Assembly: GCF_029589435.1 (NCBI RefSeq)
Contig: NZ_JARRAG010000001.1
Coordinates: 124,001-188,000, forward strand
DNA from: Paludisphaera mucosa
Lineage (GTDB): Bacteria > Planctomycetota > Planctomycetia > Isosphaerales > Isosphaeraceae
Direction: 5' to 3'
Length of the DNA stretch: 64,000 nt
This document shows positions 1-64,000 of this stretch, in pieces (position 1 is the first letter of the stretch; every line of letters starts with the position of its first letter). The notes below the pieces were generated by a model. That model did no database searches and was not told the origin of the DNA. It saw only the letters and a list, made by a program, of their open reading frames with translations. A program made the position numbers and the translations under genes.

Positions 1-1122
1 AGCCTGGCGACGACCTGGGTGCCGGCCGACGCCGAGACCGAGGGCGCCGTGTCGTTCGACGACGACGAGGCGGCCGCGCGGGGCGGGGCGTCGCGGGTGA
101 AGTTCCTGCTCTCGCCGGCGCCCGGCACGCACTGGATGGTCTACCAGAACCGGCTGGTGATCCTGAACCGCAGCCGTCGCGACCTCCAGGCCGGCAACGC
201 CCGGACGTTCCAGGAGACGCTCACGCTCCAGGTGCTGGGGGGCTCGCGGACGCTTATCGAGGACATGCTGGAGGAGGCCCGCGCGCTGGCCTGCCCGAAG
301 TCGCCGGGGGTGAGCATCCTCACCAGCCGGTACGAGTCGTGGGAGGCCACCTCGTGGCAGCCGCGGCGGCCGCTGGCCTCGCTGGTGCTGGGCGACGGCG
401 TGCTCGAAGACGTGCTGGACGACCTCCGGGAGTTCTCCCGGTCACGGACGTGGTACGTCGAGCGCGGGGTGCCGTACCGCCGGGGCTACCTGCTGCACGG
501 GCCGCCGGGCAACGGCAAGACGACGCTCGTGCTGGCCGCGGCCGGCGAGCTGAACCTGTCGGTCGCGGTCCTGAGCCTGAGCAACCGCGTCCTCTCCGAC
601 GACTCGCTGCGCGCCATGGTCGACGCCCTGCCGCCGGCCACGATCCTCCTCATCGAGGACGTGGACTGCGTCTTCAAGACCGAGCGGACGACGGGCGACC
701 AGACGGGGGTGACCCTCAGCGGCCTGCTCAACGCGCTCGACGGCGTCAGCTCGCGCGAGGGCCGGATCCTGTTCCTGACGACGAACCACCCCGAGCGGCT
801 CGACCCGGCGCTGGTGCGTCCCGGCCGGGTCGACAAGCGGGTGTCGCTGGGCGACGCCACGCGGAGCCAGGCGCGCCGGCTCTACCTCTGGTTTTACCGC
901 GGCTGCGGCCTGGCCGACGACCGCCTCGAAGACCTGGCCGAGCTGTTCGCCGAGCAGGTCCCCGAGGGCGAGGTCTGCATGGCCGCCGTCCAGGAGCACT
1001 TCCTCCGCCACCGCTCCTCGCCCGAGGCCGCGGCGCACGAGGCGGATTTCGAGGTCCCCGAGCCGTCGCCCGCCGACGCGAACGGCGAGGCCTCGAAGGG
1101 GGCGGCCGAGATCCTGGCCTGA
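1..1122 (+). CDS. BCS1-like AAA ATPase, 5' end cut by window edge
   Basis: AAA-family ATPase related to mitochondrial BCS1. The frame is open to base 1, so the true start lies outside the window. The N-terminal part resembles the BCS1 substrate-binding region (VILNRS, then a segment with TLTLQVLGG). Walker A GPPGNGKTT is at bases 499-525, Walker B is LLIEDVD with a following Cys, and the second region of homology has TTNHPERLDPALVRPGRVD, giving the arginine fingers. In eukaryotes BCS1 translocates the folded Rieske protein; the bacterial homologues have no agreed function, and none is assigned here. The C-terminal 35 residues are acidic and Pro/Ala-rich, probably disordered. ATPase identity is secure, biological role unknown. 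Confidence 0.85.
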   Translation, partial: SLATTWVPADAETEGAVSFDDDEAAARGGASRVKFLLSPAPGTHWMVYQNRLVILNRSRRDLQAGNARTFQETLTLQVLGGSRTLIEDMLEEARALACPKSPGVSILTSRYESWEATSWQPRRPLASLVLGDGVLEDVLDDLREFSRSRTWYVERGVPYRRGYLLHGPPGNGKTTLVLAAAGELNLSVAVLSLSNRVLSDDSLRAMVDALPPATILLIEDVDCVFKTERTTGDQTGVTLSGLLNALDGVSSREGRILFLTTNHPERLDPALVRPGRVDKRVSLGDATRSQARRLYLWFYRGCGLADDRLEDLAELFAEQVPEGEVCMAAVQEHFLRHRSSPEAAAHEADFEVPEPSPADANGEASKGAAEILA

Positions 1123-1247
1123 GCCCGGATCCGGGAGGGTCGCCGCACCTCGTCGTTGTCCCGGCGAGGTGGGGCGGTTAGCCTGGCTCAGGGGCGGACG
1201 ACGCCCTCCTCCACGTCCGGACGGGCCTCGTGTTCGGAGCCGCCCGC

Positions 1248-2693
1248 ATGATCGCGACGTTGCCGACGCGCGCATCGAGACTGGGTCGTCTGTTCCTTCT
1301 GATCGGGGCCCTGGCGAGTCGCGACGCGACGGCGGGCGCCATCGACGAACCGGCCGCGCCGACGGCGCCGCTCCGGGTCCAGGGGAGGGTCGACAAGGCC
1401 CTGAGCCTGACCGAGACCGAGCTGGCCGGCATGCCCAGGAAGGCCGTCCGGGCGAGGGATCAGGGCGGGGCCGAGGCCGAGTACGAGGGCGTGCCCCTCT
1501 TCGAGATTCTCCAGCGCGCCGGGCTCCCGCCGGGCGGGACGGCCGCCTCCTGGGTCGTGGTCGAGGGCTCGGACGGGCATCGGGCCGTCTTCGCGACGGC
1601 GGAGCTGGATCCGGCCTTCGCCGACCGGGTCGTGCTGCTGGCGGATCGTCGCTACGGCCGGCCGATCGCCGGGACCGAGGGGCCGTTGCGCGTCGTCGTT
1701 CCCGGGGAAAAGAGCCAGGCGCGCTGGGTCCGGATGGTCGTCTCCATCACCGTCCAGCGGCCCGGCCCCAACGTGTTCGGCGAGACGGCGGAGCGGCTCC
1801 GGGACGCCCGGACGCTTTCCTATCGTTGCTCGTCTCGCGACCTGGGAGTGATCCGGAGTTACGAAAGGCACACCGGGCCGACGCGGACGGAGATCGGCGA
1901 GCCGCCGGTGCTGGCCGTCGTCACGGACGTCGACCGCGGCGAGGTCCTCATCCTCGACGTGGCGGGCAAATTCGCTTTCCACCAGAACTTGCTGCCGCTC
2001 GAAGAGGGGGAATGGAGCCGGCGGAGCCTGGCCTCGGCGATCTCGACGGCCCTGCGCTCCCTGGCCGGGAAGGAGGAGCGGCCCGACGGCCGGCGGCCTT
2101 TTGGCGACGTCCTGGCGGAAGTCTACCGCGTCGATGTCGAGGGTCGTCCGTGGACCTTCTGGATCGACCCGGGTCGCAAATCCCCCCTGCTCGTCGAGTC
2201 GAGCCTGCCGACGCCGGAAGGCGAATCGCGGTTCACCCTGACCGACTTCCGCATCGACCCGCCGATTGACGACGCCCTCTTCCGGCTCGAACCGCCGGAA
2301 GGCTACGTCCTGCGCGACCTCGACGCGCCGGGGCCGAAGGAAGAAGAGGCCCTGGTCGACCTGCTCCGCTTCGCCGCCACTGCGTCCGGCGGCCGATTCC
2401 CGACGAAACTCGACGCCTCGGAGCTGACCGAACGATTCCCAGCGGAACCATGGGAGAAGGACCGGCGCCTGGTGCGGTGGATTTTCGGCACGGCGATCCA
2501 TGGCTCCATTTTCGCGCGAAATCCTCCGGGCGGATGGCACGGCTACTCCCCCGATGAAGTGAAGCTCGGGAACCGGGACAGGATCGTCTTCTGGCACCAT
2601 CCGTGGGGCCAAAGGACCTACCGTGCCGTCTTCGGCGACCTCCATGTCGAGAACGTGACCGCCGAGGACCTGCCTCCGGAACCCGATCGCTGA
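1248..2693 (+). CDS. Exported fusion: molybdopterin-fold domain + planctomycete sigma-associated C-terminal domain
   Basis: A 481-residue protein. The ATG at 1248 is preferred: GGAG lies 8 bases upstream and it begins a signal-like segment (basic, then LFLLIGAL); a GTG at 1230 is possible. Residues about 40-170 look like the oxidoreductase molybdopterin-binding fold (VPLFEILQRAG, then RPIAGTEGPLRVVVPGE, then WVRMV). The domain has no cysteine, so the usual Mo-ligating Cys is absent. Residues about 175-481 are homologous throughout to the protein at 5592-6812 (shared RTEIGEPP, SLAGK, FRIDPP-DDALFR, YRA-F-DLHVE). The two thus look like domain-shuffled paralogues 2.9 kb apart. Function unknown; possibly a cofactor-less binding module on a periplasmic scaffold (inference). 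Confidence 0.8.
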   Translation: MIATLPTRASRLGRLFLLIGALASRDATAGAIDEPAAPTAPLRVQGRVDKALSLTETELAGMPRKAVRARDQGGAEAEYEGVPLFEILQRAGLPPGGTAASWVVVEGSDGHRAVFATAELDPAFADRVVLLADRRYGRPIAGTEGPLRVVVPGEKSQARWVRMVVSITVQRPGPNVFGETAERLRDARTLSYRCSSRDLGVIRSYERHTGPTRTEIGEPPVLAVVTDVDRGEVLILDVAGKFAFHQNLLPLEEGEWSRRSLASAISTALRSLAGKEERPDGRRPFGDVLAEVYRVDVEGRPWTFWIDPGRKSPLLVESSLPTPEGESRFTLTDFRIDPPIDDALFRLEPPEGYVLRDLDAPGPKEEEALVDLLRFAATASGGRFPTKLDASELTERFPAEPWEKDRRLVRWIFGTAIHGSIFARNPPGGWHGYSPDEVKLGNRDRIVFWHHPWGQRTYRAVFGDLHVENVTAEDLPPEPDR

Positions 2694-2709
2694 CGGCTCG
2701 GCCCCGGGC

Positions 2710-4830
2710 TCAGGGGCGGGCCGGGCCCCGCGGCTCTTCGGCCCGGGGCTTCCACGACTCGTCGAAGAAGCCCGCCTGGACGACCTTGCCGTGGCCGCGG
2801 GGGGTCGCCGGGACGGCCACGTCGACGACGGCGAAGTCGGGGAGCTTGGGGGTCTGTCGGGCGTTGTTCAGGTCGTCGAACTCGCGGTACGTGAAGCCGC
2901 TGTTGAGCACGACGTAGCGCCTGGGGTTGAGCGGGTTGGGATGGATCAGGATCGGCGCGTGCGTCTTCGCGTCGTGGGTCGCGCCGGCGATCTCGACGCG
3001 GTCCTTGTCCCACTTCACCGGGAGCCTGTCGAGGACCTTCGCGAGCACGGCGTTGCTGCCGGGGTCGCCCCAGAGGACGAGGTTGCAGTCGGCGACGTCG
3101 GCCTCGGTGACGTCCTTGTCGTCCTTGACCCGGGCCTGGCCGCGGAACTGCTTCCGCCAGCGGTCGAGGGCGAGGGCCAGCTCGGCCTTCGACCAGGCGT
3201 CGACCGGCTCATTGAGGGCGGGCCCTGTCGGACGGACCATCAGGAAGGCGTCGTAGAAGGCGTCGTCGATCGGCCCCTGGAGGCCGTGACGCTTGGCGAG
3301 CCCGCCCTCGTCGGGGCCGGCGAGGATCCAGTGGCCGTCGACCTTCCGGAATCGGGCGGTCCACGACCGGTCGGAGCCGGCCTTGGGGGCCAGGACGACG
3401 TCGCCGTCGATCTGGGCCTTGAAGGCCTTCCGGGGGTCGAAGGGGGCGTATCCCGGGGGGACCGTCAGCGTCAGCGCCGTGACGTTCTCGGTCGAGACGT
3501 CGGGGCCGAGGCGGTCGTTGCCGATCATCGACATGGAGCCGTCGAAGAAGGAACAGAGCTGCGCGTTGACGCGGGCCCGCTCCCAGTGCCGCGCCAGGCC
3601 GTCGACCTGGACCCAGGACGACGTGTTGTAGCGCAGGGTGTAGGTCGTGAAGTCGACTTCCGCGGGGACGGGGTCGCGGCCCTTGCGGGCGATCGAGTCG
3701 AGGCGGCGGTTGATCTCGGCCCTGGCCTCGGGCGTGTAGTTGTGGCCCGCGCCGGCACCGATGACGTGGACCAGGTCGATGTTCCCGTCCTCGGCCAGCT
3801 CCGGGGCCAAGATGCCGTTGGCCAGCTTCTGGAGTGGGCTCTGGCCACCCAGTTCGCGGAGCGCCCGGGCCATGAGGTCGGCGGCCTGCTTCTGCTTGTC
3901 CTTCTCGCCGCTGTAGGCGACGGTCGGCACGTTGAACAGGTTGCCGGCGTAGCCGGTGCTGTCGTAGAGCCGCCAGAGCGTCTGCTCGTACCAGGGCGGA
4001 GGCGTCGCGCCCTCGCGGAAGACGCCCAGGAAGTCGGCCGACTCTGCGAACCCCGCGCCCGGGGCGGCCGCGGCCCAGACGCCCGGGAAGTGGGTGGCGA
4101 ATTGCCAGGCGGCGGCGCCCCCCATCGAGAAGCCCCGCATGATCAGCCGGTCGTCGTCGATGGGATAGTGCGACCTGACGTCGTCGAGCGCCTCGAACAG
4201 GTCGACCTCGCCGGCGAACTTGTTGGCGTTGCAGAACCGGCCGTAGGGATGGAGCACGAAGGCGTCGGCCGGCGCGAACTCGCCGACCGAGGTCATCCTC
4301 TGCCGCAGGAAGCTCACCTCGCCGAGGGTCTCGCCGCGGCCGTGGCACCAGACGTCGAGCCGGAACCGATGGGGGGAATCCGGCCGGTAGGACTTCGGCA
4401 CGACGAGCCCGTAGGGCTGGATCGAGCCGTCGATCTTCGAGACGTATCCGCGGACGATCGGGCCCGTCGCCGCATTCCAGGGGGGCTCGACGCGGCCCAG
4501 GGCCTCCGCCCGCTTCTCGCCCTCCTCCAGCAGCGACCGGGCCGCCGCCACCTCCTTGAGGTCGAAGAACTCGCCGTACCGCAGCGCCGTATCGACGGCC
4601 ACGGCGAAGACCTCGACGTCGGGCAGTAGCGCCCGGAACGGCGGCGCCTTGCGGAGGCCGTCGATCCGCCGGCCCAGGGCCTCGACCCTGGCTTGCAGCG
4701 CGGCTCGATCGGCCTCGGGGACGACGACGCCCGGCGGGGGGATCGGCCGGATCTTCTCGGCGGGGCCCTGGGCCTGCGCCGGGTCGGACGCGGCGAGCAC
4801 GAGGCAGAGGCATAGCGAGCGGTTCAGCAT
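2710..4830 (-). CDS. Secreted prolyl-oligopeptidase-type alpha/beta hydrolase
   Basis: 706 residues from the ATG at 4830, which starts a signal peptide (MLNRSLCLCLVLAAS...AQAQG). The alpha/beta-hydrolase core is in the middle: GFSMGG gives the nucleophile Ser235, GEKDKQ follows the strand that usually bears the acid, and GAGAGHNYT carries the likely catalytic His. It is longer than a plain hydrolase; the C-terminal 250 residues form an additional beta-rich module (ending near VLNSGFTYREFDD, typical of planctomycete prolyl-oligopeptidase-family proteins). Expected role is extracellular or periplasmic peptide or ester hydrolysis; substrate unknown. It converges on the molybdopterin-fold gene, with 16 bases between the stops, and is divergent from the ECF sigma factor. 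Confidence 0.88.
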   Translation of the reverse strand: MLNRSLCLCLVLAASDPAQAQGPAEKIRPIPPPGVVVPEADRAALQARVEALGRRIDGLRKAPPFRALLPDVEVFAVAVDTALRYGEFFDLKEVAAARSLLEEGEKRAEALGRVEPPWNAATGPIVRGYVSKIDGSIQPYGLVVPKSYRPDSPHRFRLDVWCHGRGETLGEVSFLRQRMTSVGEFAPADAFVLHPYGRFCNANKFAGEVDLFEALDDVRSHYPIDDDRLIMRGFSMGGAAAWQFATHFPGVWAAAAPGAGFAESADFLGVFREGATPPPWYEQTLWRLYDSTGYAGNLFNVPTVAYSGEKDKQKQAADLMARALRELGGQSPLQKLANGILAPELAEDGNIDLVHVIGAGAGHNYTPEARAEINRRLDSIARKGRDPVPAEVDFTTYTLRYNTSSWVQVDGLARHWERARVNAQLCSFFDGSMSMIGNDRLGPDVSTENVTALTLTVPPGYAPFDPRKAFKAQIDGDVVLAPKAGSDRSWTARFRKVDGHWILAGPDEGGLAKRHGLQGPIDDAFYDAFLMVRPTGPALNEPVDAWSKAELALALDRWRKQFRGQARVKDDKDVTEADVADCNLVLWGDPGSNAVLAKVLDRLPVKWDKDRVEIAGATHDAKTHAPILIHPNPLNPRRYVVLNSGFTYREFDDLNNARQTPKLPDFAVVDVAVPATPRGHGKVVQAGFFDESWKPRAEEPRGPARP

Positions 4831-5061
4831 CGGCGGTTCATCCTTCCCGGAACGACCCGGGTCGACCCGGTCCGAAGGTGATCGGGATTCGCGCAGGCGA
4901 CCGGCGGCCCCGGCGGCGGCCGTTCCGCCCCCGATCATACGGCCCGGGCGGGACGTCGTCACCTTCCCGTTCGGCCCGGCGGAAATCCCCGCCCGACCTG
5001 CAAGATGGCCGGCGTCTCCGGCGACTTGGTTGTCGGGCGGTCGATCGCCCGGGAGGGACGC

Positions 5062-5595
5062 ATGCCGGATTGGGACGAGATCCTGGCCCGGGAAGGTCCG
5101 GCGGTCTGGAGGACGGCCTACCGGATCCTCGGCGACCGGGCCGACGCGGACGAATGCTTCCAGGAGGCGTTCCTCGACGCCTGGGAGGTCTCGCGTCGAG
5201 GCCCCGTCCGGAGCCGGCCCGCCTTGCTGAAGCGGCTGGTCGCGGCCCGCGCCGTCGACCGGCTGCGACGCCGCGCCCGGCGGGGGTCGCACGGGGCGGT
5301 CGCGGACTGGGACGCCTTGGGCGGCCCCGGGCCGTCGCCGTCGAGGTCGGCCGAGGACTCCGAGCTGCCCCGGCGGCTTCGCGAAGCCCTGGCGCGGCTG
5401 CCCGCGAAGCAGGCGCAGGCCTTCTGCCTGCGGGCCCTGGAGGAGTGGAGCTACGCCGAGATCGCCGAGCACCTGGGGGCGACCGTCGACGCCGTCGGCG
5501 TGCTCCTGCACCGGGCGCGCACGCGGCTCCGCGCCTTGCTCGCCCGGCCGCGGGAGGTCCCCGGCCCGCCCCTCGCCGCGGAGGAACCCTCATGA
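5062..5595 (+). CDS. ECF RNA polymerase sigma factor
   Basis: 177-residue sigma-70 family factor of the extracytoplasmic type. Region 2 is at about 8-75 (WRTAYRILGDRADADECFQE, then AARAVDRLRRRAR). Region 4 is at about 105-165 (ALARLPAKQAQAF, then SYAEIAEHLGATVDAVGVLLHRAR, a helix-turn-helix). The start at 5062 has GGGAGGGA just upstream; an upstream in-frame ATG at 5005 would add 19 residues and is less likely. Its stop overlaps the start of the next gene (ATGA), so translation is probably coupled and the next protein is the likely regulator or effector partner. Confidence 0.93.
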   Translation: MPDWDEILAREGPAVWRTAYRILGDRADADECFQEAFLDAWEVSRRGPVRSRPALLKRLVAARAVDRLRRRARRGSHGAVADWDALGGPGPSPSRSAEDSELPRRLREALARLPAKQAQAFCLRALEEWSYAEIAEHLGATVDAVGVLLHRARTRLRALLARPREVPGPPLAAEEPS

Positions 5596-6812
5596 CCCCG
5601 ACCGACGCCGATGCCGAACCCGACGATCGCCTGGCCCGCGCCGAGGCGGCCCTCAGGGACGCGACCGTCCCCGAGGGGCCGTCCGCCGACCTCGTCGCCC
5701 GAACCCGCGCCGCGCTCCGCGCGGCCGACGCGCGGTCGGCCCCAGACCCCCAATTCCGGAGAAGGACCATGTTCACGATGTTCAAGTTCGCCGCCGCGGC
5801 GCTCGCGGCCCTCGCGACCGCCGGCCTCACCTACCTCGCCGCACCCCCGAGGGCGGCGGCGACCACCGCGTTCCAGGAGGCGGCGAAGAAGCTCCGGGAG
5901 GCCCGGACGCTCTCCTACCGCGGCTCGTTCCGCGCGCCCGGCCAGGACGCGCCGACGATCATGATCCTGTACTACAAGGATCCCGGGCGGACCCGCACCG
6001 AGATCGGCGAACCCCCGACGGTGGCTTCCATCGTGGACGCCTCGCGGGGCGAGATCCTGATCCTCGACCTCGCCCAGAAGACGGCCACCCGCCAGGATTG
6101 GAAGCCCGACGACGCCCAGAAACCCCGCCTGGAGCGGCAGGCGTCGGACTTCGCCGAGCAACTGCGGTCCCTCGCCGGCAAGGACGCCAGGTCCGTCGGC
6201 CGGCGCAGGATCGGCGAGGTCGAGGCCCAGGGCTTCCGCGTCGAGGACGAGGGCCTGGAATGGACCGCCTGGATCGACCCCGCGAAGAAGCTCCCGCTCC
6301 TCATGGAGTCGACCGTCATGGGCATGACGTTCGTGATGAGCGACTTCCGCATCGACCCGCCGCTCGACGACGCCCTCTTCCGCATGGACCCGCCCGACGG
6401 CTTCGCGGCCCGCAAGATCGACGCGCTGCCGCCGGCCGGCGGCGAGCAGAGCCTGATCGACCTGCTCCGCCTCTACGCCGAGGCCGGCGAAGGGGACTTC
6501 CCGCCTCGGCTCGACGACGTGACCGCGGTCACGACCGCGTTCCAGAAGCGGTTTCCCAAGGAGCAGTGGAAGGGGGCGGACGATCCCCGGATGATCCGGA
6601 CCGTGCAGTCGCTCGCCGCCGCAGTCGTCTTCGTCCAGCTCAACCTGAAGCGAGCCTTCGGCTACGCCCCCGACGGCGCGAAGCTCGGGGACGCCGGCCG
6701 CGTCCTGTTCTGGTACCGTCCGAAAGACGCCGAGTCCTACCGCGCGATCTTCGCCGACCTCCACGTCGAGGACGTGGCCGAGGACCGCCTGCCCGAGAAA
6801 CCGAAGTTCTGA
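5592..6812 (+). CDS. Membrane-anchored sigma-factor partner with LolA-like/planctomycete C-terminal domain
   Basis: 406 residues, ATG overlapping the sigma factor stop. Residues 1-55 are a cytoplasmic acidic/Ala-rich tail (DDRLARAEAALRD) where such proteins meet the sigma factor; one membrane segment follows (FKFAAAALAALATAGLTYLA); the rest is outside. The external part starts with REARTLSYRGSF, as in the LolA-like sigma-associated planctomycete proteins, and ends with a conserved SYRAIFADLHVEDV block. No zinc-binding anti-sigma (ZAS) Cys/His motif is visible. Probable role: anti-sigma or envelope-sensing partner (inference from operon and topology). Clear paralogue of the C-terminal two thirds of the protein at 1248-2693. 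Confidence 0.82.
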   Translation: MTPTDADAEPDDRLARAEAALRDATVPEGPSADLVARTRAALRAADARSAPDPQFRRRTMFTMFKFAAAALAALATAGLTYLAAPPRAAATTAFQEAAKKLREARTLSYRGSFRAPGQDAPTIMILYYKDPGRTRTEIGEPPTVASIVDASRGEILILDLAQKTATRQDWKPDDAQKPRLERQASDFAEQLRSLAGKDARSVGRRRIGEVEAQGFRVEDEGLEWTAWIDPAKKLPLLMESTVMGMTFVMSDFRIDPPLDDALFRMDPPDGFAARKIDALPPAGGEQSLIDLLRLYAEAGEGDFPPRLDDVTAVTTAFQKRFPKEQWKGADDPRMIRTVQSLAAAVVFVQLNLKRAFGYAPDGAKLGDAGRVLFWYRPKDAESYRAIFADLHVEDVAEDRLPEKPKF

Positions 6813-6919
6813 GGGGCGGCCCGGCCCGGTGCACGCTCGCACGCGGCGAGGGATTTGGTAGGATGGGGAGGCTTCGGTCCTCCTGACCCGTTCGAACCAC
6901 CCAGGGGCCCGCATCGCGT

Positions 6920-7579
6920 ATGGTCGAGCAATACGGCGTCCACTTCATGCTCGCCGGCCTGGCGCTGATGACGATCGGCTGGCTCTGGCTGGTGGTGAAG
7001 GCGTTCCGGGACCGGGTCGGCTGGGGGGTGGCGATCCTGGTCTTCCCGCCGCTCGCCCCGATCTACGTCCTGGCGAAGGGCGGGGCGGTCTGGGCCCCGG
7101 CGGCCCTTATCGCCCTGGGCCTGGCCTCGGCCGCCTTCCCGCCGCTCTACACCCGGCTCGTGCCGATCGACCTGGGGCCGCACGAGCGGCTCGTCGACGG
7201 CGAGCGGCACTTGACCCTGACCGGGTGGGACCGCAAGGACTACGCCGTCCTGGGGTCCAAATCCGACGCCGTCGTCCTCCAGATGGCCAATCCCGACGTC
7301 GGCGACGAGACCTTGCGGAATCTCAAGGGCTTCACCATGCTCCGCGAGCTGGACCTGAACGACACGAAGGTCACCGACGCCGGCCTGGAGGTCATCAAGG
7401 ACCTCCCCGCGCTGACGACCCTGCGGCTGAAGAACACGAAGATCACCGACGCCGGCTTCAAGGCGTCGCTCGCCGCCAAGGAGCCGCTCCAGCGCCTTGA
7501 CTTGACGGGGACGGCCGTCGATCGTGAGACGGTGGAGGCGTGGAAGTCGGCGAAGCCGGGCCGACGCGCCATGCGGTAG
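6920..7579 (+). CDS. Small membrane protein with C-terminal leucine-rich repeats
   Basis: 219 residues. Three hydrophobic segments occupy roughly residues 8-27, 34-52 and 58-76; the remainder is soluble. Residues about 120-200 contain leucine-rich repeats of the planctomycete type (LKGFTMLRELDLNDTKVTDAG, then LPALTTLRLKNTKITDAG, then LQRLDLTGTAV). The LRR part probably mediates a protein contact; no catalytic motif is seen. The gene lies between the sigma-partner gene and the lipase, all on the plus strand with short gaps, but co-transcription is not shown. Confidence 0.78.
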   Translation: MVEQYGVHFMLAGLALMTIGWLWLVVKAFRDRVGWGVAILVFPPLAPIYVLAKGGAVWAPAALIALGLASAAFPPLYTRLVPIDLGPHERLVDGERHLTLTGWDRKDYAVLGSKSDAVVLQMANPDVGDETLRNLKGFTMLRELDLNDTKVTDAGLEVIKDLPALTTLRLKNTKITDAGFKASLAAKEPLQRLDLTGTAVDRETVEAWKSAKPGRRAMR

Positions 7580-7622
7580 GCGTCTCGACGATCGGACGAC
7601 GGCCTCAACGAGGGTTCCAGGC

Positions 7623-8489
7623 ATGTCCACGAAGCTCGACGTGTCGCGCCACGGCGACCCGCGGAACGCGCTGCTGCTGGCCGAGGCCTGCTCGCTGGCC
7701 TACTTCGACGAGCCCCAGGCCGCCAAGGGGTTCCGCGAGGCCCTGGGCCTCGACGCCCGCCTGGTCGCCGCCGAGAACACGCAGGTCTACCTGGCGCAGA
7801 GCCCCGAGGTGGTGCTGGTGGCCTTCCGGGGCTCGGAGTGCCCGACGACGCTCGACGGCTTCAAGGACTGGCTGCTGACGAACGCCAACAACTACCTGAT
7901 CCTCCCCGAGGGCCGGATCGGCACCGACTTCGTCGCCGCGGGCGTCGGCGCGCGGTTCCACCGCGGCTTCATGGCGGCCCTCGACGACATCTGGACGCCC
8001 CTGTTCACGGCCGTCGACGAGGCGATCCGCCAGGCCGAGCGGCCGCTCTGGGTCACCGGCCACAGCCTCGGCGGGGCGCTCGCCCTGCTCGCCGCCTGGC
8101 GGTTCGAGCGCAACTTCCTGACGGTCGACGAGGTCGTGACCTTCGGCGCGCCGATGATCGGCAACGAGGCGGCGGCCGGGGCGTTCGAGAAGCAGTTCGC
8201 CAAGAAGATCTCGCGCTACGTCAACTTCGAGGACCCGGTCCCGCTGCTCCCCTCGGTGAGCCTGCTGACCAACACCTACGTCCACTGCCCGACCGAGGTC
8301 TCGCTCGCCGACCCCGCCGCCACGTCCGCCTTCGACGCCCTCAAGCACAAGGCCGGCGCCGCCGCCGACGCCGTCCTCCACGCCAGCCTGATCGACGAGG
8401 TCTGGGGCGCCGTCCAGGGCCGGATCTCGGCCCACTTCATCGATCGCTATCTCGACCGCGTCAAGAAGAAGATCGACGAGATGGCGTAA
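7623..8489 (+). CDS. Lipase family (class 3) protein
   Basis: 288 residues from an ATG at 7623. The alpha/beta-hydrolase signature of fungal-type class 3 lipases is clear: VAFRGSE (oxyanion strand), FHRGFM, the nucleophile elbow VTGHSLGGALA, and TFGAPMIGN; NFEDPVPLLP provides the usual Asp after the core. There is no obvious signal peptide, so it may act in the cytoplasm or leave by another route. Expected to hydrolyse acylglycerols or related esters; natural substrate unknown. The gene stands alone between the LRR protein and the KaiC gene. Confidence 0.9.
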   Translation: MSTKLDVSRHGDPRNALLLAEACSLAYFDEPQAAKGFREALGLDARLVAAENTQVYLAQSPEVVLVAFRGSECPTTLDGFKDWLLTNANNYLILPEGRIGTDFVAAGVGARFHRGFMAALDDIWTPLFTAVDEAIRQAERPLWVTGHSLGGALALLAAWRFERNFLTVDEVVTFGAPMIGNEAAAGAFEKQFAKKISRYVNFEDPVPLLPSVSLLTNTYVHCPTEVSLADPAATSAFDALKHKAGAAADAVLHASLIDEVWGAVQGRISAHFIDRYLDRVKKKIDEMA

Positions 8490-8678
8490 GTCCTTGCCCG
8501 GAAAGACCGCACGACGTCCCCTCGGCCCGCGCCCGCGATGGGTTCGGGCGACCGCGATACGACGCGTGCGGGTCTGGTTCGCAATTTGCGAGAGGAGATC
8601 CGGGCGGGGCGCGGTGGCGCCGCGGTGGGTCGGACGAGGGCGACGATCCGCCTTCGGTTCGAGTCGAAGAGGGACCTC

Positions 8679-10202
8679 ATGAGTACGGAGCTGGAAAGCC
8701 CCGGGGACGACGCCCTGGTCGCCACGGGCGTCGCGGGCCTGGACGAGATCCTGGGCGGCGGCCTGACGCCGCACCGCGTCTACCTTCTCGAAGGGAACCC
8801 GGGCTCGGGCAAGACGACGCTCGCCTTGCGATGCCTGCTCGAAGGCGTCCGGCTGGGCGAGTCGGTGCTCTACATCACGCTCTCCGAGACCAAGGTCGAG
8901 CTCGCGGCGGTCGCGAAGTCGCACGGCTGGTCGCTGGAGGGCGTCCCGATCGTCGAATTGGTGGCCCAGGAGGCCGAGCTGGAGGCCGACAACCAGTTCG
9001 CCATGTTCGAGACCTCGGAGATGGAGCTGGGCGTCACCACCCGCGCCATCCTGGCCGAGGTCGGGCGGCTGAAGCCGGTCCGGGTCGTGGTCGACTCGCT
9101 CTCGGAGATGCGGCTGCTGGCCCAGAACGCGCTCCGCTACCGGCGGCAGATCCTGGCCCTGAAGCAGTTCTTCATCGGCCGTCGCTGCACCGTCCTGCTG
9201 CTCGACGACAAGACGGGCGAGGCCCAGGACCTGCAACTGCAAAGCATCGCCCACGGCGTCATCTGCGTCGAGCAGCTCTCGCCCGAATATGGGGCCGAGC
9301 GGCGACGGCTGCGGATCCTGAAGCTGCGGGGCCAGCGCTATCGGGGGGGCTACCACGATTTCAAGATCATCCGGGGCGGGCTGGAGGTCTACCCCCGGCT
9401 GGTCGCGGCCGAACACCCCGACGACGACGCCGAGATCGTGCAGCTCAAGAGCGGCGTCGCGGAGGTCGACGCCCTGCTCGGCGGCGGCCTCGAATTCGGG
9501 ACCTGCGCGCTGCTCATCGGGCCGGCGGGGAGCGGCAAGTCGTCGCTCACCGTCCAGTTCGCCAAGGCGGCGGCCGACGCCGGGATCCGGGCCGCCGTCT
9601 TCGCCTTCGACGAACGTCGCCAGACGCTGCTGAGGCGGTCGAAGACGCTCGGCATGGACCTGTCGGGCCCGCTCAAGGCCGGGACCCTGACCGTCCAGCA
9701 GGTCGACCCGGCGGAACTCTCGCCCGGCGAGTTCGCCCACGAGGTCCGTCGGGCCGTCGAGGGCGAAGACGGCGGGCCCGGGGCCCGCGTCGTCGTCATC
9801 GACAGCCTGAACGGCTACATGAACGCCATGCCGGAGGAGCGGTTCCTCACCGCGCAGCTCCACGAGCTGCTCACGTACCTGGGGAACAAGGGGGTGGCGA
9901 CCTTCCTCGTCGTCGCCCAGCACGGCCTGGTCGGCCACCAGATGATGACCCCGGTGGACACCAGCTACGTCGCCGACGTGGTCATCCTCTTCCGATTCTT
10001 CGAGGCCAAGGGCCGGGTGCGGAAGGCCCTCTCGGTCATCAAGAAGCGGATCGGCCGGCACGAGAGCACGATCCGCGAATACCAGATGAGCCGTCGCGGC
10101 ATCGAGGTCGGCGAGCCGCTGGTGCAGTTCCAGGGCATCCTGACCGGGACGCCCGCGTTCATCGGGCCGGCCGAACCCCTGCTGGGCGACTCCGATGAAT
10201 GA
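8679..10202 (+). CDS. Double-domain KaiC-family ATPase
   Basis: 507 residues with two RecA-like KaiC domains. Walker A1 is GNPGSGKTT (39-47); Walker A2 is GPAGSGKSS (281-289); Walker B strands are VRVVVDSLSEM and ARVVVIDSLNGYM. The C-terminal segment RFFEAKGRVRKALSVIKKR aligns with the cyanobacterial KaiC CII region. By eye, in the TSYVAD segment the position of cyanobacterial Ser431 is Ser but that of Thr432 is Tyr, and the CII glutamate pair reads Asp-Glu (FDERR). The ATG at 8679 is followed by the conserved domain start; an in-frame ATG at 8538 would add 47 residues. It overlaps the hybrid kinase by 8 bases, so the two probably work together in signalling rather than as a KaiABC clock (no kaiA or kaiB seen). 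Confidence 0.92.
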   Translation: MSTELESPGDDALVATGVAGLDEILGGGLTPHRVYLLEGNPGSGKTTLALRCLLEGVRLGESVLYITLSETKVELAAVAKSHGWSLEGVPIVELVAQEAELEADNQFAMFETSEMELGVTTRAILAEVGRLKPVRVVVDSLSEMRLLAQNALRYRRQILALKQFFIGRRCTVLLLDDKTGEAQDLQLQSIAHGVICVEQLSPEYGAERRRLRILKLRGQRYRGGYHDFKIIRGGLEVYPRLVAAEHPDDDAEIVQLKSGVAEVDALLGGGLEFGTCALLIGPAGSGKSSLTVQFAKAAADAGIRAAVFAFDERRQTLLRRSKTLGMDLSGPLKAGTLTVQQVDPAELSPGEFAHEVRRAVEGEDGGPGARVVVIDSLNGYMNAMPEERFLTAQLHELLTYLGNKGVATFLVVAQHGLVGHQMMTPVDTSYVADVVILFRFFEAKGRVRKALSVIKKRIGRHESTIREYQMSRRGIEVGEPLVQFQGILTGTPAFIGPAEPLLGDSDE

Positions 10203-12153
10203 GCCGGCCGACGTCCTCGCGGAGAGGGTCCTGCTCATCCCGCCGACGGCCCGGGACGCCGACGCCAGCGCGGCGATCCTCCGGGGGGTGGGGGTCGCGT
10301 GCGTCGTCTGCCGCGACGTCGCGCACCTCTGCGAGGAGGCCGGCCGCGGGGCGGCCGCGGCCGTCCTCACCCAGGAGGCCCTGCTGTCGGACCGCGCGGG
10401 GTCCGTGGCCTCGCTCCTGAAGGCTCAGCCGCCGTGGTCCGACCTACCGCTCATCGTCCTGGTCCCCGCCGGGCTCGAGTCGCCGCGGAGCCTCGCCGCG
10501 ATCCGCGACGTCGGCCACACCACCCTGGTCAAGCGTCCCTTGCAGCGTTCCACGTTCGTGAGCACGGTCGCCTCGGCGCTCCGCGACCGCCGCCGCCAGT
10601 ACCAGGCGAGGGACCTGCTCCGCGAGCAGGCGCGGCAGTCCGAGCTGCTCCGCGGGGCCCGCGACGCGCTCGCCTTCGCCCTGGAGGCGGGGAGGCTCGG
10701 CTCGTGGGAGCTGGACGTCGCGACGGGGGACATCCCGTGCTCCCCCATCTGCAAGCGGAATTTCGGCCTGCCCGCCGACGCCGCGCTCACCCACGCGAGG
10801 CTCTTCGAGCTGATCCATCCCGACGACCGAGGCCACGTGGACCGCGCCCTGCGCGACTCGATCGAGAACGGGGCGGAGTACCTCGTCGAACATCGGATCC
10901 TCTGGGACGACGGCTCCGTCCATTGGGTGCAGGTCCGCGGCCGGACGTCGTATGACGCTTGCGGGAAGGCGGTCCGCCTGGCGGGGATGAGCCTGGACGT
11001 GACCGAGCGCCGGCGCGGCGAGGAGGCCCTGCGGACGAGCGTCGCCCGGCTGGAGGAGGAGGATCGCCGCAAGGACGAGTTCCTGGCCATGCTCGCCCAC
11101 GAGCTGCGCAACCCGCTGGCGGCCATCTCCAGCGCCACCCAGGTGGCCAAGCGGGGCCGGGCGAAAGAACAGCTCGACTGGGGCCTGGACGTGATCGAGC
11201 GCCAGGGCCGGCACCTCTCGCGGATGATCGACGACCTGCTGGACGCCTCGCGGATCACGCGCGGCGTCATCGACCTCCATCGCGAGCCGGTCGACCTGGC
11301 GCCGATCCTGCGCTCGGCCGTCGAGACCGCCCGGCCGCTCATCGACCAGAAGCAGCACGCGATCTCGGTGCAGATCGACGCCGGCCGCATGGGGGTGGAG
11401 GGGGACGCGACGCGGCTGGAGCAGGTGTTCGTCAACCTGCTCAACAACGCCGCGAAGTACACCGACGCGGGGGGCCGGCTGTCGCTGTCGGCCCGGGCCG
11501 AGGGGGGCCGCGTCGTCGTCCGAGTCCGCGACACGGGCATGGGGATGACCCCCGAGTTCCTCGCCCGGGCGTTCGACCTCTTCGTCCAGGGCGACCGCTC
11601 GGCCGCGCGGTCGGAAGGCGGGCTGGGGATCGGCCTGACCCTCGTCAAGAGCCTGGTCGAGATGCACGGCGGGTCGGTGGCGGCCTCGAGCGCCGGGCCC
11701 GGCCTGGGCAGCGAGTTCGCCGTCCGCCTGCCGCTCGTCCGGGCCGAGCCGGAGGCCGATGCGGGCCGCGAGGCCGCGGGGCCCGACGTCGGCCGCAAGC
11801 TGAGCGTGCTCGTCGTCGACGACAACGCCGACACCGCCTGGACGACGGCCCTCTCGCTGGAGCTGCTCGGCCACGTCGCGGCCGTCGCCCACGACGGGCC
11901 CGCCGCCCTCGAGGCGGCCCGGTCGGCGCGGCCCGAGGTCGTGCTGCTCGACATCGGCCTACCGGGGATGGACGGACACCAGGTCGCCCGGGCCCTGCGG
12001 GGCGACGGCTTCTCCGACACCCTGATCGTCGCCCTCTCGGGATACGGCCGCGACGAGGACCGCGAGCGGTCGCGGGCCGCGGGCTTCGACCACCACCTCG
12101 TGAAGCCGGTCGACCTCGACGCCCTCGCCGCCCTGCTGCGCGACGCGCCCTGA
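10195..12153 (+). CDS. PAS-containing hybrid histidine kinase / response regulator
   Basis: 652 residues. Order: receiver-like domain without clear acidic pocket (about 8-130), linker coiled coil, PAS/PAC domain (about 155-280, ending LAGMSLDVTERRR), HisKA with H-box AHELRNPL (phospho-His302), HATPase with NLLNNAAKYT, DTGMG and GGLGIGL, and a C-terminal receiver (VLVVDDN, LLDIGLPGMDG with phospho-Asp586, LSGYG, VKPVD). No membrane segment, so cytoplasmic. The start overlaps the KaiC stop region by 8 bases (10195-10202), indicating coupled translation. KaiC-family ATPases are often encoded beside such kinases; the likely role is to feed KaiC state or another cytoplasmic cue into phosphotransfer. 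The output partner is not in the window. Confidence 0.94.
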   Translation: MNEPADVLAERVLLIPPTARDADASAAILRGVGVACVVCRDVAHLCEEAGRGAAAAVLTQEALLSDRAGSVASLLKAQPPWSDLPLIVLVPAGLESPRSLAAIRDVGHTTLVKRPLQRSTFVSTVASALRDRRRQYQARDLLREQARQSELLRGARDALAFALEAGRLGSWELDVATGDIPCSPICKRNFGLPADAALTHARLFELIHPDDRGHVDRALRDSIENGAEYLVEHRILWDDGSVHWVQVRGRTSYDACGKAVRLAGMSLDVTERRRGEEALRTSVARLEEEDRRKDEFLAMLAHELRNPLAAISSATQVAKRGRAKEQLDWGLDVIERQGRHLSRMIDDLLDASRITRGVIDLHREPVDLAPILRSAVETARPLIDQKQHAISVQIDAGRMGVEGDATRLEQVFVNLLNNAAKYTDAGGRLSLSARAEGGRVVVRVRDTGMGMTPEFLARAFDLFVQGDRSAARSEGGLGIGLTLVKSLVEMHGGSVAASSAGPGLGSEFAVRLPLVRAEPEADAGREAAGPDVGRKLSVLVVDDNADTAWTTALSLELLGHVAAVAHDGPAALEAARSARPEVVLLDIGLPGMDGHQVARALRGDGFSDTLIVALSGYGRDEDRERSRAAGFDHHLVKPVDLDALAALLRDAP

Positions 12154-12199
12154 TCGCACGCCTCGCCGGCTTGACCTGCGAGGGGCGACGTCCCAAGAT

Positions 12200-12218
12200 G
12201 GAGGTCCTGGAGACCTCC
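12200..12218 (+). other. Perfect 7-bp hairpin between histidine kinase and small ORF
   Basis: GGAGGTC, a 5-base loop, then GACCTCC. It begins 47 bases after the kinase stop and ends 5 bases before the ATG at 12224. No T-run follows, so it is not a classical terminator. Its left arm resembles a Shine-Dalgarno sequence and would be sequestered when folded. Role uncertain. Confidence 0.45.
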
Positions 12219-12223
12219 CCACG

Positions 12224-12553
12224 ATGCGGCGCACGACGGCCTTGATCTGTTTGCTGGCGGTGCTCACCGGCACGCCGCTCCGCCAGGCGGAAGCGTCGGC
12301 CGACTGGTCGCGCTCGCAGCAAGCGGAAGCCCTCCAGCCCACCGACGGAGGGGTCGGCGACGACGCCGGATTTGCGACGCCGTCCGCAACCCATCCCGGC
12401 GCGGCCGGGGACTTCCGGGACGCCGGCCTCGCCTTCCCGCAGCCGGTCGCGTGCGTCCCGGCGCCGGTCGACGGCGGCTCCCTCGGGACCGGAGCCGGGC
12501 GGCCCGCGCCCTTCCCAGGTCGGCTCGCCCGGCTCCAGGTCCTGCGGATTTGA
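12224..12553 (+). CDS. Small putative exported protein, unknown
   Basis: 109 residues. The N-terminus looks like a signal peptide (MRRTTALICLLAVLTG, cleavage possible near AEASA). The rest is low-complexity, rich in Gly, Ala and Pro, with no motif I recognise. Codon use does not clearly set it apart from chance frames in this GC-rich DNA. It is retained because of the signal-like start and because no other good gene occupies this 500-base stretch. It could be spurious. Confidence 0.35.
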   Translation: MRRTTALICLLAVLTGTPLRQAEASADWSRSQQAEALQPTDGGVGDDAGFATPSATHPGAAGDFRDAGLAFPQPVACVPAPVDGGSLGTGAGRPAPFPGRLARLQVLRI

Positions 12554-12650
12554 GGAAGCCCGCGCGGAACGTCGCGGCCCTCGGCCGGCCTCGCGCCGTC
12601 GAGGGCGGCGTGACCCCACGTGAGCGGTCTTCAAACACCAGGCTCGACTC

Positions 12651-13586
12651 ATGTCTCCACTCCCCGAGCGGCGGGCGTTCACGCTCATCGAGCTCCTCGT
12701 CGTCATCGCCGTCATCGGCGTCCTCGCGGCCCTGCTGCTCCCCGCCGTGCAGTCGGCGCGCGAGGCGGCGCGACGGGCCCAATGCGCCAATGATCTGAAG
12801 CAGATCGGGCTCGCGATGCACGCCTACCACGCGACCCGCGAGTCCTACCCGCCCGGCTACATCAGCGGGACCGAGACGGCGGACCGAGACAGCCCCGAGA
12901 CCGGCCCCGGCTGGGGATGGGGCGCGATGCTGCTCAACGACCTGGAGCAGGCCGCGGCCATCAACGCCGCGAACTTCAGCCTGCCCATCACCGCGCCGGC
13001 CTCGCAGACCATCCGCACGGTGGTCCTGTCCGCCTTCCTCTGCCCCAGCTCGTCCGGGGCCGGTCCGGTCGTCCTCAAGGACCGGTCCGGGAACACGCTC
13101 GCGACCGACCTGTCGGCCGGGCAGTACGTCGCGTCGGCCGGCCAGCTCGAAGTGGAGGAGTTCCCGGCGCAGAACAACGGCCTCTTCTACCGCAACAGCC
13201 GCATCGGCGTCCGCGACGTGGTCGACGGCTCGAGCGCGACGCTCATGGTCGGCGAGCGTTCCCGGAACCTCGCCGACGCCACCTGGGTGGGCGTGATCCC
13301 CCGCGCCCGCGTCTGCACGAACCCGAGATGGGCGATCCGGGACTGCGAGACCGCGAAAGTCATGGTGCTCGGGCATACCGGGCCCTCGCCCGACCAGAGC
13401 TGGGTGGACGTGCCCAATTACCCGGGCGCGGGCGCCGACGATTTCTGGAGCCTGCACCCCGGCGGCTGCAACTTCCTCTTCGCGGACGGCTCGGTGCGCT
13501 TCATCAGGGAGTCCGTGGACCCGAGGGTCTTCAGCTTCCTGTCGACGAGGGCCGGCGGCGAGGTCGTCTCCGCCGGCCAGTTCTAG
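12651..13586 (+). CDS. DUF1559 prepilin-like protein
   Basis: 311 residues. N-terminal class III prepilin segment [20 protein letters not shown] (cleavage expected before Phe; the usual Gly is replaced by Ala), then [23 protein letters not shown]. The C-terminus has the DUF1559 H-x9-DG motif (HPGGCNFLFADGSVRFI) and ends RAGGEVVSAGQF. In planctomycetes this family is greatly expanded, exported and of unresolved function; the pilin-like N-terminus suggests surface assembly. One of three copies in the window. Confidence 0.93.
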   Translation: MSPLPERRAFTLIELLVVIAVIGVLAALLLPAVQSAREAARRAQCANDLKQIGLAMHAYHATRESYPPGYISGTETADRDSPETGPGWGWGAMLLNDLEQAAAINAANFSLPITAPASQTIRTVVLSAFLCPSSSGAGPVVLKDRSGNTLATDLSAGQYVASAGQLEVEEFPAQNNGLFYRNSRIGVRDVVDGSSATLMVGERSRNLADATWVGVIPRARVCTNPRWAIRDCETAKVMVLGHTGPSPDQSWVDVPNYPGAGADDFWSLHPGGCNFLFADGSVRFIRESVDPRVFSFLSTRAGGEVVSAGQF

Positions 13587-13597
13587 ATCGAGAGCGA

Positions 13598-13626
13598 GCC
13601 GTCCCCGCGCCGAACGGGGCGACGGC
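13598..13626 (+). terminator. Possible hairpin terminator after DUF1559
   Basis: The sequence folds as GCCGTCCCCG / CGGGGCGACGGC with a small bulge and a 7-base loop, starting 11 bases past the stop codon. There is no strong T-run after it, so transcription termination here is only a possibility. Confidence 0.35.
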
Positions 13627-13777
13627 ATGAGTCTTGCAATGTGCCTTCCGACGGCGGCTATGACGCCGCAGCTCGATCGCCCGCCGACCGGCGGCGGCCG
13701 AAGAGAAGACCCGGCGACCGCCGGCCCCTCGCGACGAGGCCCCGGCGGTCGCGGACGAGAGTTCGAGGTGGGTTGCC

Positions 13778-16700
13778 ATGGATTTCGCCTCGCGGTGGCC
13801 GGACCTGGAGCGCGTCCACACCTCTTACCTGCTGCTGGGCATGCTCGCCGGGGCGATGCTCGCGGCCGGCCTGCTGTTCCAGATCGGGTTGATCGGCTGG
13901 GTCCTCCGCGGCTTCGGCTACGTGGCCCGGGCGACCGTCCGGGGCGGTTTCCGGACCTGGGAACACCTGTTCGGGTGGGCGACGTGGGAGCAGTTCCTGG
14001 GGATCGCCGTCGGCCTCCTGCTCGCCGGGGGGCTTTTCGGCGGCTGGCTGCCGGTCCTGCGGATCGCCTGCGGCGTGGCCCTTTTGATCATGGGCTCGTC
14101 CGCCTGCTTCACCTACATGTTCATCGACCTGGAGCGCAACGAGGTCGAGCGGGGCTACAAGTCGATCCACAACCCCCTCAAGGGGCAGCTGCCGGCCGAC
14201 AACCTGAAGCGGTACGGCCGGCAGGTCGGCATCCCGCTGCTGATCTCGGCCGCGGTGGCGGCGATCGGCGGGTTCGCCCTGCTCAATCAGGGCCTCTACG
14301 AGACCGTCGGCCGCTCGTGGTACCGGGTCGCGGAGGCGCCCCGGCAGCCGATCTACGCCGACTTCCTGGCGTTCGCGATCACCCGGGTGCTCGGCCTGAT
14401 GGACGTCCTCGACCTGGCGAAGTCGCACCACATCCTGGGCGCGGAATCCGTCCGACCGGCGGCCTGGCCGGCGTCGACCCTGGCCTCCGCCTTCAAGGTG
14501 TTCTTCACGGTGGTCCTGCTCCACCAGGTTTTCGCCTCGCTCCGCCAGGGGAAGATGCTCGCGGAGACCATCGCCGATTTCTGGAGCCCCCACGAGCCGA
14601 TCCACGAGCGGGCGCGGTACGCCCTGCCGGTGTACGGGATCGTGGCCATCGGCCCGCTGCTGCGCTCGCTGCGGTCGATCCCGTCGCTCACCAAGGAGCA
14701 ACGCGACCAGCTCCCCCTGATCCTGGAGACCATGGGCCCCACGATCATCCCGGCGCTGGTCCGCCACCTGAACGATCCCCACGAGCACGTGCGGGCGGTC
14801 TCCGCCGCGGCCCTCGGGCGGCTCCACGCCTCGGACTCGATGCCCGCGCTGGTCGACCTGTTCCAGGATCCCAGCCCGATCGTACGCCAGGGGGTGACCG
14901 AGGCCCTCGGCCGCCTCGGCGAGAGGCCCTCGGGAGAGGCGAAGAAGAAGGCGGGCCTGTTCCGCAGGCGGACCGGCGGGGCGGGGATCGGGGCCGGCCG
15001 GTGGATCCGCTGGATCCGGAGGGGCGCCGTCAACGCGGCCGCGCAGCCCGTCGATCCGGTCGAACTCGCCGTGACGACCCTGGACGCGGCCCTGGAGGAC
15101 GAATCGACGGCGGTGCGCACCGAGGCCGTCGAGGCGCTGGGACGGATGGGCCCGGCGGCGGCGGCGGTCGCCCCGAAGCTGATCGCCCTGTCGAAGGAGG
15201 GCGACGAGAGCCTCCGCTGCCAGGTGGCCCGATCCCTGGGCGAGGTCGGGGGCGACCCCGACGCCACGGTGGCCGCGCTCGTCGACCTGCTCGACGACGC
15301 CAGCCCCGAGGTCAAGGCCGCGTCGGCGCGGGCGCTCGGCGCGTTCAAGGAACAGGCCGCGTCGGCGGTCCCGTCGCTCGCGACGCTGCTGCAGGATCGG
15401 GACGAGGCGGTCCGGACGGCGGCCGCCGAGGCCATCGCCCAGGTCGGGCCGCTCGACGAGGCCGCGACCGAGACCCTGGTCGAAGGCCTGACCAGCGAGG
15501 ACACCGTCGTGAGGGCCCAGACGGCCCAGGCCCTGGGGACCATCGGCGCGGCGGCCGAGGAGGCCGCGCCGGCCCTGGTCGAGGCGATGGAGGACGACAA
15601 CGACCGGGTCCGCGCCGAGGCCGTCGAGGCGATCGGCAAGATCGGCGAGGCCGCGGCCGAGGCCGCCGTCCCGGGCCTCGTGAAGGCGCTCGAGGACGAG
15701 GACGACACGGTCGGCGCGCTCGCCGCCGAGGCCCTGGGCCAGATGGGCGAGTCGGCCGCCGAGGCCGTCCCCGCCCTGGTCGCCTCGCTGCAGCACCTCA
15801 ACCCGCAGGTCCGCCACAACGCCGCCGAGGCGCTCGGCAACCTCGGCCCGGCCGAGGCGAGCGTCCGCCTGGCCCTCGAGGGGGCTGTGAGGGACGAGGA
15901 CGGCGGGGTCCGCAGCCAGGCCGTCCTGGCGCTGGGCAAGGTCGCCGGCCCGGCGGACGGCTCGATGCCGACGGTCCTCGCGGCCCTCCAGGACGAGGAC
16001 CCCCTGGTGCGGACCGCCGCGGTGACGGCGGCGGGCCTCTGGGGCGACGCGGCGGGGGAACTCGTGCCGGGCGTCGCGGCTCTTTTGGACGACCCCAACG
16101 ATCAGGTCAAGGTCGAGGTCGCCCGGGTCCTGCCCAGGCTGGCCGGCGCGGCCCCGGACGTGATCGAGGGCCTCTGCCGACGCCTGCTCGAAGACGACAG
16201 CCCGCTGGTCCAGTCGCACGCCGCGCTCGCCCTGGGCAAGCTCGGACCCGACGCCGCCGCCGCGGGGGAGGCGCTGCTCCGCGCGGCGCAGACCGGCGAG
16301 GTGGGCGTGCGCGAGCAGGCCATGCGGGCGATCGTCATGATCCGGCCGGCGGAGGCGGCCGAGGCGCTCATCGCCGGCCTCAAGGACGCCTCGACCGAGG
16401 TCCGCATCCTGGCCTCGGCGGGATGGGTGAACGTCGAGGCCGTGCCGGCCGACGCCGTCCCGGGCCTGATCGAGGCCCTGCGCGACCCCGAGATCCGCGT
16501 CCGCGCGAACGCCGCGAACGCGCTCGCCAGGCTGGAATCCGTGCCGATCGAGGCCGTCTCGCTGCTGATCGACTGCGCCTCCGAGCCCAACGACGCCCTC
16601 CGGCTGGCCGCGGCGACGGCCCTCCGCTCGGCCCCGGCCGAGGCCGTGGCCGAGGTGATGGAGCATCTCACCGCGGACCCCAACGCCCGCGTGCGGCTGG

Positions 16701-16909
16701 CCGCCGCCAGCTCGCTGCTGGCCGAGGAAGCCGACCACGCGCAGGCCGGGGCCGTGCTGGTCGACGCCCTCGCCCACCCGTCCCCCCGCGTCCGCGAGGA
16801 GGCGTTGGAAGTCTTCGAGTCCCTCGGCGACGAGGGGGCGCAGGTGCTCGATGCCGTGCAGAAGGGCGAGGCCGTCGAGGAGAAGCTCGAAGAGCCCGCG
16901 AGCCCCTGA
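13778..16909 (+). CDS. Large membrane-anchored HEAT-repeat protein
   Basis: 1043 residues. The first 260 contain about five hydrophobic segments (for example LLLGMLAGAMLAAGLLFQIGL, ISAAVAAIGGFALL, FKVFFTVVLLHQVF). From about 300 to 1030 the protein is a near-continuous alpha solenoid of HEAT/PBS-type repeats, each about 31-40 residues with the core AVEALGRMG or AAEALGNLG and a preceding acidic turn (DDASPEVKAAS, DEDDTVGALA). A basic insertion at 385-425 (EAKKKAGLFRRRTGG) interrupts the array. No catalytic site is visible. It is likely a membrane-tethered protein-binding scaffold. The strong Ala/Glu bias and repeat regularity explain the long antisense frames here. Confidence 0.88.
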   Translation: MDFASRWPDLERVHTSYLLLGMLAGAMLAAGLLFQIGLIGWVLRGFGYVARATVRGGFRTWEHLFGWATWEQFLGIAVGLLLAGGLFGGWLPVLRIACGVALLIMGSSACFTYMFIDLERNEVERGYKSIHNPLKGQLPADNLKRYGRQVGIPLLISAAVAAIGGFALLNQGLYETVGRSWYRVAEAPRQPIYADFLAFAITRVLGLMDVLDLAKSHHILGAESVRPAAWPASTLASAFKVFFTVVLLHQVFASLRQGKMLAETIADFWSPHEPIHERARYALPVYGIVAIGPLLRSLRSIPSLTKEQRDQLPLILETMGPTIIPALVRHLNDPHEHVRAVSAAALGRLHASDSMPALVDLFQDPSPIVRQGVTEALGRLGERPSGEAKKKAGLFRRRTGGAGIGAGRWIRWIRRGAVNAAAQPVDPVELAVTTLDAALEDESTAVRTEAVEALGRMGPAAAAVAPKLIALSKEGDESLRCQVARSLGEVGGDPDATVAALVDLLDDASPEVKAASARALGAFKEQAASAVPSLATLLQDRDEAVRTAAAEAIAQVGPLDEAATETLVEGLTSEDTVVRAQTAQALGTIGAAAEEAAPALVEAMEDDNDRVRAEAVEAIGKIGEAAAEAAVPGLVKALEDEDDTVGALAAEALGQMGESAAEAVPALVASLQHLNPQVRHNAAEALGNLGPAEASVRLALEGAVRDEDGGVRSQAVLALGKVAGPADGSMPTVLAALQDEDPLVRTAAVTAAGLWGDAAGELVPGVAALLDDPNDQVKVEVARVLPRLAGAAPDVIEGLCRRLLEDDSPLVQSHAALALGKLGPDAAAAGEALLRAAQTGEVGVREQAMRAIVMIRPAEAAEALIAGLKDASTEVRILASAGWVNVEAVPADAVPGLIEALRDPEIRVRANAANALARLESVPIEAVSLLIDCASEPNDALRLAAATALRSAPAEAVAEVMEHLTADPNARVRLAAASSLLAEEADHAQAGAVLVDALAHPSPRVREEALEVFESLGDEGAQVLDAVQKGEAVEEKLEEPASP

Positions 16910-16931
16910 GCGTCGTCTGGAAGACGAGAAC

Positions 16932-17750
16932 TCAGCCTCCGCAGCAGGGGCAGACGCGCGGCACGAAAACGGTCATCGTCGCGCCGTACTTCGTGAAACG
17001 GTAGGCCTTACCGTCGAGTTCGCCCCCTTCTTCGGGCTCGGTCTTGTGGGCCGCGACGAGGTAGCCGTTCGCCTCCGTGGGCTCGAAAGAGGCCTCCCCG
17101 TTCGCGTCCGTCAGCCGCTCGTAGCGGTCGTCCAGGCCGGGCTTGAGCGTGGCCCCTCGGGGGATGAACGACACCCGCTCGCCGGCCACCGGCTTCCCCT
17201 TGTAGAGCAGCCGGACCCGGATCGGCGTCCCCGGCCCCATCGGCGTGACCGGATTGGCGACGGGCACCAGCTCCAGGTCGTGCCCGAGCGGCCTGTCGAA
17301 GCCGGGATTGTCGGCGGTCGGTTTGTCCAGGCTCTCCGAGACGACGAAGAACGTCTTGGCGCTCTTGATCGACCGCTCCGGGGCGTAGCTCATCACGCGG
17401 TCGGAGCGATGGGCGACCGTGTAAAGGCCCGGCTTCGCGGGGTCGAATCGCGTCGTCCAGTAGCCTTCCTGCGGGGTGTAGCCGGTGTCGACCAGGCGAT
17501 CCTTCAGGTCGTAACGCGTCCCGTCCGGGCCCGTCACCTCCAGGTCCGCCCCCTCCGGCGTCAGCTTGCCGGCCAGCTTGAAGTCGCGATGTTCGTTGCC
17601 GTGGTTGCCCAGCATCAGGTCCAGGTGGATCACGTCGCCGGCGCGGACGACGTTCGTGTTGGTCTGGATCCACACGTCATGGGCCAGGGCCGATGCGGGC
17701 GTCGCCAGGGCCGCGAGGAGGACCAGGCGTCGGGTCAGGGCGTTGTCCAA
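16932..17750 (-). CDS. Exported DUF4198-type protein ending in a CPCC motif
   Basis: 272 residues if begun at the TTG at 17750, the only plausible start: GGAG lies 8 bases upstream and it opens a signal peptide (LTRRLVLLAALATPASALA). The mature protein begins HDVWIQTNTNVV, a hallmark of DUF4198 proteins, and has beta-sandwich character (LVPVANPVTPMGPGTPIRVRL, then GEASFEPTEANGYLVAAHK). Family members are periplasmic and some sit with Ni/Co/Fe transport genes; no transporter is adjacent here. The last residues are RVCPCCGG, a compact tetracysteine-like tail that could bind metal. Start codon less certain than product. Confidence 0.8.
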   Translation of the reverse strand: MDNALTRRLVLLAALATPASALAHDVWIQTNTNVVRAGDVIHLDLMLGNHGNEHRDFKLAGKLTPEGADLEVTGPDGTRYDLKDRLVDTGYTPQEGYWTTRFDPAKPGLYTVAHRSDRVMSYAPERSIKSAKTFFVVSESLDKPTADNPGFDRPLGHDLELVPVANPVTPMGPGTPIRVRLLYKGKPVAGERVSFIPRGATLKPGLDDRYERLTDANGEASFEPTEANGYLVAAHKTEPEEGGELDGKAYRFTKYGATMTVFVPRVCPCCGG

Positions 17751-17827
17751 GGGGCGTCTCCGGGTGCGGGCGAGTCGACGTCTCGAAAGCGACAGTTTAC
17801 GGCCCCGAGGCCTCGCCGGGTAGTCGC

Positions 17828-19108
17828 TCAGAGCCCCACCGGCAGCGTCAGCAGGGGGCCGCCCTTCTTGGGCTCGGAGAGCTGGAGGTTGAAGAGCGCC
17901 TGGATCAGGCCGAGGGTCGACTTCGACCGCTTGTCGGCTTCCGGGATGAAGTACCAGAAGCCCTGGTACTCGATCGCGACGGCGGCATCCTTCGGGCGCT
18001 TCTTCTGGACGCAGACCTGGAAGAGTCCCCGGGTGACGGCGGTCCAGTCGAAGACCTCGCCGTCGGGCCCCACGGTCTGGGCGGCGAGGTTCCGGCGGAG
18101 GTGCTCCTCGGGGACCCTCACGCCTTTCGACAGGAAGGTGAGCATGTCGAGGAGCGTCCGGGTCTGGATGGTGACCGAATCGCGATCCTCGGGCAGCGGG
18201 CGGAGTTCGACGCCGCCCGGCACGTTGCCGCGCCGCACGGCGTAGTCGAGGCGGCCCGGCGCGAGGCCCAGGAATCGCCGGAACGCCTGCACGTCGGGGT
18301 GCGTCTCCGCGGCGGGGGAGATCGTGAGCCGATACGCCGGCTCGGTCCGGATCAGGACCAGTTCGTCCGCGTTCTCGGTCGGGCGGTACTCCAGCTTCTG
18401 GCTCGCGGCCTGCACGAGGTCGGAGCCGTCGACGCGATCGGCGGCGATCGGCGGCGAGACCGCGTCGGGGAGGTCGATCGAGGCCAGGGCGACCAGCCGG
18501 TCGCGGCGGAGCCGGCCGGCGAGGTGGGCCAACTCTTCGAACGCCGTCGGCGGCGGGACGACGTCCGGGATGAGCAGCTCGGCCCCCGCGACGTTGTCCA
18601 GGCCGTTCACCTCGGCGACGACCACGCGGAGCACGTCGTCGAGGCTCCAGCCGTTGTTGGCCATCAGCCCGAGCGCCGTGATGCCCACCGGGGCGACCAT
18701 GGTGCGGGTCAGCTCGGTCGGGTCGCGGGGCGTATAGCTCAGCGTCGGCGCGTCGCGGAACTGGAGCGCCAGGTCGCCGAACAACGTCTTGTTCACCGAG
18801 TCGCGCTGCTTGCCGCCGGTGATGCTGCCCCGGCTCGAAAGCTCGAACTGGCTGGTGATCGCCGAGACGTCCAGGAACGACGGCAGGTCGCCGTAGCGCA
18901 GGCGGACGATGTTGCGCAGCCACTGCTGCTCGCTCGTCTCGTGGACGGCCTGGTCGTAGCGCAGCCGGGTCAGCTCCAGACTCCGGGGCCCGATGCACCC
19001 CGACCCCCACGCAAGGCTCGCGGAAGCCGCCGCGACGAGGAGCCACGTTGCGCCGCGTCGCCGACGGGGCGGGAGGCGATCCGCCCCTTCCCTGGACGCC
19101 CGATGCAT
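17828..19108 (-). CDS. Conserved lipoprotein of unknown function
   Basis: 426 residues. A basic N-terminus (PPRRRRGATW), hydrophobic stretch and lipobox ending GSGC predict a lipoprotein. The mature part starts LELTRLRYDQAVHETSEQQWLRNIVRLRYGDLP; later segments include EYQGFWYFIPEADKRSK and a Leu-rich C-terminus. No enzyme motif is recognised. It follows the HAD phosphatase on the same strand after 186 bases and precedes the DUF4198 gene by 77, so it may belong to an exported-protein cluster. Function cannot be named. Confidence 0.8.
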   Translation of the reverse strand: MHRASREGADRLPPRRRRGATWLLVAAASASLAWGSGCIGPRSLELTRLRYDQAVHETSEQQWLRNIVRLRYGDLPSFLDVSAITSQFELSSRGSITGGKQRDSVNKTLFGDLALQFRDAPTLSYTPRDPTELTRTMVAPVGITALGLMANNGWSLDDVLRVVVAEVNGLDNVAGAELLIPDVVPPPTAFEELAHLAGRLRRDRLVALASIDLPDAVSPPIAADRVDGSDLVQAASQKLEYRPTENADELVLIRTEPAYRLTISPAAETHPDVQAFRRFLGLAPGRLDYAVRRGNVPGGVELRPLPEDRDSVTIQTRTLLDMLTFLSKGVRVPEEHLRRNLAAQTVGPDGEVFDWTAVTRGLFQVCVQKKRPKDAAVAIEYQGFWYFIPEADKRSKSTLGLIQALFNLQLSEPKKGGPLLTLPVGL

Positions 19109-19294
19109 GCTCGCCGTCCTTGTTCGCCGGGCCCGAATCCTGCCGACGGCCGAGAGTTCAGCCTTCGAACCGGCCGGCGGGTCTTCCCTTTAGGTCGACT
19201 CGCGGCGGGGCGATCTTCAGGATAATCGGAGAAATCGGCGCGACCGTCTTTGCGGGCAAGGTCGCTCTCCGCTCGGAGCCGAGATCGTCCCGCC

Positions 19295-20332
19295 TCATTC
19301 GGGGACGAAGATCTCGGCCCAGTCTCGCTTCATGTCGACGACCGTCCAGCCCCGGGCCGGGGCCTCGTCGAGGGCCCGCACCAGGCGTCCGACCGGCGAG
19401 TCGCGGTCGTAGGCGTACTCGCGCTCGGCGTCGGTGTGGTGCACGATGAGGCCGAGCCGCGCTCCCGGGCCCGAGGTGGTATAGCGGAGCATCTCGTAAT
19501 CGCCGTCCGAGTTCCCGAACGCCGCGATCGGCCGCCGGCCGATGAACTTGCCGATGCCGACGGGCTTGCCGGCGTGGTCGTCGATGAAGTCGACCTCGGG
19601 GAGCCGCACGAGCACCGGCCGTTCGCCCTGAAGCTCGTATTTCGTGCGGATCGTGCTGCCGACGACCTGGTCGGGACGGACGCCGTAGGCGCGCTCCGTC
19701 CAGGGCCGCATGAACTCGACCCCGCCTCCCGAGACGATGTGCGTCTTGAATCCGTTGGCCCGCAGGTAGTCGAGCAGCTCGACCATCGGCCGATACACGC
19801 AGCGCGTGTAGAGGCGGTCGAACCGGGGGTGTTTCGCCTTGGCGATCCAGTCGACCACGATCGTGCGGAAGTCCTCGGCCGTCATCCCCGCGTGGGTCGC
19901 GGTCACGAGGTCGACGAAGCCCTTCTCGCCGATCGCGGCCAGGCTCGCGCGGTCCCCTTCCAGGGCGGCGCGGAAAGGCTGCTGATCCTTCCACTCGGGA
20001 TGACCGGCGGCCATGAGCCGGATGCGGTCCCGGATGAAGACCGCCTGGACGTACATCGGCTGCTCGCACCAGAGCGTGCCGTCGTTGTCGAACACCGCGA
20101 CGCGGTCGTCGACCGGCACGAAGTCCGGGCCCCCCTCGGCGACGACGCGCGCGACGAAGTCGAGGATCGACCGCCTCGCGGGGCCGTCGTTCCATGAGGG
20201 CAGCGGAGCCGTCGCGTTCGGAGCGGCCGGCTGGGCGGGGGCGGGTGCCGTCGGGGATTGCGCTGCGGCGAGACACCACGACGACGCCAGGAGGGCCAGG
20301 CCGACGGCCGTCGATCGCACGCTGTTCTTCAC
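19295..20332 (-). CDS. Secreted HAD-superfamily phosphatase
   Basis: 345 residues, GTG start, signal peptide (VGLALLASSWCLAAAQ) and a Pro/Ala linker. HAD motifs: I, FDNDGTLW (Asp82, Asp84); II, HIVSGGG; III, a Lys before the last core strand; IV, FGNSDGDYEML. The cap insert after motif I and the phosphoserine-phosphatase-like layout suggest a small-molecule phosphomonoesterase. It lies 82 bases downstream of the sulfatase on the same strand; the pair could strip sulfate and phosphate from environmental compounds (inference). Confidence 0.9.
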   Translation of the reverse strand: MKNSVRSTAVGLALLASSWCLAAAQSPTAPAPAQPAAPNATAPLPSWNDGPARRSILDFVARVVAEGGPDFVPVDDRVAVFDNDGTLWCEQPMYVQAVFIRDRIRLMAAGHPEWKDQQPFRAALEGDRASLAAIGEKGFVDLVTATHAGMTAEDFRTIVVDWIAKAKHPRFDRLYTRCVYRPMVELLDYLRANGFKTHIVSGGGVEFMRPWTERAYGVRPDQVVGSTIRTKYELQGERPVLVRLPEVDFIDDHAGKPVGIGKFIGRRPIAAFGNSDGDYEMLRYTTSGPGARLGLIVHHTDAEREYAYDRDSPVGRLVRALDEAPARGWTVVDMKRDWAEIFVPE

Positions 20333-20414
20333 GGTTCTGGCCTCGCAAAAGAATCACGCCCCGGCGCAAGGGGGTGTCCCGAGCGCCGGGATCTGGGGTT
20401 GCTCCAGCAAGCGG

Positions 20415-22025
20415 TCACTTGCTGCCGGCGCCCTCTTTCAGCTTTTGCAGCACCTCGTCGAGGTTGAAGCTCGCGGCCTTCTGGCGCTGGGGATAGTCCT
20501 TGAAGGTCATCAGGAACTTGCCCACGTAGTCTTGCGCGGGGACGAGCAGGTAGATGTGGTCGAGCATCCAGTCGTAATAGGTGTTCGACGTGATGTCGGC
20601 GCGCTCGTACGGGTCGGTCCGCAGGTTGAACATCTTGGGGACGCGCAGGGTCGTGAAGGGCTCGGCCCAGATGCGCAAGGTGCCCTGGACCCGCTGCTCC
20701 ATGAAGACCAGCTTCCAGTTGTCGAAGCGCAGGCCCGTGACCTGCTGGTCGTCGTTGCAATAGATGAAGGAGTCGCGCGGGCTCTTCTCGGCCTGGCCCG
20801 TCAGGTAGGGCGTCATGTCGTAGCCGTCGAGATGGACCTTGTAGGTCGTGTCGCCGACGGTGTGGCCCTTGAGGAGCTTCTCCTTCACGTCGGGCTCGCC
20901 GGCCATGGCGAGGAAGGTGGGGAGCCAGTCGTGGTGGCCGATCATCTGGTTCGAGACCGAGCCCGGCTTGATCTTGCCCGGCCAGCGGACCATGCAGGGG
21001 ACGCGGTAGGCGCCCTCCCAGTTCGAGTTCTTCTCGTTGCGGAAGGGGGTCATGGCCGCGTCGGGCCACGAGTTCATGTGGGGGCCGTTGTCGGTGCTGT
21101 ACATGACGAACGTGTCGTCGCCGAGCTTGAGGCGGTCGATGGCGTCGAGGACCGTGCCGACGTTCTTGTCGTGGTCGATCATCGCGTCGTGATAGGCGCT
21201 CTGCCAGCGGCCCGACTGGCCGATGCTCTCGGGCTTGGGATGGGTCCGGAAGTGCATGTGGGTGAAGTTCACCCAGAGGAGGAAGGGCTTGTCGGCCTTC
21301 GCCTGCCGCTCCATGAAGTCGACGGCGCGGGCGGCGACGTCGTCGTCGATCGTCTCCATCCGCTTCTTCGTCAGCGGCCCGGTGTCCTTGATCGTCTGCT
21401 TGCCGACCCGGCCGAAGCGGGGGTCGACGGTGGGGTCGTCCACGTCCGAGGCTTTGCTGTCGAGCACGCCCCGGGGGCCGTACTTCTGGCGGAAGGCCGG
21501 GTCCTTGGGGTAGTCGCGAAGCTCGGGCTCCTCCTCGGCGTTGAGGTGGTAGAGGTTGCCGTAGAACTCGTCGAAGCCGTGGACCGTGGGCAGGAACGCG
21601 TTGAGGTCGCCCAGGTGGTTCTTGCCGAACTGCCCGGTGGCGTAGCCGTGCGGCTTGATCAGCTCGGCGATCGTCGGGTCCTGCTTCTGCAGGCCCAGAG
21701 GCGACCCGGGGATGCCGACCTTGGTCATGCCGGTCCGGAGGCCGTGCTGGCCCGTGATGAACGAGGCGCGGCCGGCCGTGCAGCTCTGCTCGGCGTAGTA
21801 GTCGGTGAAGATCATCCCTTCCCTGGCGACGCGGTCGATGTTCGGCGTGCGGTAGCCCATCAGGCCCATCGTGTAGGCGCTGATGTTCGACTGGCCGACG
21901 TCGTCGCCCCAGATCACGACGATGTTGGGCTTCTTCGCCCCCTGGAGGCCCCCGGCCTCCGCGACGGAACCCAGCGCGGCGACGACGCCGAGGACGGACA
22001 GGGTGTGCAGGATCGCACTCTTCAT
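20415..22025 (-). CDS. Secreted arylsulfatase (CTAGR active site)
   Basis: 536 residues from the ATG at 22025, which gives a signal peptide ending about VAEAG. Sulfatase fold: NIVVIWGDDVG metal site near the N-terminus, the formylglycine motif C82-T-A-G-R86, and a later STDNGPHMNSWPDAAMTPFRN metal site. Ala at the third position of C-x-A-x-R is the variant handled by anaerobic-type (anSME) maturases, whereas the other two sulfatases here have Pro. Ends in a Lys/Glu-rich C-terminal helix. It hydrolyses sulfate esters; the organic substrate is unknown. Co-oriented with the sialidase-like gene (211 bases upstream) and HAD gene. Confidence 0.93.
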   Translation of the reverse strand: MKSAILHTLSVLGVVAALGSVAEAGGLQGAKKPNIVVIWGDDVGQSNISAYTMGLMGYRTPNIDRVAREGMIFTDYYAEQSCTAGRASFITGQHGLRTGMTKVGIPGSPLGLQKQDPTIAELIKPHGYATGQFGKNHLGDLNAFLPTVHGFDEFYGNLYHLNAEEEPELRDYPKDPAFRQKYGPRGVLDSKASDVDDPTVDPRFGRVGKQTIKDTGPLTKKRMETIDDDVAARAVDFMERQAKADKPFLLWVNFTHMHFRTHPKPESIGQSGRWQSAYHDAMIDHDKNVGTVLDAIDRLKLGDDTFVMYSTDNGPHMNSWPDAAMTPFRNEKNSNWEGAYRVPCMVRWPGKIKPGSVSNQMIGHHDWLPTFLAMAGEPDVKEKLLKGHTVGDTTYKVHLDGYDMTPYLTGQAEKSPRDSFIYCNDDQQVTGLRFDNWKLVFMEQRVQGTLRIWAEPFTTLRVPKMFNLRTDPYERADITSNTYYDWMLDHIYLLVPAQDYVGKFLMTFKDYPQRQKAASFNLDEVLQKLKEGAGSK

Positions 22026-22179
22026 ACGGACGGGCCCCTGGAGAGTTGAGGAGATCGGAATCGGAAATGCTCGCTTCGCATGAGATGACGGGTCGCGCCC
22101 TCCTCGTCGAGTGGCGCGGTCGCCCACGCGCGATAGTCTCGCCGATCCCACGCCGATTTACATCCTTGTTGTTCGCCGG

Positions 22180-22236
22180 CTCCCTGTTTTTCGGGAGGAT
22201 TCGGGCTCGAAATGTCCCGTACGCCGCCCGAAATCC
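22180..22236 (-). terminator. Hairpin directly after the sialidase-like gene
   Basis: Read on the minus strand, GGATTTCGGGC pairs with GCCCGAATCC (one bulge) across a 19-base loop, beginning at the base after the stop codon. A second small stem (CTCCC / GGGAG around an A-rich loop) follows. No clear U-run, so termination or attenuation is possible rather than proven. Confidence 0.4.
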
Positions 22237-23328
22237 TCATCGAAAGAGGAGGAATCGGCCGTCCGCGGCCACGACGCCGGCGGCGCCCTGGCCCGGGCTC
22301 GGCGCGGATCCGGCCTTCCCCGAGGGGCGGCCTTCGCCGTCGTAGAGCTGCCATCCGAGGCGGCCTTCGAGCTTCCAGGCGACCAGCGTCGAGCCGTCCG
22401 GGCCGGGCAGGGCGATCAGGCCGGTCCGCATCCCGGACCGGCCGGGCGTCGCGATCTCTCCGGGCTTCCACGTGCCCCCCTCGCCGTCCAGGCGGGCGAA
22501 ATCGATCTGCCCTTTGGTCGGCCAGGCGGCCGCGAAGCCTTTGGGGCCGCGGGTGATCGCGTAGTAGGTCATGGGGCAGCCGTCGATCTTCCACGGCGTC
22601 TGGCTCACCCGCTTGCGGGTCGTCCGGCCCCGTTCCTGGTCCCAGAGCACGACGTACATGTCGCGCTCGTCGTCGGTCTCCTCGCGATAGAGGACCGCCA
22701 GGCGGCCGTCCTCGCCGTACACGGCGCTCGTCGTGCAGCAGTTGCACGGGTTGTAGCCCGGGTCGATCTCGAGGTTGGGGCCGAACGTCTTGCCGTCGTC
22801 GTGCGAGACGTTGGCGTAGAGCCGGTCCGACAGCCAGCAGGCGGTCACCTCGCCCTTCTCATCGGCCGCCAGCGAGAAGCCCTCGCTCGGCTTCTTGTTG
22901 AGGTTCCGCACCGGCGCGAACGCCGACGAGCCGGGTTCCAGGCTCGCGTAGAAGAGGCCCCATTCCTCCTGGGGTAGCTTCAACTTCCAGGCGTTCGTGC
23001 CCATCGCCACGTGGACCCGGCCGCCCCGGCCCACGGCCATGTCCCAGGCGGAAAACTCCAGGCCCGCCGGCCCCGCGTCCTCGCCCACGACGGGAAGCGG
23101 GGCGGAGAACGTCGCGCCGCCGTCGCTGGACCTCGCGTAATTCGGGCCGCCGGGCGCGTCGCAGAGGACGTGGATCGTCCCCTGGGCGTCGACCCTCGCC
23201 GTCACCGGACGCCCCGGCGCCGGCACGGCGACCGTCGTCACTCGGGCGTCGTCGGCACGCGCCGAAGGCGACGAAAAGAGCATCATGCCCAGCGCGGCGA
23301 GCGCGGTCCCGGCCTGCGTGATCGTCAT
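22237..23328 (-). CDS. Secreted Asp-box beta-propeller (sialidase-like)
   Basis: 363 residues with a signal peptide (LAALGMMLFSSPSARA). Two clear Asp-boxes, SSDGGATF and SHDDGKTF, mark a sialidase/BNR propeller. The mid-region has an unusual NPCNCCTTSAVYGEDG cysteine cluster, followed by LAVLYREETDDERDMYV. The Arg triad of true sialidases cannot be confirmed by eye, so substrate and even catalysis are open. The position upstream of the sulfatase and HAD genes suggests work on extracellular glycans or another exported substrate. Confidence 0.82.
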   Translation of the reverse strand: MTITQAGTALAALGMMLFSSPSARADDARVTTVAVPAPGRPVTARVDAQGTIHVLCDAPGGPNYARSSDGGATFSAPLPVVGEDAGPAGLEFSAWDMAVGRGGRVHVAMGTNAWKLKLPQEEWGLFYASLEPGSSAFAPVRNLNKKPSEGFSLAADEKGEVTACWLSDRLYANVSHDDGKTFGPNLEIDPGYNPCNCCTTSAVYGEDGRLAVLYREETDDERDMYVVLWDQERGRTTRKRVSQTPWKIDGCPMTYYAITRGPKGFAAAWPTKGQIDFARLDGEGGTWKPGEIATPGRSGMRTGLIALPGPDGSTLVAWKLEGRLGWQLYDGEGRPSGKAGSAPSPGQGAAGVVAADGRFLLFR

Positions 23329-23420
23329 GGTGGGTCCTCGATCGGTTCGGGGAGTCGCGGAACGACTCCCATTCTAACCGTCGAGCCGCGCCGGGGGCCC
23401 GGTCGTCGTAGGCCGCCTGG

Positions 23421-23768
23421 TCAGTCCAGCAAACCCGACGTGGCGGGGGCCTTGTCGACCCAGCGGACTTGCACCCACCGCCCGAAGGGGCCGACGGCCA
23501 GGCCGGGGAGGCGGGCCCAGCCCTCGGCGAGCCGGCCGTCGGAGTCGCGGACGGTCAGGCGGTAGACGTAGTCGGTCCGGGTGGACTTCCAGAAGAAAGG
23601 TCCCCGCCAGAATCGCGCGAGCCGCTGGGAGACGATGGTCAGCCCCTGCTCGTCGGCCCAGCGGCGGAGGCGACGCTCGACGTCGCGTGCGCTCCAGACG
23701 ATCAGGGCGAGGATGGCGAGAATCGTCGCGAGGACGACGGCCAGCGAAGTCGCGTCGTATGACCGCAT
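23421..23768 (-). CDS. Small single-span membrane protein, unknown
   Basis: 115 residues from the ATG at 23768 (a GTG one codon earlier is equally possible; GAGG lies upstream of both). One N-terminal membrane segment (LAVVLATILAILALIVW), then a soluble domain (RWADEQGLTIVSQRLARFWRG, later YVYRLTVRDSDGRL). The C-terminal region resembles small planctomycete proteins with a beta-rich tail; no function is recognised. Divergent from the HerA-like ATPase gene. Confidence 0.7.
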   Translation of the reverse strand: MRSYDATSLAVVLATILAILALIVWSARDVERRLRRWADEQGLTIVSQRLARFWRGPFFWKSTRTDYVYRLTVRDSDGRLAEGWARLPGLAVGPFGRWVQVRWVDKAPATSGLLD

Positions 23769-23902
23769 CACGTCTCACCTCTCGTCCCGCACGTTGTCGC
23801 CGCCGCAGAGGGCGCTTTAAGATAGTATACGGACAGAGCGGCCCGCGCGTCGGGGCGTACGCCGTCTTCGAACATTTCTTGCGCCGGGGCGGGATCCGTT
23901 TC

Positions 23903-26437
23903 ATGAAGAACGAGGATTTCGAGAAGCTCGGGGTCTTTTATCTCGGCAAGGAGTACGACGTCAAGGAGAAGAAGACGACGTCGAGCCTGGTGCTGTACGA
24001 CTCGAAGCAGCTCACGACCCACGCGGTCTGCGTGGGGATGACGGGGAGCGGCAAGACGGGGCTCTGCATCGCGATGCTGGAGGAGGCCGCGATCGACGGC
24101 ATCCCGGTCATCGCCGTCGACCCCAAGGGGGACATCGGCAACCTCCTGCTCGACTTCCCCGAGCTGCGCGGGGCCGACTTCCTCCCCTGGGTCGACGCCG
24201 ACGAGGCCGCCCGCCAGGGGATGGACCGCGACGCCTTCGCCGACAAGACGGCCGAGACCTGGCGCGAGGGCCTCGCGAAGTGGGGCCAGGACGGCGCCCG
24301 GATCCAGCGGCTCAAAGACTCGGTCGACATGGCGATCTACACGCCCGGCAGCAGCGCCGGGCTGCCGATGACCGTGCTGCGGTCGTTCTCGGCCCCGTCT
24401 GCCGCGCTGATCGAGCAGGGCGAGGCGTATCGCGAGCGGGTGGCCTCGGCCGTCTCGGGGCTGCTGGCCTTGCTGGGCGTGGACGCCGACCCGATGACCA
24501 GCCGCGAGCACATCCTGCTCTCGAACATCCTCGACGCCTCGTGGCGCGAGGGCCGCGACCTCGACCTGACCGACCTCATCCACGGCATCCAGTCGCCGTC
24601 GTTCGACAAGGTCGGCGTCATCGACCTGGACGCGTTCTACCCGGCGAAGGACCGCTTCGCCCTGGCGATGCGCCTGAACAACCTGATCGCCTCGCCCGGC
24701 TTCGCCGCCTGGATGGAAGGCGACGCGCTCGACGTCGGGGCGCTGCTCGCCACCCCCGAGGGCAAGCCCCGGATCTCGATCCTCTCGATCGCCCACCTGA
24801 GCGACGCCGAGCGGATGTTCTTCGTCACGATCCTGCTGAACGAGGTCGTGTCGTGGGTCCGCGCCCAGCCGGGGACGTCGAGCCTGCGGGCGATCCTCTA
24901 CATGGACGAGATCTTCGGCTTCTTCCCCCCCTCGGCCAACCCGCCTTCGAAGAAGCCGATGCTCACCCTGCTCAAGCAGGCGCGGGCCTTCGGCCTGGGG
25001 GTCGTGCTGGCGACCCAGAACCCCGTCGACCTGGACTACAAGGGGCTCTCGAACGCCGGGGCGTGGTTCCTCGGCCGGCTCCAGACCAAGCGCGACAAGG
25101 ACCGCGTGCTGGAGGGCCTCGAAGGGGCCTCCAACGCCGCCGGCAAGAGCTTCGACCGCGACGAGATGGACAGGACCCTCTCGTCGCTGGGCAAGCGCGT
25201 GTTCCTGCTGAACAACGTCCACGAAGACCACCCGATCGTCTTCGAGAGCCGATGGGCCCTCAGCTACCTGCGCGGGCCGCTCAACCGCGAGCAGATCCAG
25301 ACCCTGATGGCCCCCAGGAAGAAGGCGCTGGCCGCCGCCCCCGCCCGCCGCCCGGACCCCGCCGCGGCGACCACCCGCGCCAAGCCCGCGGCCGTCGCCG
25401 AAGTTGATGAGGATGAGGCCCCTGACGAAGCGCCGACCCCGCCCGCCCCGGCGCCGAAGCCGACCCCGACGGCCCGCGAGAGCCGGCCGTCGTCCTCCTC
25501 GACGGGCCGCCGTCCGGTCCTCCCGCCCGACGTCCCCGAGTTCTTCGCGGAGACCGCCCCGACGGCGACGGGCGCGGGCCCCGCCTACCGGCCCACGCTC
25601 CTGGGGGTGGCCCGGTTGCACTACGTCGAGAAGAAAGTCGGCGTCGACTACTGGGAGACGCTGGCGATCCTCCGGCCCGTCGGCGACGAGCTGCCGGCCG
25701 ACGTCTGGGAGGGGGGCAAGCAACTCACCGAGCGGATCCCCGTGCTGGACAAGTCTCCCGAGCCCAACGCCACGTTCGCCGACCTGCCCGCGGCCATGAC
25801 CCGGGCCAAGAGCTACCCCGAGTGGACCAAGGCCCTCAAAAACTACCTGTACCGAGACCGCCGCCTGACCATCTGGACGTGCCCCGAGCTGAAGGCCTAC
25901 GGCCGCCCCGAGGAGACGGCGCGGGACTTCCGCGCGAGGCTCGCCCAGGCCGCGCGCGAGCGCCGCGACGCCGAGGTCGAGAAGCTCCGCGCGGAGTTCG
26001 GCCCCCGCCGCGCCGACCTGGAGAAGAAGCTCCGCGCCGCCCACGAGGCGCTCGAGAAGGAGCAGGAGCGGGCGTCGAAGTCGGGCTGGGACGCCGCCGT
26101 GTCGTTCGGGACGTCGGTCCTCGACGCCTTCACCGGCCGCAAGACCTGGACCAAGACCAACGTCAGCAAGGTCGGCACGGCCGCCAAGGCCGCCACCAAG
26201 GCCGTGCAGCAGCGCGGCCAGGTCGGCACGGCCCAGGAGCGCGTCGACGCCCTGAACGCCGAGTACGTCGAGCTGGAGACCGAGTTCCAGACCGAGCTCG
26301 AGCACATCAAGACCACCCGCAGCCCCGAGCTGCTCAAGCTCGAGCCGCTGGAGCTGACCCCCCGCAAGGCCGACGTCACCATCGACCAGGTCGTCCTCGC
26401 CTGGACCGCCGGCCCCGCCGCGACGGACGAGGCGTGA
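23903..26437 (+). CDS. HerA/VirB4-like ATPase with C-terminal coiled coil
   Basis: 844 residues. N-terminal: YLGKEYDVKEKKTTSSLVLYDSKQLTTHAVCVGMTGSGKTGL, with Walker A G-M-T-G-S-G-K51-T and a following VIAVDPKGDIGNLLLDFP strand; Walker B is AILYMDEIFGFFPPSA, and VVLATQNPVDLDYKGLSNAG matches the HerA/FtsK motor family. Residues about 470-565 are a Pro/Ala linker. Residues about 685-760 form a charged coiled coil (REARLAQAARERRDAEVEKLRAEF). No nuclease partner (NurA) is adjacent. Likely a DNA or protein translocating motor; target unknown. The ATG at 23903 starts the conserved region. Confidence 0.85.
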   Translation: MKNEDFEKLGVFYLGKEYDVKEKKTTSSLVLYDSKQLTTHAVCVGMTGSGKTGLCIAMLEEAAIDGIPVIAVDPKGDIGNLLLDFPELRGADFLPWVDADEAARQGMDRDAFADKTAETWREGLAKWGQDGARIQRLKDSVDMAIYTPGSSAGLPMTVLRSFSAPSAALIEQGEAYRERVASAVSGLLALLGVDADPMTSREHILLSNILDASWREGRDLDLTDLIHGIQSPSFDKVGVIDLDAFYPAKDRFALAMRLNNLIASPGFAAWMEGDALDVGALLATPEGKPRISILSIAHLSDAERMFFVTILLNEVVSWVRAQPGTSSLRAILYMDEIFGFFPPSANPPSKKPMLTLLKQARAFGLGVVLATQNPVDLDYKGLSNAGAWFLGRLQTKRDKDRVLEGLEGASNAAGKSFDRDEMDRTLSSLGKRVFLLNNVHEDHPIVFESRWALSYLRGPLNREQIQTLMAPRKKALAAAPARRPDPAAATTRAKPAAVAEVDEDEAPDEAPTPPAPAPKPTPTARESRPSSSSTGRRPVLPPDVPEFFAETAPTATGAGPAYRPTLLGVARLHYVEKKVGVDYWETLAILRPVGDELPADVWEGGKQLTERIPVLDKSPEPNATFADLPAAMTRAKSYPEWTKALKNYLYRDRRLTIWTCPELKAYGRPEETARDFRARLAQAARERRDAEVEKLRAEFGPRRADLEKKLRAAHEALEKEQERASKSGWDAAVSFGTSVLDAFTGRKTWTKTNVSKVGTAAKAATKAVQQRGQVGTAQERVDALNAEYVELETEFQTELEHIKTTRSPELLKLEPLELTPRKADVTIDQVVLAWTAGPAATDEA

Positions 26438-26551
26438 CCGCCGGGCCGGGGCCGTCCGCGGCGGGCCGAAGGCCTATCCCTCGGCCGGGCCCGTCGACTA
26501 TCGTGGAATCCCGCGTGGTGCGGGATCGTTCATTGGCGCGGAGGATGGGCC

Positions 26552-28804
26552 GTGGTTTCGGCTGAGTTGGATCGTCCCGGTCATGGCCACTCGGCGGGGA
26601 TGTTCACCCGCATGCGCGAGGCGACCGGCACGGTGTACGGCGACATCGGCACGTCCGTCCTCTACACGCTCATGGAGATCACCCGCGAGACGGTGGCGCT
26701 GAAGCACCACGTCCACGGCGAGGAGCTGACGGCCCTCCTCCAGTCGGGCGGCGACCTCGTCAGCCCCCGCGAGGCCCTGGGCGGGCTCAGCCTCGTCTTC
26801 TGGGCCCTCATCTTCCTGACGATCAAGTACGACCTGATCATCATGCGGGCCGACAACCACGGCGAGGGGGGGACCTTCGCCCTCTGGGGCCTCCTCAAGG
26901 GGTTCTCGGGGAAGATCTTCGGGTTCGCGATGGTCGGCTACCTGGTCGTCGCCGCGGCGGGCCTGCTCGCGGCCGACGGCGTGATCACGCCGCCGATCAG
27001 CATGCTCGGCGCTTACGAGCCCCTCGGCGAGTCGCTGGCCGTGGCGGCGACCCTCGTCAGCCTGTTCGTCCTCTTCAAGCCCCAGTGGCGCGGGACGAGC
27101 CAGGTGGGGGGGCTGTTCGGCTGGTTCATGATGCTCGTCTGGTTCCCCTGGATCGCCGTCAAGGGCGTCCCCTGGATCCTCCGGAGCCCCGAAGTCTTCC
27201 TGGCGCTCGACCCGTCGTACGCGGTCCGCTTCCTCGGCGAGTTCCCCACGATCGGCGTCTTCGTGATCTTCGGGGTCGTGGTGCTGGCCATCACGGGCGG
27301 CGAGGCGAAGTACGCCGACATCGGCCACTTCGCGCGGCGGGGCCAGATCCACGTCGGCGAGGGCCAGAGCGTCGACCCCCGGGATTCGGGCCGACGGCCG
27401 GTGATGTACTCCTGGTTCGTCCTGGTCCTGCCGTGCCTGGTGCTGAACTACGCCGGGCAGGTCGGCTACCTGCTGCAGAAGGGCGTTCCGCCGCGCGCGA
27501 ACACGTTCTACGCGCTCACCCCCAGGACGGGCGACGCGGACGTGGACGGCGTGATCCTGGGCGTCGACATGGTGATCTCGGCCGTCGCGGCGTTCATCGC
27601 CTCGCAGGCCCTGATCACCGGCATGTTCTCGATCGTCAAGCAGGCGATCGCGCTGGGGTTCTGCCCGCGGTTCGTGGTCCGATTCACGAGCCGCGAGGCG
27701 GAGGGGCAGGTCTACATCCCGGCCATCAACTGGTCGATGTTCCTGGGCTGCGTGATGATCACGCTCGCCTTCCGGACGGCGGGCAACCTGGCCGCGGCGT
27801 ACGGCATCGCGGTCACCGGGACCATGGGCATCACGACGCTCACCTTCGGATACGTCGCGCACTACCGATGGGGCTGGAGCCTGGGCCGGGCTCTCGCCGT
27901 CTGCGCGCCGATCATGGCGGTGGACCTGCTCTTCTTCGTCAGCAACCTCCTGAAGTTCACGCACGGCGGCTACTACCCGGTGGCCATCGCCGCCGCGCTG
28001 GTCGCCGTGATGCTGACCTGGCAGTGGGGCCGGGGCGAGCTGGCCAAGGCCTTCTACGCCTTCGGCGTGCAGGGGGGCAAGAAGGTGGGCTGGCTCGTGG
28101 CGCTTCGCGAGAAGGTCGACGAGATCCAGATGTCGATCCAGGAGAACCTGCCGCTGGCGAGGACCCTGGTGCAGGGGAGGCGCCGGCTGGTGGAGACCGA
28201 CCGCGCCCTCGTCTTCCTCTGCTCGCGCCCGGTCCACGACCTCGACGAGTACCTGCCCGTCCCGATCCGCGTCTTCCTCAAGAAGTACGGTGTGCTGCCC
28301 GCGCACGTCACGTTCTTCCACGTGAGGCAGCTCACGGTCGCCGAGGCGGAGCGCGGCAGCCCGCGGTTCCAGGTGTTCGACCTCGGCCGGAACATCGTCT
28401 CGATCACCGCGACCTACGGCTACATGGAGCAGCCCGACATCCGCGGCGCGCTCCGCGAGCTGCAGCTCAAGGACGAGATCCACATCCCCTCCGACCGCTG
28501 GATCATCGAGACCGGCGAGGAGGAGATCATCACCCGCGACGACCTGCCGTTCCTGCGGTGGATCCGGATCCACTTCTTCCGGTTCATCCTCCGCCTCTCC
28601 ACGCCGGCCCACAAGTTCCTCGGCCTGGGCTACGACGCGGGGGTGTCGAAGGAGATCATCCCGGTCGTCTTCAGCCGCGAAGGCGTGAAGGTGGCCCTGC
28701 CCGAACTGGAGATCAACGAGCCCGAACCACCGTCGTCGCACGGCGGCGTCATCGCCGGCGGCCTCGAGCCCGCGGCCGTCGGCCCTCGCGGGGACGGGGC
28801 GTAG
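26552..28804 (+). CDS. kup: Kup-family potassium transporter
   Basis: 750 residues, GTG start with GGAGGA upstream. The KUP/HAK/KT signature YGDIGTSVLYTL is near residue 30; about 12 hydrophobic segments follow to about residue 500, and a 250-residue cytoplasmic tail with a universal-stress-protein-like part (RALVFLCSRPVHD, then HVTFFHVR). It imports K+ with H+. The tail is longer than in E. coli Kup (622 residues). It converges on the acyltransferase gene with only 6 bases between stops. Family assignment is firm. Confidence 0.95.
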   Translation: MVSAELDRPGHGHSAGMFTRMREATGTVYGDIGTSVLYTLMEITRETVALKHHVHGEELTALLQSGGDLVSPREALGGLSLVFWALIFLTIKYDLIIMRADNHGEGGTFALWGLLKGFSGKIFGFAMVGYLVVAAAGLLAADGVITPPISMLGAYEPLGESLAVAATLVSLFVLFKPQWRGTSQVGGLFGWFMMLVWFPWIAVKGVPWILRSPEVFLALDPSYAVRFLGEFPTIGVFVIFGVVVLAITGGEAKYADIGHFARRGQIHVGEGQSVDPRDSGRRPVMYSWFVLVLPCLVLNYAGQVGYLLQKGVPPRANTFYALTPRTGDADVDGVILGVDMVISAVAAFIASQALITGMFSIVKQAIALGFCPRFVVRFTSREAEGQVYIPAINWSMFLGCVMITLAFRTAGNLAAAYGIAVTGTMGITTLTFGYVAHYRWGWSLGRALAVCAPIMAVDLLFFVSNLLKFTHGGYYPVAIAAALVAVMLTWQWGRGELAKAFYAFGVQGGKKVGWLVALREKVDEIQMSIQENLPLARTLVQGRRRLVETDRALVFLCSRPVHDLDEYLPVPIRVFLKKYGVLPAHVTFFHVRQLTVAEAERGSPRFQVFDLGRNIVSITATYGYMEQPDIRGALRELQLKDEIHIPSDRWIIETGEEEIITRDDLPFLRWIRIHFFRFILRLSTPAHKFLGLGYDAGVSKEIIPVVFSREGVKVALPELEINEPEPPSSHGGVIAGGLEPAAVGPRGDGA

Positions 28805-28810
28805 GCGACC

Positions 28811-29923
28811 TCAGGCCGTCGCTTCGGTCTCGGCCCGCGCGAGGGCGCCGATCCGGAAGTGGGGCGGGGGGATCGCCCGCCCGTTCGGGGAGGACCGGCG
28901 GCGGAGCCGCAGGGCGGGACGCTCGATGAGGCGAAGGCTCAGGTGGGCGAAGACGCCCGCGAGGGCCCAGGCGGTCAGGAAGTGCGTGAAGGGGTTCAAC
29001 TGCGGCCGAAACGCCACCAGCAGCATGATCTGGATCGGGCAGGCGTAGAGATAGAGGCCGTAGGAATAGTCGCCGAGCCAGGCGAGCTTCGCCGCGCGGG
29101 CTCCGGGGCGGAACGCGGCGAAGAGGAGCACGTACGCCCCGTAGAGCGGGAAGGTCAGCGACATGACCCGGTAAGGCCAGATCTCATAAGGCCACCAGCC
29201 GCCGCCGTACCCCGCCAGGCCCGCCGCGGCGACCGCGAACCAGCCCCACGACAGCGGGATCCGATCGCGATAGGCGTAGAACACGACCCCCGACAGGAAG
29301 CACGTCAGCAGCCGAGGGTGCTGCGCCTCGACGCCGGCCTCGACCCCGGAGACGAACCAGGCCGCGTAGACCGCCCACGACGCGGCCCAGATCGCCATGA
29401 TGGGCCAGCGCCTGGCGATCCAACCGGCCGAGCCCAGCAGGCCGATCAGCCCGTAGTAGTAGAAGTCGTAGCGGATCGTCCAGAGCGAGCCGTTCACCCC
29501 CAACTCGCGGAAGTCGAGGACCAGGGCCGGCAGGACCAGGTCGCTCCACGACGGGACGGCCGGCCTGGGCACGCCGCGGGCGGCGAGCCACGGGGCCGCG
29601 ACGAGGCTGGAGAAGGCGACCGCCGCGAAGAACCCGGGATAGACCCGGTACGCCCGCCGGGCCACGAAGTCGGCCCAGCCCCGCGACGAGCCCCAGCTCC
29701 GCGCGACCAGGAAGCCGCTCAGGATGAAGAAGGCGTCGACCGACGTCCTGCCCAGCGTGTACTGGCCCGAGGTCAGCAGCACCATCGGGTCGTTCGCGAG
29801 CGAACGGCCGTACATGTGCAGCGAGTGCGACAGGACGACGAGGCTCGTGAGCACGAACCGCACGAGGCCCACGGCGTTGTCGCGGTCGCCCTCCGGTCGA
29901 TCGAGGGTCGAACGAGCGTCCAT
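28811..29923 (-). CDS. Acyltransferase 3 family membrane protein
   Basis: 370 residues, ATG at 29923. Features of the acyltransferase 3/OafA family: N-terminal RFVLTSLVVLSHS with the catalytic-type His, SVDAFFILSGFLVARSW, and the arginine-bearing RAYRVYPGFF. About ten hydrophobic helices. Expected to transfer acyl groups to extracytoplasmic sugars or other carbohydrates such as cell-surface polysaccharide. No glycan locus is next to it. 70 bases separate it from the PPK2 gene upstream on the same strand. Confidence 0.9.
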   Translation of the reverse strand: MDARSTLDRPEGDRDNAVGLVRFVLTSLVVLSHSLHMYGRSLANDPMVLLTSGQYTLGRTSVDAFFILSGFLVARSWGSSRGWADFVARRAYRVYPGFFAAVAFSSLVAAPWLAARGVPRPAVPSWSDLVLPALVLDFRELGVNGSLWTIRYDFYYYGLIGLLGSAGWIARRWPIMAIWAASWAVYAAWFVSGVEAGVEAQHPRLLTCFLSGVVFYAYRDRIPLSWGWFAVAAAGLAGYGGGWWPYEIWPYRVMSLTFPLYGAYVLLFAAFRPGARAAKLAWLGDYSYGLYLYACPIQIMLLVAFRPQLNPFTHFLTAWALAGVFAHLSLRLIERPALRLRRRSSPNGRAIPPPHFRIGALARAETEATA

Positions 29924-29993
29924 GAGAAGGGCTCCGGGGCGTCCGTGCGGGAGGAGGAAGTCCGCGTCCTTGCGGCGGTCGGGGCGTCGGCGG

Positions 29994-30902
29994 TCAGTCG
30001 GGGTCGGAGTCCTCGGCCTCGAGCTGCTTCCGCGCGGCCTCGATGGCGGCGAGCTTCTCGGGGCCGATCTCGGGATACGTCGAATGGAGGCCCTCGACGG
30101 CCTCGGCGATCGTGTGGGCGACGATGGCGCGGGCGACCCACTTGTGATCGGCCGGGACGACGTGCCAGGGCGCCCATTTGGTGCTGGTGGCGGCGATGGC
30201 TTCCTCATAGGCGGCCATGTAGTCGTCCCAGTAGCCGCGCTCGGAGATGTCGGACGGCGAGAACTTCCAGTGCCGCGTCGGGTCGTTCAACCGCTTGAGG
30301 AACCGCTTGCGCTGCTCCTTCTTGGAGACGTTCAGGAAGAACTTGATCACCTTCGTCCCGTTGCGGCTCAGGTGCCGCTCCAGGTTGTTGAGGTCCTCGA
30401 AACGGTCGGTCCAGAACGACGGCTCGATCTTCGCGTCGGGGATCCGCTCGGCCTGCGCCAGCTCGGGGTGGACGCGGACCACCAGGACTTCTTCATAGTA
30501 CGACCGGTTGAAGATGCCGATGCGTCCCCGTTCCGGCAGGGCCTTGGTGTAGCGCCATAGGAAGTTGTGGTCGAGCTCCTCGGTCGAGGGCTGCTTGAAG
30601 CTGAAGACCTGGCAGCCCTGCGGGTTGACGCCCGACATGACGTGCTTGATCGTGCCGTCCTTGCCCGCCGCGTCCATGGCCTGGAGGATCACCAGGACGG
30701 ACCAGGTGTCCGCGGCGTAGAGCCGGTCCTGGGCCTCGGCCAGCTCGGCGCTGCTCTCGGCCAGCAGGGTCTCGGCGAACTTCTTCCGCTTGGCCTTGGG
30801 GACGTCCTCGTCGCCGGCCCAGCCGGGATCGTGGTCCTTGAGCCGGAACTTCTTGTCGTGCGGGACGCGGCACATTTCGACGACGTCTTCCAGCTTCAGC
30901 AT
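29994..30902 (-). CDS. Polyphosphate kinase 2 family protein
   Basis: 302 residues. Core PPK2 motifs: Walker A MDAAGKDGT (76-84), FKQPSTEELDHNFLWR, and GIFNRSYYEEVLVVRVHPE (lid and Walker B region), then DRFEDLNNLERHLSRNGTKVIKFFLNVSKKEQ. PPK2 enzymes use polyphosphate to phosphorylate nucleotides (AMP or ADP, GDP); the acceptor cannot be told by eye. Cytoplasmic, polyphosphate metabolism. The ATG has GAGGAG just upstream. Confidence 0.93.
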   Translation of the reverse strand: MLKLEDVVEMCRVPHDKKFRLKDHDPGWAGDEDVPKAKRKKFAETLLAESSAELAEAQDRLYAADTWSVLVILQAMDAAGKDGTIKHVMSGVNPQGCQVFSFKQPSTEELDHNFLWRYTKALPERGRIGIFNRSYYEEVLVVRVHPELAQAERIPDAKIEPSFWTDRFEDLNNLERHLSRNGTKVIKFFLNVSKKEQRKRFLKRLNDPTRHWKFSPSDISERGYWDDYMAAYEEAIAATSTKWAPWHVVPADHKWVARAIVAHTIAEAVEGLHSTYPEIGPEKLAAIEAARKQLEAEDSDPD

Positions 30903-31018
30903 GGGACGGGCTCCTCGATCAGGGTCGGCATCGGCCGCGACGGGCCTCGGCGCCGGACGACCTCCCTTCTACGACTTCCCCGACGCGGCGTCGACCACCG
31001 AGCGGTCGCGGCCGGCGC

Positions 31019-32956
31019 TCACGGCTTCCGCGCGATTTGCTCCGTGCGGTCGAGCCGGGCGAGCGCGGCGCGGGCGAGATCGGAGGCGACGGAGCGGTCG
31101 ACGGCGTGGCCGCGGACCCACTCGAGGTGCTCGCGCGCCTCGGCGGTCTTGTTCTTGCGCAACAGGTCGAGCGCGACGATCGTCCGGGCTTCGGCGCGCT
31201 GGACGTCGTTGCCGGCGGCCGCGATCAACTCGGCCTCGGGGAGGTCGCCGTTGAGATGCAGGAGGACCGGCCGGGGCCAGTCGGTGCGCTGCGGCAGTTT
31301 GGCGAGGGCCTCCTCCAGGAACGCGTACGCGGCCGGGTCGCGGACGGCCCGACGCTCGGCCAGCACGCCGAGCATCGCCATGTAGCCGGCGGCGGGGTCG
31401 GCCCAGCCGGCGAGGTTGAGGAACGCGCGGGCGTCGGTCTCGGCGCCGTCGACGTCGGCGCAGAGTCGCGACCAGCCCCGGGCGATGTAGGTCTCGGCCC
31501 GCCCCGGCTCGGCCGCCGCGGCCCGGTCGAAGGCCTCGATGGCGCGGGGCCAGTCGCCGGCGGCCTGGAGCGAACGGCCCTCCGCCAGGCGGGTCTCGGC
31601 GACGCTCGCGGGGGCCGGCCGCGGCGCGGGGCTGCGCAGGGCCATCCGTTCGCGCGACATCTCGGCGAAGACCTTGTGCGGGCCGCCGTACGACGCGAGG
31701 AGCCTGGGGTCGGCCTCCTCGACGGCCTTGTAGTCGGCGAGGGCCTGCTCGCGGAGCCCCAGCTTGGCGTAGACGTTGCCGCGGTTGAAGTGGACGATCG
31801 CGTTCTTGGGGGCGAGCTTCACGGCCTCGCCGAGGTCTTCGAGCGACCGCTCGTACTCGCCCAGCATGAAGTAGGCCAGGCCGCAGTTGGTGCGGGCGCC
31901 GGCGTTGTCCGGGTCGAGCTTGATCGCGCGGTCGAGGTCGGCCACGGCCTCTTCGTAGCGGGCCAGGTTGTTGTAGGCCGCGCCTCGGTTCTGGTAGGCC
32001 TTGGCGTTCTTGGGGTCGATCTGGATCGCCCGATCCAGCTCGGCGAGCGCCTCGCGGGGCCGATTCATGCGGACGAGCACGCCGCCGCGGTCCTTGAGCG
32101 TCTCGGAGTCGTTGGGGCGGAGCTTGCCGACGACCTCGAAGTCGGCGAGCGCCTCGTCGTTGCGGCCGAGCCGCGAGCGCAGGCCGCCGCGCAGGCGGTA
32201 GGCGAAGGCGTAGCTCGGGTCGATCGCGACGGCGCGGGAGTAGTCGGCCTCGGCCCGGTCGTCGTGCTTGAGGTCTTCGAGCAGCCGGCCCCGGCTGGCG
32301 AAGGCGCGGGGGTAGCCCGGCCCGAGCCGGACGGCCTCGTCCAGGTCCGCGAGCGCCCGGTCGAAATCGCCGAGGGCGCGGTGGACGTCGCCCCGGCCGA
32401 TCCGGCTGTTGGGGTCGCCCGGATCGATCCGGATCGCCTGGTCGTACTCCGCGAGCGCCTCGTCGTTCCGGTTGAGCCGGTGGTGGACCTGCGCGAGTCC
32501 CGAATAGGCGGTCGCGCGGGCCTCCTGGACGGCGTCGCGGCCGCCGGAGCCGAGCCCCCGGGCTCCGTTGAGGGGGATCTCCCAGAGCCGGATCGAGCGG
32601 ACGAACGCGGCCTCGGCCTCGTCGAGCCGGCCCAGCAGCAACAGCGCGACGCCGCGGTCGGTCTGGCCCGACGTGTTCAACGGGTCGCGCTGGATCACCC
32701 GCTCGAAATCGGCCAGGGCCTTCGACGGCCGGTTCAGCCGCAGGTAGGCGTTGCCCCGCTTGATGAGGGCTTCCAGGTCGTTGGGGTGCCGTTCGAGGAC
32801 CGCGTCGAACCGCGCGACGGCCTCGGCGGGGCGGCCCGCCTTGTAGAGCGCCAGGGCTTCGGCCCGCAGCGCGTTGGTGGAGCCCGCCCGGGAGGGGAGG
32901 CCGCCCCAGCAGGCCAGGGCGAGACAGACCGCGAGCGGGGCCTTCTTCACCGTCAT
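31019..32956 (-). CDS. Large secreted TPR protein
   Basis: 645 residues. Signal peptide (APLAVCLALACWGGLPSRAG) then about twelve 34-residue TPR motifs to about 400 (consensus NRGAAYNNLARYEEAVADLDRAIKLDPDNA), a Pro-rich gap (PAPRPAPASVAE), and two more degenerate TPRs. No catalytic domain. It probably scaffolds partners in the periplasm or outside. It follows the PPK2 gene on the same strand with 116 bases between. Repeat length and phase are regular, so no frameshift is suspected. Confidence 0.9.
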   Translation of the reverse strand: MTVKKAPLAVCLALACWGGLPSRAGSTNALRAEALALYKAGRPAEAVARFDAVLERHPNDLEALIKRGNAYLRLNRPSKALADFERVIQRDPLNTSGQTDRGVALLLLGRLDEAEAAFVRSIRLWEIPLNGARGLGSGGRDAVQEARATAYSGLAQVHHRLNRNDEALAEYDQAIRIDPGDPNSRIGRGDVHRALGDFDRALADLDEAVRLGPGYPRAFASRGRLLEDLKHDDRAEADYSRAVAIDPSYAFAYRLRGGLRSRLGRNDEALADFEVVGKLRPNDSETLKDRGGVLVRMNRPREALAELDRAIQIDPKNAKAYQNRGAAYNNLARYEEAVADLDRAIKLDPDNAGARTNCGLAYFMLGEYERSLEDLGEAVKLAPKNAIVHFNRGNVYAKLGLREQALADYKAVEEADPRLLASYGGPHKVFAEMSRERMALRSPAPRPAPASVAETRLAEGRSLQAAGDWPRAIEAFDRAAAAEPGRAETYIARGWSRLCADVDGAETDARAFLNLAGWADPAAGYMAMLGVLAERRAVRDPAAYAFLEEALAKLPQRTDWPRPVLLHLNGDLPEAELIAAAGNDVQRAEARTIVALDLLRKNKTAEAREHLEWVRGHAVDRSVASDLARAALARLDRTEQIARKP

Positions 32957-33204
32957 TGCGAACGACCGTCCTTGGTCAGGCGTCGGCTTCGATCGAACTC
33001 ACCCCCCTCCTCATCGGCCCGCGAGACGACCGAACGACGCCCCGTCGGCCCCGGGAAATCGGCCGCAGTACGGGTTCTCGCGAGCTTTCCGCGGCTTTCG
33101 GAAACGACCAAATGCGCGAGGAATCCGCGCGTTTCGGCGGTCCGCCTTGTTGGGAATATTCCGTGCGGCCGGCTCGTCGCGATCATCGCGACGAGCGGCC
33201 GACC

Positions 33205-33483
33205 TTACTTGATGCCGGCGAGGGTCGCCTTCGCGTCGGCGAAGACCTGGAACCTGGACGTGAGCAAGTCCATGGTCTCTCTGGCCTGGGAGACCTGCTG
33301 CTGGAGCCTGATGAGCGCGACCTCGACCTCGCCGCCCCCCGCGAGCAGGTTCGAGAGCAGGCCGCCCAGGGCCCCGGAGCCGCTCTGGGAGAGCCGGCTT
33401 TCCAGCCCTTCGACGCTGAGGCGGGCGCGACGGGGACGAAGGTCACGATCACGAGTTTCGATGAAGCGGATCCGCGTGTTCAT
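33205..33483 (-). CDS. Small protein with LEPR-like motif
   Basis: 92 residues, ATG at 33483. The N-terminus has a basic segment ending in RRARLSVEGLESRLS, which resembles the LEPR-XLL/VEGLE sequence found at the start of many exported planctomycete proteins. The rest is a short helical region (EVEVALIRLQQQVSQARETMDLL) with no recognised function. It sits alone between the TPR gene and a GTG-started small gene. Confidence 0.7.
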   Translation of the reverse strand: MNTRIRFIETRDRDLRPRRARLSVEGLESRLSQSGSGALGGLLSNLLAGGGEVEVALIRLQQQVSQARETMDLLTSRFQVFADAKATLAGIK

Positions 33484-33591
33484 CACAGGCTCCCGACGAG
33501 GAAGGGTCGAGGTTTTGGCGAGGGGAATCGCCTCGCCACCCTTCCTCGAACGTCGGGGGTGTGACAGCATCTCGCCGGCGGCGCGGCCGGC

Positions 33592-34029
33592 TCACTCGGT
33601 CTCCGTCTCCTCGATCGAGCGGAGGACGTCGCGGACCTGGTCGGGAAGCTCGGCGTCGCCGAGGTCGGACCACTGGCCGAGGGCCAGGATGGTCCGGCGC
33701 GGGGTGCGGAAGCAGCGGATCGAGGCGGCGTTGGTCATGTCGAACGTGACGAATTCCAGGTTGTGGCCGGTCGCGGCGTGATCGTTGATCGTCTCCAGCA
33801 CCGGCGCGGCGTCCAGCTCGGGATAGTCGTCGCGCATCGCCTCGAGCGCGGCGTCGGCCACCTCGGCCGGGTCGGGCCGGGATTCGTCCGTCTGGATCAC
33901 CGCGAAGCCCAGTCCGTCGGGGGCCTGCACCGCCACCGTGCGCACCGCGCCGTTCTCGGTCTCCTCCAGCAGCCAGTCGGGCGGGTACTCGAACCGCAGC
34001 CCTTGCTCCTCGTAAGTCTGGACGGACAC
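33592..34029 (-). CDS. Small protein, PsbP/DUF1795-like fold possible
   Basis: 145 residues, GTG start with AAGGAGG 6 bases upstream, a strong ribosome site. The sequence (GLRFEYPPDWLLEET, then VQAPDGLGFAVIQTDESR, later IRCFRTPRRTILALGQWSD) has the beta-sheet pattern of PsbP/DUF1795-type small proteins. No signal peptide. Function unknown. Confidence 0.72.
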   Translation of the reverse strand: MSVQTYEEQGLRFEYPPDWLLEETENGAVRTVAVQAPDGLGFAVIQTDESRPDPAEVADAALEAMRDDYPELDAAPVLETINDHAATGHNLEFVTFDMTNAASIRCFRTPRRTILALGQWSDLGDAELPDQVRDVLRSIEETETE

Positions 34030-34160
34030 CGCGCGCCTCCTTTCCCTGACGATCGATCCCCATCAAGCCCGACGACGTCGCCCTTCGGATCGTCGCGAGA
34101 ACGGGACCGCCGATCGTAACGCGCAGGGCCGCGACCGCCAATCGCCGGGCGGCGTCGTGC

Positions 34161-34190
34161 TTGACTCCGTCGAGCCTCGTTCTCTATATT
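34161..34190 (+). promoter_or_regulatory. Sigma70-type promoter for the sulfatase
   Basis: TTGACT (34161-34166), 18-base spacer, TATATT (34185-34190), about 60 bases before the sulfatase ATG. AT-rich in an otherwise GC-rich region, both hexamers differ from consensus by one base each. Predicted only. Confidence 0.6.
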
Positions 34191-34250
34191 TTCGATTTAC
34201 TTTGTAGGAATGCGTCGACGGACGGCAACTCCTCTTCAGGGCGGGCTTTC

Positions 34251-35693
34251 ATGAAGCGACTCATGCGGTGGACGACGGCGGTCGTCGTGGCGACGGTCGT
34301 ACTCTCGGGCCAGACGTCGGCGGACGACCGGAAGCCGAACGTGGTGTTCATCCTGGCGGACGACCTCGGTTATACCGACGTCGCCTGCTACGGCAGCCGA
34401 TACTATCGGACGCCGAACATCGACCGCCTGGCCACGGAGGGGATCCGGCTCACCGATGGCTACTCGTGCGGCCCCAACTGCCAGCCCACGCGGGCGGCGC
34501 TCATGAGCGGCCGGTACGGACCGAGGACCGGCGTGTACACGGTGGGGTCGATCGAGCGGTTCGCCTGGCGGACGCGGCCGCTGAAACCCGTCGACAACGT
34601 CGTGAAGCTGCCGCTGGAGACGCACACGCTCGCCCAGGCGATCCACGAGGCCGGCTACGCCACGGGCCTGTTCGGCAAGTGGCACCTCGGACAGGACGAC
34701 GCCCACCACCCCTCGAAGCGCGGGTTCGACGAGGCGATCGTCTCGATGGGCAAGCACTTCGACTTCGAGACGATCCCCAAGGTCGAGCATCCGCCCGAGG
34801 CCTACCTCGCCGACTTCCTGACCGACAAGGCGGTCGACTTCATCACCCGCCACAAGGACGGGCCGTTCTTCCTGGCGCTCCACCACTTCGGGGTCCACGC
34901 CCCCCATCAGGCCAAGCCCGAACTGATCGCGAAGTTCAAGGACGCGCCGCCGGCCGGCGGGCATCGCGACCCGACGTACGCCGCGATGATCGCCAGCGTC
35001 GACGAGAGCGTGGGCCGGGTCCTGAAGACGATCGACGACCTGGGCCTCGGCGACGACACGCTGGTCGTCTTCACGAGCGACAACGGAGGCGTCGGCGGCT
35101 ACGGCCGCGAGGGGATCGCGGTCGGCAAGGAGATCACCGACAACGCCCCGCTCCGGGGCGGCAAGGGGATGCTCTACGAGGGGGGCGTCCGCGTCCCGTA
35201 CATCTTCCGCTGGACCGGCAAGATCCCGTCGGGGACGACCAGCGACCAGCCCATCAACAGCGTCGACCTCTATCCGACCCTGCTCGAAGTCGCCGGCGGC
35301 CGGGTTCGGTCGACGCTCGACGGCGTCAGCTACCTGGGCCTGCTCACCAGCGGCGGCCGCGAGCGGCCCGGTCGCGACGCCCTGTACTGGCACTTCCCCG
35401 GCTACCTCGGCGCGGCGCGGGGCCAGTGGCGGACCACGCCCGCCGGCGCGATCCGAGACGGCGACTGGAAGGTCGTCGAGCATTTCGAGACCGGCAAGGT
35501 CGAGCTATACAACCTGCGCGACGACCCCGGCGAGAAGCACGACCTCGCCGCCGCCCAGCCCGACCGCGCCGCGGCGCTGCACGCCAGGCTCGTCGCCTGG
35601 CGCAAGCGCGTGAACGCCCCCATGCCCACGCCCCATACGCCCGACCCCGAGGCGGCCGCGAAGAAGGGGAGGGGGGCCGGGGACGACGAGTGA
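34251..35693 (+). CDS. Secreted sulfatase (CQPTR active site)
   Basis: 480 residues. Signal peptide (TTAVVVATVVLSGQTSA), then NVVFILADDLGYTDVACYG, the Ca-binding start of the sulfatase fold. The formylglycine motif is C77-Q-P-T-R81, the aerobic-maturase (FGE) consensus. A second metal site, FTSDNGGVGGYGRE, follows, and the C-terminus is rich in Pro, Lys and Gly. It hydrolyses sulfate esters. Its own promoter candidate is at 34161-34190, and it converges on the unknown exported gene at 35706. Confidence 0.94.
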   Translation: MKRLMRWTTAVVVATVVLSGQTSADDRKPNVVFILADDLGYTDVACYGSRYYRTPNIDRLATEGIRLTDGYSCGPNCQPTRAALMSGRYGPRTGVYTVGSIERFAWRTRPLKPVDNVVKLPLETHTLAQAIHEAGYATGLFGKWHLGQDDAHHPSKRGFDEAIVSMGKHFDFETIPKVEHPPEAYLADFLTDKAVDFITRHKDGPFFLALHHFGVHAPHQAKPELIAKFKDAPPAGGHRDPTYAAMIASVDESVGRVLKTIDDLGLGDDTLVVFTSDNGGVGGYGREGIAVGKEITDNAPLRGGKGMLYEGGVRVPYIFRWTGKIPSGTTSDQPINSVDLYPTLLEVAGGRVRSTLDGVSYLGLLTSGGRERPGRDALYWHFPGYLGAARGQWRTTPAGAIRDGDWKVVEHFETGKVELYNLRDDPGEKHDLAAAQPDRAAALHARLVAWRKRVNAPMPTPHTPDPEAAAKKGRGAGDDE

Positions 35694-35705
35694 TCCGGCC
35701 GCGGG

Positions 35706-36461
35706 TCACCACCCCAAGAGATGGTAGACCATGTCGACGAGCCCCGGGTCGTCGCGGCCGAGGGCCGGGGCCAGCGCCCGATACGCGGCGACGTCCTCGG
35801 CGGTCAGCCTGACGACCATCGGCGCGGACTCGACGCGACGCTCGGCCCCGTCGGACGCCCGCAGATACTTGCAGGCGACGCGGACCGTGTAGGCCCCCGG
35901 AGCGGGCGCGTTGCCGAGGTTCAGGCCCGGCCAGAGGCCCTCCCGCAGCTCGACGCGACCCCCCGCGTCGAGACGGACCGTCCCTAGTTCGGGGACCGCG
36001 ACGCCCAGCCGCTTGAGGGTGTAAGGCGAGATTGCAGCCCTGACCCGGGCGCCGGCGGCGTCCCTCACGTCCACCTCCGTTGAGAACGCGTCGGCGGGGC
36101 CCCGGCTCGCATTGGCGAGCGTCACGACGTCGCCCGACCCGTTCCGGACGGCGAGGGCGAGCCGGCTCGCGTGGAGCGGATTCGCGAGCACCCGGGACGT
36201 GAGCAGCGAGGGGTGTCGCGCGAACCCCCAGCTCGTCTCCCAGGGGCCCGACTTGAGGGCTTCAGCCTGCCCGGACGGGCTCGGATAGGAAAGCTCCAGC
36301 ACCAGGCCGTCCTCGTTGGGCGGCGGCGCCTGATCGACCAGGATGTGTACGTCGGCCGCCCCGCGGCGAGAATGGCGCTGGGCGACGAGTCCGATCGCGG
36401 CGGCGAGGGCTGCCGACGAGACGAGGGCGATCCGGAGGAGCCTGCGTCTGCGCGGCGTCAT
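35706..36461 (-). CDS. Exported protein of unknown function
   Basis: 251 residues from the ATG at 36461, which begins a basic then hydrophobic segment (RRRRLLRIALVSSAALAAAIGLVA) serving as signal or anchor; an upstream in-frame start would add 32 residues. The remainder is a beta-rich domain (VHILVDQAPPPNEDGLVLELSYP, later GAYTVRVACKYLR) with no motif I recognise. It is downstream of the DUF1559 gene at 36554 on the same strand. Confidence 0.65.
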   Translation of the reverse strand: MTPRRRRLLRIALVSSAALAAAIGLVAQRHSRRGAADVHILVDQAPPPNEDGLVLELSYPSPSGQAEALKSGPWETSWGFARHPSLLTSRVLANPLHASRLALAVRNGSGDVVTLANASRGPADAFSTEVDVRDAAGARVRAAISPYTLKRLGVAVPELGTVRLDAGGRVELREGLWPGLNLGNAPAPGAYTVRVACKYLRASDGAERRVESAPMVVRLTAEDVAAYRALAPALGRDDPGLVDMVYHLLGW

Positions 36462-36553
36462 GCGGGCGGCCTCCGGTCGAGCAACGAGCCGACCCGGCTC
36501 GCGCGAGGCGCGGCCGGGCCGGCGTGGGGCGATGCTTTCGGGCGTGCGTCGGA

Positions 36554-37600
36554 TCAATAGGCGTCGGAGCTGACGACCTCGCCGCCTCGGGTCGAGGAGA
36601 TGGCCTGATAGGTCGGCGGGCTGACGGAGTTCTTGACGAACTTCACGCTGCCGTCGCAGAAGCCGACGTTGACGCCGCCGGCGTGGTTGCTGCGGGCGGC
36701 GATCATCACCAGGCCGCCGGGGCCGCCGACGCAGGGGGCGTTCTTGCCGAACGGGTAGTTGCAGTAGCCCTGGTCCTGCATCCAGTCGGGCTTCGAGGTA
36801 TTAGGCGTCAGGTAGCCCGAGAAGTTGCCGGCGTACGCCCAGTGCGAGAAGCCGCGGAGGTCCCAGCTCGCGCCCGAGACGCCGACGAGGACCTCGGAGG
36901 TCATCATCGTGTTGCTCAGGCCGTCGGTGATCGCGGCGAACCGGACCGTGCCGTTCTGGGCCCCCTGGCCGCCGCCCGCCGCGATGTCGGCCTTGGGCGC
37001 GCCCACGTCGCCGAACGGGGCGCCGAGGAAGTCGTAGCGGACGTTGTTGTCGAGGAAGTAGGGCTGGAGCGAGCCCCCCTGGATGCTCCCCTGCTGCATG
37101 GTGATGTTGCCGAAGTTCACGACGTAATTCTGCGACGTCACGAGCTTGCCCAGGTTGCCGATGCCGACCGTGCGCTCGTTGTTGCCGTCGCTGGGGCAGA
37201 AGTACGCGCTGACCCGGGTGGAGGTCACCGTGATGTTGGCCGCGCCGGCGTAGCGGAAGTCCCCCTCGACGGCGGAGGCGGCCGGCTGGTTGGGGTCGTT
37301 GTTCCCGGAGGAGTTCCACGAGTTGAACAGCGCCTGCTGCTCGACGAACGGCAGCACCGGGATCAGCCACGAGCCCCAGCAGCAGCCCCGCATGCCCTGG
37401 GGCAGCACGCTGTTGCCGCTCTCGTAATTGTGCATGCCCAGGCCGATCTGCTTCAGGTTGTTGACGCACTGGGCGCGGCGGGCGGCCTCGCGGGCCGACT
37501 GCACGGCGGGGAGCAGCAGGGCGATGAGGACGGCGATGATCGCGATCACCACCAGCAGTTCGATCAGCGTGAAGCCCGATTTACGACGCGATTCGATCAT
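36554..37600 (-). CDS. DUF1559 prepilin-like protein
   Basis: 348 residues, ATG at 37600 with GAGGAA upstream. The N-terminus [18 protein letters not shown] is a textbook prepilin cleavage site (Gly before Phe), followed by [21 protein letters not shown]. The DUF1559 motif is at the C-terminus: [18 protein letters not shown], ending [12 protein letters not shown]. It is preceded by a lipoprotein gene (89 bases away) with a structured leader, a pairing common in planctomycetes. Function of the family unresolved. Confidence 0.94.
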
Positions 37601-37689
37601 GGATGAGTTTCCTCGCCTAACGGGTGGGAAGAGACTTGGAACGTCGGACGCCTGGTGAAGAAAGACGACGCCTCGAAGGGCCCGACGGC

Positions 37690-38148
37690 TCACTTCGTCG
37701 TGAGCGCGAAGTCGGCCGTGGTCGACCCGCCCGAGACGACCTCGGCGGTCAGCGTGGACGCGGTGTTGTATTGCTTGGGGATCGGGTCGGCCGCCGGCTT
37801 CTTGGGGGGCATCCCGGGCGCGGCCTTCTCCTGCGCCGCCTCGCCGCCGCCGACGGAGCGGATCGACACCTTGTACTTCCCGGGCGTGGGGCCCGTGGCG
37901 CGTTCGATCGAGTAGGCTCCGTCGGCGATCACGCCGCCGGCGGGCGCCGCCCCGGCCGAGCCGTCGGCCGGGTCGAACGCGATCACGCCCTTCGCCAGCG
38001 GGGCCCCGTCGAGCGTGACCTTGCCGTGGACCGCCTGGCGATTCAGCCCGTCGGCCGAACCCTCGCTGCATCCCGACGACGACCAGACCGCGACCGCCGC
38101 GGCCGACCAGGCGACCGCACGCAGTCTTGAAGAAATTCGACGAATCAC
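37690..38148 (-). CDS. Lipoprotein, carboxypeptidase-regulatory-like, paired with DUF1559
   Basis: 152 residues, GTG at 38148 preceded by GAGGAGG at spacing 3, an exceptionally strong ribosome site. The lipobox AVWSSSGC predicts lipidation. The mature part ([19 protein letters not shown], later [11 protein letters not shown]) resembles the small Ig-like lipoproteins found beside DUF1559 genes in planctomycetes. The hairpin at 38270-38300 in its leader has a loop complementary to this ribosome site. Likely co-transcribed with the DUF1559 gene. Confidence 0.85.
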
Positions 38149-38269
38149 ACACCTCCTCGGTCGTGGGGGGATTCTCCGACCGGCCGCGCCGAAGGGCGCA
38201 AGGGAACCCAACGGGAAGGCCCGGAGGCCGCCGCGGGTGATCGGGCCGGTATGGAGAAGGATGTCGGTG

Positions 38270-38300
38270 GACCCCCGCCGCAGGGAGGAGGGCGGGGGTC
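38270..38300 (-). promoter_or_regulatory. Leader hairpin with anti-Shine-Dalgarno loop
   Basis: Perfect 10-bp inverted repeat GACCCCCGCC / GGCGGGGGTC around an 11-base loop. On the minus-strand transcript the loop reads CTCCTCCCTGC, whose CTCCTC complements the gene's own GAGGAGG at 38152-38158, about 112-138 nucleotides downstream. This could let the leader sequester its ribosome site. Observed sequence; regulation is inference. Confidence 0.45.
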
Positions 38301-38356
38301 GGGGAAACTGGCAAGAGTGAGCGGTGAATGTATCATCCACCAGGAGAGATCATGGG

Positions 38357-38385
38357 TAGATACCGCGCTGCCGGCTTCATGTCAA
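38357..38385 (-). promoter_or_regulatory. Candidate promoter for lipoprotein-DUF1559 unit
   Basis: On the minus strand: TTGACA (38385-38380), 17-base spacer, TATCTA (38362-38357). The -35 is a perfect consensus; the -10 matches three of six. It would give a leader of about 200 bases that contains the hairpin at 38270-38300. Confidence 0.5.
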
Positions 38386-38398
38386 AGAGTTTTCTCGG

Positions 38399-38410
38399 TG
38401 GCATATGCCA
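38399..38410. promoter_or_regulatory. 12-bp palindrome TGGCATATGCCA in the divergent intergenic region
   Basis: Perfect 12-bp palindrome just upstream of the minus-strand -35 hexamer (38380-38385). It could be a regulator site for the lipoprotein promoter or for trpS. The rest of the 451-base gap 38149-38599 holds no gene I can support. Confidence 0.4.
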
Positions 38411-38599
38411 TTTCTTTCACGATCTCTCGCACGCACCGGCCCGTGCGAGACGTCGATCGCAGGGGTCGCGACGGCCCTGACGACGTCCGCCCGGAGGCCC
38501 GGCGCGACCGCCCCGCATGGCCGTCGGCGGGCGATCCTGGTAGAGTGGCTGGACGCGGGCGGGCGCGAGCGACGCGCGTCGGCGGCTGAGGAGGAATCG

Positions 38600-39571
38600 A
38601 TGAGGATCTTGTCGGGGATTCAGCCTTCGGGCCCGCTGCACATCGGCAACTACCTGGGCGCCATCCGCCAGTACGTCGCGCTCCAGGACGCGAACGACGC
38701 CTATTACTTCGTAGCCGACTATCACGCCTTGACGAGCGTGCGCGACGCCTCGCTGCTGCGGAAGTACGTGTCCCACGTCCTGATCGACCTGCTCGCCCTG
38801 GGGCTGGACCCGGACGAGGTGGTGCTGTTCGTGCAGTCGGACGTGCCCGAGACGGTCGAGCTGTCGTGGCTCCTGACTACGGTCACGCCGATGGGCTGGC
38901 TGGAGAAGTGCGTCAGCTACAAGGACAAGGTGCAGCAGGGGCTCCCCGCCGAGGCCGGCCTCTTCGCCTACCCGGTCCTGCAGGCGGCCGACATCCTGCT
39001 CTACGACGCCGACCTCGTCCCGGTGGGCCAGGACCAGAAGCAGCACCTGGAGATCACCCGCGACGTCGCCGAGCGGTTCAATCACGTCTACGGCCGCCGC
39101 GAGGGCGTCTTCCGGCTGCCCAAGCCCTACATCCTGGACAACGTGGCCGTCGTCCCGGGCCTCGACGGCCGCAAGATGTCGAAGAGCTACAACAACACGA
39201 TCGAGATCTTCGAAGACCCCGCGTCGATCCGCAAAAAGGTCAAGAAGTTCGTGACCGACAGCCTCCCCGTCGAGGCCCCCAAGGACCCCGACACGTGTCC
39301 GTTGTTCGGCCTCTACAAGCTGTTCGCCAAGCCGGCGGATCGCGAGGAGATCGAGCGGCGCTACCGCGAAGGGGGCGTCGGATACGGCGAGGTCAAGACG
39401 CGGCTGGGCGAGGCGCTCATCGAGACCTTCGCCGAGGCCCGCGAGCGCCGGGCCGAGTGGGTCGCCCACCCCGAGCGGGTCGCCGCCGTCCGCGCCGCCG
39501 GGGCCGAGAAGGCCCGCGAGACGGCCCGCAAGGTGCTCCACCGGGCTCGGGCGGCGTGCGGCCTGGGATGA
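38600..39571 (+). CDS. trpS: Tryptophanyl-tRNA synthetase
   Basis: 323 residues, ATG at 38600 with GAGGA upstream. Class I synthetase motifs: SGPLHIGNYLGAIRQ (HIGH motif as HIGN) near residue 10 and DGRKMSKSYNN (KMSKS). Bacterial TrpRS length and layout throughout (CPLFGLYKLF, then GYGEVKTRLGEALIETF). It charges tRNA-Trp. Unlikely to be a paralogue with altered function, as all motifs are intact. Single gene, plus strand, before the small membrane gene. Confidence 0.97.
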   Translation: MRILSGIQPSGPLHIGNYLGAIRQYVALQDANDAYYFVADYHALTSVRDASLLRKYVSHVLIDLLALGLDPDEVVLFVQSDVPETVELSWLLTTVTPMGWLEKCVSYKDKVQQGLPAEAGLFAYPVLQAADILLYDADLVPVGQDQKQHLEITRDVAERFNHVYGRREGVFRLPKPYILDNVAVVPGLDGRKMSKSYNNTIEIFEDPASIRKKVKKFVTDSLPVEAPKDPDTCPLFGLYKLFAKPADREEIERRYREGGVGYGEVKTRLGEALIETFAEARERRAEWVAHPERVAAVRAAGAEKARETARKVLHRARAACGLG

Positions 39572-39617
39572 CCGCCGACGCCCTCCTCATCCTCTCCTCC
39601 GACGCTGGAGTCTTGAT

Positions 39618-39875
39618 ATGAGTATGCTGTTCTCTCTCCTCTGGTTCCTGCTCATCGGCCTGGTCGCCGGATGGCTCGCGGGCCAGCTCACCAAGGGCCG
39701 CGACTTCGGCGCGGTCAACAACATGATCGTCGGCGTCCTCGGCGCGATCCTGGGCGGCTTCCTCTTCGGGATCTTCGGCCTGGGCGCGACGAACACCATC
39801 GGCAGCCTGATCACCGCCACCGTCGGCGCGGTCGTCGTCCTCTTCCTGCTGGGCCGCTACGGCAAGCGGCTCTGA
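39618..39875 (+). CDS. GlsB/YeaQ/YmgE family membrane protein
   Basis: 85 residues, almost entirely hydrophobic: three segments beginning LLWFLLIGLVAGWLAGQL, NMIVGVLGAILGGFLFGIFG and TATVGAVVVLFLLG. The GWLAGQLTKG and GVLGAILGGFLFG motifs fit the transglycosylase-associated/YeaQ family, small inner-membrane proteins linked to stress responses. The stop lies inside an intergenic inverted repeat. Confidence 0.9.
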   Translation: MSMLFSLLWFLLIGLVAGWLAGQLTKGRDFGAVNNMIVGVLGAILGGFLFGIFGLGATNTIGSLITATVGAVVVLFLLGRYGKRL

Positions 39876-40072
39876 AAGGCCCCTTCAAAGACTTGGGTTT
39901 TTGACGGCCTTCTCCCCTCGCGGGGGAAGGTGGCCCGAAGGGCCGGATGAGGGGGAGACGAGCACGAAGGCCGTCGCTCCAACATCCGACCTGCCGGCGG
40001 ATTCCGACGGGGCTTCGCGCGTCCTCCCCTCATCCCCCCCGAGGGGGGAAGGCGTGAAAACGGCCCTTTCAG
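39872..40072. repeat. Composite intergenic inverted repeat, copy A
   Basis: Outer arms TGAAAGG(C/G)CC at 39873 and, inverted, near 40062-40071; left inner unit at 39907-39955 (CCTTCTCCCCTCGCGGGGGAAGG then GGATGAGGGGG); right inner unit at 40022-40052 is the inverted, shorter form (CCTCCCCTCATCC... GGGGGGAAGG). The right half, from ggattccgac at 39999, is shared with copy C. Similar to copies at 48228-48375 and 55421-55501. Probably a REP/BIME-like mobile or structural element; no coding potential. Confidence 0.7.
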
Positions 40073-40082
40073 GGACGCTTCG

Positions 40083-41462
40083 TCAGATCTCCCAGCCCTT
40101 GCGGTAGCTCCCCTTGAGGAGTGCGGAGGCGGCGGAGCTGTTGAGGATCCGGCCGGCGTCGCCGTCGTAGTCGATGGCCTCGCCGGTGCGCATGGCGATG
40201 TTGCCGAGCAGGATGGCCTCGGTCTGGACGGCCGCGTACTCGAAGTTCGAGTAGGCGATCTCGGGCTTGCCGGCGCGGATGGCCTGGAACCATTCGAGCT
40301 TGTGGTTGTCGTCGGTGTCGCCGCCCCCCTGGATCCGGGGGATGGTCGGCTTGGGGGCCTTGAAGTCCTTGAATCGCTCGTCGGGCCAGAGGCGGCGGCC
40401 GACCGACTCGCCGCGGGCCGATCCCATGGTCCCCTCGGCGCCGACGCAGACCCAGCCGTTGTCTTCGGGCTTGAAGCCCTCGGGGAAGAGGTGGGCCGGC
40501 GGCCGGTTGGGCTTGCCGTCCTTCGCCCCCTCGTACCAGGTGAGCTTGACCGGCGCGAGCTTGCCGCGCGCGGGGAACTCGTAGACGACCGTCGCCCAGG
40601 CGGGGAAGGTCTCGGGGTTGATCTCGCCGCTCTGGGCCGAGATCCGCCTGGGCAGGCCGAGCTTCAGGCCGTGGAACGGGATGTTGGTGTTGTGGCAGCC
40701 CATGTCGCCGAGGACGCCGGTCCCGAAGTCCCACCAGCCCCGCCAGAGCATGGGCGTGTAGACCGGGGCGAACGGCCGCTCGGGGGCGGCGGCGAGGAAG
40801 AGGTCCCAGTGCAGGTTCGCGGGGACCTCGAACGTCCCCTGCGGCCGCGCCGTGATCTCGGGCGCCTGCTTCCAGTAGACGCTGGGTCGGTCGGTCCAGA
40901 CGTGGACCTCGGTCACGTCGCCGAGCACGCCGGATTCGAGGATCTCGACGCTGGCGCGGAGGCCGTCGGCGGCCGAGCCCTGGTTGCCCATCTGGGTGCA
41001 GACGCCGTGCTTGCGGGCGGTCTCGCGCATCAGGCGGGCCTCCCACACGGTGTGGGTCAGCGGCTTCTGGCAGTAGACGTGCTTGCCCAGCCGCATCGCC
41101 GCGACCGACGCCGGCGCGTGGGTGTGGTCGGCCGTCGAGACGGTCACGGCGTCGATCTTGTCGCCCATCTGGGCGAACAGCTCGCGGAAGTCGTGGAAGC
41201 CCTTGGCGTCCTTGAACTTCGCCAGCTTCTCCTTGAGCGGGTCGTCGTCGACGTCGCAGAGCGCGACGACCTTGCCGTGGTTCCCCGCGTGGTCGGTGTC
41301 GCCGCCCCCCTTGCCGCCCACCCCGATGCAGGCCACCTGGATGACGTCGTTCGGCCCGACGCCCGCCGCCCGGCCGTTGCGGCCCTGGCAGAAGACCCCG
41401 AACCCCGCGAGCGAGGCCCCGTACAGGAACGCGCGACGGTCCATTCCCTGCTGCGTGGTCAT
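40083..41462 (-). CDS. Tat-exported Gfo/Idh/MocA-family oxidoreductase
   Basis: 459 residues, ATG at 41462. The N-terminus MDRRAFLYGASLAG is a twin-arginine signal, so it is folded with its cofactor before export. Then the Rossmann start IQVACIGVGGKGG, the DVDDD acidic loop, the catalytic-strand EKPxxx motif in the form YCQKPLTHTVWEARLM, and GVLGDMGCHNTNIPFHGLKLGLP. Typical planctomycete Gfo/Idh with NAD(P); the sugar substrate is unknown. Starts opposite the radical SAM gene across 398 bases. Confidence 0.93.
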   Translation of the reverse strand: MTTQQGMDRRAFLYGASLAGFGVFCQGRNGRAAGVGPNDVIQVACIGVGGKGGGDTDHAGNHGKVVALCDVDDDPLKEKLAKFKDAKGFHDFRELFAQMGDKIDAVTVSTADHTHAPASVAAMRLGKHVYCQKPLTHTVWEARLMRETARKHGVCTQMGNQGSAADGLRASVEILESGVLGDVTEVHVWTDRPSVYWKQAPEITARPQGTFEVPANLHWDLFLAAAPERPFAPVYTPMLWRGWWDFGTGVLGDMGCHNTNIPFHGLKLGLPRRISAQSGEINPETFPAWATVVYEFPARGKLAPVKLTWYEGAKDGKPNRPPAHLFPEGFKPEDNGWVCVGAEGTMGSARGESVGRRLWPDERFKDFKAPKPTIPRIQGGGDTDDNHKLEWFQAIRAGKPEIAYSNFEYAAVQTEAILLGNIAMRTGEAIDYDGDAGRILNSSAASALLKGSYRKGWEI

Positions 41463-41860
41463 GGGTGAGACTCCCCGGTGGGTGAAGGAGGGCGGGATGC
41501 GCCGGCCCGCGGCGCGAGGCGGCGGGCCGGCGTCAGGCCCACCATAGCGCGCGGCGAGGCGCGACGCCAAGGAATTCCCGACCGCCGCGATCCGCGACCG
41601 CCCACGCTTTGGGACGAAGGCGACGACGAGATCCGCCCGCGACGTTGTCCCGTGGAAGGTAGCTTACCCGCTCGATGCGCCGTCGATCCTTCCGCGGATC
41701 TGGCGGCGGAGCCTCGCAGCCGACCACGGCCGACGCCTGGGCGGTGCCGGATCGTCAGACGCCCGGCCCCGCGACCTCGACGGTGGACGACCGCGAGATC
41801 GTTCGACCAACTGCGACCCGCGGCAGCGTTGCCGCGCACGATCGCATCAGGAGCTCGTCG
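41463..41860. other. 398-base divergent intergenic region
   Basis: Between the starts of the Gfo/Idh and radical SAM genes. The plus frame is open back to 41675, so a longer radical SAM N-terminus is possible, but the residues are not conserved-looking. No strong promoter or repeat found by eye. Confidence 0.5.
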
Positions 41861-43633
41861 ATGAGCCCAGTGAACGCGCAGATCGATCGCCCGTCCCCGA
41901 CGCTCAGCCTGCATCCTCGCGGGCGACGGGCGAAGGTGCTGCTGGCCAGCGTGTGCGGCCCCTACGCCCAAGACGACGAGCACGGCAGCCGCTCGCTCAA
42001 CCCCATGGAGCTGTATCACAACCAGGTCACGCGCGTGCAGGGGCCGTTCTCGCTCCGCATGTTCCACCGCAGCTGGGGGCTGATGCTGATCCAGGCCAAC
42101 CTGACGGCCCCGTGCACGGTCCTCGACTTCCCGACCTGGGAGCGGTTCGAGGAGGAACTCCGCGGGGGCGACTACGACGTCGTGGGGATCAGCAGCATCG
42201 TCCTGAATCAGCACAAGGTCCGGACCATGTGCGAGATGGTGCGCCGCCACCTGCCGAACGCGACCATCGTCATCGGGGGGCACATCGCCAACGTGCCGGA
42301 CCTGGCGGATCGAGTCGACGCCGATCATATCGTCCGCGGCGACGGCGTGTCGTGGTTCCGGCGGTTTCTGGACGACCAGGTGGACGAGCCCCTGCGCCAC
42401 CCGTTGATCGTCTCGGGCTTCGGCGCCCGCTGCATGGGGATGAAAGTCGAGGGGAGGCCGGAGGACACCGCGGCCACCCTGATCCCCTCCGTCGGCTGCC
42501 CGCTCGGCTGCAACTTCTGCTCGACGTCGGCCATGTTTGGCGGCAAGGGCAAGTCGGTGGACTTCTACAAGACGGGCGACGAGCTGTTCGACATCATGCA
42601 CCAGCTCTCCACGAGCATGAAGGTGCGCTCGTTCTTCATCATGGACGAGAACTTCCTGCTCCAGCGCAGCCGCGCCCTGCGCGTGTTGGAGCTGATGGAA
42701 CGCCACCGCAAGCCCTGGTCGCTGTACGTGTTCAGCTCCGCCAACGCCCTGAGGCGTTACACCCTGGAAGAGCTGGTGAGGATCGGCGTGTCGTGGGTCT
42801 GGATGGGGCTGGAGGGCGAGGAGAGCGCGTACAAGAAGCTCTCCGGGGTCGACACGTTCGGGCTGGTCCGCGGCCTGCAAAGCCACGGCATCCGGGTCCT
42901 GGGCTCGAGCATCATCGGCCTGGAAGACCACAGCCCCGAGAACATCGATCGCGTGATCGCGCACTCGGTGCGGCATCGGACGGACTTCCATCAGTACATG
43001 CTTTATACGCCGATCCCGGGCACGCCCCTGCACGCCGAGCTTTCGGCCGCCGGCCGCCTGCTGACCGACTCGGAGTGCGACCCGGCCGACGTGCACGGCC
43101 AATCGGTGTTCAACTACCGCCATTCCTCGCTCCCCCCGGGAGTCGAGGGCGAGCTGATGGTGCGGGCCTTCACGCGCGATTTCGAGCAGAACGGGCCGAG
43201 CGTCGTGCGGATCGCCGAGACGACGCTCGCGGGCTGGCTCCGCCACAAGTCGCACCCCGACCCGCGCGTCCGCGATCGCATGAAGTGGGAGGCGCGGCCG
43301 CTGTCGTCGAGCTACGCGGCCATGGTGGCGGCCGCCCGACTCTATTTCCGCGATCGTCCGGACCTCCACGCCAGGATGGACCGCCTGCTCGGCGACCTGA
43401 TCCGCGAATTCGGCTGGAAGGCCCGGGCGTCGGCGGCCCTCGGCGGCCGCCTGCTGCACTGGACCTCCCGGCGCGAGGCCGACCGCCTGGCCCGCGGCTG
43501 GTCCTACGAGCCGGACACGTTCTACGAGGTGAACGAGGCGGCCGCCGCACAGCCCCGGCGACGCCGCGCCGCGCTCTGCCGGAGCGTCGGCTGCTCCGCG
43601 ACGTCGTCCCCGGCGGCTGAGGCGCACTCCTGA
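41861..43633 (+). CDS. B12-binding radical SAM protein, substrate unknown
   Basis: 590 residues from the ATG at 41861, with AGGAG upstream. Residues about 25-175 look like a cobalamin-binding domain (YDVVGISSIVLNQHKVRTMCEMVRRHLPNATIVIGG). The radical SAM cluster is C213-P-L-G-C217-N-F-C220, followed by FFIMDENFLLQ, and GVSWVWMGLEGEES for the core barrel. Residues 420-550 carry a C-terminal domain. Such proteins do methylation or rearrangement chemistry; no pathway partner is next door. Oxygen-sensitive Fe-S enzyme expected. Confidence 0.88.
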   Translation: MSPVNAQIDRPSPTLSLHPRGRRAKVLLASVCGPYAQDDEHGSRSLNPMELYHNQVTRVQGPFSLRMFHRSWGLMLIQANLTAPCTVLDFPTWERFEEELRGGDYDVVGISSIVLNQHKVRTMCEMVRRHLPNATIVIGGHIANVPDLADRVDADHIVRGDGVSWFRRFLDDQVDEPLRHPLIVSGFGARCMGMKVEGRPEDTAATLIPSVGCPLGCNFCSTSAMFGGKGKSVDFYKTGDELFDIMHQLSTSMKVRSFFIMDENFLLQRSRALRVLELMERHRKPWSLYVFSSANALRRYTLEELVRIGVSWVWMGLEGEESAYKKLSGVDTFGLVRGLQSHGIRVLGSSIIGLEDHSPENIDRVIAHSVRHRTDFHQYMLYTPIPGTPLHAELSAAGRLLTDSECDPADVHGQSVFNYRHSSLPPGVEGELMVRAFTRDFEQNGPSVVRIAETTLAGWLRHKSHPDPRVRDRMKWEARPLSSSYAAMVAAARLYFRDRPDLHARMDRLLGDLIREFGWKARASAALGGRLLHWTSRREADRLARGWSYEPDTFYEVNEAAAAQPRRRRAALCRSVGCSATSSPAAEAHS

Positions 43634-43697
43634 ATCGCTTCCGCCCGATGGAGGAGAGTTCCGAGGTCGGTTCGCGGCGAAATCCGCACGGGCCGAC

Positions 43698-44060
43698 TCA
43701 CGGCTCGCCGCCATGCCAGTCGAATCCGCACCAGAAGCACTGGCGGGCCTTCGGCGTGCGGACGACCCGTCGGCATTTCGGGCAACGGTTCACGAACGAC
43801 TCGTCGGCCGCTTCGGCCAGGACCCGCTTGCAGACGCGACGGCGGAACGCTTCCGGACCGTCCGTCAGTGCGGCGTTGATTTCGGGGTCGTCGGTCCGCC
43901 CCCACCTGACGGCCAGGGGGTGGTCCGGCTTCGCCCCGATCAGGGCGGCCTTCTCTCGGCCGACGATCGCGCTCCCAACCCTTCGCTCGTCGTCGGTCAT
44001 CCGGGCCCGAAAGTGGCTCCAGACGTACCGGGTCAACTCGTGATCGTCCTCGTACTCCAC
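43698..44060 (-). CDS. Small protein with C-terminal zinc-ribbon
   Basis: 120 residues, GTG at 44060 preceded by GAGGG at spacing 9, only 17 bases after the kinase stop, so co-transcribed. The N-terminal part is charged (EDDHELTRYVWSHFRARMTDDERR). The C-terminus CPKCRRVVRTPKARQCFWCGFDWH is a four-cysteine zinc ribbon. Function unknown; the location suggests a substrate, adaptor or regulator of the kinase (inference). Confidence 0.75.
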   Translation of the reverse strand: MEYEDDHELTRYVWSHFRARMTDDERRVGSAIVGREKAALIGAKPDHPLAVRWGRTDDPEINAALTDGPEAFRRRVCKRVLAEAADESFVNRCPKCRRVVRTPKARQCFWCGFDWHGGEP

Positions 44061-44077
44061 CTGCGGTTGCCCTCGGA

Positions 44078-45748
44078 TCAGCCTTGAGGGTCGACCCGGG
44101 CGAGGGCTTCCTGGACGTCCTTGAGCTTCACCGGCTTGGACAGGACGACCTGGTCGTCGGCGGCGGGGAGCTTGTCCTTGAGGGCGCCCTGGCGGGGGCC
44201 GAGGAGGACCACGACCCGGAACGGGTGGGCGGCTTCGCGGGCCTTGTCGCGCATGTCCTTCAGGTGTTCGAGGGCGCCGGAGCCCAGGCCGTCGAGGTCG
44301 AAGAGGACGACGTCGGTCGGCCGTTCGCGGTAGCGTTCGGCGGCGTGCTCGGCGTCGGCGATCAGCAGCACGCGATAGCCCTTGCGCGCCAGGTTCTTCC
44401 GCAGCGCGTCCTGGATCTCGGCCTGGGACTCGACGCAGAGCAGGCTGCGCCGGGCGTCGGCCGGGGTCTCGACCTCGGCGGGCGCGGGGGACGCCGCGGC
44501 CGCCGCAGGGCGGGCTTCGGGCTCCTCGGCGGGCGCGAGGCCCAGCAGGGCCCCCAGGTCGGTGGCCTCGTCGCTCTTGCGGGAGTCGAACCCGTCCAGG
44601 TCGAGCGCCATGGCTTCTTCGGCGGTCGCGTCCGGGGGCGCGTCGGGGTCGTTGGTGAGGAACGGGTTGCGGAAGATCGCGCTCCCCAGCTCGGGGTCGA
44701 GTTCCAGCTCGTGGTCGGACTCGGGCGGGGCGGCCCCGGCCCGGCGGCGGTCGCGATAGGTTTCCAGGTCGGCGGCGACCTCGGCCATGGTCTGGTAGCG
44801 GGCCTTGAGGTCCATCTTCATCATCTTCTCGACGATCCGGCTCAGGCCGGGGTCGGGGGCGTAGGCGTGCTCGGCGAGGGGGCGGATGACGCCGAACGAG
44901 CGTTTGAGCATCTTCTTGAGCGGGTCCTTGCTCTCCGAGTCTTCCAGGGGCACCTGGCCGGTGAGCATGTGGTAGAAGACGCAGCCCAGGAAGTAGACGT
45001 CGGAGCGGGGGTCCCCCTTGGGGCTGCCGCATGAGCGTTCGAGGGCGGAGTAGTCGACGGTCCGCTGGCTCTTCATCCCCTTGCCGTCGTTGGTCTCGAT
45101 GGTCGCCAGGCCGAAGTCGACGAGCTTGGCGACGCCCGAGTTGGCGATCAGGATGTTCGTCGCCTTGATGTCGCGGTGGGTCACGCCGTGCTCGTGCGAG
45201 TACTTCAGGCCCTCCGCCAGGCCGACCATCAGGGGGAGGGCCTCGTCCCCCTTGAGGCGGAGCCGGAGGCGGAGGAACTCGCGGAGGTTCATCCCCTCGA
45301 CGTACTCCATCGCCATGTAGTGCTTGTCCTCCTGGCGACCGGAGTCCAGGATGTGGACGATGTTGTCGTGCCGCAGCCGCATGCCGGCCTCGGCCTCCTT
45401 GTGGAACGACGCCACGGCCGCCGGGTCGGAGGCGAACCGGCCCCGCAAAACCTTGATCGCGACCGGCTCGCCGCTGTGCGACCGCTCGCCGCGGTAGACC
45501 CGGGCGAAGGTCCCCTCGGCCAGGTGGAAGAGGGCCCGATACGGCCCGAAGAAGAAGTTCGAGGCGTCGCCCTTGCGCAGGCGCTCGACCTGCCAGCTCG
45601 TGATCCAGCCCTTGCGCAGGCACGAGCGGACGACCGCCTCGGGCGAGCCGTCCTCGGCGTCGGCCCGGGCCTCGCGGAGCTGGTCGCGGGAGATCAGGCC
45701 GATGAGCGTCAGCTGATCGACGAGCGACGCGACGTCGTGTTCCGGCAT
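44078..45748 (-). CDS. Ser/Thr protein kinase with C-terminal receiver-like domain
   Basis: 556 residues. N-terminal 60 residues are a planctomycete kinase leader (LTLIGLISRDQLREA, SCLRKGWITSWQVERL). Kinase domain about 70-345: Gly-loop AEGTFARVYRG, ATP Lys99, catalytic HRD 191-193 with Asn198, DFG 211-213. A Pro/Ala linker follows. Residues about 430-555 have receiver topology (CVESQAEIQDALRKNL, VVLFDLDGLG with candidate phospho-Asp484, VLSKPVK). The acidic pair is reduced to one Glu, and the usual Thr/Ser after strand 4 reads Gly-Pro (LLGPR), so it may be a pseudo-receiver. An uncommon combination of Hanks kinase and two-component module. No membrane segment. Confidence 0.9.
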   Translation of the reverse strand: MPEHDVASLVDQLTLIGLISRDQLREARADAEDGSPEAVVRSCLRKGWITSWQVERLRKGDASNFFFGPYRALFHLAEGTFARVYRGERSHSGEPVAIKVLRGRFASDPAAVASFHKEAEAGMRLRHDNIVHILDSGRQEDKHYMAMEYVEGMNLREFLRLRLRLKGDEALPLMVGLAEGLKYSHEHGVTHRDIKATNILIANSGVAKLVDFGLATIETNDGKGMKSQRTVDYSALERSCGSPKGDPRSDVYFLGCVFYHMLTGQVPLEDSESKDPLKKMLKRSFGVIRPLAEHAYAPDPGLSRIVEKMMKMDLKARYQTMAEVAADLETYRDRRRAGAAPPESDHELELDPELGSAIFRNPFLTNDPDAPPDATAEEAMALDLDGFDSRKSDEATDLGALLGLAPAEEPEARPAAAAASPAPAEVETPADARRSLLCVESQAEIQDALRKNLARKGYRVLLIADAEHAAERYRERPTDVVLFDLDGLGSGALEHLKDMRDKAREAAHPFRVVVLLGPRQGALKDKLPAADDQVVLSKPVKLKDVQEALARVDPQG

Positions 45749-46125
45749 GGGCGGTGTCCTGACCGAACGCGAGGGGAGGATTCATCCTTGAGGCCGAGGT
45801 CGGGTCGGCGATGCACCAATCTACCCAATACGTACTTCTTGCAGGCTCGTGACGCGAGCCCTCCTTCGAAAAAACGTTCGAAAATCGCCCGAACCGGCGG
45901 GCCGTCGGAAAAATCGCGTCCTATCGTGCCGACCCGGCGGCCCGGCGTCGTAGGGTCTGAAATGAGCGGCCTGCGGGGAACGCCGCGCGGCCGGAGATCA
46001 TCACGACGACGGCGATGGTTCCGGGGCGCGACGGATGCGGAGCTGACGCCGCGTCGGCGTCCCCGCCGGCCGCGACCGCTCTCACGACGCGCGGCGGCAA
46101 GCAGCATCTTTGAGGAGCTTCAGGA
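45749..46125. other. 377-base divergent intergenic region with small palindromes
   Basis: Holds GGCTCG-n5-CGAGCC (45844-45860) and two TTCGAA palindromes 6 bases apart (45865-45870, 45877-45882). They lie between the kinase and small-protein starts. No gene or firm promoter is apparent; possible regulatory sites. Confidence 0.4.
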
Positions 46126-46488
46126 ATGTACCATCCACCCGGACGAGCGCACGCGGCTCCGCTCGCGACGACGACCCCCGCCCCGGCGAAGGCGAAGCCG
46201 AAGGACGTCTCCCCGCCGCAGGAGGCCGAGAAGTCGGAATGGATGAACCGCCGCGCCAGCGAGCAGGCCTCGCGGGCCGCGCTCGCCCGCAATTCCAGCG
46301 GCCGGCGGCGGTACGTCGACCCCACGACCTGCGAGCGCGACTACAGCGAGGCCGAGCTGGAGTTCATGCTGGCCATGGACGCCTACAAGCAGCGCAGCGG
46401 CCGGATGTTCCCCACCTGGAGCGAGGTCCTGGAGGTCATCAAGAGCCTCGGCTACGAGAAGCCCGCCGAGGAAGGCCTGATCGACTGA
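46126..46488 (+). CDS. Small conserved-looking soluble protein
   Basis: 120 residues. The first 45 are low-complexity (Pro, Ala, Lys) and probably disordered; the second half is compact and looks structured: [20 protein letters not shown], then [20 protein letters not shown]. It resembles short planctomycete proteins with this WSEVLEV block, of unknown function. It is divergent from the kinase. Confidence 0.72.
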
Positions 46489-46510
46489 GCCGGCCGGCCC
46501 CGCCGCCGGG

Positions 46511-46882
46511 TCAGGCGTCGGGGCCGCCCGCGGGCCCGGGATCCTCGGCCGGGGCGGCCAGTCGCGCCAGGGTGCGGCCCCACTTGCGCGGGACCCGGGC
46601 GCGGCCGAAGTCGGGGAGCCGGGGCTCGAACTGGTTCCAGGTCAGGACCGTCAGGCAGGAGCCGTCCTGGAGCACGGCGACGAGGACGCGGCCCTCGTGC
46701 AGGGCGAGGATCGCGATCGCGCCGTTGGTCGGGTTGCGCCCCAGCCGCCGCGTCCGCCGCAGGGCGACGCGGAGCCGGCCCTCGGCCTGGTCGGGCTCGA
46801 CGCCGAACCGCTCGACGAACCGTTCGAGCGCGTGCCGCGACAGCCGGACGGTGCCGTAGTCGCGCTGGCCGGGCGGCGTCAT
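46511..46882 (-). CDS. Small protein coupled to the C45-type hydrolase, unknown
   Basis: 123 residues. Its start ATG overlaps the stop of the preceding C45-type gene (ATGA at 46882-46879), so translation is probably coupled. Sequence features: VRLSRHALERFVERFG (common in small RNA- or DNA-handling or toxin-like proteins), then AILALHEGRVLVAVLQDGSCLTVLTW. No domain is assigned. Probably functions with the hydrolase or as an independent small protein. Confidence 0.68.
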   Translation of the reverse strand: MTPPGQRDYGTVRLSRHALERFVERFGVEPDQAEGRLRVALRRTRRLGRNPTNGAIAILALHEGRVLVAVLQDGSCLTVLTWNQFEPRLPDFGRARVPRKWGRTLARLAAPAEDPGPAGGPDA

Positions 46883-48099
46883 CGCACCGCGGCGGGCTCG
46901 CCGGCCCTCGCGGCGCGTCGGGGCGCCTGGAGGCTCGGCGCCGATTCGTCGGCGCGGTCCGCCATCAGGGATTTCAGGTCGAACGCGTGATAGGGCTGGT
47001 CGGCGGCGGGGCGGCCTTCCTTGTCGGCGTTGGCGACCCAGAACCGGCCGGTGTCGGTCTCGAACAGGACGTTGTGCAAGTTCGACTTCATGGCGACGGG
47101 CCGGTCCATCAGCTTGCGGGCGGAGTCGGCGTCGAACCCGCCCCGGCCTTCCTGCACGCGGCGGGCCAGCTCCGTGTAGCGGTCGCCGGCCGAGAGGACG
47201 ACGGCGTCGGCGATCGCGACGGGGAGCTTGGGGTGCGCCTCGCCCATCGCGATGACGCTGAAGACGTCCCACGACGCCTCCATGCCCACGGCCTTGCCGG
47301 TCTCGCCGTCGGCGACCACGAAGTAGTATTCGCAGGTCCGGGGGTTGTCGCGGAAGATCGCCACGGCGTCGTCGAGCGACTTCGCGTCCTCGAGCACCAT
47401 CCGCATCAGGAACGACATCGGCACGCCGTCCCAGTGGCCCAGGCCCTTGCCGCCCATCTCGCCGATCGAGACCTTCTCGGCGTTCATGCCGGTCACCGAG
47501 CCGACGAAGCCGGCGTAGGTGACGTTCACGAACGGCGTCCGGCCCGCGGGCTCGGCGACGGTCAAAATGGCGTGCTCCTGCAGCCGCCAGTCGCAGCCGT
47601 AGTCGAGCACCCGACCGTGGTAGACCCGGCCGTCCTTGGTCGTCGAGCGGCCGAGCGCGAAGCCCGAGCAGTGGAACAGCTCGGGGATGAAGTTGGCGAC
47701 GATGACGTCCTGCACGTCCAGCCCCGCGCCGTCGGCGACGCCCTGCAGCTCGTCGAAGAACCGCTCGGGGATGAACTTCCGCTGCCTCGCCGCGATCCCG
47801 GCGATGGCCCGCTTCGGGTTCAGCAGGCTGAGCCCCGCGACGTCGACCTTCAGCTCCTTGGCCTTCACGTCGAACAGGTAGTGGATGTTCTCGCGGATGT
47901 CCTCGCGGAGCAGCGCGCCCTGCTGGAACCCCATCTCGTAGTGCGTCCCCTTCACGTGCAGCACGCGGTAGCCGTCGACCTCCTCCAGGAACCCCGCGCC
48001 GCAGCGGGCGATCGTCTTGGTCTCGGCGCGGGCCGTGCCGAGGGCCGCGAACAGGGCGAGGCAGAACCAGGCGGCGCGGCCGGGCGGTCGGGCGATCAT
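46879..48099 (-). CDS. Secreted C45-type Ntn-hydrolase (acyltransferase/amidohydrolase family)
   Basis: 406 residues, ATG at 48099. Signal peptide (WFCLALFAALGTARA). LHVKGTHYEMGFQQGALLREDI at about 47-68 and ANFIPELFHCSGFALG, with Cys144 the predicted N-terminal-type nucleophile, match the peptidase C45/acyl-CoA:6-APA acyltransferase family. The family self-cleaves to free the Cys, if conserved here. FVNVTYAGFVGSVTGMN and the following GEMGG support the fold. Substrate probably an N-acyl or amide compound, unknown. Translationally coupled to the 123-residue gene. Confidence 0.85.
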   Translation of the reverse strand: MIARPPGRAAWFCLALFAALGTARAETKTIARCGAGFLEEVDGYRVLHVKGTHYEMGFQQGALLREDIRENIHYLFDVKAKELKVDVAGLSLLNPKRAIAGIAARQRKFIPERFFDELQGVADGAGLDVQDVIVANFIPELFHCSGFALGRSTTKDGRVYHGRVLDYGCDWRLQEHAILTVAEPAGRTPFVNVTYAGFVGSVTGMNAEKVSIGEMGGKGLGHWDGVPMSFLMRMVLEDAKSLDDAVAIFRDNPRTCEYYFVVADGETGKAVGMEASWDVFSVIAMGEAHPKLPVAIADAVVLSAGDRYTELARRVQEGRGGFDADSARKLMDRPVAMKSNLHNVLFETDTGRFWVANADKEGRPAADQPYHAFDLKSLMADRADESAPSLQAPRRAARAGEPAAVR

Positions 48100-48227
48100 G
48101 GGGGCGTCCTTGTCGTGCGAGCTGGAAAGGCGACGAACCGACGCGAAGGGAATCGTCCCAAATCTACTCGACGAGCCGGGTCGTTCCAAGGCGATTCCCC
48201 CCGCGCATGCAAGCTGGCTCGAACCGT

Positions 48228-48375
48228 CCTTCTCCCCCAGGGAGAAGGTGGCCGGGACGGCCGGATGAGGGTCGCGGCGCTTCGCGAAGGCCCTCGCCGC
48301 TCGAACCCCGAGCTCCTCCGAACTGCGACGACTCTCATCCGCCGCTGCGCGGCACCTTCTCCCGGGGGGAGAAGG
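48228..48375. repeat. Composite intergenic inverted repeat, copy B
   Basis: Left unit 48228-48271 (CCTTCTCCCCCAGGGAGAAGGTGGCC...CGGCCGGATGAGGG) and inverted right unit 48332-48375 (CTCATCCGCCG...CGGCACCTTCTCCC...GGGAGAAGG), separated by about 60 bases. The pair makes a large potential stem. Same family as copies at 39872-40072 and 55421-55501. The 302-base gap 48100-48401 holds nothing else I can support. Confidence 0.75.
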
Positions 48376-48401
48376 ATGATCGAGGCGGCCTTTTCGAAGC
48401 G

Positions 48402-50150
48402 TCAGCGACCCGCGCGGAAGGCTTCGAGGATGGCCTCGGCCCCTTGCTCGCGGAGGGCCTGGGCGACGCGGCGGCCGAGGTCGTCGGCGGCGTCGAGGGG
48501 GGCTTCGAGGGAGGCGGCGACGCGGGTGCGGCCGTCGGGGTCGAAGACGGCGGCGTCGAGGAGCAGGCGGGCGCCGTCGGGCGAGGTCCGGCCCCAGGCG
48601 GCCATCGGGATCATGCAGCCGCCCTCCAGTTCGGCCAGGGCCCGACGCTCGGCGACGACGGCGCGGTGGGCCTCGGGGTCGTCGAGCAGGGCGAGCAGGC
48701 GGCGGGTCGCGGCGTCGTCGGCCCGGCATTCGATCCCCAGCGCCCCCTGGCCGACGGCCGGCAGGACGGCGGGGGGCTCCAGCCGCTGGGTGACGCGGTC
48801 GTGCAGACCGAGCCGATGGAGGCCGGCCCAGGCGAGGATCACGGCGTCGAGCTTGCCGTCGAGCGCCAGGTTGAGCCGGGTCTCGACGTTGCCACGCACG
48901 GCCGAGACGATCAGGTCGGGCCGGGCGTGGAGGATCTGGGCGCGGCGGCGGAGCGAGCCCGTGCCGACGTGCGCGCCGGGCGGCAGGGCTTCGAGCGTCC
49001 GATGCGTCGGCGCGATGAGCGCGTCGGCGACGTCCTCGCGGGCCGGCACGGCGCCGAGGACCAGCTCTTCGGGCCCCTGCGTGGGGAGGTCCTTGAGGCT
49101 GTGGACGGCGACGTCGACCGTGCCGTCGAGCACGGCGCGCTGGATCTCCTTGGTGAACAGGCCGGCGCCGCCGATGGCCGAGAGCGGCGAGTTGCGGTCG
49201 CGGTCGCCGTGGGTCTTGATCTCGACCAGCTCGACGGTCAGGCCGGGCCGGCGGGCGCGGAGGGCGTCGGCGACCCATTCGGCCTGCCAGCGCGCCAGGC
49301 GGCTGCCGCGGGTGCCGATCCGGATCAGCTCGGGGGTCGTCGTCGGGGGCGCGGTCATGGGGGCTCCGCCTCGGAGTTCTCGGGAGACGACGACCGCGAC
49401 GACGCGGCGGGCGCCGGCCCGCTTGAGGGCGCGGGCGGCCGAGCCCAGGGTGGCGCCGGTCGTCAGGACGTCGTCCACGAGCAGGATGGTCCGGCCCTTC
49501 ACGTCGGCGCCCGGGCGGGCGGCGAACGCGCCTCGCATCGCGAGGGCGCGGGCCTGCCTGCCGCGGCCGACGAGGTGGGGCGTCCGCCGGACCCGACGCA
49601 GGGCGGCGCGGGGCTCGCGCCCGGTCGCCTCGGCCAGCGCTCGGGCCAGGACTTCGGCCTGATTGTACCGCCGGCCCAGCCGGCGGAGCCAGTGCAGCGG
49701 GACCGGCACCACCAGGGCGTCGGCCGGGGCCGCCGCCAGGGCGTCGCGGCGGGCCTCGGCCCAGAGGGCCGCCAGGGCCGGCGCCAGGTACGCCCCCCGC
49801 TCGTGCTTCAGCCCCAAAACGAAGTCGCGCCAGGGCTCCTGGTGCGGCCCCAGGGCGATCGCGGCGTCGAAGCCCAGCCGCCGGCCCCGGCATTCGGAGC
49901 AGCCGCCCCGCAGGTCGGCGAACGGCCCGACCGGCGACGCGCAGCGCGGGCAGGAGGCCGCCTCGTAGCCCCCGGAGAGGGCCAGGAGCGCAGCCCGGCA
50001 GCCCTCGCAGAAGGGGGCGTGCAAGTCGGGCCCGGACGTCCCGCAGAGCAGGCAGCGCCAGGGGAAGACCAGGCCGCAGAACGCGTCGCCGACGGCGCGC
50101 CAGGCCGCGACGAGCCTCCCGACGGGCCTCGGGCCGACGATCGCGGCCAC
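48402..50150 (-). CDS. hemC: ComF-HemC continuous frame (phosphoribosyltransferase-like + hydroxymethylbilane synthase)
   Basis: 582 residues, no stop anywhere. Residues 1-264 are ComF family: four CxxC-type pairs (CLLCG, CEGC, CPRC, CSEC) and the phosphoribosyltransferase loop ILLVDDVLTTGATL; ComF aids DNA uptake. Residues 265-582 are HemC, starting MTAPPTTTPELIRIGTRGSRLARW and with the dipyrromethane-cofactor Cys in LEGGC at residue 512 (Cys248 of a 318-residue HemC). HemC has its own ATG at 49358 with GGAG 5 bases upstream, so it might be made separately. Two independent genes normally; a fusion of these is unexpected. Alternatives: true bifunctional protein, internal initiation, or a lost stop or sequencing error. 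GTG start at 50150, one base after the sigma factor stop. Confidence 0.85.
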   Translation of the reverse strand: MAAIVGPRPVGRLVAAWRAVGDAFCGLVFPWRCLLCGTSGPDLHAPFCEGCRAALLALSGGYEAASCPRCASPVGPFADLRGGCSECRGRRLGFDAAIALGPHQEPWRDFVLGLKHERGAYLAPALAALWAEARRDALAAAPADALVVPVPLHWLRRLGRRYNQAEVLARALAEATGREPRAALRRVRRTPHLVGRGRQARALAMRGAFAARPGADVKGRTILLVDDVLTTGATLGSAARALKRAGARRVVAVVVSRELRGGAPMTAPPTTTPELIRIGTRGSRLARWQAEWVADALRARRPGLTVELVEIKTHGDRDRNSPLSAIGGAGLFTKEIQRAVLDGTVDVAVHSLKDLPTQGPEELVLGAVPAREDVADALIAPTHRTLEALPPGAHVGTGSLRRRAQILHARPDLIVSAVRGNVETRLNLALDGKLDAVILAWAGLHRLGLHDRVTQRLEPPAVLPAVGQGALGIECRADDAATRRLLALLDDPEAHRAVVAERRALAELEGGCMIPMAAWGRTSPDGARLLLDAAVFDPDGRTRVAASLEAPLDAADDLGRRVAQALREQGAEAILEAFRAGR

Positions 50151-50151
50151 G

Positions 50152-50820
50152 TCAGCCCTCCGCGGCGCGGGGCCGGGGGGCGGGGGCGGGCGCGTCCAGC
50201 TCCAGGTAGGGCTCCAGCCGCTCGCGCAGCTCGTTGCGGGCTCGGGCCAGCAGCGACTTCACCGCGGCCGGCGAGCGGTTCATCACCTGGCCGATCTCGG
50301 CGTAGCTCATCTCCTCGAACTTGTTGAGCAGGACGGCCATCTTCTGGTCCTCGTTCAGGACCGCGAGCGCCTCGCGGACGACCTCCGACAGCTCCACCTG
50401 CCGCATCTGGGCCGACGCCGTCTTCTCGCGGCCCGGAACCGCGTAGGCGGGGCTCTCGGCCCGCGAGTCGTCGGCCGAGTACCCCGCGCCGATCGGCGTC
50501 GACGGCTTCCGGCCCTTGCTCCGCGCGTGGTTCACCGCCAGGTTGTTGGCGATCGTGAACAGCCAGGTCGAGAACTTCGCCTTGGGCCGATACCCCTTGC
50601 GGGCCTTGTAGACCCTCAAAAAGACGTCCTGCGAGAGGTCCTCGGCCTCCTCCAGCTTGCCGACGATGTGGAAGAGGACGCCGACCAGCCGGTCCTGATA
50701 CCGCGCGACCATCGCCTCGAACGCGCCCGGGACGTCGTCGCGGATCTGGAGCATGAGCCGCACGTCCGGGTCGCGCGCCTCGAGCTGGCGTTCCAGCGCG
50801 TCGAGTTCTCCACGGCTCAC
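50152..50820 (-). CDS. ECF-type RNA polymerase sigma factor
   Basis: 222 residues, GTG start. Region 2: AFEAMVARYQDRLVGVLFHIV, EAEDLSQDVFLRVYKAR, FSTWLFTIANNLAVNHARSKGRK. Region 4: ALAVLNEDQKMAVLLNKFEEMSYAEIGQVMNRSPAAVKSLLARAR. No anti-sigma gene follows; the next gene is the ComF-HemC frame starting one base after this stop. The C-terminal 15 residues are Pro/Ala-rich. Regulon unknown. Confidence 0.94.
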   Translation of the reverse strand: MSRGELDALERQLEARDPDVRLMLQIRDDVPGAFEAMVARYQDRLVGVLFHIVGKLEEAEDLSQDVFLRVYKARKGYRPKAKFSTWLFTIANNLAVNHARSKGRKPSTPIGAGYSADDSRAESPAYAVPGREKTASAQMRQVELSEVVREALAVLNEDQKMAVLLNKFEEMSYAEIGQVMNRSPAAVKSLLARARNELRERLEPYLELDAPAPAPRPRAAEG

Positions 50821-50863
50821 GGGCGCTCCCTTCGGCTGGGAATGGCGGGGTCGGGGGACGTCG

Positions 50864-52003
50864 TCACGATGGCGACCCGGCCGCCTCGAACCGGCGCCGG
50901 AGCTGGCCGCAGGCGGCGTCGATCGACCGTCCCTTGGTGCGCCGGACCGTGACCGACACGCCGTAGCTCTGGACGTCCGAGACGAACCGCCGGACGTCCT
51001 CGGGCTCGGGGCGGCGGAACGGCAGGCCGGCGACCGCGTTGTACGGGATCAGGTTGACGTGCGACTTGCGGCCCTTCAAGAGCTTCCCCAGGGCCCGCGC
51101 GTGCTCGCGGCGGTCGTTCACCCCGCCGAGCATCACGTACTCATACGTCACCTGGCGGCCGGTGATCTGAAAGTAGTCGTCGGCGGCCTCCAGCACGGCG
51201 GCCAGGCCGATCTTCTCGTTGACCGGCACCAGCTCGTCGCGCAACTCCTCGGTGGGGGCGTGCAGCGAGACGGCCAGGTGGTACTGGCGGTCCTGGGCGG
51301 CGAGCTTGCGGATCTTCTCCGGCAGGCCGACCGTCGAGATCGTCACCCGCCGCTGGCTCATCCCCAGGCCGTCCTCGGCCGAGCAGACGCGGTCGAGCGC
51401 GACGAGCAGGGCGTCGAGGTTCGCCAGGCTCTCGCCCATCCCCATGACGACGATGTGCGTGACCGACTCGCCCGGCGGCAGCAGAGACTGGGCCTGCAGG
51501 ACCTGGTCGAAGATCTCGGCCGAGGTGAGGTTGCGCTCGACCCCCTTGAGCCCGCTGGCGCAGAAGACGCAGCCCATGCCGCAGCCGACCTGGGTGCTGA
51601 TGCAGAGCGACCGCCGCGTCTCCTCGGCGTCCGACATGAGGACGCACTCGATGTTCTTGCCGTCGCGGCAGCGGAGCAGCAACTTGTCGGTGCCGTCGTC
51701 GGCGACGCCCCGATAGGCCAGCTCGGTCGCGAACAGGGTCCACTCGGCGTCGAGCTTGTCGCGCAGGTCGCGCGGGACGTCGTTCATGTCGCCGAACGCC
51801 TTCGCCCGCCGGTGGAAGGCCCACTGGTGGATCTGCTTGACGCGATACGCCTTGTGCCCCCGCTCCACGACCCAGGCGCGCAGCTCGTCCGCCGACGCCC
51901 CGAACAGCGGGCGCTTCGCCACCGCACCGATCTCGATCCCCTGCGACTCGCCGACCTGCATCCGCACCGGCCCCCGACGGGAAGACGTCCCCACCGCCCC
52001 CAT
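50864..52003 (-). CDS. rlmN: 23S rRNA (A2503)-C2 / tRNA (A37)-C2 methyltransferase
   Basis: 379 residues, ATG at 52003; a second ATG at 51961 would remove 14. Radical SAM cluster C141-G-M-G-C145-V-F-C148, and the second, methyl-bearing Cys is in DAACGQL (Cys365), as in RlmN (the E. coli enzyme is 384 residues). VVMGMGESLANLDALLVAL and RVTISTVGLPEKIRKLA fit the family. It methylates adenosine in 23S rRNA and some tRNAs and needs 4Fe-4S and SAM. Lies just upstream of the sigma gene on the same strand. Confidence 0.95.
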   Translation of the reverse strand: MGAVGTSSRRGPVRMQVGESQGIEIGAVAKRPLFGASADELRAWVVERGHKAYRVKQIHQWAFHRRAKAFGDMNDVPRDLRDKLDAEWTLFATELAYRGVADDGTDKLLLRCRDGKNIECVLMSDAEETRRSLCISTQVGCGMGCVFCASGLKGVERNLTSAEIFDQVLQAQSLLPPGESVTHIVVMGMGESLANLDALLVALDRVCSAEDGLGMSQRRVTISTVGLPEKIRKLAAQDRQYHLAVSLHAPTEELRDELVPVNEKIGLAAVLEAADDYFQITGRQVTYEYVMLGGVNDRREHARALGKLLKGRKSHVNLIPYNAVAGLPFRRPEPEDVRRFVSDVQSYGVSVTVRRTKGRSIDAACGQLRRRFEAAGSPS

Positions 52004-52055
52004 TGTAGGACCCCCGCCCCCTCCGGGCCAAGACGCGAATCCGGGTGGACGCGTT

Positions 52056-52802
52056 TCAGCATCCCTCGGTCGCCAGGCGTCCAGGTTCGCGAGACGTGAG
52101 TCGCGCGAACGCCTGCCGGATCGAGACGACGTGGAGGAAGATCCCGACCGGGGCGAGGAGGGCCGGGATCCAGACGACCGGCCAGGCGGCGATGGCGGCG
52201 AACGGCTCGCCCGGCCAGGCGAGGTGGAGCGGGCCGGGGGACGACGTGGCGACGGTGGCGATCGCGTTGGCCAGCATCGCCAGGCCGAACAGGTTCCAGG
52301 CGATCGTCGCGCGCGGGCCGATCCAACCGGACGCGATCCCGGCCGCCACGAACGGGGCCGAAAGGCCGACGAGGGCGTCGAAGTTGCGGCCCTCGAAGGT
52401 GACCTGGACGGGCGCGACCCCCTCCGCATGGAGCCGCCAGAAGGCGAGTTCCACGGCCACCCGGAACGTCTGCAAAGCCACCGGCCGCCACACGGGCGTC
52501 GCGGCCAGCAGCCGCCGGAAGGTGTCAGTCGAGCTGAGCGCGACGAACGTCCCCAGCGCGGTCAGGGGGAGGAGCGGCCAGCGCGGCGGGAAGGCCGACC
52601 AGTCGGCGAGGACGCCGCTGCGGGCGAGCGCGGCCGTGGCGGCGAGCCAGACGACCATCGCGGCCGCCGCGGATCCGGCGAACGTCCGGGGATGGGCCAG
52701 CCCCGCCCGTCGGGCCGCCCCGGCGAGCCCCAGGGCCACGAGGGCGACGACGCCGGCCGCGGTGGCGGTCAAGAGCGCGGCCGTCGAGAGCGATCCGGTC
52801 AT
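52056..52802 (-). CDS. Polytopic membrane protein, unknown
   Basis: 248 residues with about seven hydrophobic segments (TAALLTATAAGVVALVALGLAGAA, AMVVWLAATAALA, LLPLTALGTFVAL, VAAGIASGWIG, WNLFGLAMLANAIATVA, WPVVWIPALLAPVGIFLHVVS). No family signature is recognised. It is the gene after the NmrA-like gene, minus strand with 47 bases between, so probably in the TetR-controlled unit. Confidence 0.78.
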   Translation of the reverse strand: MTGSLSTAALLTATAAGVVALVALGLAGAARRAGLAHPRTFAGSAAAAMVVWLAATAALARSGVLADWSAFPPRWPLLPLTALGTFVALSSTDTFRRLLAATPVWRPVALQTFRVAVELAFWRLHAEGVAPVQVTFEGRNFDALVGLSAPFVAAGIASGWIGPRATIAWNLFGLAMLANAIATVATSSPGPLHLAWPGEPFAAIAAWPVVWIPALLAPVGIFLHVVSIRQAFARLTSREPGRLATEGC

Positions 52803-52849
52803 GAGGCACCTCGCGATGTTCGGGCGGGAGGATCGGTCGAGGAGACGTC

Positions 52850-53731
52850 TCAGACGAACGCCGAGCGATGCTTCTCGATGAACGCTTCGAGCGTGATCGG
52901 GGGCCGGCCGCCCAGCTTCTCGACCAGCTCGTTCGTCCCCTCGAAGATCCCATTTTGATGGTCGATCGCGACTTCCCGGAGGTGTTGGAAGAGGAAGGCG
53001 TTGCCGTCGGTCGCCTTGTTGCGGACTTGCAGGACCTTCTGGAATTCCTCGAAGTCGACCTGCTTGTAGCGGACGTCCTTGCCGAGCACGCGGCTCAAGA
53101 CCTGCGCGGTCTCCTGATAGGTGTATTCGACCGGGCCGTAGAGCGGGTAGATCGCGCCCTTGTGCTTCGCCGGATCCTCGAGGATGCCGGCGATCACGCG
53201 GCCCTGGTCCTCGGCCGCGATCGGGGCGTGCTTCCCGGTGCCGAACGGCACGTGGAGCAGGCCGGCCTTGATCATCGGGGCCAGGTAGAGCAGCCACTCG
53301 GCGAAGTACGTCGGCCGGATGTGGGCGACCGTCAGGCCCGACCAGTCGAAGACCCGCTCGGAGAGCCAGTGATCGGTCGCCGCGTGGCTCTTCGCATCCT
53401 CCCGCGCCGACTTCTGCGACATATTGACGATGCCGTCAACGCCGGCCTCCTTCGCCGCCTGGGCGAAATACGCCGTCGCCTGCAAGATGCCCGGGCGGAT
53501 CGGATAGACGAAATACGCCCGCCGGACCCCATCGAGCGCGGCCCGCACCTGGCCGAAGTCGAGCAGGTCGCCGTACACGACCTCGACCCCGCGATCCTGC
53601 AACGCCTTCGACCGCTCGTCCCGGCCGTGGGCCAGCGCCCGCACCCGATGGCCGCGAGCCAGCAGCTCGTCGATCGTCGCCCGCCCCGTGTCCCCCGTCG
53701 CCCCGGTGACCAGCACTTTGACCTGGCTCAT
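52850..53731 (-). CDS. NmrA-like NAD(P)-binding protein
   Basis: 293 residues, ATG at 53731. Rossmann start VKVLVTGATGDTGRATIDELL, then VEVVYGDLLDFGQVRAAL, with the NmrA/HSCARG family style of binding to NAD(P)H and sensing or reducing quinone-like compounds. IRPTYFAEWLLYLAP is typical of the SDR e/a atypical subfamily. It starts 106 bases from the tetR gene, divergently, with the palindrome between them, so tetR likely controls it. Function: redox sensor or oxidoreductase. Confidence 0.9.
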   Translation of the reverse strand: MSQVKVLVTGATGDTGRATIDELLARGHRVRALAHGRDERSKALQDRGVEVVYGDLLDFGQVRAALDGVRRAYFVYPIRPGILQATAYFAQAAKEAGVDGIVNMSQKSAREDAKSHAATDHWLSERVFDWSGLTVAHIRPTYFAEWLLYLAPMIKAGLLHVPFGTGKHAPIAAEDQGRVIAGILEDPAKHKGAIYPLYGPVEYTYQETAQVLSRVLGKDVRYKQVDFEEFQKVLQVRNKATDGNAFLFQHLREVAIDHQNGIFEGTNELVEKLGGRPPITLEAFIEKHRSAFV

Positions 53732-53767
53732 TGGATTTCTCCCTCGGGATCGGATAAGATTGTATTC

Positions 53768-53803
53768 GACATCCAAATCGTAGGCCTAGACAAATTGGAT
53801 GTC
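53768..53803. promoter_or_regulatory. Operator between NmrA-like gene and tetR
   Basis: GACATCCAA (53768-53776) and TTGGATGTC (53795-53803) are a perfect 9+9 bp inverted repeat with an 18-base spacer that includes the palindrome TAGGCCTA (53781-53788). It is placed midway in the divergent gap. A TACAAT -10-like hexamer on the minus strand abuts the left arm. TetR dimers bind such sites; regulator identity is inference. Confidence 0.75.
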
Positions 53804-53836
53804 AAACGAAATCTAAGTATCGATCGAGGAGGCGTC

Positions 53837-54391
53837 GTGAGGAAGTCGCGAGAAGAGGCGGCGCGGACCCGCGAGCGGATCGTGACGGCCGCGTCCGGGG
53901 AGTTCCGGAAGAACGGGATCGTCGCGACCGGGCTCGCCGACCTGATGAAGGCCGCGGGCCTGACCCACGGCGGCTTCTACAAGCACTTCGCGTCGAAGGA
54001 CCAGCTCGTCGCGGAAGCCTGCGCCGAGGCCGTGGAGACGATCCTCGCGTTCCTGACGAACGCCGAGGCCTCGGGGAAGTCGGCGGCGGCGAGCTATCTC
54101 TCCACCGGCCACCGGGACGACCCGGCCCACGGCTGCCCGCTGTCGGCGATCGGCAGCGAACTCGGCCGCGGCGACGAAACGACGCGGGCGGCGGCGACCG
54201 ACGGCTTCCTGAAACTCGTCGCGATCATGGCGAGGTCGTTCGGCGACGATCCACCCGAAGCCGCGCGGCGCAAGGCTCTCGCGGCGGTCTCGACGATGAT
54301 CGGCGCCCTGACGATGTCGCGAGTCGTGAGCGATCCGGACCTCTCGGACGAGATCCTGCGGGAGGCGAAGAAGAGCCTGGCCGGGGATTGA
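53837..54391 (+). CDS. TetR/AcrR-family transcriptional regulator
   Basis: 184 residues, GTG at 53837 with GAGGAGG at spacing 4. The TetR N-terminal DNA-binding domain is clear: RERIVTAASGEFRKNGIVATGLADLMKAAGLTHGGFYKHFASKDQLVAEAC. The C-terminus is the ligand-binding part (PAHGCPLSAIGSELGRG, with AAVSTMIGALTMSRVV), of the TetR_C_33-like sort. Likely represses itself and the divergent NmrA-like gene through the operator at 53768-53803; inducer unknown. Confidence 0.93.
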   Translation: MRKSREEAARTRERIVTAASGEFRKNGIVATGLADLMKAAGLTHGGFYKHFASKDQLVAEACAEAVETILAFLTNAEASGKSAAASYLSTGHRDDPAHGCPLSAIGSELGRGDETTRAAATDGFLKLVAIMARSFGDDPPEAARRKALAAVSTMIGALTMSRVVSDPDLSDEILREAKKSLAGD

Positions 54392-54578
54392 GCCGGCGTC
54401 GGCGTCCTTCGCGGGTGGTCGAACTATAAGCTTGCGAAAAACGAGCGATGCGACCCTGGAGCGTGTTATGAACCGCACTCCTGGAACGGGGCGAATCCGA
54501 GGTGGATCTGCTCTGCCAGCAGCATCCCGCGGTTGGAGTTCGACGACGCATCGTGAGGGCGCCGGCAGGGCGCCGGGT

Positions 54579-54899
54579 TCATGCGTCGTCCGCCTGCTCT
54601 CGCAGCCAGGGAGCGTAGTCGGGGTACTCGCCGTCCTGCACCACGGGCATATCCCGAGACTCTCCGCCAGCCACCTCGATCCAATCGGCGAAGCCGAGCG
54701 CCTTCCAGGAGATCGACTCATCGCGGAGGAGGAGCTGGATGAACCTTTCGGCGACCTCGCGGCCCCACCTCATGGCGCCTTCCTCGCTCTCCGCCCTTAT
54801 CGTGAGGCCGTGACTGTTCTCGTCGTCCCAGCCATGGCGGTCGTTATTCCGGGCCTGGCGTGGGGTCTCGTAGCCGAAGCAATAGATGAATTCCGGCAT
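54579..54899 (-). CDS. Small protein, unknown
   Basis: 106 residues from the ATG at 54899 (MPEFIYCFGYETPRQARNN). Aromatic-rich and acidic at the C-terminus (VVQDGEYPDYAPWLREQADDA). No domain recognised; it has the look of short planctomycete hypothetical or immunity-type proteins, without proof. Local GC is a little lower than in the neighbouring genes. Confidence 0.62.
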   Translation of the reverse strand: MPEFIYCFGYETPRQARNNDRHGWDDENSHGLTIRAESEEGAMRWGREVAERFIQLLLRDESISWKALGFADWIEVAGGESRDMPVVQDGEYPDYAPWLREQADDA

Positions 54900-55034
54900 C
54901 GAAGGCCTCCCATGCCGCCGGTGGGTTTTCGATAGACACGGCAGTATCGCGGCCGCCTTCGGAAGCATGAACAGGCCGAAGGCGACGTGGAGCAACCCCG
55001 CGAGCACCCTCTGAAGGCCGCTTGTTTTGATGAG

Positions 55035-55304
55035 TTAACTCGGGTCGTCGAATAACTCGGACAGAATGTCTGGAGTCTGCCGATTCCAGTCGTCGCCCAG
55101 GTGTTCCCAGAGGGCGACCAGGCCCAGTAATTCGGGAGGCGAATATCCGGCGAATCTTCTGCCGTCCTTGCTCGCGCACCACAAGTTGCTGCCTCCGTCG
55201 TCCACGACTTCGATCCGTAAAGAGTAGCCCTTTGCTCGCAGTGCTATGAGGGACGGGTTGAAGGTGTTTCCCGCCGCGACGAGGCTGAGCAAGAACTCGT
55301 CCAT
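55035..55304 (-). CDS. Small protein, unknown
   Basis: 89 residues, ATG at 55304, TAA stop. Begins MDEFLLSLVAAGNTFNPSLIALRAKGY, ends DWNRQTPDILSELFDDPS. Probably structured alpha/beta, no recognised function. Lies upstream of the 106-residue gene on the same strand, 135 bases apart; they might be co-expressed. Confidence 0.6.
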   Translation of the reverse strand: MDEFLLSLVAAGNTFNPSLIALRAKGYSLRIEVVDDGGSNLWCASKDGRRFAGYSPPELLGLVALWEHLGDDWNRQTPDILSELFDDPS

Positions 55305-55420
55305 GCCGTGAGACTCCCGTGCCCTGTCATACCCTCGAGCCGCCCCAGCGGCTCGCTTGAATCGCATTCGTCGGTCGACGCATCTCCGAGGCGGTTGATT
55401 CCTGCTGACAGTCTGCCCGT

Positions 55421-55501
55421 GGATTCCGACGAGGCCTCGCGCCCTCTCCCTCATTCTACCCCTGCGGGGTCTGCCTTCCCCCGCGAGGGGGGAAGGCCGT
55501 C
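55421..55501. repeat. Intergenic repeat, copy C (right half only)
   Basis: From ggattccgacgaggcctcgcg it matches the right half of copy A (39999-40052), including the hairpin CCTTCCCCCGCGAGGGGGGAAGG (55474-55496). The left unit seen in copies A and B is absent or too degraded to see. Lies between the DUF1559 and small genes; no coding. Confidence 0.6.
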
Positions 55502-55536
55502 ATACGAGACTCCAGGCGACCCTCTGGAACCGTCTC

Positions 55537-56493
55537 TCAGAATTCGCTTGCGTCCACGATCTCGCCCCCCGCGCGGGTCCCCATCGCTCGCCAGCTGATG
55601 AGGCTGATCGTCTCCTTGACGGCCCGAACATGCCCGTCGGCGAAGACGACCTGAACAATCCCGGGATGACGACTGCCTGCGGTCCACGCGCCATTCGGCA
55701 CCCCACCGGCATTCGTGCACGATGGGCCGTTCAATCCGACGTCATGGTTGTAAAGATTGAGGCCCTCGCCCGGTTGCAACCACCCGCCGCCCTTCACGCT
55801 GGTGACGGGTGAATTCGATAGGTTGACGCCCCGGCCGCAATACGAGGCGAACGGCTCGAAATTTTGATCGCCTGCGAAGCTCGGGGTGTCGAACACGTAG
55901 AGCCTTCGATCCGCGACTCCCGAACCTCCGTCCGATACCGACGAGCCGATCACCCATTCGGCGAACAGCGCGGTCTGCGAGGTGCCGTCCATGACGCTGG
56001 CGACGTGCACCGGCGTGAGGCTGAACAGGCCATTGTTGGAATACCCCATCTGAAAACCGTAGCCGACGTTGCCGGCGTAATTCGTGGGCGATTTCGTCTG
56101 GCTGGAGGCCGAGTCGGCTGGGCACGACAACACGCTCAATCTCGTGCTTTCTGCAGTCGTATTCAGGCCTGCGGGCCAGGTCACCAGGAACCCGCTCATA
56201 TTTATGGACGAATAGAGCGGCACCTGATCCAGGAAGGGGAGCAGTGCCACGAATTGGGATTGTTGAGCGCCTGACGATCGCAAAGGGAAGATGTGGAAAG
56301 TCGACTCGTAGTTGAGGGTCGCCAGCCCAAGCTGTTTCAGGTTAGCCGCGCAGCTCATCCTCCTCGCGGCCGACCGCGCCGCCTGCACAGCGGGGATGAG
56401 GAGCGCGACGAGCAGGCCGACGACGGCCATGACGACGAGGAGCTCGATGAGGGTGAAGCCGTCGCGTCCCGATGGAGTTTTCGAGCTTGCCAC
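55537..56493 (-). CDS. DUF1559 prepilin-like protein
   Basis: 318 residues, GTG at 56493 with AGGAGG at spacing 6. N-terminus [21 protein letters not shown], prepilin-type (Gly before Phe). The C-terminal motif is [18 protein letters not shown], ending [14 protein letters not shown]. The core is more divergent from the other two copies than they are from each other, and the gene is less GC-rich, which suggests a separate history. Function of the family unresolved. Confidence 0.92.
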
Positions 56494-56625
56494 AATGGTC
56501 CTCCTGACCCCGTCTCGCCTTCGGCCGTTACTCGTCCTGGCGGATCTCGGCCCGATGGCGGGTCGACCTTCGACGAAGGGTTTAAGCTTGCTCGGCGATT
56601 TTACCGCTGATGTCGGCGGGCGTCT

Positions 56626-58032
56626 TCACCGGACCTTCGAGAAGTCGAACGCCTCGGGCTCCGGTTGTTCGGATCGCAGCGGGAGGTCGTCGCCGGCTTC
56701 GGCCTGACGCTGGCGGAGCAGGGCGGTGAGGCGGGCGACCTCGCGGGCGTGGGCGGGGTCGGACGCGAGGTCGTGAAGCTCGGCGGGGTCGGCCTGGAGG
56801 TCGAAGAGCTGGAGCTTGTTGATGCGGGGGTAAACGATCAGTTTCCAGCGGTCGTCGCGGACGGCGCGCTGGAGGTGGCGGTAGGCGGTGAAGAGGTCGG
56901 GGCGACGGGTCGGCTCGCGGCCCTGGAAGACGGGGACGAGGCTGAGTCCCTCGCCGCCTTCGGGGCCGGCGACGCCCGCTAGCTCGCCGAGGGTGGGGAA
57001 GAGGTCGTGGAGGTAGGCGAACGCGTCAACCTTGCGGGCGGCCGGGACGCCGGGGCCGGCCAGGATCACCGGCGACCGCATCGAGTGCTCGTAGAGATTT
57101 TGCTTGCCGAAGAGGCCGTGGCTGCCGATCGCCAGCCCGTGGTCGCCGGCGTAGACGACGATCGTGTCCTCGATGCGGCCCGCATCCCTGAGCGCGTCGA
57201 GGATGCGGCCGACCTGGGCGTCGAGGTACTCGATCGAGGCGTAGTAGTCGGCCAGGTTCCGGCGGACGACCTGGGGCGTGCGCGGCCAGGGGGCGAGGCG
57301 CTCGTCGCGGACGAGCAGTTCGCCGTTGTCGAAGGGATGCTCGGGCAGGTAGTTGGCCGGCAGCGGGATGGCGCCGTCGCGGTACTTCGCGCGGTACTCG
57401 GCCGGCGCGGTGCGGGGGTCGTGCGGGAAGTTGAAGGCGACGTAGCAGAGGAACGGGGCGTCGCCGGCCTGGGCGCTGATGAACCGCGAGGCGGCGTCGG
57501 CGAACAGCTTGACCGAATGCTCCCCGCTGAGGCGTTTGTTGACGAACGTGCCGTCGGGCGCGAGGTCCTGGAGCGGGAGCATGTAGGGGTCGCCCATGCC
57601 GCCGAGGAAGATCGCCTCGGCCTTCTGGAACGACTTCACGAGCGAGGCCGGCCCGTTGTGCCACTTGCCGGTCGCGAACGTCGCATAGCCGGCGCGGCCG
57701 AAGGCGGCGGGCCACGTGTCCTGTCCCTGGAGCTGTTCCTGCACGCGGAAGAGGCCGCGGCCGCTCAGCAGCATCGCCCGCGAGGGCACGCAGACGGCCC
57801 CTTGCCTGGCGCCGTTGCAATAGGCCCGCGTGAGGGCCGTCCCGCTCCGCGTCAGGGCGTCGAGGTTCGGCGTGCGCAGGTTCGGATTGCCCAGCGCCGC
57901 GATCGTGTCGGCCCGCTGGTCGTCGCTGTAGAGGAAGAGGATGCTGGGCCGGCGTCCGGCCTCGCCGGCCGTCGCCTGGGCCGCCGCGAACATCGTCAGG
58001 AAGAGGGCGAGCGTGATGCGGGCGCGGATCAT
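56626..58032 (-). CDS. Secreted sulfatase (CVPSR active site)
   Basis: 468 residues, ATG at 58032. Signal peptide (ITLALFLTMFAAAQATA). SILFLYSDDQRADTIAALG gives the metal site; the formylglycine motif is C81-V-P-S-R85; VVYAGDHGLAIGSHGLFGKQNLYEHS is the distal metal site. The layout is like iduronate-2-sulfatase/choline-sulfatase-type enzymes. Substrate unknown. It is followed by the 55537 DUF1559 gene, 132 bases away, on the same strand. Confidence 0.93.
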   Translation of the reverse strand: MIRARITLALFLTMFAAAQATAGEAGRRPSILFLYSDDQRADTIAALGNPNLRTPNLDALTRSGTALTRAYCNGARQGAVCVPSRAMLLSGRGLFRVQEQLQGQDTWPAAFGRAGYATFATGKWHNGPASLVKSFQKAEAIFLGGMGDPYMLPLQDLAPDGTFVNKRLSGEHSVKLFADAASRFISAQAGDAPFLCYVAFNFPHDPRTAPAEYRAKYRDGAIPLPANYLPEHPFDNGELLVRDERLAPWPRTPQVVRRNLADYYASIEYLDAQVGRILDALRDAGRIEDTIVVYAGDHGLAIGSHGLFGKQNLYEHSMRSPVILAGPGVPAARKVDAFAYLHDLFPTLGELAGVAGPEGGEGLSLVPVFQGREPTRRPDLFTAYRHLQRAVRDDRWKLIVYPRINKLQLFDLQADPAELHDLASDPAHAREVARLTALLRQRQAEAGDDLPLRSEQPEPEAFDFSKVR

Positions 58033-58103
58033 CGAGAGGTTCCAGGAGGTTCGTCGGACCGTTCCACGACGGCCCGCGAGTTTGGGCCTTCCGCCGCGAT
58101 TTT

Positions 58104-59369
58104 TCAACGACCCGCCGCGGCGAAGGCCGCGGCGACGAGGTCGGCCGCGCGGTTCAGGCCGTCGGCGGCCTCGATGCTCGCGCGCAGGGCCGAGGCCCGC
58201 TCGCGGTAGCCGGGGTCGTCCAGGACGGTGCGGACGGCTTCGCGAATCCGATCGGCCGAGGCGCGGGCGACGGGGACCGAGCGGCCGACGCCCGCGTGCT
58301 CGACCCGGACTCCGACGCCAGGCTGGTCGTTCGTCACCGGCAGGACGACCGTCGGAACGCCCTTCTCGAGCGATTCGAGCGTCGTGTTCAGCCCGCCGTG
58401 GCCGATGGTCAGGCGCGCTCGCCCGATCAGTTCGAGCTGGGGGGCGAAGCCGACGACGATCGGGTCGCCGGGAAGGCCCCCCAGCGCGGCCGGGTCGCTG
58501 CCGCCGCCGAGCGAGATCACGAGCTGCAGGTCCAGCCCCGCGCAGGCTTGGGCGATCATCAGGAAGACGGGGAGCCGCTGGTTCTGGAGCGTCCCCATCG
58601 AGACGTACACCATGGGGCGGACGGGGTCGAGGCGATCCCAGGGGAAGTCCACGGCCGCCCGCGCCGCGGGGTCGGTCCAGGGCCCAGTGTAGTGGAAGGT
58701 CGGCGGCACGCGTCGGCCCGGCAACTCCAGCGCTGCCGGGAGCTGCGTGATCTGGGCCAGCCGCGAGAAGGCCGCGTTCACCCCGCCGAGGAGGGGCATC
58801 CCCCACGCCCGCCGACGAGACTGGATCACCTTCGCGACCGGCCAGCCCATCGCCTGGGCGAGCACGTGCCCCGCCCGGTTCCGCAGCCGGGCCGCGAAGC
58901 CCTCGCGGTGGCGCCAGGGGAACTGGAAGGGCGGCGTCTCGGCGTCGACGTTGAGCGGCAGCGCGAGCGCGACGCTCACGAACGGCAGGCCCAGGCGCTC
59001 GGCGACCGTCCCGCCGGCCACCTGGGCCTGGTCGACGACGAGCGCCTCGACGCCCGCCGCGCGGATCGCGTCCGGGGCGTCGTCCAGGACCATCCTCGTG
59101 CTGCCGGCGACCTCGCGGATCGTGTAACGGAGGGCGGCCATCCCCTTGAGCCGGCCGAGCCGCGCGTCGATCTCCCGCATCGAGCCGGGCGGGTAGGACG
59201 TGCGGCCGATCTCGCGGTATTCCAGGCCCGCCTCGCGCACCCTCCGCTCGTAGTCCGGGAGCTGGAAGACGACGACCTCGTGCCCTTTCGACTGGAGCTT
59301 GCGACCCAGGGCCGCCATCGGATAGGCGTGTCCCGGCGATGGGAGGCTCAAAAGACCGATCCGCGCCAT
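58104..59369 (-). CDS. CrtX/UGT-like glycosyltransferase (GT1)
   Basis: 421 residues, ATG at 59369. N-terminal acceptor domain MARIGLLSLPSPGHAYPMAALGRKL; C-terminal donor domain with the signature IGHGGLNTTLESLEKGVPTVVLPVTNDQPG. This is the UGT/MGT layout of zeaxanthin-type or macrolide-type glucosyltransferases. Isosphaeraceae are often pigmented, so carotenoid glycosylation is a plausible but unproven role. No carotenoid gene is in the window. Cytoplasmic. Confidence 0.85.
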   Translation of the reverse strand: MARIGLLSLPSPGHAYPMAALGRKLQSKGHEVVVFQLPDYERRVREAGLEYREIGRTSYPPGSMREIDARLGRLKGMAALRYTIREVAGSTRMVLDDAPDAIRAAGVEALVVDQAQVAGGTVAERLGLPFVSVALALPLNVDAETPPFQFPWRHREGFAARLRNRAGHVLAQAMGWPVAKVIQSRRRAWGMPLLGGVNAAFSRLAQITQLPAALELPGRRVPPTFHYTGPWTDPAARAAVDFPWDRLDPVRPMVYVSMGTLQNQRLPVFLMIAQACAGLDLQLVISLGGGSDPAALGGLPGDPIVVGFAPQLELIGRARLTIGHGGLNTTLESLEKGVPTVVLPVTNDQPGVGVRVEHAGVGRSVPVARASADRIREAVRTVLDDPGYRERASALRASIEAADGLNRAADLVAAAFAAAGR

Positions 59370-59421
59370 GGGCGACGCCTGCTTTCTCGCGAGAAGCCTT
59401 CAGGGCGGGGGCCGAGGCGGG

Positions 59422-60336
59422 TCAGATCGACCGGTCGACGAAGTCCAGAACTTCTTCCAGCAGCGGACGGCCGCCGACGCGGGCGACGTCGGCGTGCTTC
59501 GCGCCGGGGACTTCGAGGAACGGGGCGGGCGTGGGGAAGGCGTCGGCGAGGCGTCGGGCGAGGGCCGTCGGGATCAGGTCGTCGTCGCGGCCGTGGACGA
59601 CGATCACCGGCCGATCGAAGCGCGGGGCCATCTCCAGGGCCCGGGGGCGGGCCAGCGACGTGCCGGCGATCTTCCCGGCGCGACGGACGACGAGCCGCGA
59701 GAGCGCGGGGGCCATCGGCAGCTTCCGCTTGCGCATGAAGGTCGCCACCGACGCCTGCAGGTCGACCATCGGCGCCTCCAGCACCAGCGCGCGGACGCGG
59801 TCGTCCTCGACGGCGGCGCGGAGCGCGATCGCCGCGCCCATCGAGCGGCCCCAGACGACGGGGACGAAGGGCTCGCCGGGGGGGACGAGGCCGGCGAGGG
59901 CGTCGAGCCAGGCGTGCAGGTCGTCGGCCTCGCGGCCGCCGAAGCTGGAGTAGGGGCCCTGGCTGGCGCCGTAGCCCCGCAGGTCGATCGCCGCGACGCT
60001 CCAGCCGCGGGCGAGGATCGCCGGGCCGCGGTCGAGCAGCATCATGGCGGGGCCGTCGATGAACCCGTGGATCAGGATCATCACCCGGCCCGTCGGCCGC
60101 TCCGCGGGCACCCACCGCCCCGCCAGCTCCACGCCGTCGGCCGCGGTGACGCGGATCGTCTCGCCCGGCGACCACGCGCCGGCCCCGGGCGTCCCGGCGT
60201 CGCGCTTGGGATCGGGCGGGGGGTCGGAGATCCGCCGGGGCGTGACGAGCGCCCACGCGCCGAACTCCACGACCGCCAGCGCCAGGCCGGCCACGATCCC
60301 CGCGCCGACACCCACGGTCGCGATCAACCACGTCAT
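59422..60336 (-). CDS. Membrane-anchored alpha/beta hydrolase
   Basis: 304 residues, ATG at 60336. One N-terminal membrane segment (IATVGVGAGIVAGLALAVVEFGAW), then an alpha/beta hydrolase: ILIHGF oxyanion strand, LRGYGASQG, nucleophile in VWGRSMGAAIAL, HGRDDDLIP acid strand, GAKHADVARV His. Typical size. Substrate unknown; the fold is shared by esterases and acylpeptidases. The start overlaps the comEC stop (ATGA at 60336-60333). Confidence 0.9.
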   Translation of the reverse strand: MTWLIATVGVGAGIVAGLALAVVEFGAWALVTPRRISDPPPDPKRDAGTPGAGAWSPGETIRVTAADGVELAGRWVPAERPTGRVMILIHGFIDGPAMMLLDRGPAILARGWSVAAIDLRGYGASQGPYSSFGGREADDLHAWLDALAGLVPPGEPFVPVVWGRSMGAAIALRAAVEDDRVRALVLEAPMVDLQASVATFMRKRKLPMAPALSRLVVRRAGKIAGTSLARPRALEMAPRFDRPVIVVHGRDDDLIPTALARRLADAFPTPAPFLEVPGAKHADVARVGGRPLLEEVLDFVDRSI

Positions 60337-62954
60337 CCCGGCCGCCCCTCCCCGTCCCGCTCGTGTTCGAGGAATCCCCGCGCGACGATCCCCTCGGGCG
60401 ACCATGTCAGGAGGATCGCGCCGGCCCGCCAGGTCCGTAAGAGAACGATATCCCCGGCCTCCAGGGGCGTCAACGCGTCGGCCGAGCCGGCGACGGGGGG
60501 CTTCTGGCTGACGGCGACGATCCGGGGCCGGGCCCAGGCGTAGAGCCGCGGCGGGTTGGCGGCCTTGCCGCCGTGGTGGGGGGCGAGCAGGACGTCGATC
60601 GGCCGCTCGGGCTCGGGCTTCGAGAGCAGCTCCGCCAGGCCGAGCTGCTCCAGGTCGCCGGTGAGCAGGAGACGTCGGCCCGCGTGGGAGACGTCGAGCA
60701 CCAGGCTGCGGGCGTTGTCGGGCGCGTCGGCGGCCCAGCCGGCCGGGGGGTGGACGGCCTCGAACCGCGTCGAGCCCTCGTTCCAGGCCGTCGGCGCGGC
60801 CAGCGTTCGCACCGGGACGCCGCGGCGGTGGAGGTCCTGCATCAGAAACGTCGCGGCCGGGTTGTCGCGGCCGACGAAGCCGGGGGCGACGACGACCTCG
60901 CCGACGGCGAAGCGGTCGAGGACGTCGGGGAGGCCGTTGAAATGGTCCTGGTCGGCGTGGCTCAGGAACACGGCGTCGAGCCGCGAGACGCCCCGCGACC
61001 AGAGCGCCGGCGCGACGATCCGCCGGCCCACGCCGGGGTCGTCCATCCGGCCGCAATCATACAGGAACGTCTTCCCCTCGGGCGTCTGCACGACGACCGC
61101 CAGGCCGTGGCCGACGGCCAGCACGTCGGCCTCCAGCGTCGCCGGCCGCCGCCCCAGGCCGGCGAGCATCCAGCCCGGGACGCACCATGCGAAGGCCAGA
61201 AGCCAGGCGAGCCGACGGCCCCGCCGCAGGCCCGGCGACGGCTCGTCCCGGTGCGGGCCGGCGTTCGTCAGGTAGACGGCGAGGGCGAGCAGGGCGTAGA
61301 ACGCCAGGACCGAAACCGCCGGCGGCCCGGGCGTGTACCACGACCCCCACGGCAGCGCCGCGCCCCATCGCACGACGATTTCCGAAAGGTGGAGCGTCCG
61401 ACCGACTACCAGCCCCGCCAGCCAGGCCAGGGGCGTGGCGCCGACCGCCGCCAGCAGCAGCTTGATCGCGCCCGCCAGCAGCGCGATCGAGGTCAGCGGG
61501 ATCAGCGGCACGTTCAGCAGGACGCCGACCGGCGAGAAGAGGTGGAACTGCAGGGCCGACAACGGCGCCGCCACCGCCCAGACGACCGCCGACGCCGTCG
61601 CGAGCTGCGCGGCGTGATAGGCCAGCCAGTCGCTCGTCCGGTGCAAGATCGACCGGTTCCACGACTCCAGCTCGTCGAGCGGGTCGGGAGGGCCGACGAC
61701 GCGGGCGTGCACCTCCGCGCCGAACGCGACCGCGGCGGGGAGCAGCCAGAAGAGGGCGGCGACGGCCAGGAACGAGAGCTGGCAGCCGACGTCGAACAGG
61801 AAGGCCGGGTTGACCAGGATCGTCAGCGTCCCGGCGAGCGCCATCGCGTCGGCCGGCCGCCACTGCCGGCTCGCCGCGAGCGCGGCGCAGAAGGCGACGG
61901 TCATGACCATCGACCGCGTGACCGACGGCGAGCCGCCGACGAGCCCGGCGTAGCCCACGGCGGCGGCCGCCACCAGGGTGTAACGCAGCCGGCGGGGCAC
62001 GCCGACGACCACCAAACCCAGGCCGATCGCCCAGGCGACCATCTGGAGCTGCAGGCCCGAGACGGCGAGCAGGTGGGTGGTGCCGGTCCTGGCGAAGGCG
62101 TCGTCGATCTCGGGGTCGATCTCGTCGCGACGCCCCAGCACCAGTGCCGAGGCCAGCGGCGCGGCGCGGGGGTCGAGGCCGTCGATCAGGCGGTCGCGGC
62201 TCCAGGCCCGGATCGCGCCGAGCCAGCCGACGCGCCACGATCGGCCTCGTTCGGGGTCGGGCATCACGCCCGAGGGCTCGTCGACGCCCATCGTCAGGCG
62301 GATCCCCTGGGCTTGCAGGTGCGCGCGGCGGTCGAACTCGCCGGGGTTGAGCGGCCCGGCCGCCCGCGCCAGCCGGCCGGCGACCTGGACGGGCTGGCCG
62401 GCGACGAGGTCGGAGCGGTCGCCCTGGACCGAGACGTCGGCCCGGCCGGACCGGGGCAGGAAGGTCGCGCCGTCGCAGATCTCGGTGATCCGGAGCGTGA
62501 AGCGGGTCCGGGTCCGCGGGTCGTCGCCCGGGCCCCGGCCTTCCCGGGTGCTGCGGCCGACGACCTCCTCGACGTAGCCCCGGACCCAGGCGGGCCGGGG
62601 CGTCTCGCCGACCGCCGCGGCGAGGTCGTCGGCCGCCGCGTCGGTCCAGCGCAGGTGGTGATAGGCCCCGCCGGCCGCCGCGAGCGCCGCCGCCAGGGCC
62701 AGGCTCGAAAGCCGGGGCCGCCGGAAGGCCAGCAGCGAGGCCGCCGCGAAGCCGAGCAGCCCGCCCGCCCAGGCGGTCGCGCCCCAGGGCTCGAAGCGGC
62801 GGTCGACGACCACGCCGACGGCCAGCGCGACGAACACCGGGGCCAGCGGCACGACCGGCCACGACGGCGACCGATCCGGCCACGCGCGGGCCGACGGCCG
62901 CGGTCCGGCTATTTCCCGAAGGTCAGGTAGATTTCCATGCTGCTGATCAGCCAC
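60333..62954 (-). CDS. comEC: ComEC/Rec2-family DNA uptake protein
   Basis: 873 residues if begun at the GTG at 62954, which overlaps the SnoaL-like gene by 46 bases; a later start such as GTG 62852 is possible. N-terminal hydrophobic domain with OB-like exterior (PARPAWVRGY to LNPGEFDRRAHL), the competence core (GTTHLLAVSGLQLQMVAWA, then VGYAGLVGGSPSVTRSMVMT), and a C-terminal metallo-beta-lactamase domain with LSHADQDHFNG. It forms the inner-membrane channel for single-stranded DNA in natural transformation. With the ComF domain at 49359-50150 this points to transformation ability. Confidence 0.92.
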   Translation of the reverse strand: MADQQHGNLPDLREIAGPRPSARAWPDRSPSWPVVPLAPVFVALAVGVVVDRRFEPWGATAWAGGLLGFAAASLLAFRRPRLSSLALAAALAAAGGAYHHLRWTDAAADDLAAAVGETPRPAWVRGYVEEVVGRSTREGRGPGDDPRTRTRFTLRITEICDGATFLPRSGRADVSVQGDRSDLVAGQPVQVAGRLARAAGPLNPGEFDRRAHLQAQGIRLTMGVDEPSGVMPDPERGRSWRVGWLGAIRAWSRDRLIDGLDPRAAPLASALVLGRRDEIDPEIDDAFARTGTTHLLAVSGLQLQMVAWAIGLGLVVVGVPRRLRYTLVAAAAVGYAGLVGGSPSVTRSMVMTVAFCAALAASRQWRPADAMALAGTLTILVNPAFLFDVGCQLSFLAVAALFWLLPAAVAFGAEVHARVVGPPDPLDELESWNRSILHRTSDWLAYHAAQLATASAVVWAVAAPLSALQFHLFSPVGVLLNVPLIPLTSIALLAGAIKLLLAAVGATPLAWLAGLVVGRTLHLSEIVVRWGAALPWGSWYTPGPPAVSVLAFYALLALAVYLTNAGPHRDEPSPGLRRGRRLAWLLAFAWCVPGWMLAGLGRRPATLEADVLAVGHGLAVVVQTPEGKTFLYDCGRMDDPGVGRRIVAPALWSRGVSRLDAVFLSHADQDHFNGLPDVLDRFAVGEVVVAPGFVGRDNPAATFLMQDLHRRGVPVRTLAAPTAWNEGSTRFEAVHPPAGWAADAPDNARSLVLDVSHAGRRLLLTGDLEQLGLAELLSKPEPERPIDVLLAPHHGGKAANPPRLYAWARPRIVAVSQKPPVAGSADALTPLEAGDIVLLRTWRAGAILLTWSPEGIVARGFLEHERDGEGRPG

Positions 62955-63397
62955 TTCCCGTCCTTCTCGCGGCGGACCTGATGGAACGGGACCTTGACCG
63001 AGTCGGGCTTGAGCGAGTCGGTGTCGAACGTCCCGTCGATGGTCAGCACGTCGGGGCTCATCAGCCGGGCGCGGTCGACCAGGTTGCGGGCCTTGATCGT
63101 CTCGGGGTTCTTGAAGAGCTTGGCGTACGCCTCCTCGATGCGGGGGCGGCCTTCGATGACCTCGCGGACGAGCTTGCCGTCCTCTTTCTTATAGGTCGTG
63201 AGGACGGCGGCGTCGTCGTAGGTGGCCGCCATCGCGTGGGCGTTGAACGTGTCGAAGATCGCCGCGCCTTCGGCGGTGACCTTCTCGGCGATCTTGCGGG
63301 CCGACGCGTCGGGTTCCTCGGCCATTGCGGCGATGGGCGCGAGGGCCAGGGCGGCGAGGGCGGGGGCGACGCCGGGGGAGAGCCAGCGGTTCATCAT
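62909..63397 (-). CDS. Exported SnoaL/DUF4440-like protein
   Basis: 162 residues (or 161 from the second ATG). Signal peptide (PGVAPALAALALAPIAAMA), then ARKIAEKVTAEGAAIFDTFNAHAMAATYDDAAVLTTY, IEGRPRIEEAYAKLF and KVPFHQVRREKDGKWLISSMEIYL: the cone-shaped SnoaL/NTF2-like fold, usually a small-molecule binding or isomerase module. Substrate unknown. Its 3' end overlaps the likely start of comEC. Confidence 0.85.
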   Translation of the reverse strand: MMNRWLSPGVAPALAALALAPIAAMAEEPDASARKIAEKVTAEGAAIFDTFNAHAMAATYDDAAVLTTYKKEDGKLVREVIEGRPRIEEAYAKLFKNPETIKARNLVDRARLMSPDVLTIDGTFDTDSLKPDSVKVPFHQVRREKDGKWLISSMEIYLTFGK

Positions 63398-63822
63398 GAC
63401 GGCTCCAACTTGGGGAGAGGAGGCCCGGTTTCGAAACGCATCCTTCATTGGACCCCGGCCGTCTCGCCCACGCAACCCCGACGACCGACGCAACGGCATG
63501 GAAATCGCTTATATGAATCCTAAGGTATTCCGATTCCGGGTCCTTGTAGGCGTCGATCCAGAATGATAGGGTGAGATCGACTCTTCTCTTCTTCCGAAAT
63601 TCAAGACGATCCATCGCGTGCTCATTTCAGGCCTTCCCCAAGGGCCCTGCGTTCGTCGTCCGCGCCTCGCGGATTTTCGCGCGCCGGTCCCGTGAAGGAA
63701 GGCCCGATCCCCTCGCCGGGGGAGGACGCGTCCCGGGGCGATCCCGCCCCTGCGGGGAACGGTCCTGAAGGGAATCGTCCGGCCGTCGCTTCGCCTATTC
63801 TCACATCCGAGGGACGCATTTC
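63398..63822. other. 425-base divergent intergenic region
   Basis: Between the SnoaL-like and cytochrome genes. Slightly AT-rich around 63500-63620 (cttatatgaatcctaaggta), probably holding promoters for both genes, though no well-spaced hexamers are evident. A GC-rich hairpin at 63709-63722 recalls the intergenic repeats but is too short to assign. Confidence 0.4.
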
Positions 63823-64000
63823 ATGGGGACTCGACGTCCGTCCGTGGCCGTTCGCTTCGCGCGCTCGGCGGCATTCATCGTGGGCTGCACGACGACGCTG
63901 GCCGCCGTCGCCCAGCCGCCCGCCGCCGCCCCGGCCGTCGCGCCCGCGCCGACGTACCGCAAGGACGTCCGCGCGATCCTCCAGGCGCGGTGCGTGAACT
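63823..64000 (+). CDS. Start of a planctomycete cytochrome c-type protein, cut by window edge
   Basis: 59 complete codons. MGTRRPSVAVRFARSAA and FIVGCTTTLAAVAQPP form a signal-like N-terminus, a Pro/Ala stretch follows, then TYRKDVRAILQARCVN, matching the opening of planctomycete cytochrome c (PSCyt) domains, whose next residues are usually a second Cys and His. The rest of the gene lies beyond the window, so the haem site is only half seen. Confidence 0.75.
   Translation, partial: MGTRRPSVAVRFARSAAFIVGCTTTLAAVAQPPAAAPAVAPAPTYRKDVRAILQARCVN

Follow-up and report, generated by a model that had tools for sequence, protein, structure and literature searches.

A PknB-like Ser/Thr kinase with a tethered pseudo-receiver domain in the Planctomycetia

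Most of the Planctomycetia examined appear to carry a Ser/Thr kinase that is tied to a receiver-like domain. The member described here is encoded in a window of 64,000 nucleotides from Paludisphaera mucosa, whose genome (G000) comprises 8.2 Mb in nine contigs. The gene occupies 44078..45748 (-) and specifies a protein of 556 residues from an ATG start, an assignment that draws on the open reading frame, Pfam and orthologues. The C-terminal domain is a genuine receiver fold. It is also a pseudo-receiver under the definition of Bourret et al. 2025 (PMC12632262), the available text of which applies the term to a recognised receiver that is without at least one of the residues DD, D, T and K. We lean, with some reserve, towards a role for this tethered pseudo-receiver as a regulatory or docking module of the PknB-like kinase, acting through the pocket in Isosphaeraceae and through the α1-β2-α2 face elsewhere.

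The protein begins with a domain of four helices (residues 1-66; 45551..45748 (-)), predicted by the structural model and without a Pfam match. The PknB-like kinase domain follows (residues 70-337; 44738..45541 (-)), as indicated by Pfam, motif counts and Foldseek. Pfam Pkinase covers residues 75-320 at 1.3e-45. All catalytic motifs of a Hanks-type Ser/Thr kinase are present in the window protein: K99, E118, HRD at 191-193, N198 and DFG at 211-213. Further kinase residues include T230 in the activation segment, E237, D250 and R317. A sequence-only reading of this DNA had described a complete Hanks kinase within the 556 residues, and the motif set bears this out. Of the 117 aligned rows, 116 have the HRD aspartate; only L179, from genus g6, is without it. 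PknB itself (1o6y) is the best Foldseek match to the domain, with E 1.4e-20. The best NCBIfam model is PknB_PASTA_kin (NF033483), yet the score of 220.5 bits against a cut-off of 450 places the protein outside the PASTA kinases. The resemblance to that group is confined to the kinase domain; no PASTA or transmembrane part was recognised, and the N-terminal helical domain and C-terminal receiver are found instead. The N-terminal helices also align in several paralogous kinases of G000, where tblastn alignments start at query residues 6, 13, 25 and 37. In all, 110 places in this genome resemble the kinase, and several of them have the same N-terminal helical domain.

The linker between kinase and receiver (residues 338-433; 44450..44737 (-)) is predicted to be disordered, with pLDDT below 50 over residues 343-352 and 354-431 of the full-length model. 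Its length among aligned members ranges from 9 to 128 in Isosphaeraceae (median 61) and from 10 to 36 elsewhere (median 24). The predicted disorder of the linker and its variable length speak for a tethered module. The linker of genus g1 contains a conserved-looking stretch, SD.EL..D.ELGSAIF.NPF.

The receiver domain (residues 434-556; 44081..44449 (-)) is identified by Pfam, phmmer, an AlphaFold model and Foldseek. The model of residues 432-556 has the secondary structure order E-H-E-H-E-H-E-H-E-H, which is the (βα)5 topology, at a mean pLDDT of 95.6. Pfam Response_reg matches residues 437-549 at 5.3e-5, under its gathering score. A phmmer search of residues 432-556 against the PDB returned 65 matches at E<=1. 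Among the 60 listed, 58 are named response regulators, receivers or receiver-bearing kinases, including the response regulator AdeR; the exceptions are the top-ranked match, a de novo protein, and Vps35 (E 0.52). The 50 matches listed by Foldseek are receivers or proteins with a receiver. One of these, 3kcn_B, is titled only adenylate cyclase of R. baltica and is counted among the proteins with a receiver. The C-terminal receiver proposed from sequence alone thus has the fold expected of it, and the reading in which the domain is not a receiver was ruled out by the fold and the structure matches. Within G000 the receiver profile finds one strong place (1.7e-56), and the next match is at 8.4e-8.

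Positions of the active-site residues were assigned in the full-length model. Asp484 (codon 44297..44299 (-)) ends the third strand, 480-484, and so takes the phospho-Asp (D) position; the residue had been nominated as a candidate beforehand, and it is invariant in 31 of 31 Isosphaeraceae. Glu440 (44429..44431 (-)) stands just after the first strand, 435-439, at DD1, and the alignment puts the non-acidic Ser441 next to it at DD2. Gly517 (44198..44200 (-)) stands just after the fourth strand, 511-516, at the Thr/Ser switch (T) position. Lys538 (44135..44137 (-)) comes just after the fifth strand, 533-537, at the K position, and the Lys538-Pro pair is kept. Of the marks of a true receiver, the window protein therefore has the phospho-Asp at the end of strand 3 and the Lys at the end of strand 5. 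It has neither the two acids after strand 1 nor the Thr/Ser at the end of strand 4, as had been suspected when a single acid of the usual pair and no clear switch residue were noted. An acid at DD2 is found in none of the 31 Isosphaeraceae. The domain is classed as a pseudo-receiver because DD2 and T are missing. It is not an aspartate-less receiver (ALR), whereas 67 of the 86 members outside Isosphaeraceae are. Two neighbouring positions were also compared. The K-3 residue is aromatic in 0 of 117 aligned rows, and T+1 is proline in 29 of 31 Isosphaeraceae, a position at which true receivers have mostly small residues according to the accessible part of PMC12632262.

The distribution of the protein was followed outward from Isosphaeraceae. 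Orthologues were sought at E<=1e-80 in 59 genomes, 37 from Isosphaeraceae and 22 from the rest of the class. The window protein has one match in each of 30 genomes, all of them Isosphaeraceae. The seven Isosphaeraceae genomes without an orthologue comprise three of genus g6 together with G008, G011, G015 and G026, which are 68-92% complete. Identity of the 29 orthologues to the window protein is 50-80% from end to end, which argues that the kinase–receiver protein is no chance open reading frame. At 1e-20, a profile built from 29 Isosphaeraceae receivers finds a match in 67 of the 148 genomes of the class that were scanned. The wider receiver profile A3, of 66 rows, reaches 194 of 198 Planctomycetia genomes at 1e-10. 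At E<=1e-25 it reaches 175 of 198, with 19 weaker and four without a match; these are counts of best profile E-values, and the kinase itself was checked in the 117 aligned proteins. In a sample of the phylum, A3 matches 130 of 195 genomes at 1e-10, 27 of the same class and 103 outside it. The best match outside the class is 3.3e-17, and most such matches lie in frames of other sizes. Kinase patterns were scanned against 84,980 genomes, one for each species; among the best 80 matches, 78 are titled as planctomycetes and two only as 'bacterium'. A recent or chance fusion was ruled out by class-wide occurrence and co-inheritance.

Comparison of complete members shows how the active site varies. 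The alignment holds 117 distinct complete proteins, 31 from Isosphaeraceae and 86 others, drawn from the 30 loci of the orthologue search and from 99 of 100 further loci (L180 had no match). Five incomplete proteins (L102, L119, L132, L133 and L155) were dropped. In L132 and L133 a long, charged and repeat-like region lies beyond the receiver-like stretch and reaches the end of the contig. All 31 Isosphaeraceae rows have D, K, an acid at DD1, Asp at D+2 and Gly at T. Outside this family D is kept in 19 of 86 rows and K in one, so that 18 rows have D without K; both are absent from 67. The Asp is replaced by Ser, Met, Asn or Cys. Lys or Arg occupies the K position in 12 of the 19 rows outside Isosphaeraceae with D and in none of the 67 without it (Fisher 3.3e-10, uncorrected for relatedness). 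Every row that retains Lys also has an acid at D+2; these are the 31 Isosphaeraceae rows and L137. Ser or Thr at the T position is found in 0 of 31 Isosphaeraceae, 9 of 19 other members with D and 12 of 67 without.

A tree was built from residues 1-338, with the receiver left out and seven paralogues as root, by a quick search with SH-aLRT support only. On this tree a single change accounts for the Asp state, and a single change likewise for the Lys state. The branch uniting the two Asp-less clades has SH-aLRT below 80, and L179 sits on a very long branch. As the fork between these two clades and a Gemmata-like clade (D, often R) is unsettled, one change is a minimum count. Asp and Lys are probably ancestral in the family, because the Isosphaeraceae and L137, which bear both, branch deep.

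The positions under constraint point to where the receiver may act. In Isosphaeraceae, nine of the 12 receiver positions that never vary fall within the four active-site loops, which make up 20 of 124 positions (p 2e-6), and in the 67 Asp-less members seven of nine positions conserved at >=90% lie on α1-β2-α2, which makes up 33 of 124 (p 0.0013); both p-values are descriptive, because the loop and face sets were chosen after the alignment had been viewed and the rows are related. The pocket of the Isosphaeraceae receiver is strongly constrained, though it has neither the second metal acid nor the Thr/Ser switch. Constraint on α1-β2-α2 matches Networks 2 and 6 as Bourret et al. describe them (PMC12632262). 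The fold and certain positions are retained class-wide.

The docking or regulatory role that we favour would work as follows. (i) A soluble PknB-like Ser/Thr kinase would have been inherited across most Planctomycetia. (ii) Its C-terminal pseudo-receiver, held on a flexible tether, would be descended from a phosphorylatable receiver. (iii) The receiver would bind a partner or ligand, or pair with itself, and in this way place or gate the kinase. (iv) In Isosphaeraceae it would act via the old active-site pocket (Glu440, Asp484, Asp486 and Lys538), without the usual Thr/Tyr switch. (v) In clades of the Pirellulales/Planctomycetales type the pocket may have been abandoned, and the α1-β2-α2 face would carry the conserved function. 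The fold, the residues, the distribution and co-inheritance, the single Asp change on the tree and the persistence of a kinase-free receiver in one genus are observed; that the receiver regulates the kinase, and that it does so by binding, we infer. No contact surface between kinase and receiver emerged from the full-length model (pTM 0.65), which counts against the proposal.

That Asp and Lys never vary in Isosphaeraceae is just as compatible with phosphorylation, and on this account a canonical phospho-switch stays a live rival for that family. A histidine kinase or phosphotransfer protein would phosphorylate Asp484 and thereby switch the Ser/Thr kinase, with another ligand in place of DD2. 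Such a working phospho-receiver, which we consider unlikely but a serious contender, is consistent with the retention of Asp484, Lys538, Glu440 and the D+2 residue Asp486 in all 31 Isosphaeraceae and in three receiver-only proteins of genus g6. The invariant loop positions would mark a pocket in use, and the confinement of Lys or Arg to rows with Asp points the same way. Against it stand the absence of the DD2 acid and of Thr/Ser from all 31 members, the non-aromatic K-3 residue throughout the alignment, and the proline at T+1. The same evidence divides the sequence-only suggestion of a link between eukaryote-like and two-component signalling. Asp484 could still be used in this way in Isosphaeraceae, since Asp and Lys are invariant there. 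As a general link between the two kinds of signalling the suggestion fares worse, in view of the missing DD2, switch and K-3 aromatic residues and the loss of both Asp and Lys from 67 of the 86 other members.

A related and more speculative proposal is that Isosphaeraceae have rebuilt a putative phosphate or metal site, in which the D+2 acid of the FDxDG motif replaces DD2. This motif may be likened to the DxD of HAD phosphatases. A phosphodonor or phosphorylated ligand would still charge Asp484, whose state would be read without a Thr/Tyr switch, and the domain would signal to partners other than its own kinase. We hold this to be doubtful. It would explain why K occurs only with an acidic D+2, and why genus g6 keeps the pocket without the kinase.

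The receivers of genus g6 are instructive in themselves. In G010 the locus (L179:7091-8647, (-)) encodes a 519-residue pseudokinase form in which HRDIK has become HGAIR and the glycine loop is gone; its receiver keeps D, DxD and K. All other examined genomes of the genus (G027, G036 and G378) have an open frame of 192 codons that specifies linker and receiver only, with no room for a kinase. In G010 the pseudokinase is preceded by a gene that also lies upstream of these frames, at a distance of 81-116 bases, and D and K are kept in all three. Because G036 and G378 are near copies, the three genomes represent one evolutionary event. The receiver outlived its kinase, which means that it has a job of its own and is worth keeping alone. 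It must therefore do more than regulate the attached kinase.

Two further explanations are weakened by these observations. In one, Ser/Thr residues of the receiver or linker are targets of the attached kinase, and autophosphorylation makes the receiver a docking site. Ser/Thr kinases do phosphorylate response regulators on Thr, as the title of a paper on CovR cited in PMC4395418 indicates. Nevertheless, the Isosphaeraceae receiver columns contain no invariant Ser/Thr, the linker is conserved in neither length nor sequence, and receivers persist without a kinase, so that we think this improbable. In the other, the receiver is a functionless vestige, as the loss of active-site residues from 67 of 86 members outside Isosphaeraceae might suggest; the class-wide retention of the fold and of certain positions, and a receiver that outlasted the kinase in g6, make this very improbable.

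The gene neighbourhood contributes little to the function of the kinase. A zinc-ribbon gene lies 17 bases downstream on the same strand (43698..44060 (-); 120 aa, GTG start), and the open reading frames and two CxxC knuckles confirm the earlier description of it. The pattern NRCPRC..RTP.A.QCFWCG.DWH, or nearly so, occurs in seven of eight homologues examined. Both proteins are real and conserved, and a dedicated kinase–substrate pair had been envisaged. The zinc-ribbon protein is, however, probably no partner of the kinase: at the other 29 loci with an orthologue, no homologue adjoins the kinase within the roughly 0.7-1.5 kb of downstream flank that was read, and 9 of 59 genomes, G000 among them, have a homologue, compared with 30 of the same 59 for the kinase. 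In G005, of the same genus, the oxidoreductase gene found at 40083-41570 of the window directly follows the kinase, and the genes between them in the window are absent from this site. The zinc-ribbon and radical-SAM genes were thus either inserted in the window or lost in G005. Taken together, these points make the pairing scarcely credible.

The radical-SAM gene (41675-43633 (+)) lies between the zinc-ribbon and oxidoreductase genes and encodes a B12-binding/radical-SAM protein (Pfam 8e-9 and 1.1e-8); it is absent near the kinase in four loci of the same genus. A divergent gene on the other side (46126-46488 (+)) encodes a 120-aa protein without a Pfam match above cut-off. A homologue of it adjoins the kinase in 9 of 116 loci, the window included, and these are Isosphaeraceae loci. 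A promoter and terminator scan gave no signal exceeding that of shuffled sequences. When the neighbours of 116 loci were clustered, no gene was found beside the kinase class-wide, and a shared operon was rejected as a clue to function. The largest cluster, in 31 loci, is a large divergent gene, of which a tested piece of 525 residues has no Pfam match. A small coiled-coil-like protein is encoded just upstream of the kinase and co-directionally in 24 of 116 loci (for example L105, L098 and L113). It has an invariant stretch, RRRRI..VQ.A..QLRLDMKYL.FDLEATRRERD, and is present in 101 of 148 class genomes; in G000 it lies far from the kinase (G000:C2:2825270). It is a possible partner of the kinase in Pirellulales.

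Several known systems resemble the planctomycete family in part. The CikA pseudo-receiver lies at the C-terminus of a kinase, and its structure (2j48) ranks 36th among the 50 Foldseek matches listed for the window domain; CikA, however, is a clock histidine kinase from cyanobacteria. Bacterial pseudo-receivers and aspartate-less receivers of the PF00072 type, as portrayed in the accessible parts of PMC12632262 and PMC4395418, share the (βα)5 fold, active-site losses and constraint on α1-β2-α2. The planctomycete receiver differs in being joined to a Hanks kinase and not to a DNA-binding output, and in forming a graded series within one family. Fungal Rim15 is a Ser/Thr kinase with a C-terminal receiver that lost the phospho-Asp in Ascomycota and kept it in others (PMC8510515 and PMC12632262, in the sections available). 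It has in common with the planctomycete family the architecture, the division into clades that kept or lost the Asp, and a receiver whose mechanism is open; non-Ascomycota Rim15 also has no aromatic residue at K-3. But Rim15 is a eukaryotic Greatwall-type PAS kinase, and the likeness is an analogy of architecture only. The fungal Asp mostly gave way to Glu, unlike the replacements in planctomycetes, and the loss of DD2 and T from all Isosphaeraceae members is a further difference.

No description of the planctomycete kinase–receiver family was found in the literature searched, although the taxon lists of aspartate-less architectures in PMC4395418 may contain an entry. The available text of the kinase survey PMC11032199 has 0 occurrences of 'receiver', and in the portions at hand PMC4807772 and PMC1183210 give no more than numbers of kinases and regulators. 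The family may have been overlooked because the Pfam receiver model is reached at E<=0.01 by only 27 of 69 members. For genome annotation, this is a widespread kinase whose receiver often falls under the Pfam model.

The family offers a bacterial counterpart of the Rim15 architecture, with the same split between Asp-kept and Asp-lost clades. Should the Isosphaeraceae pocket prove to be charged in the absence of DD2 and Thr, the chemistry of receivers would extend beyond the textbook five residues. How pseudo-receivers switch is described as an open question in the accessible text of PMC12632262. Here one apparently class-wide family displays the steps in order: Asp with Lys, Asp with Lys changed to Arg or other residues, both lost, and finally a receiver freed from its kinase. 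It thereby provides a natural series for asking how receiver-like domains work without phosphorylation.
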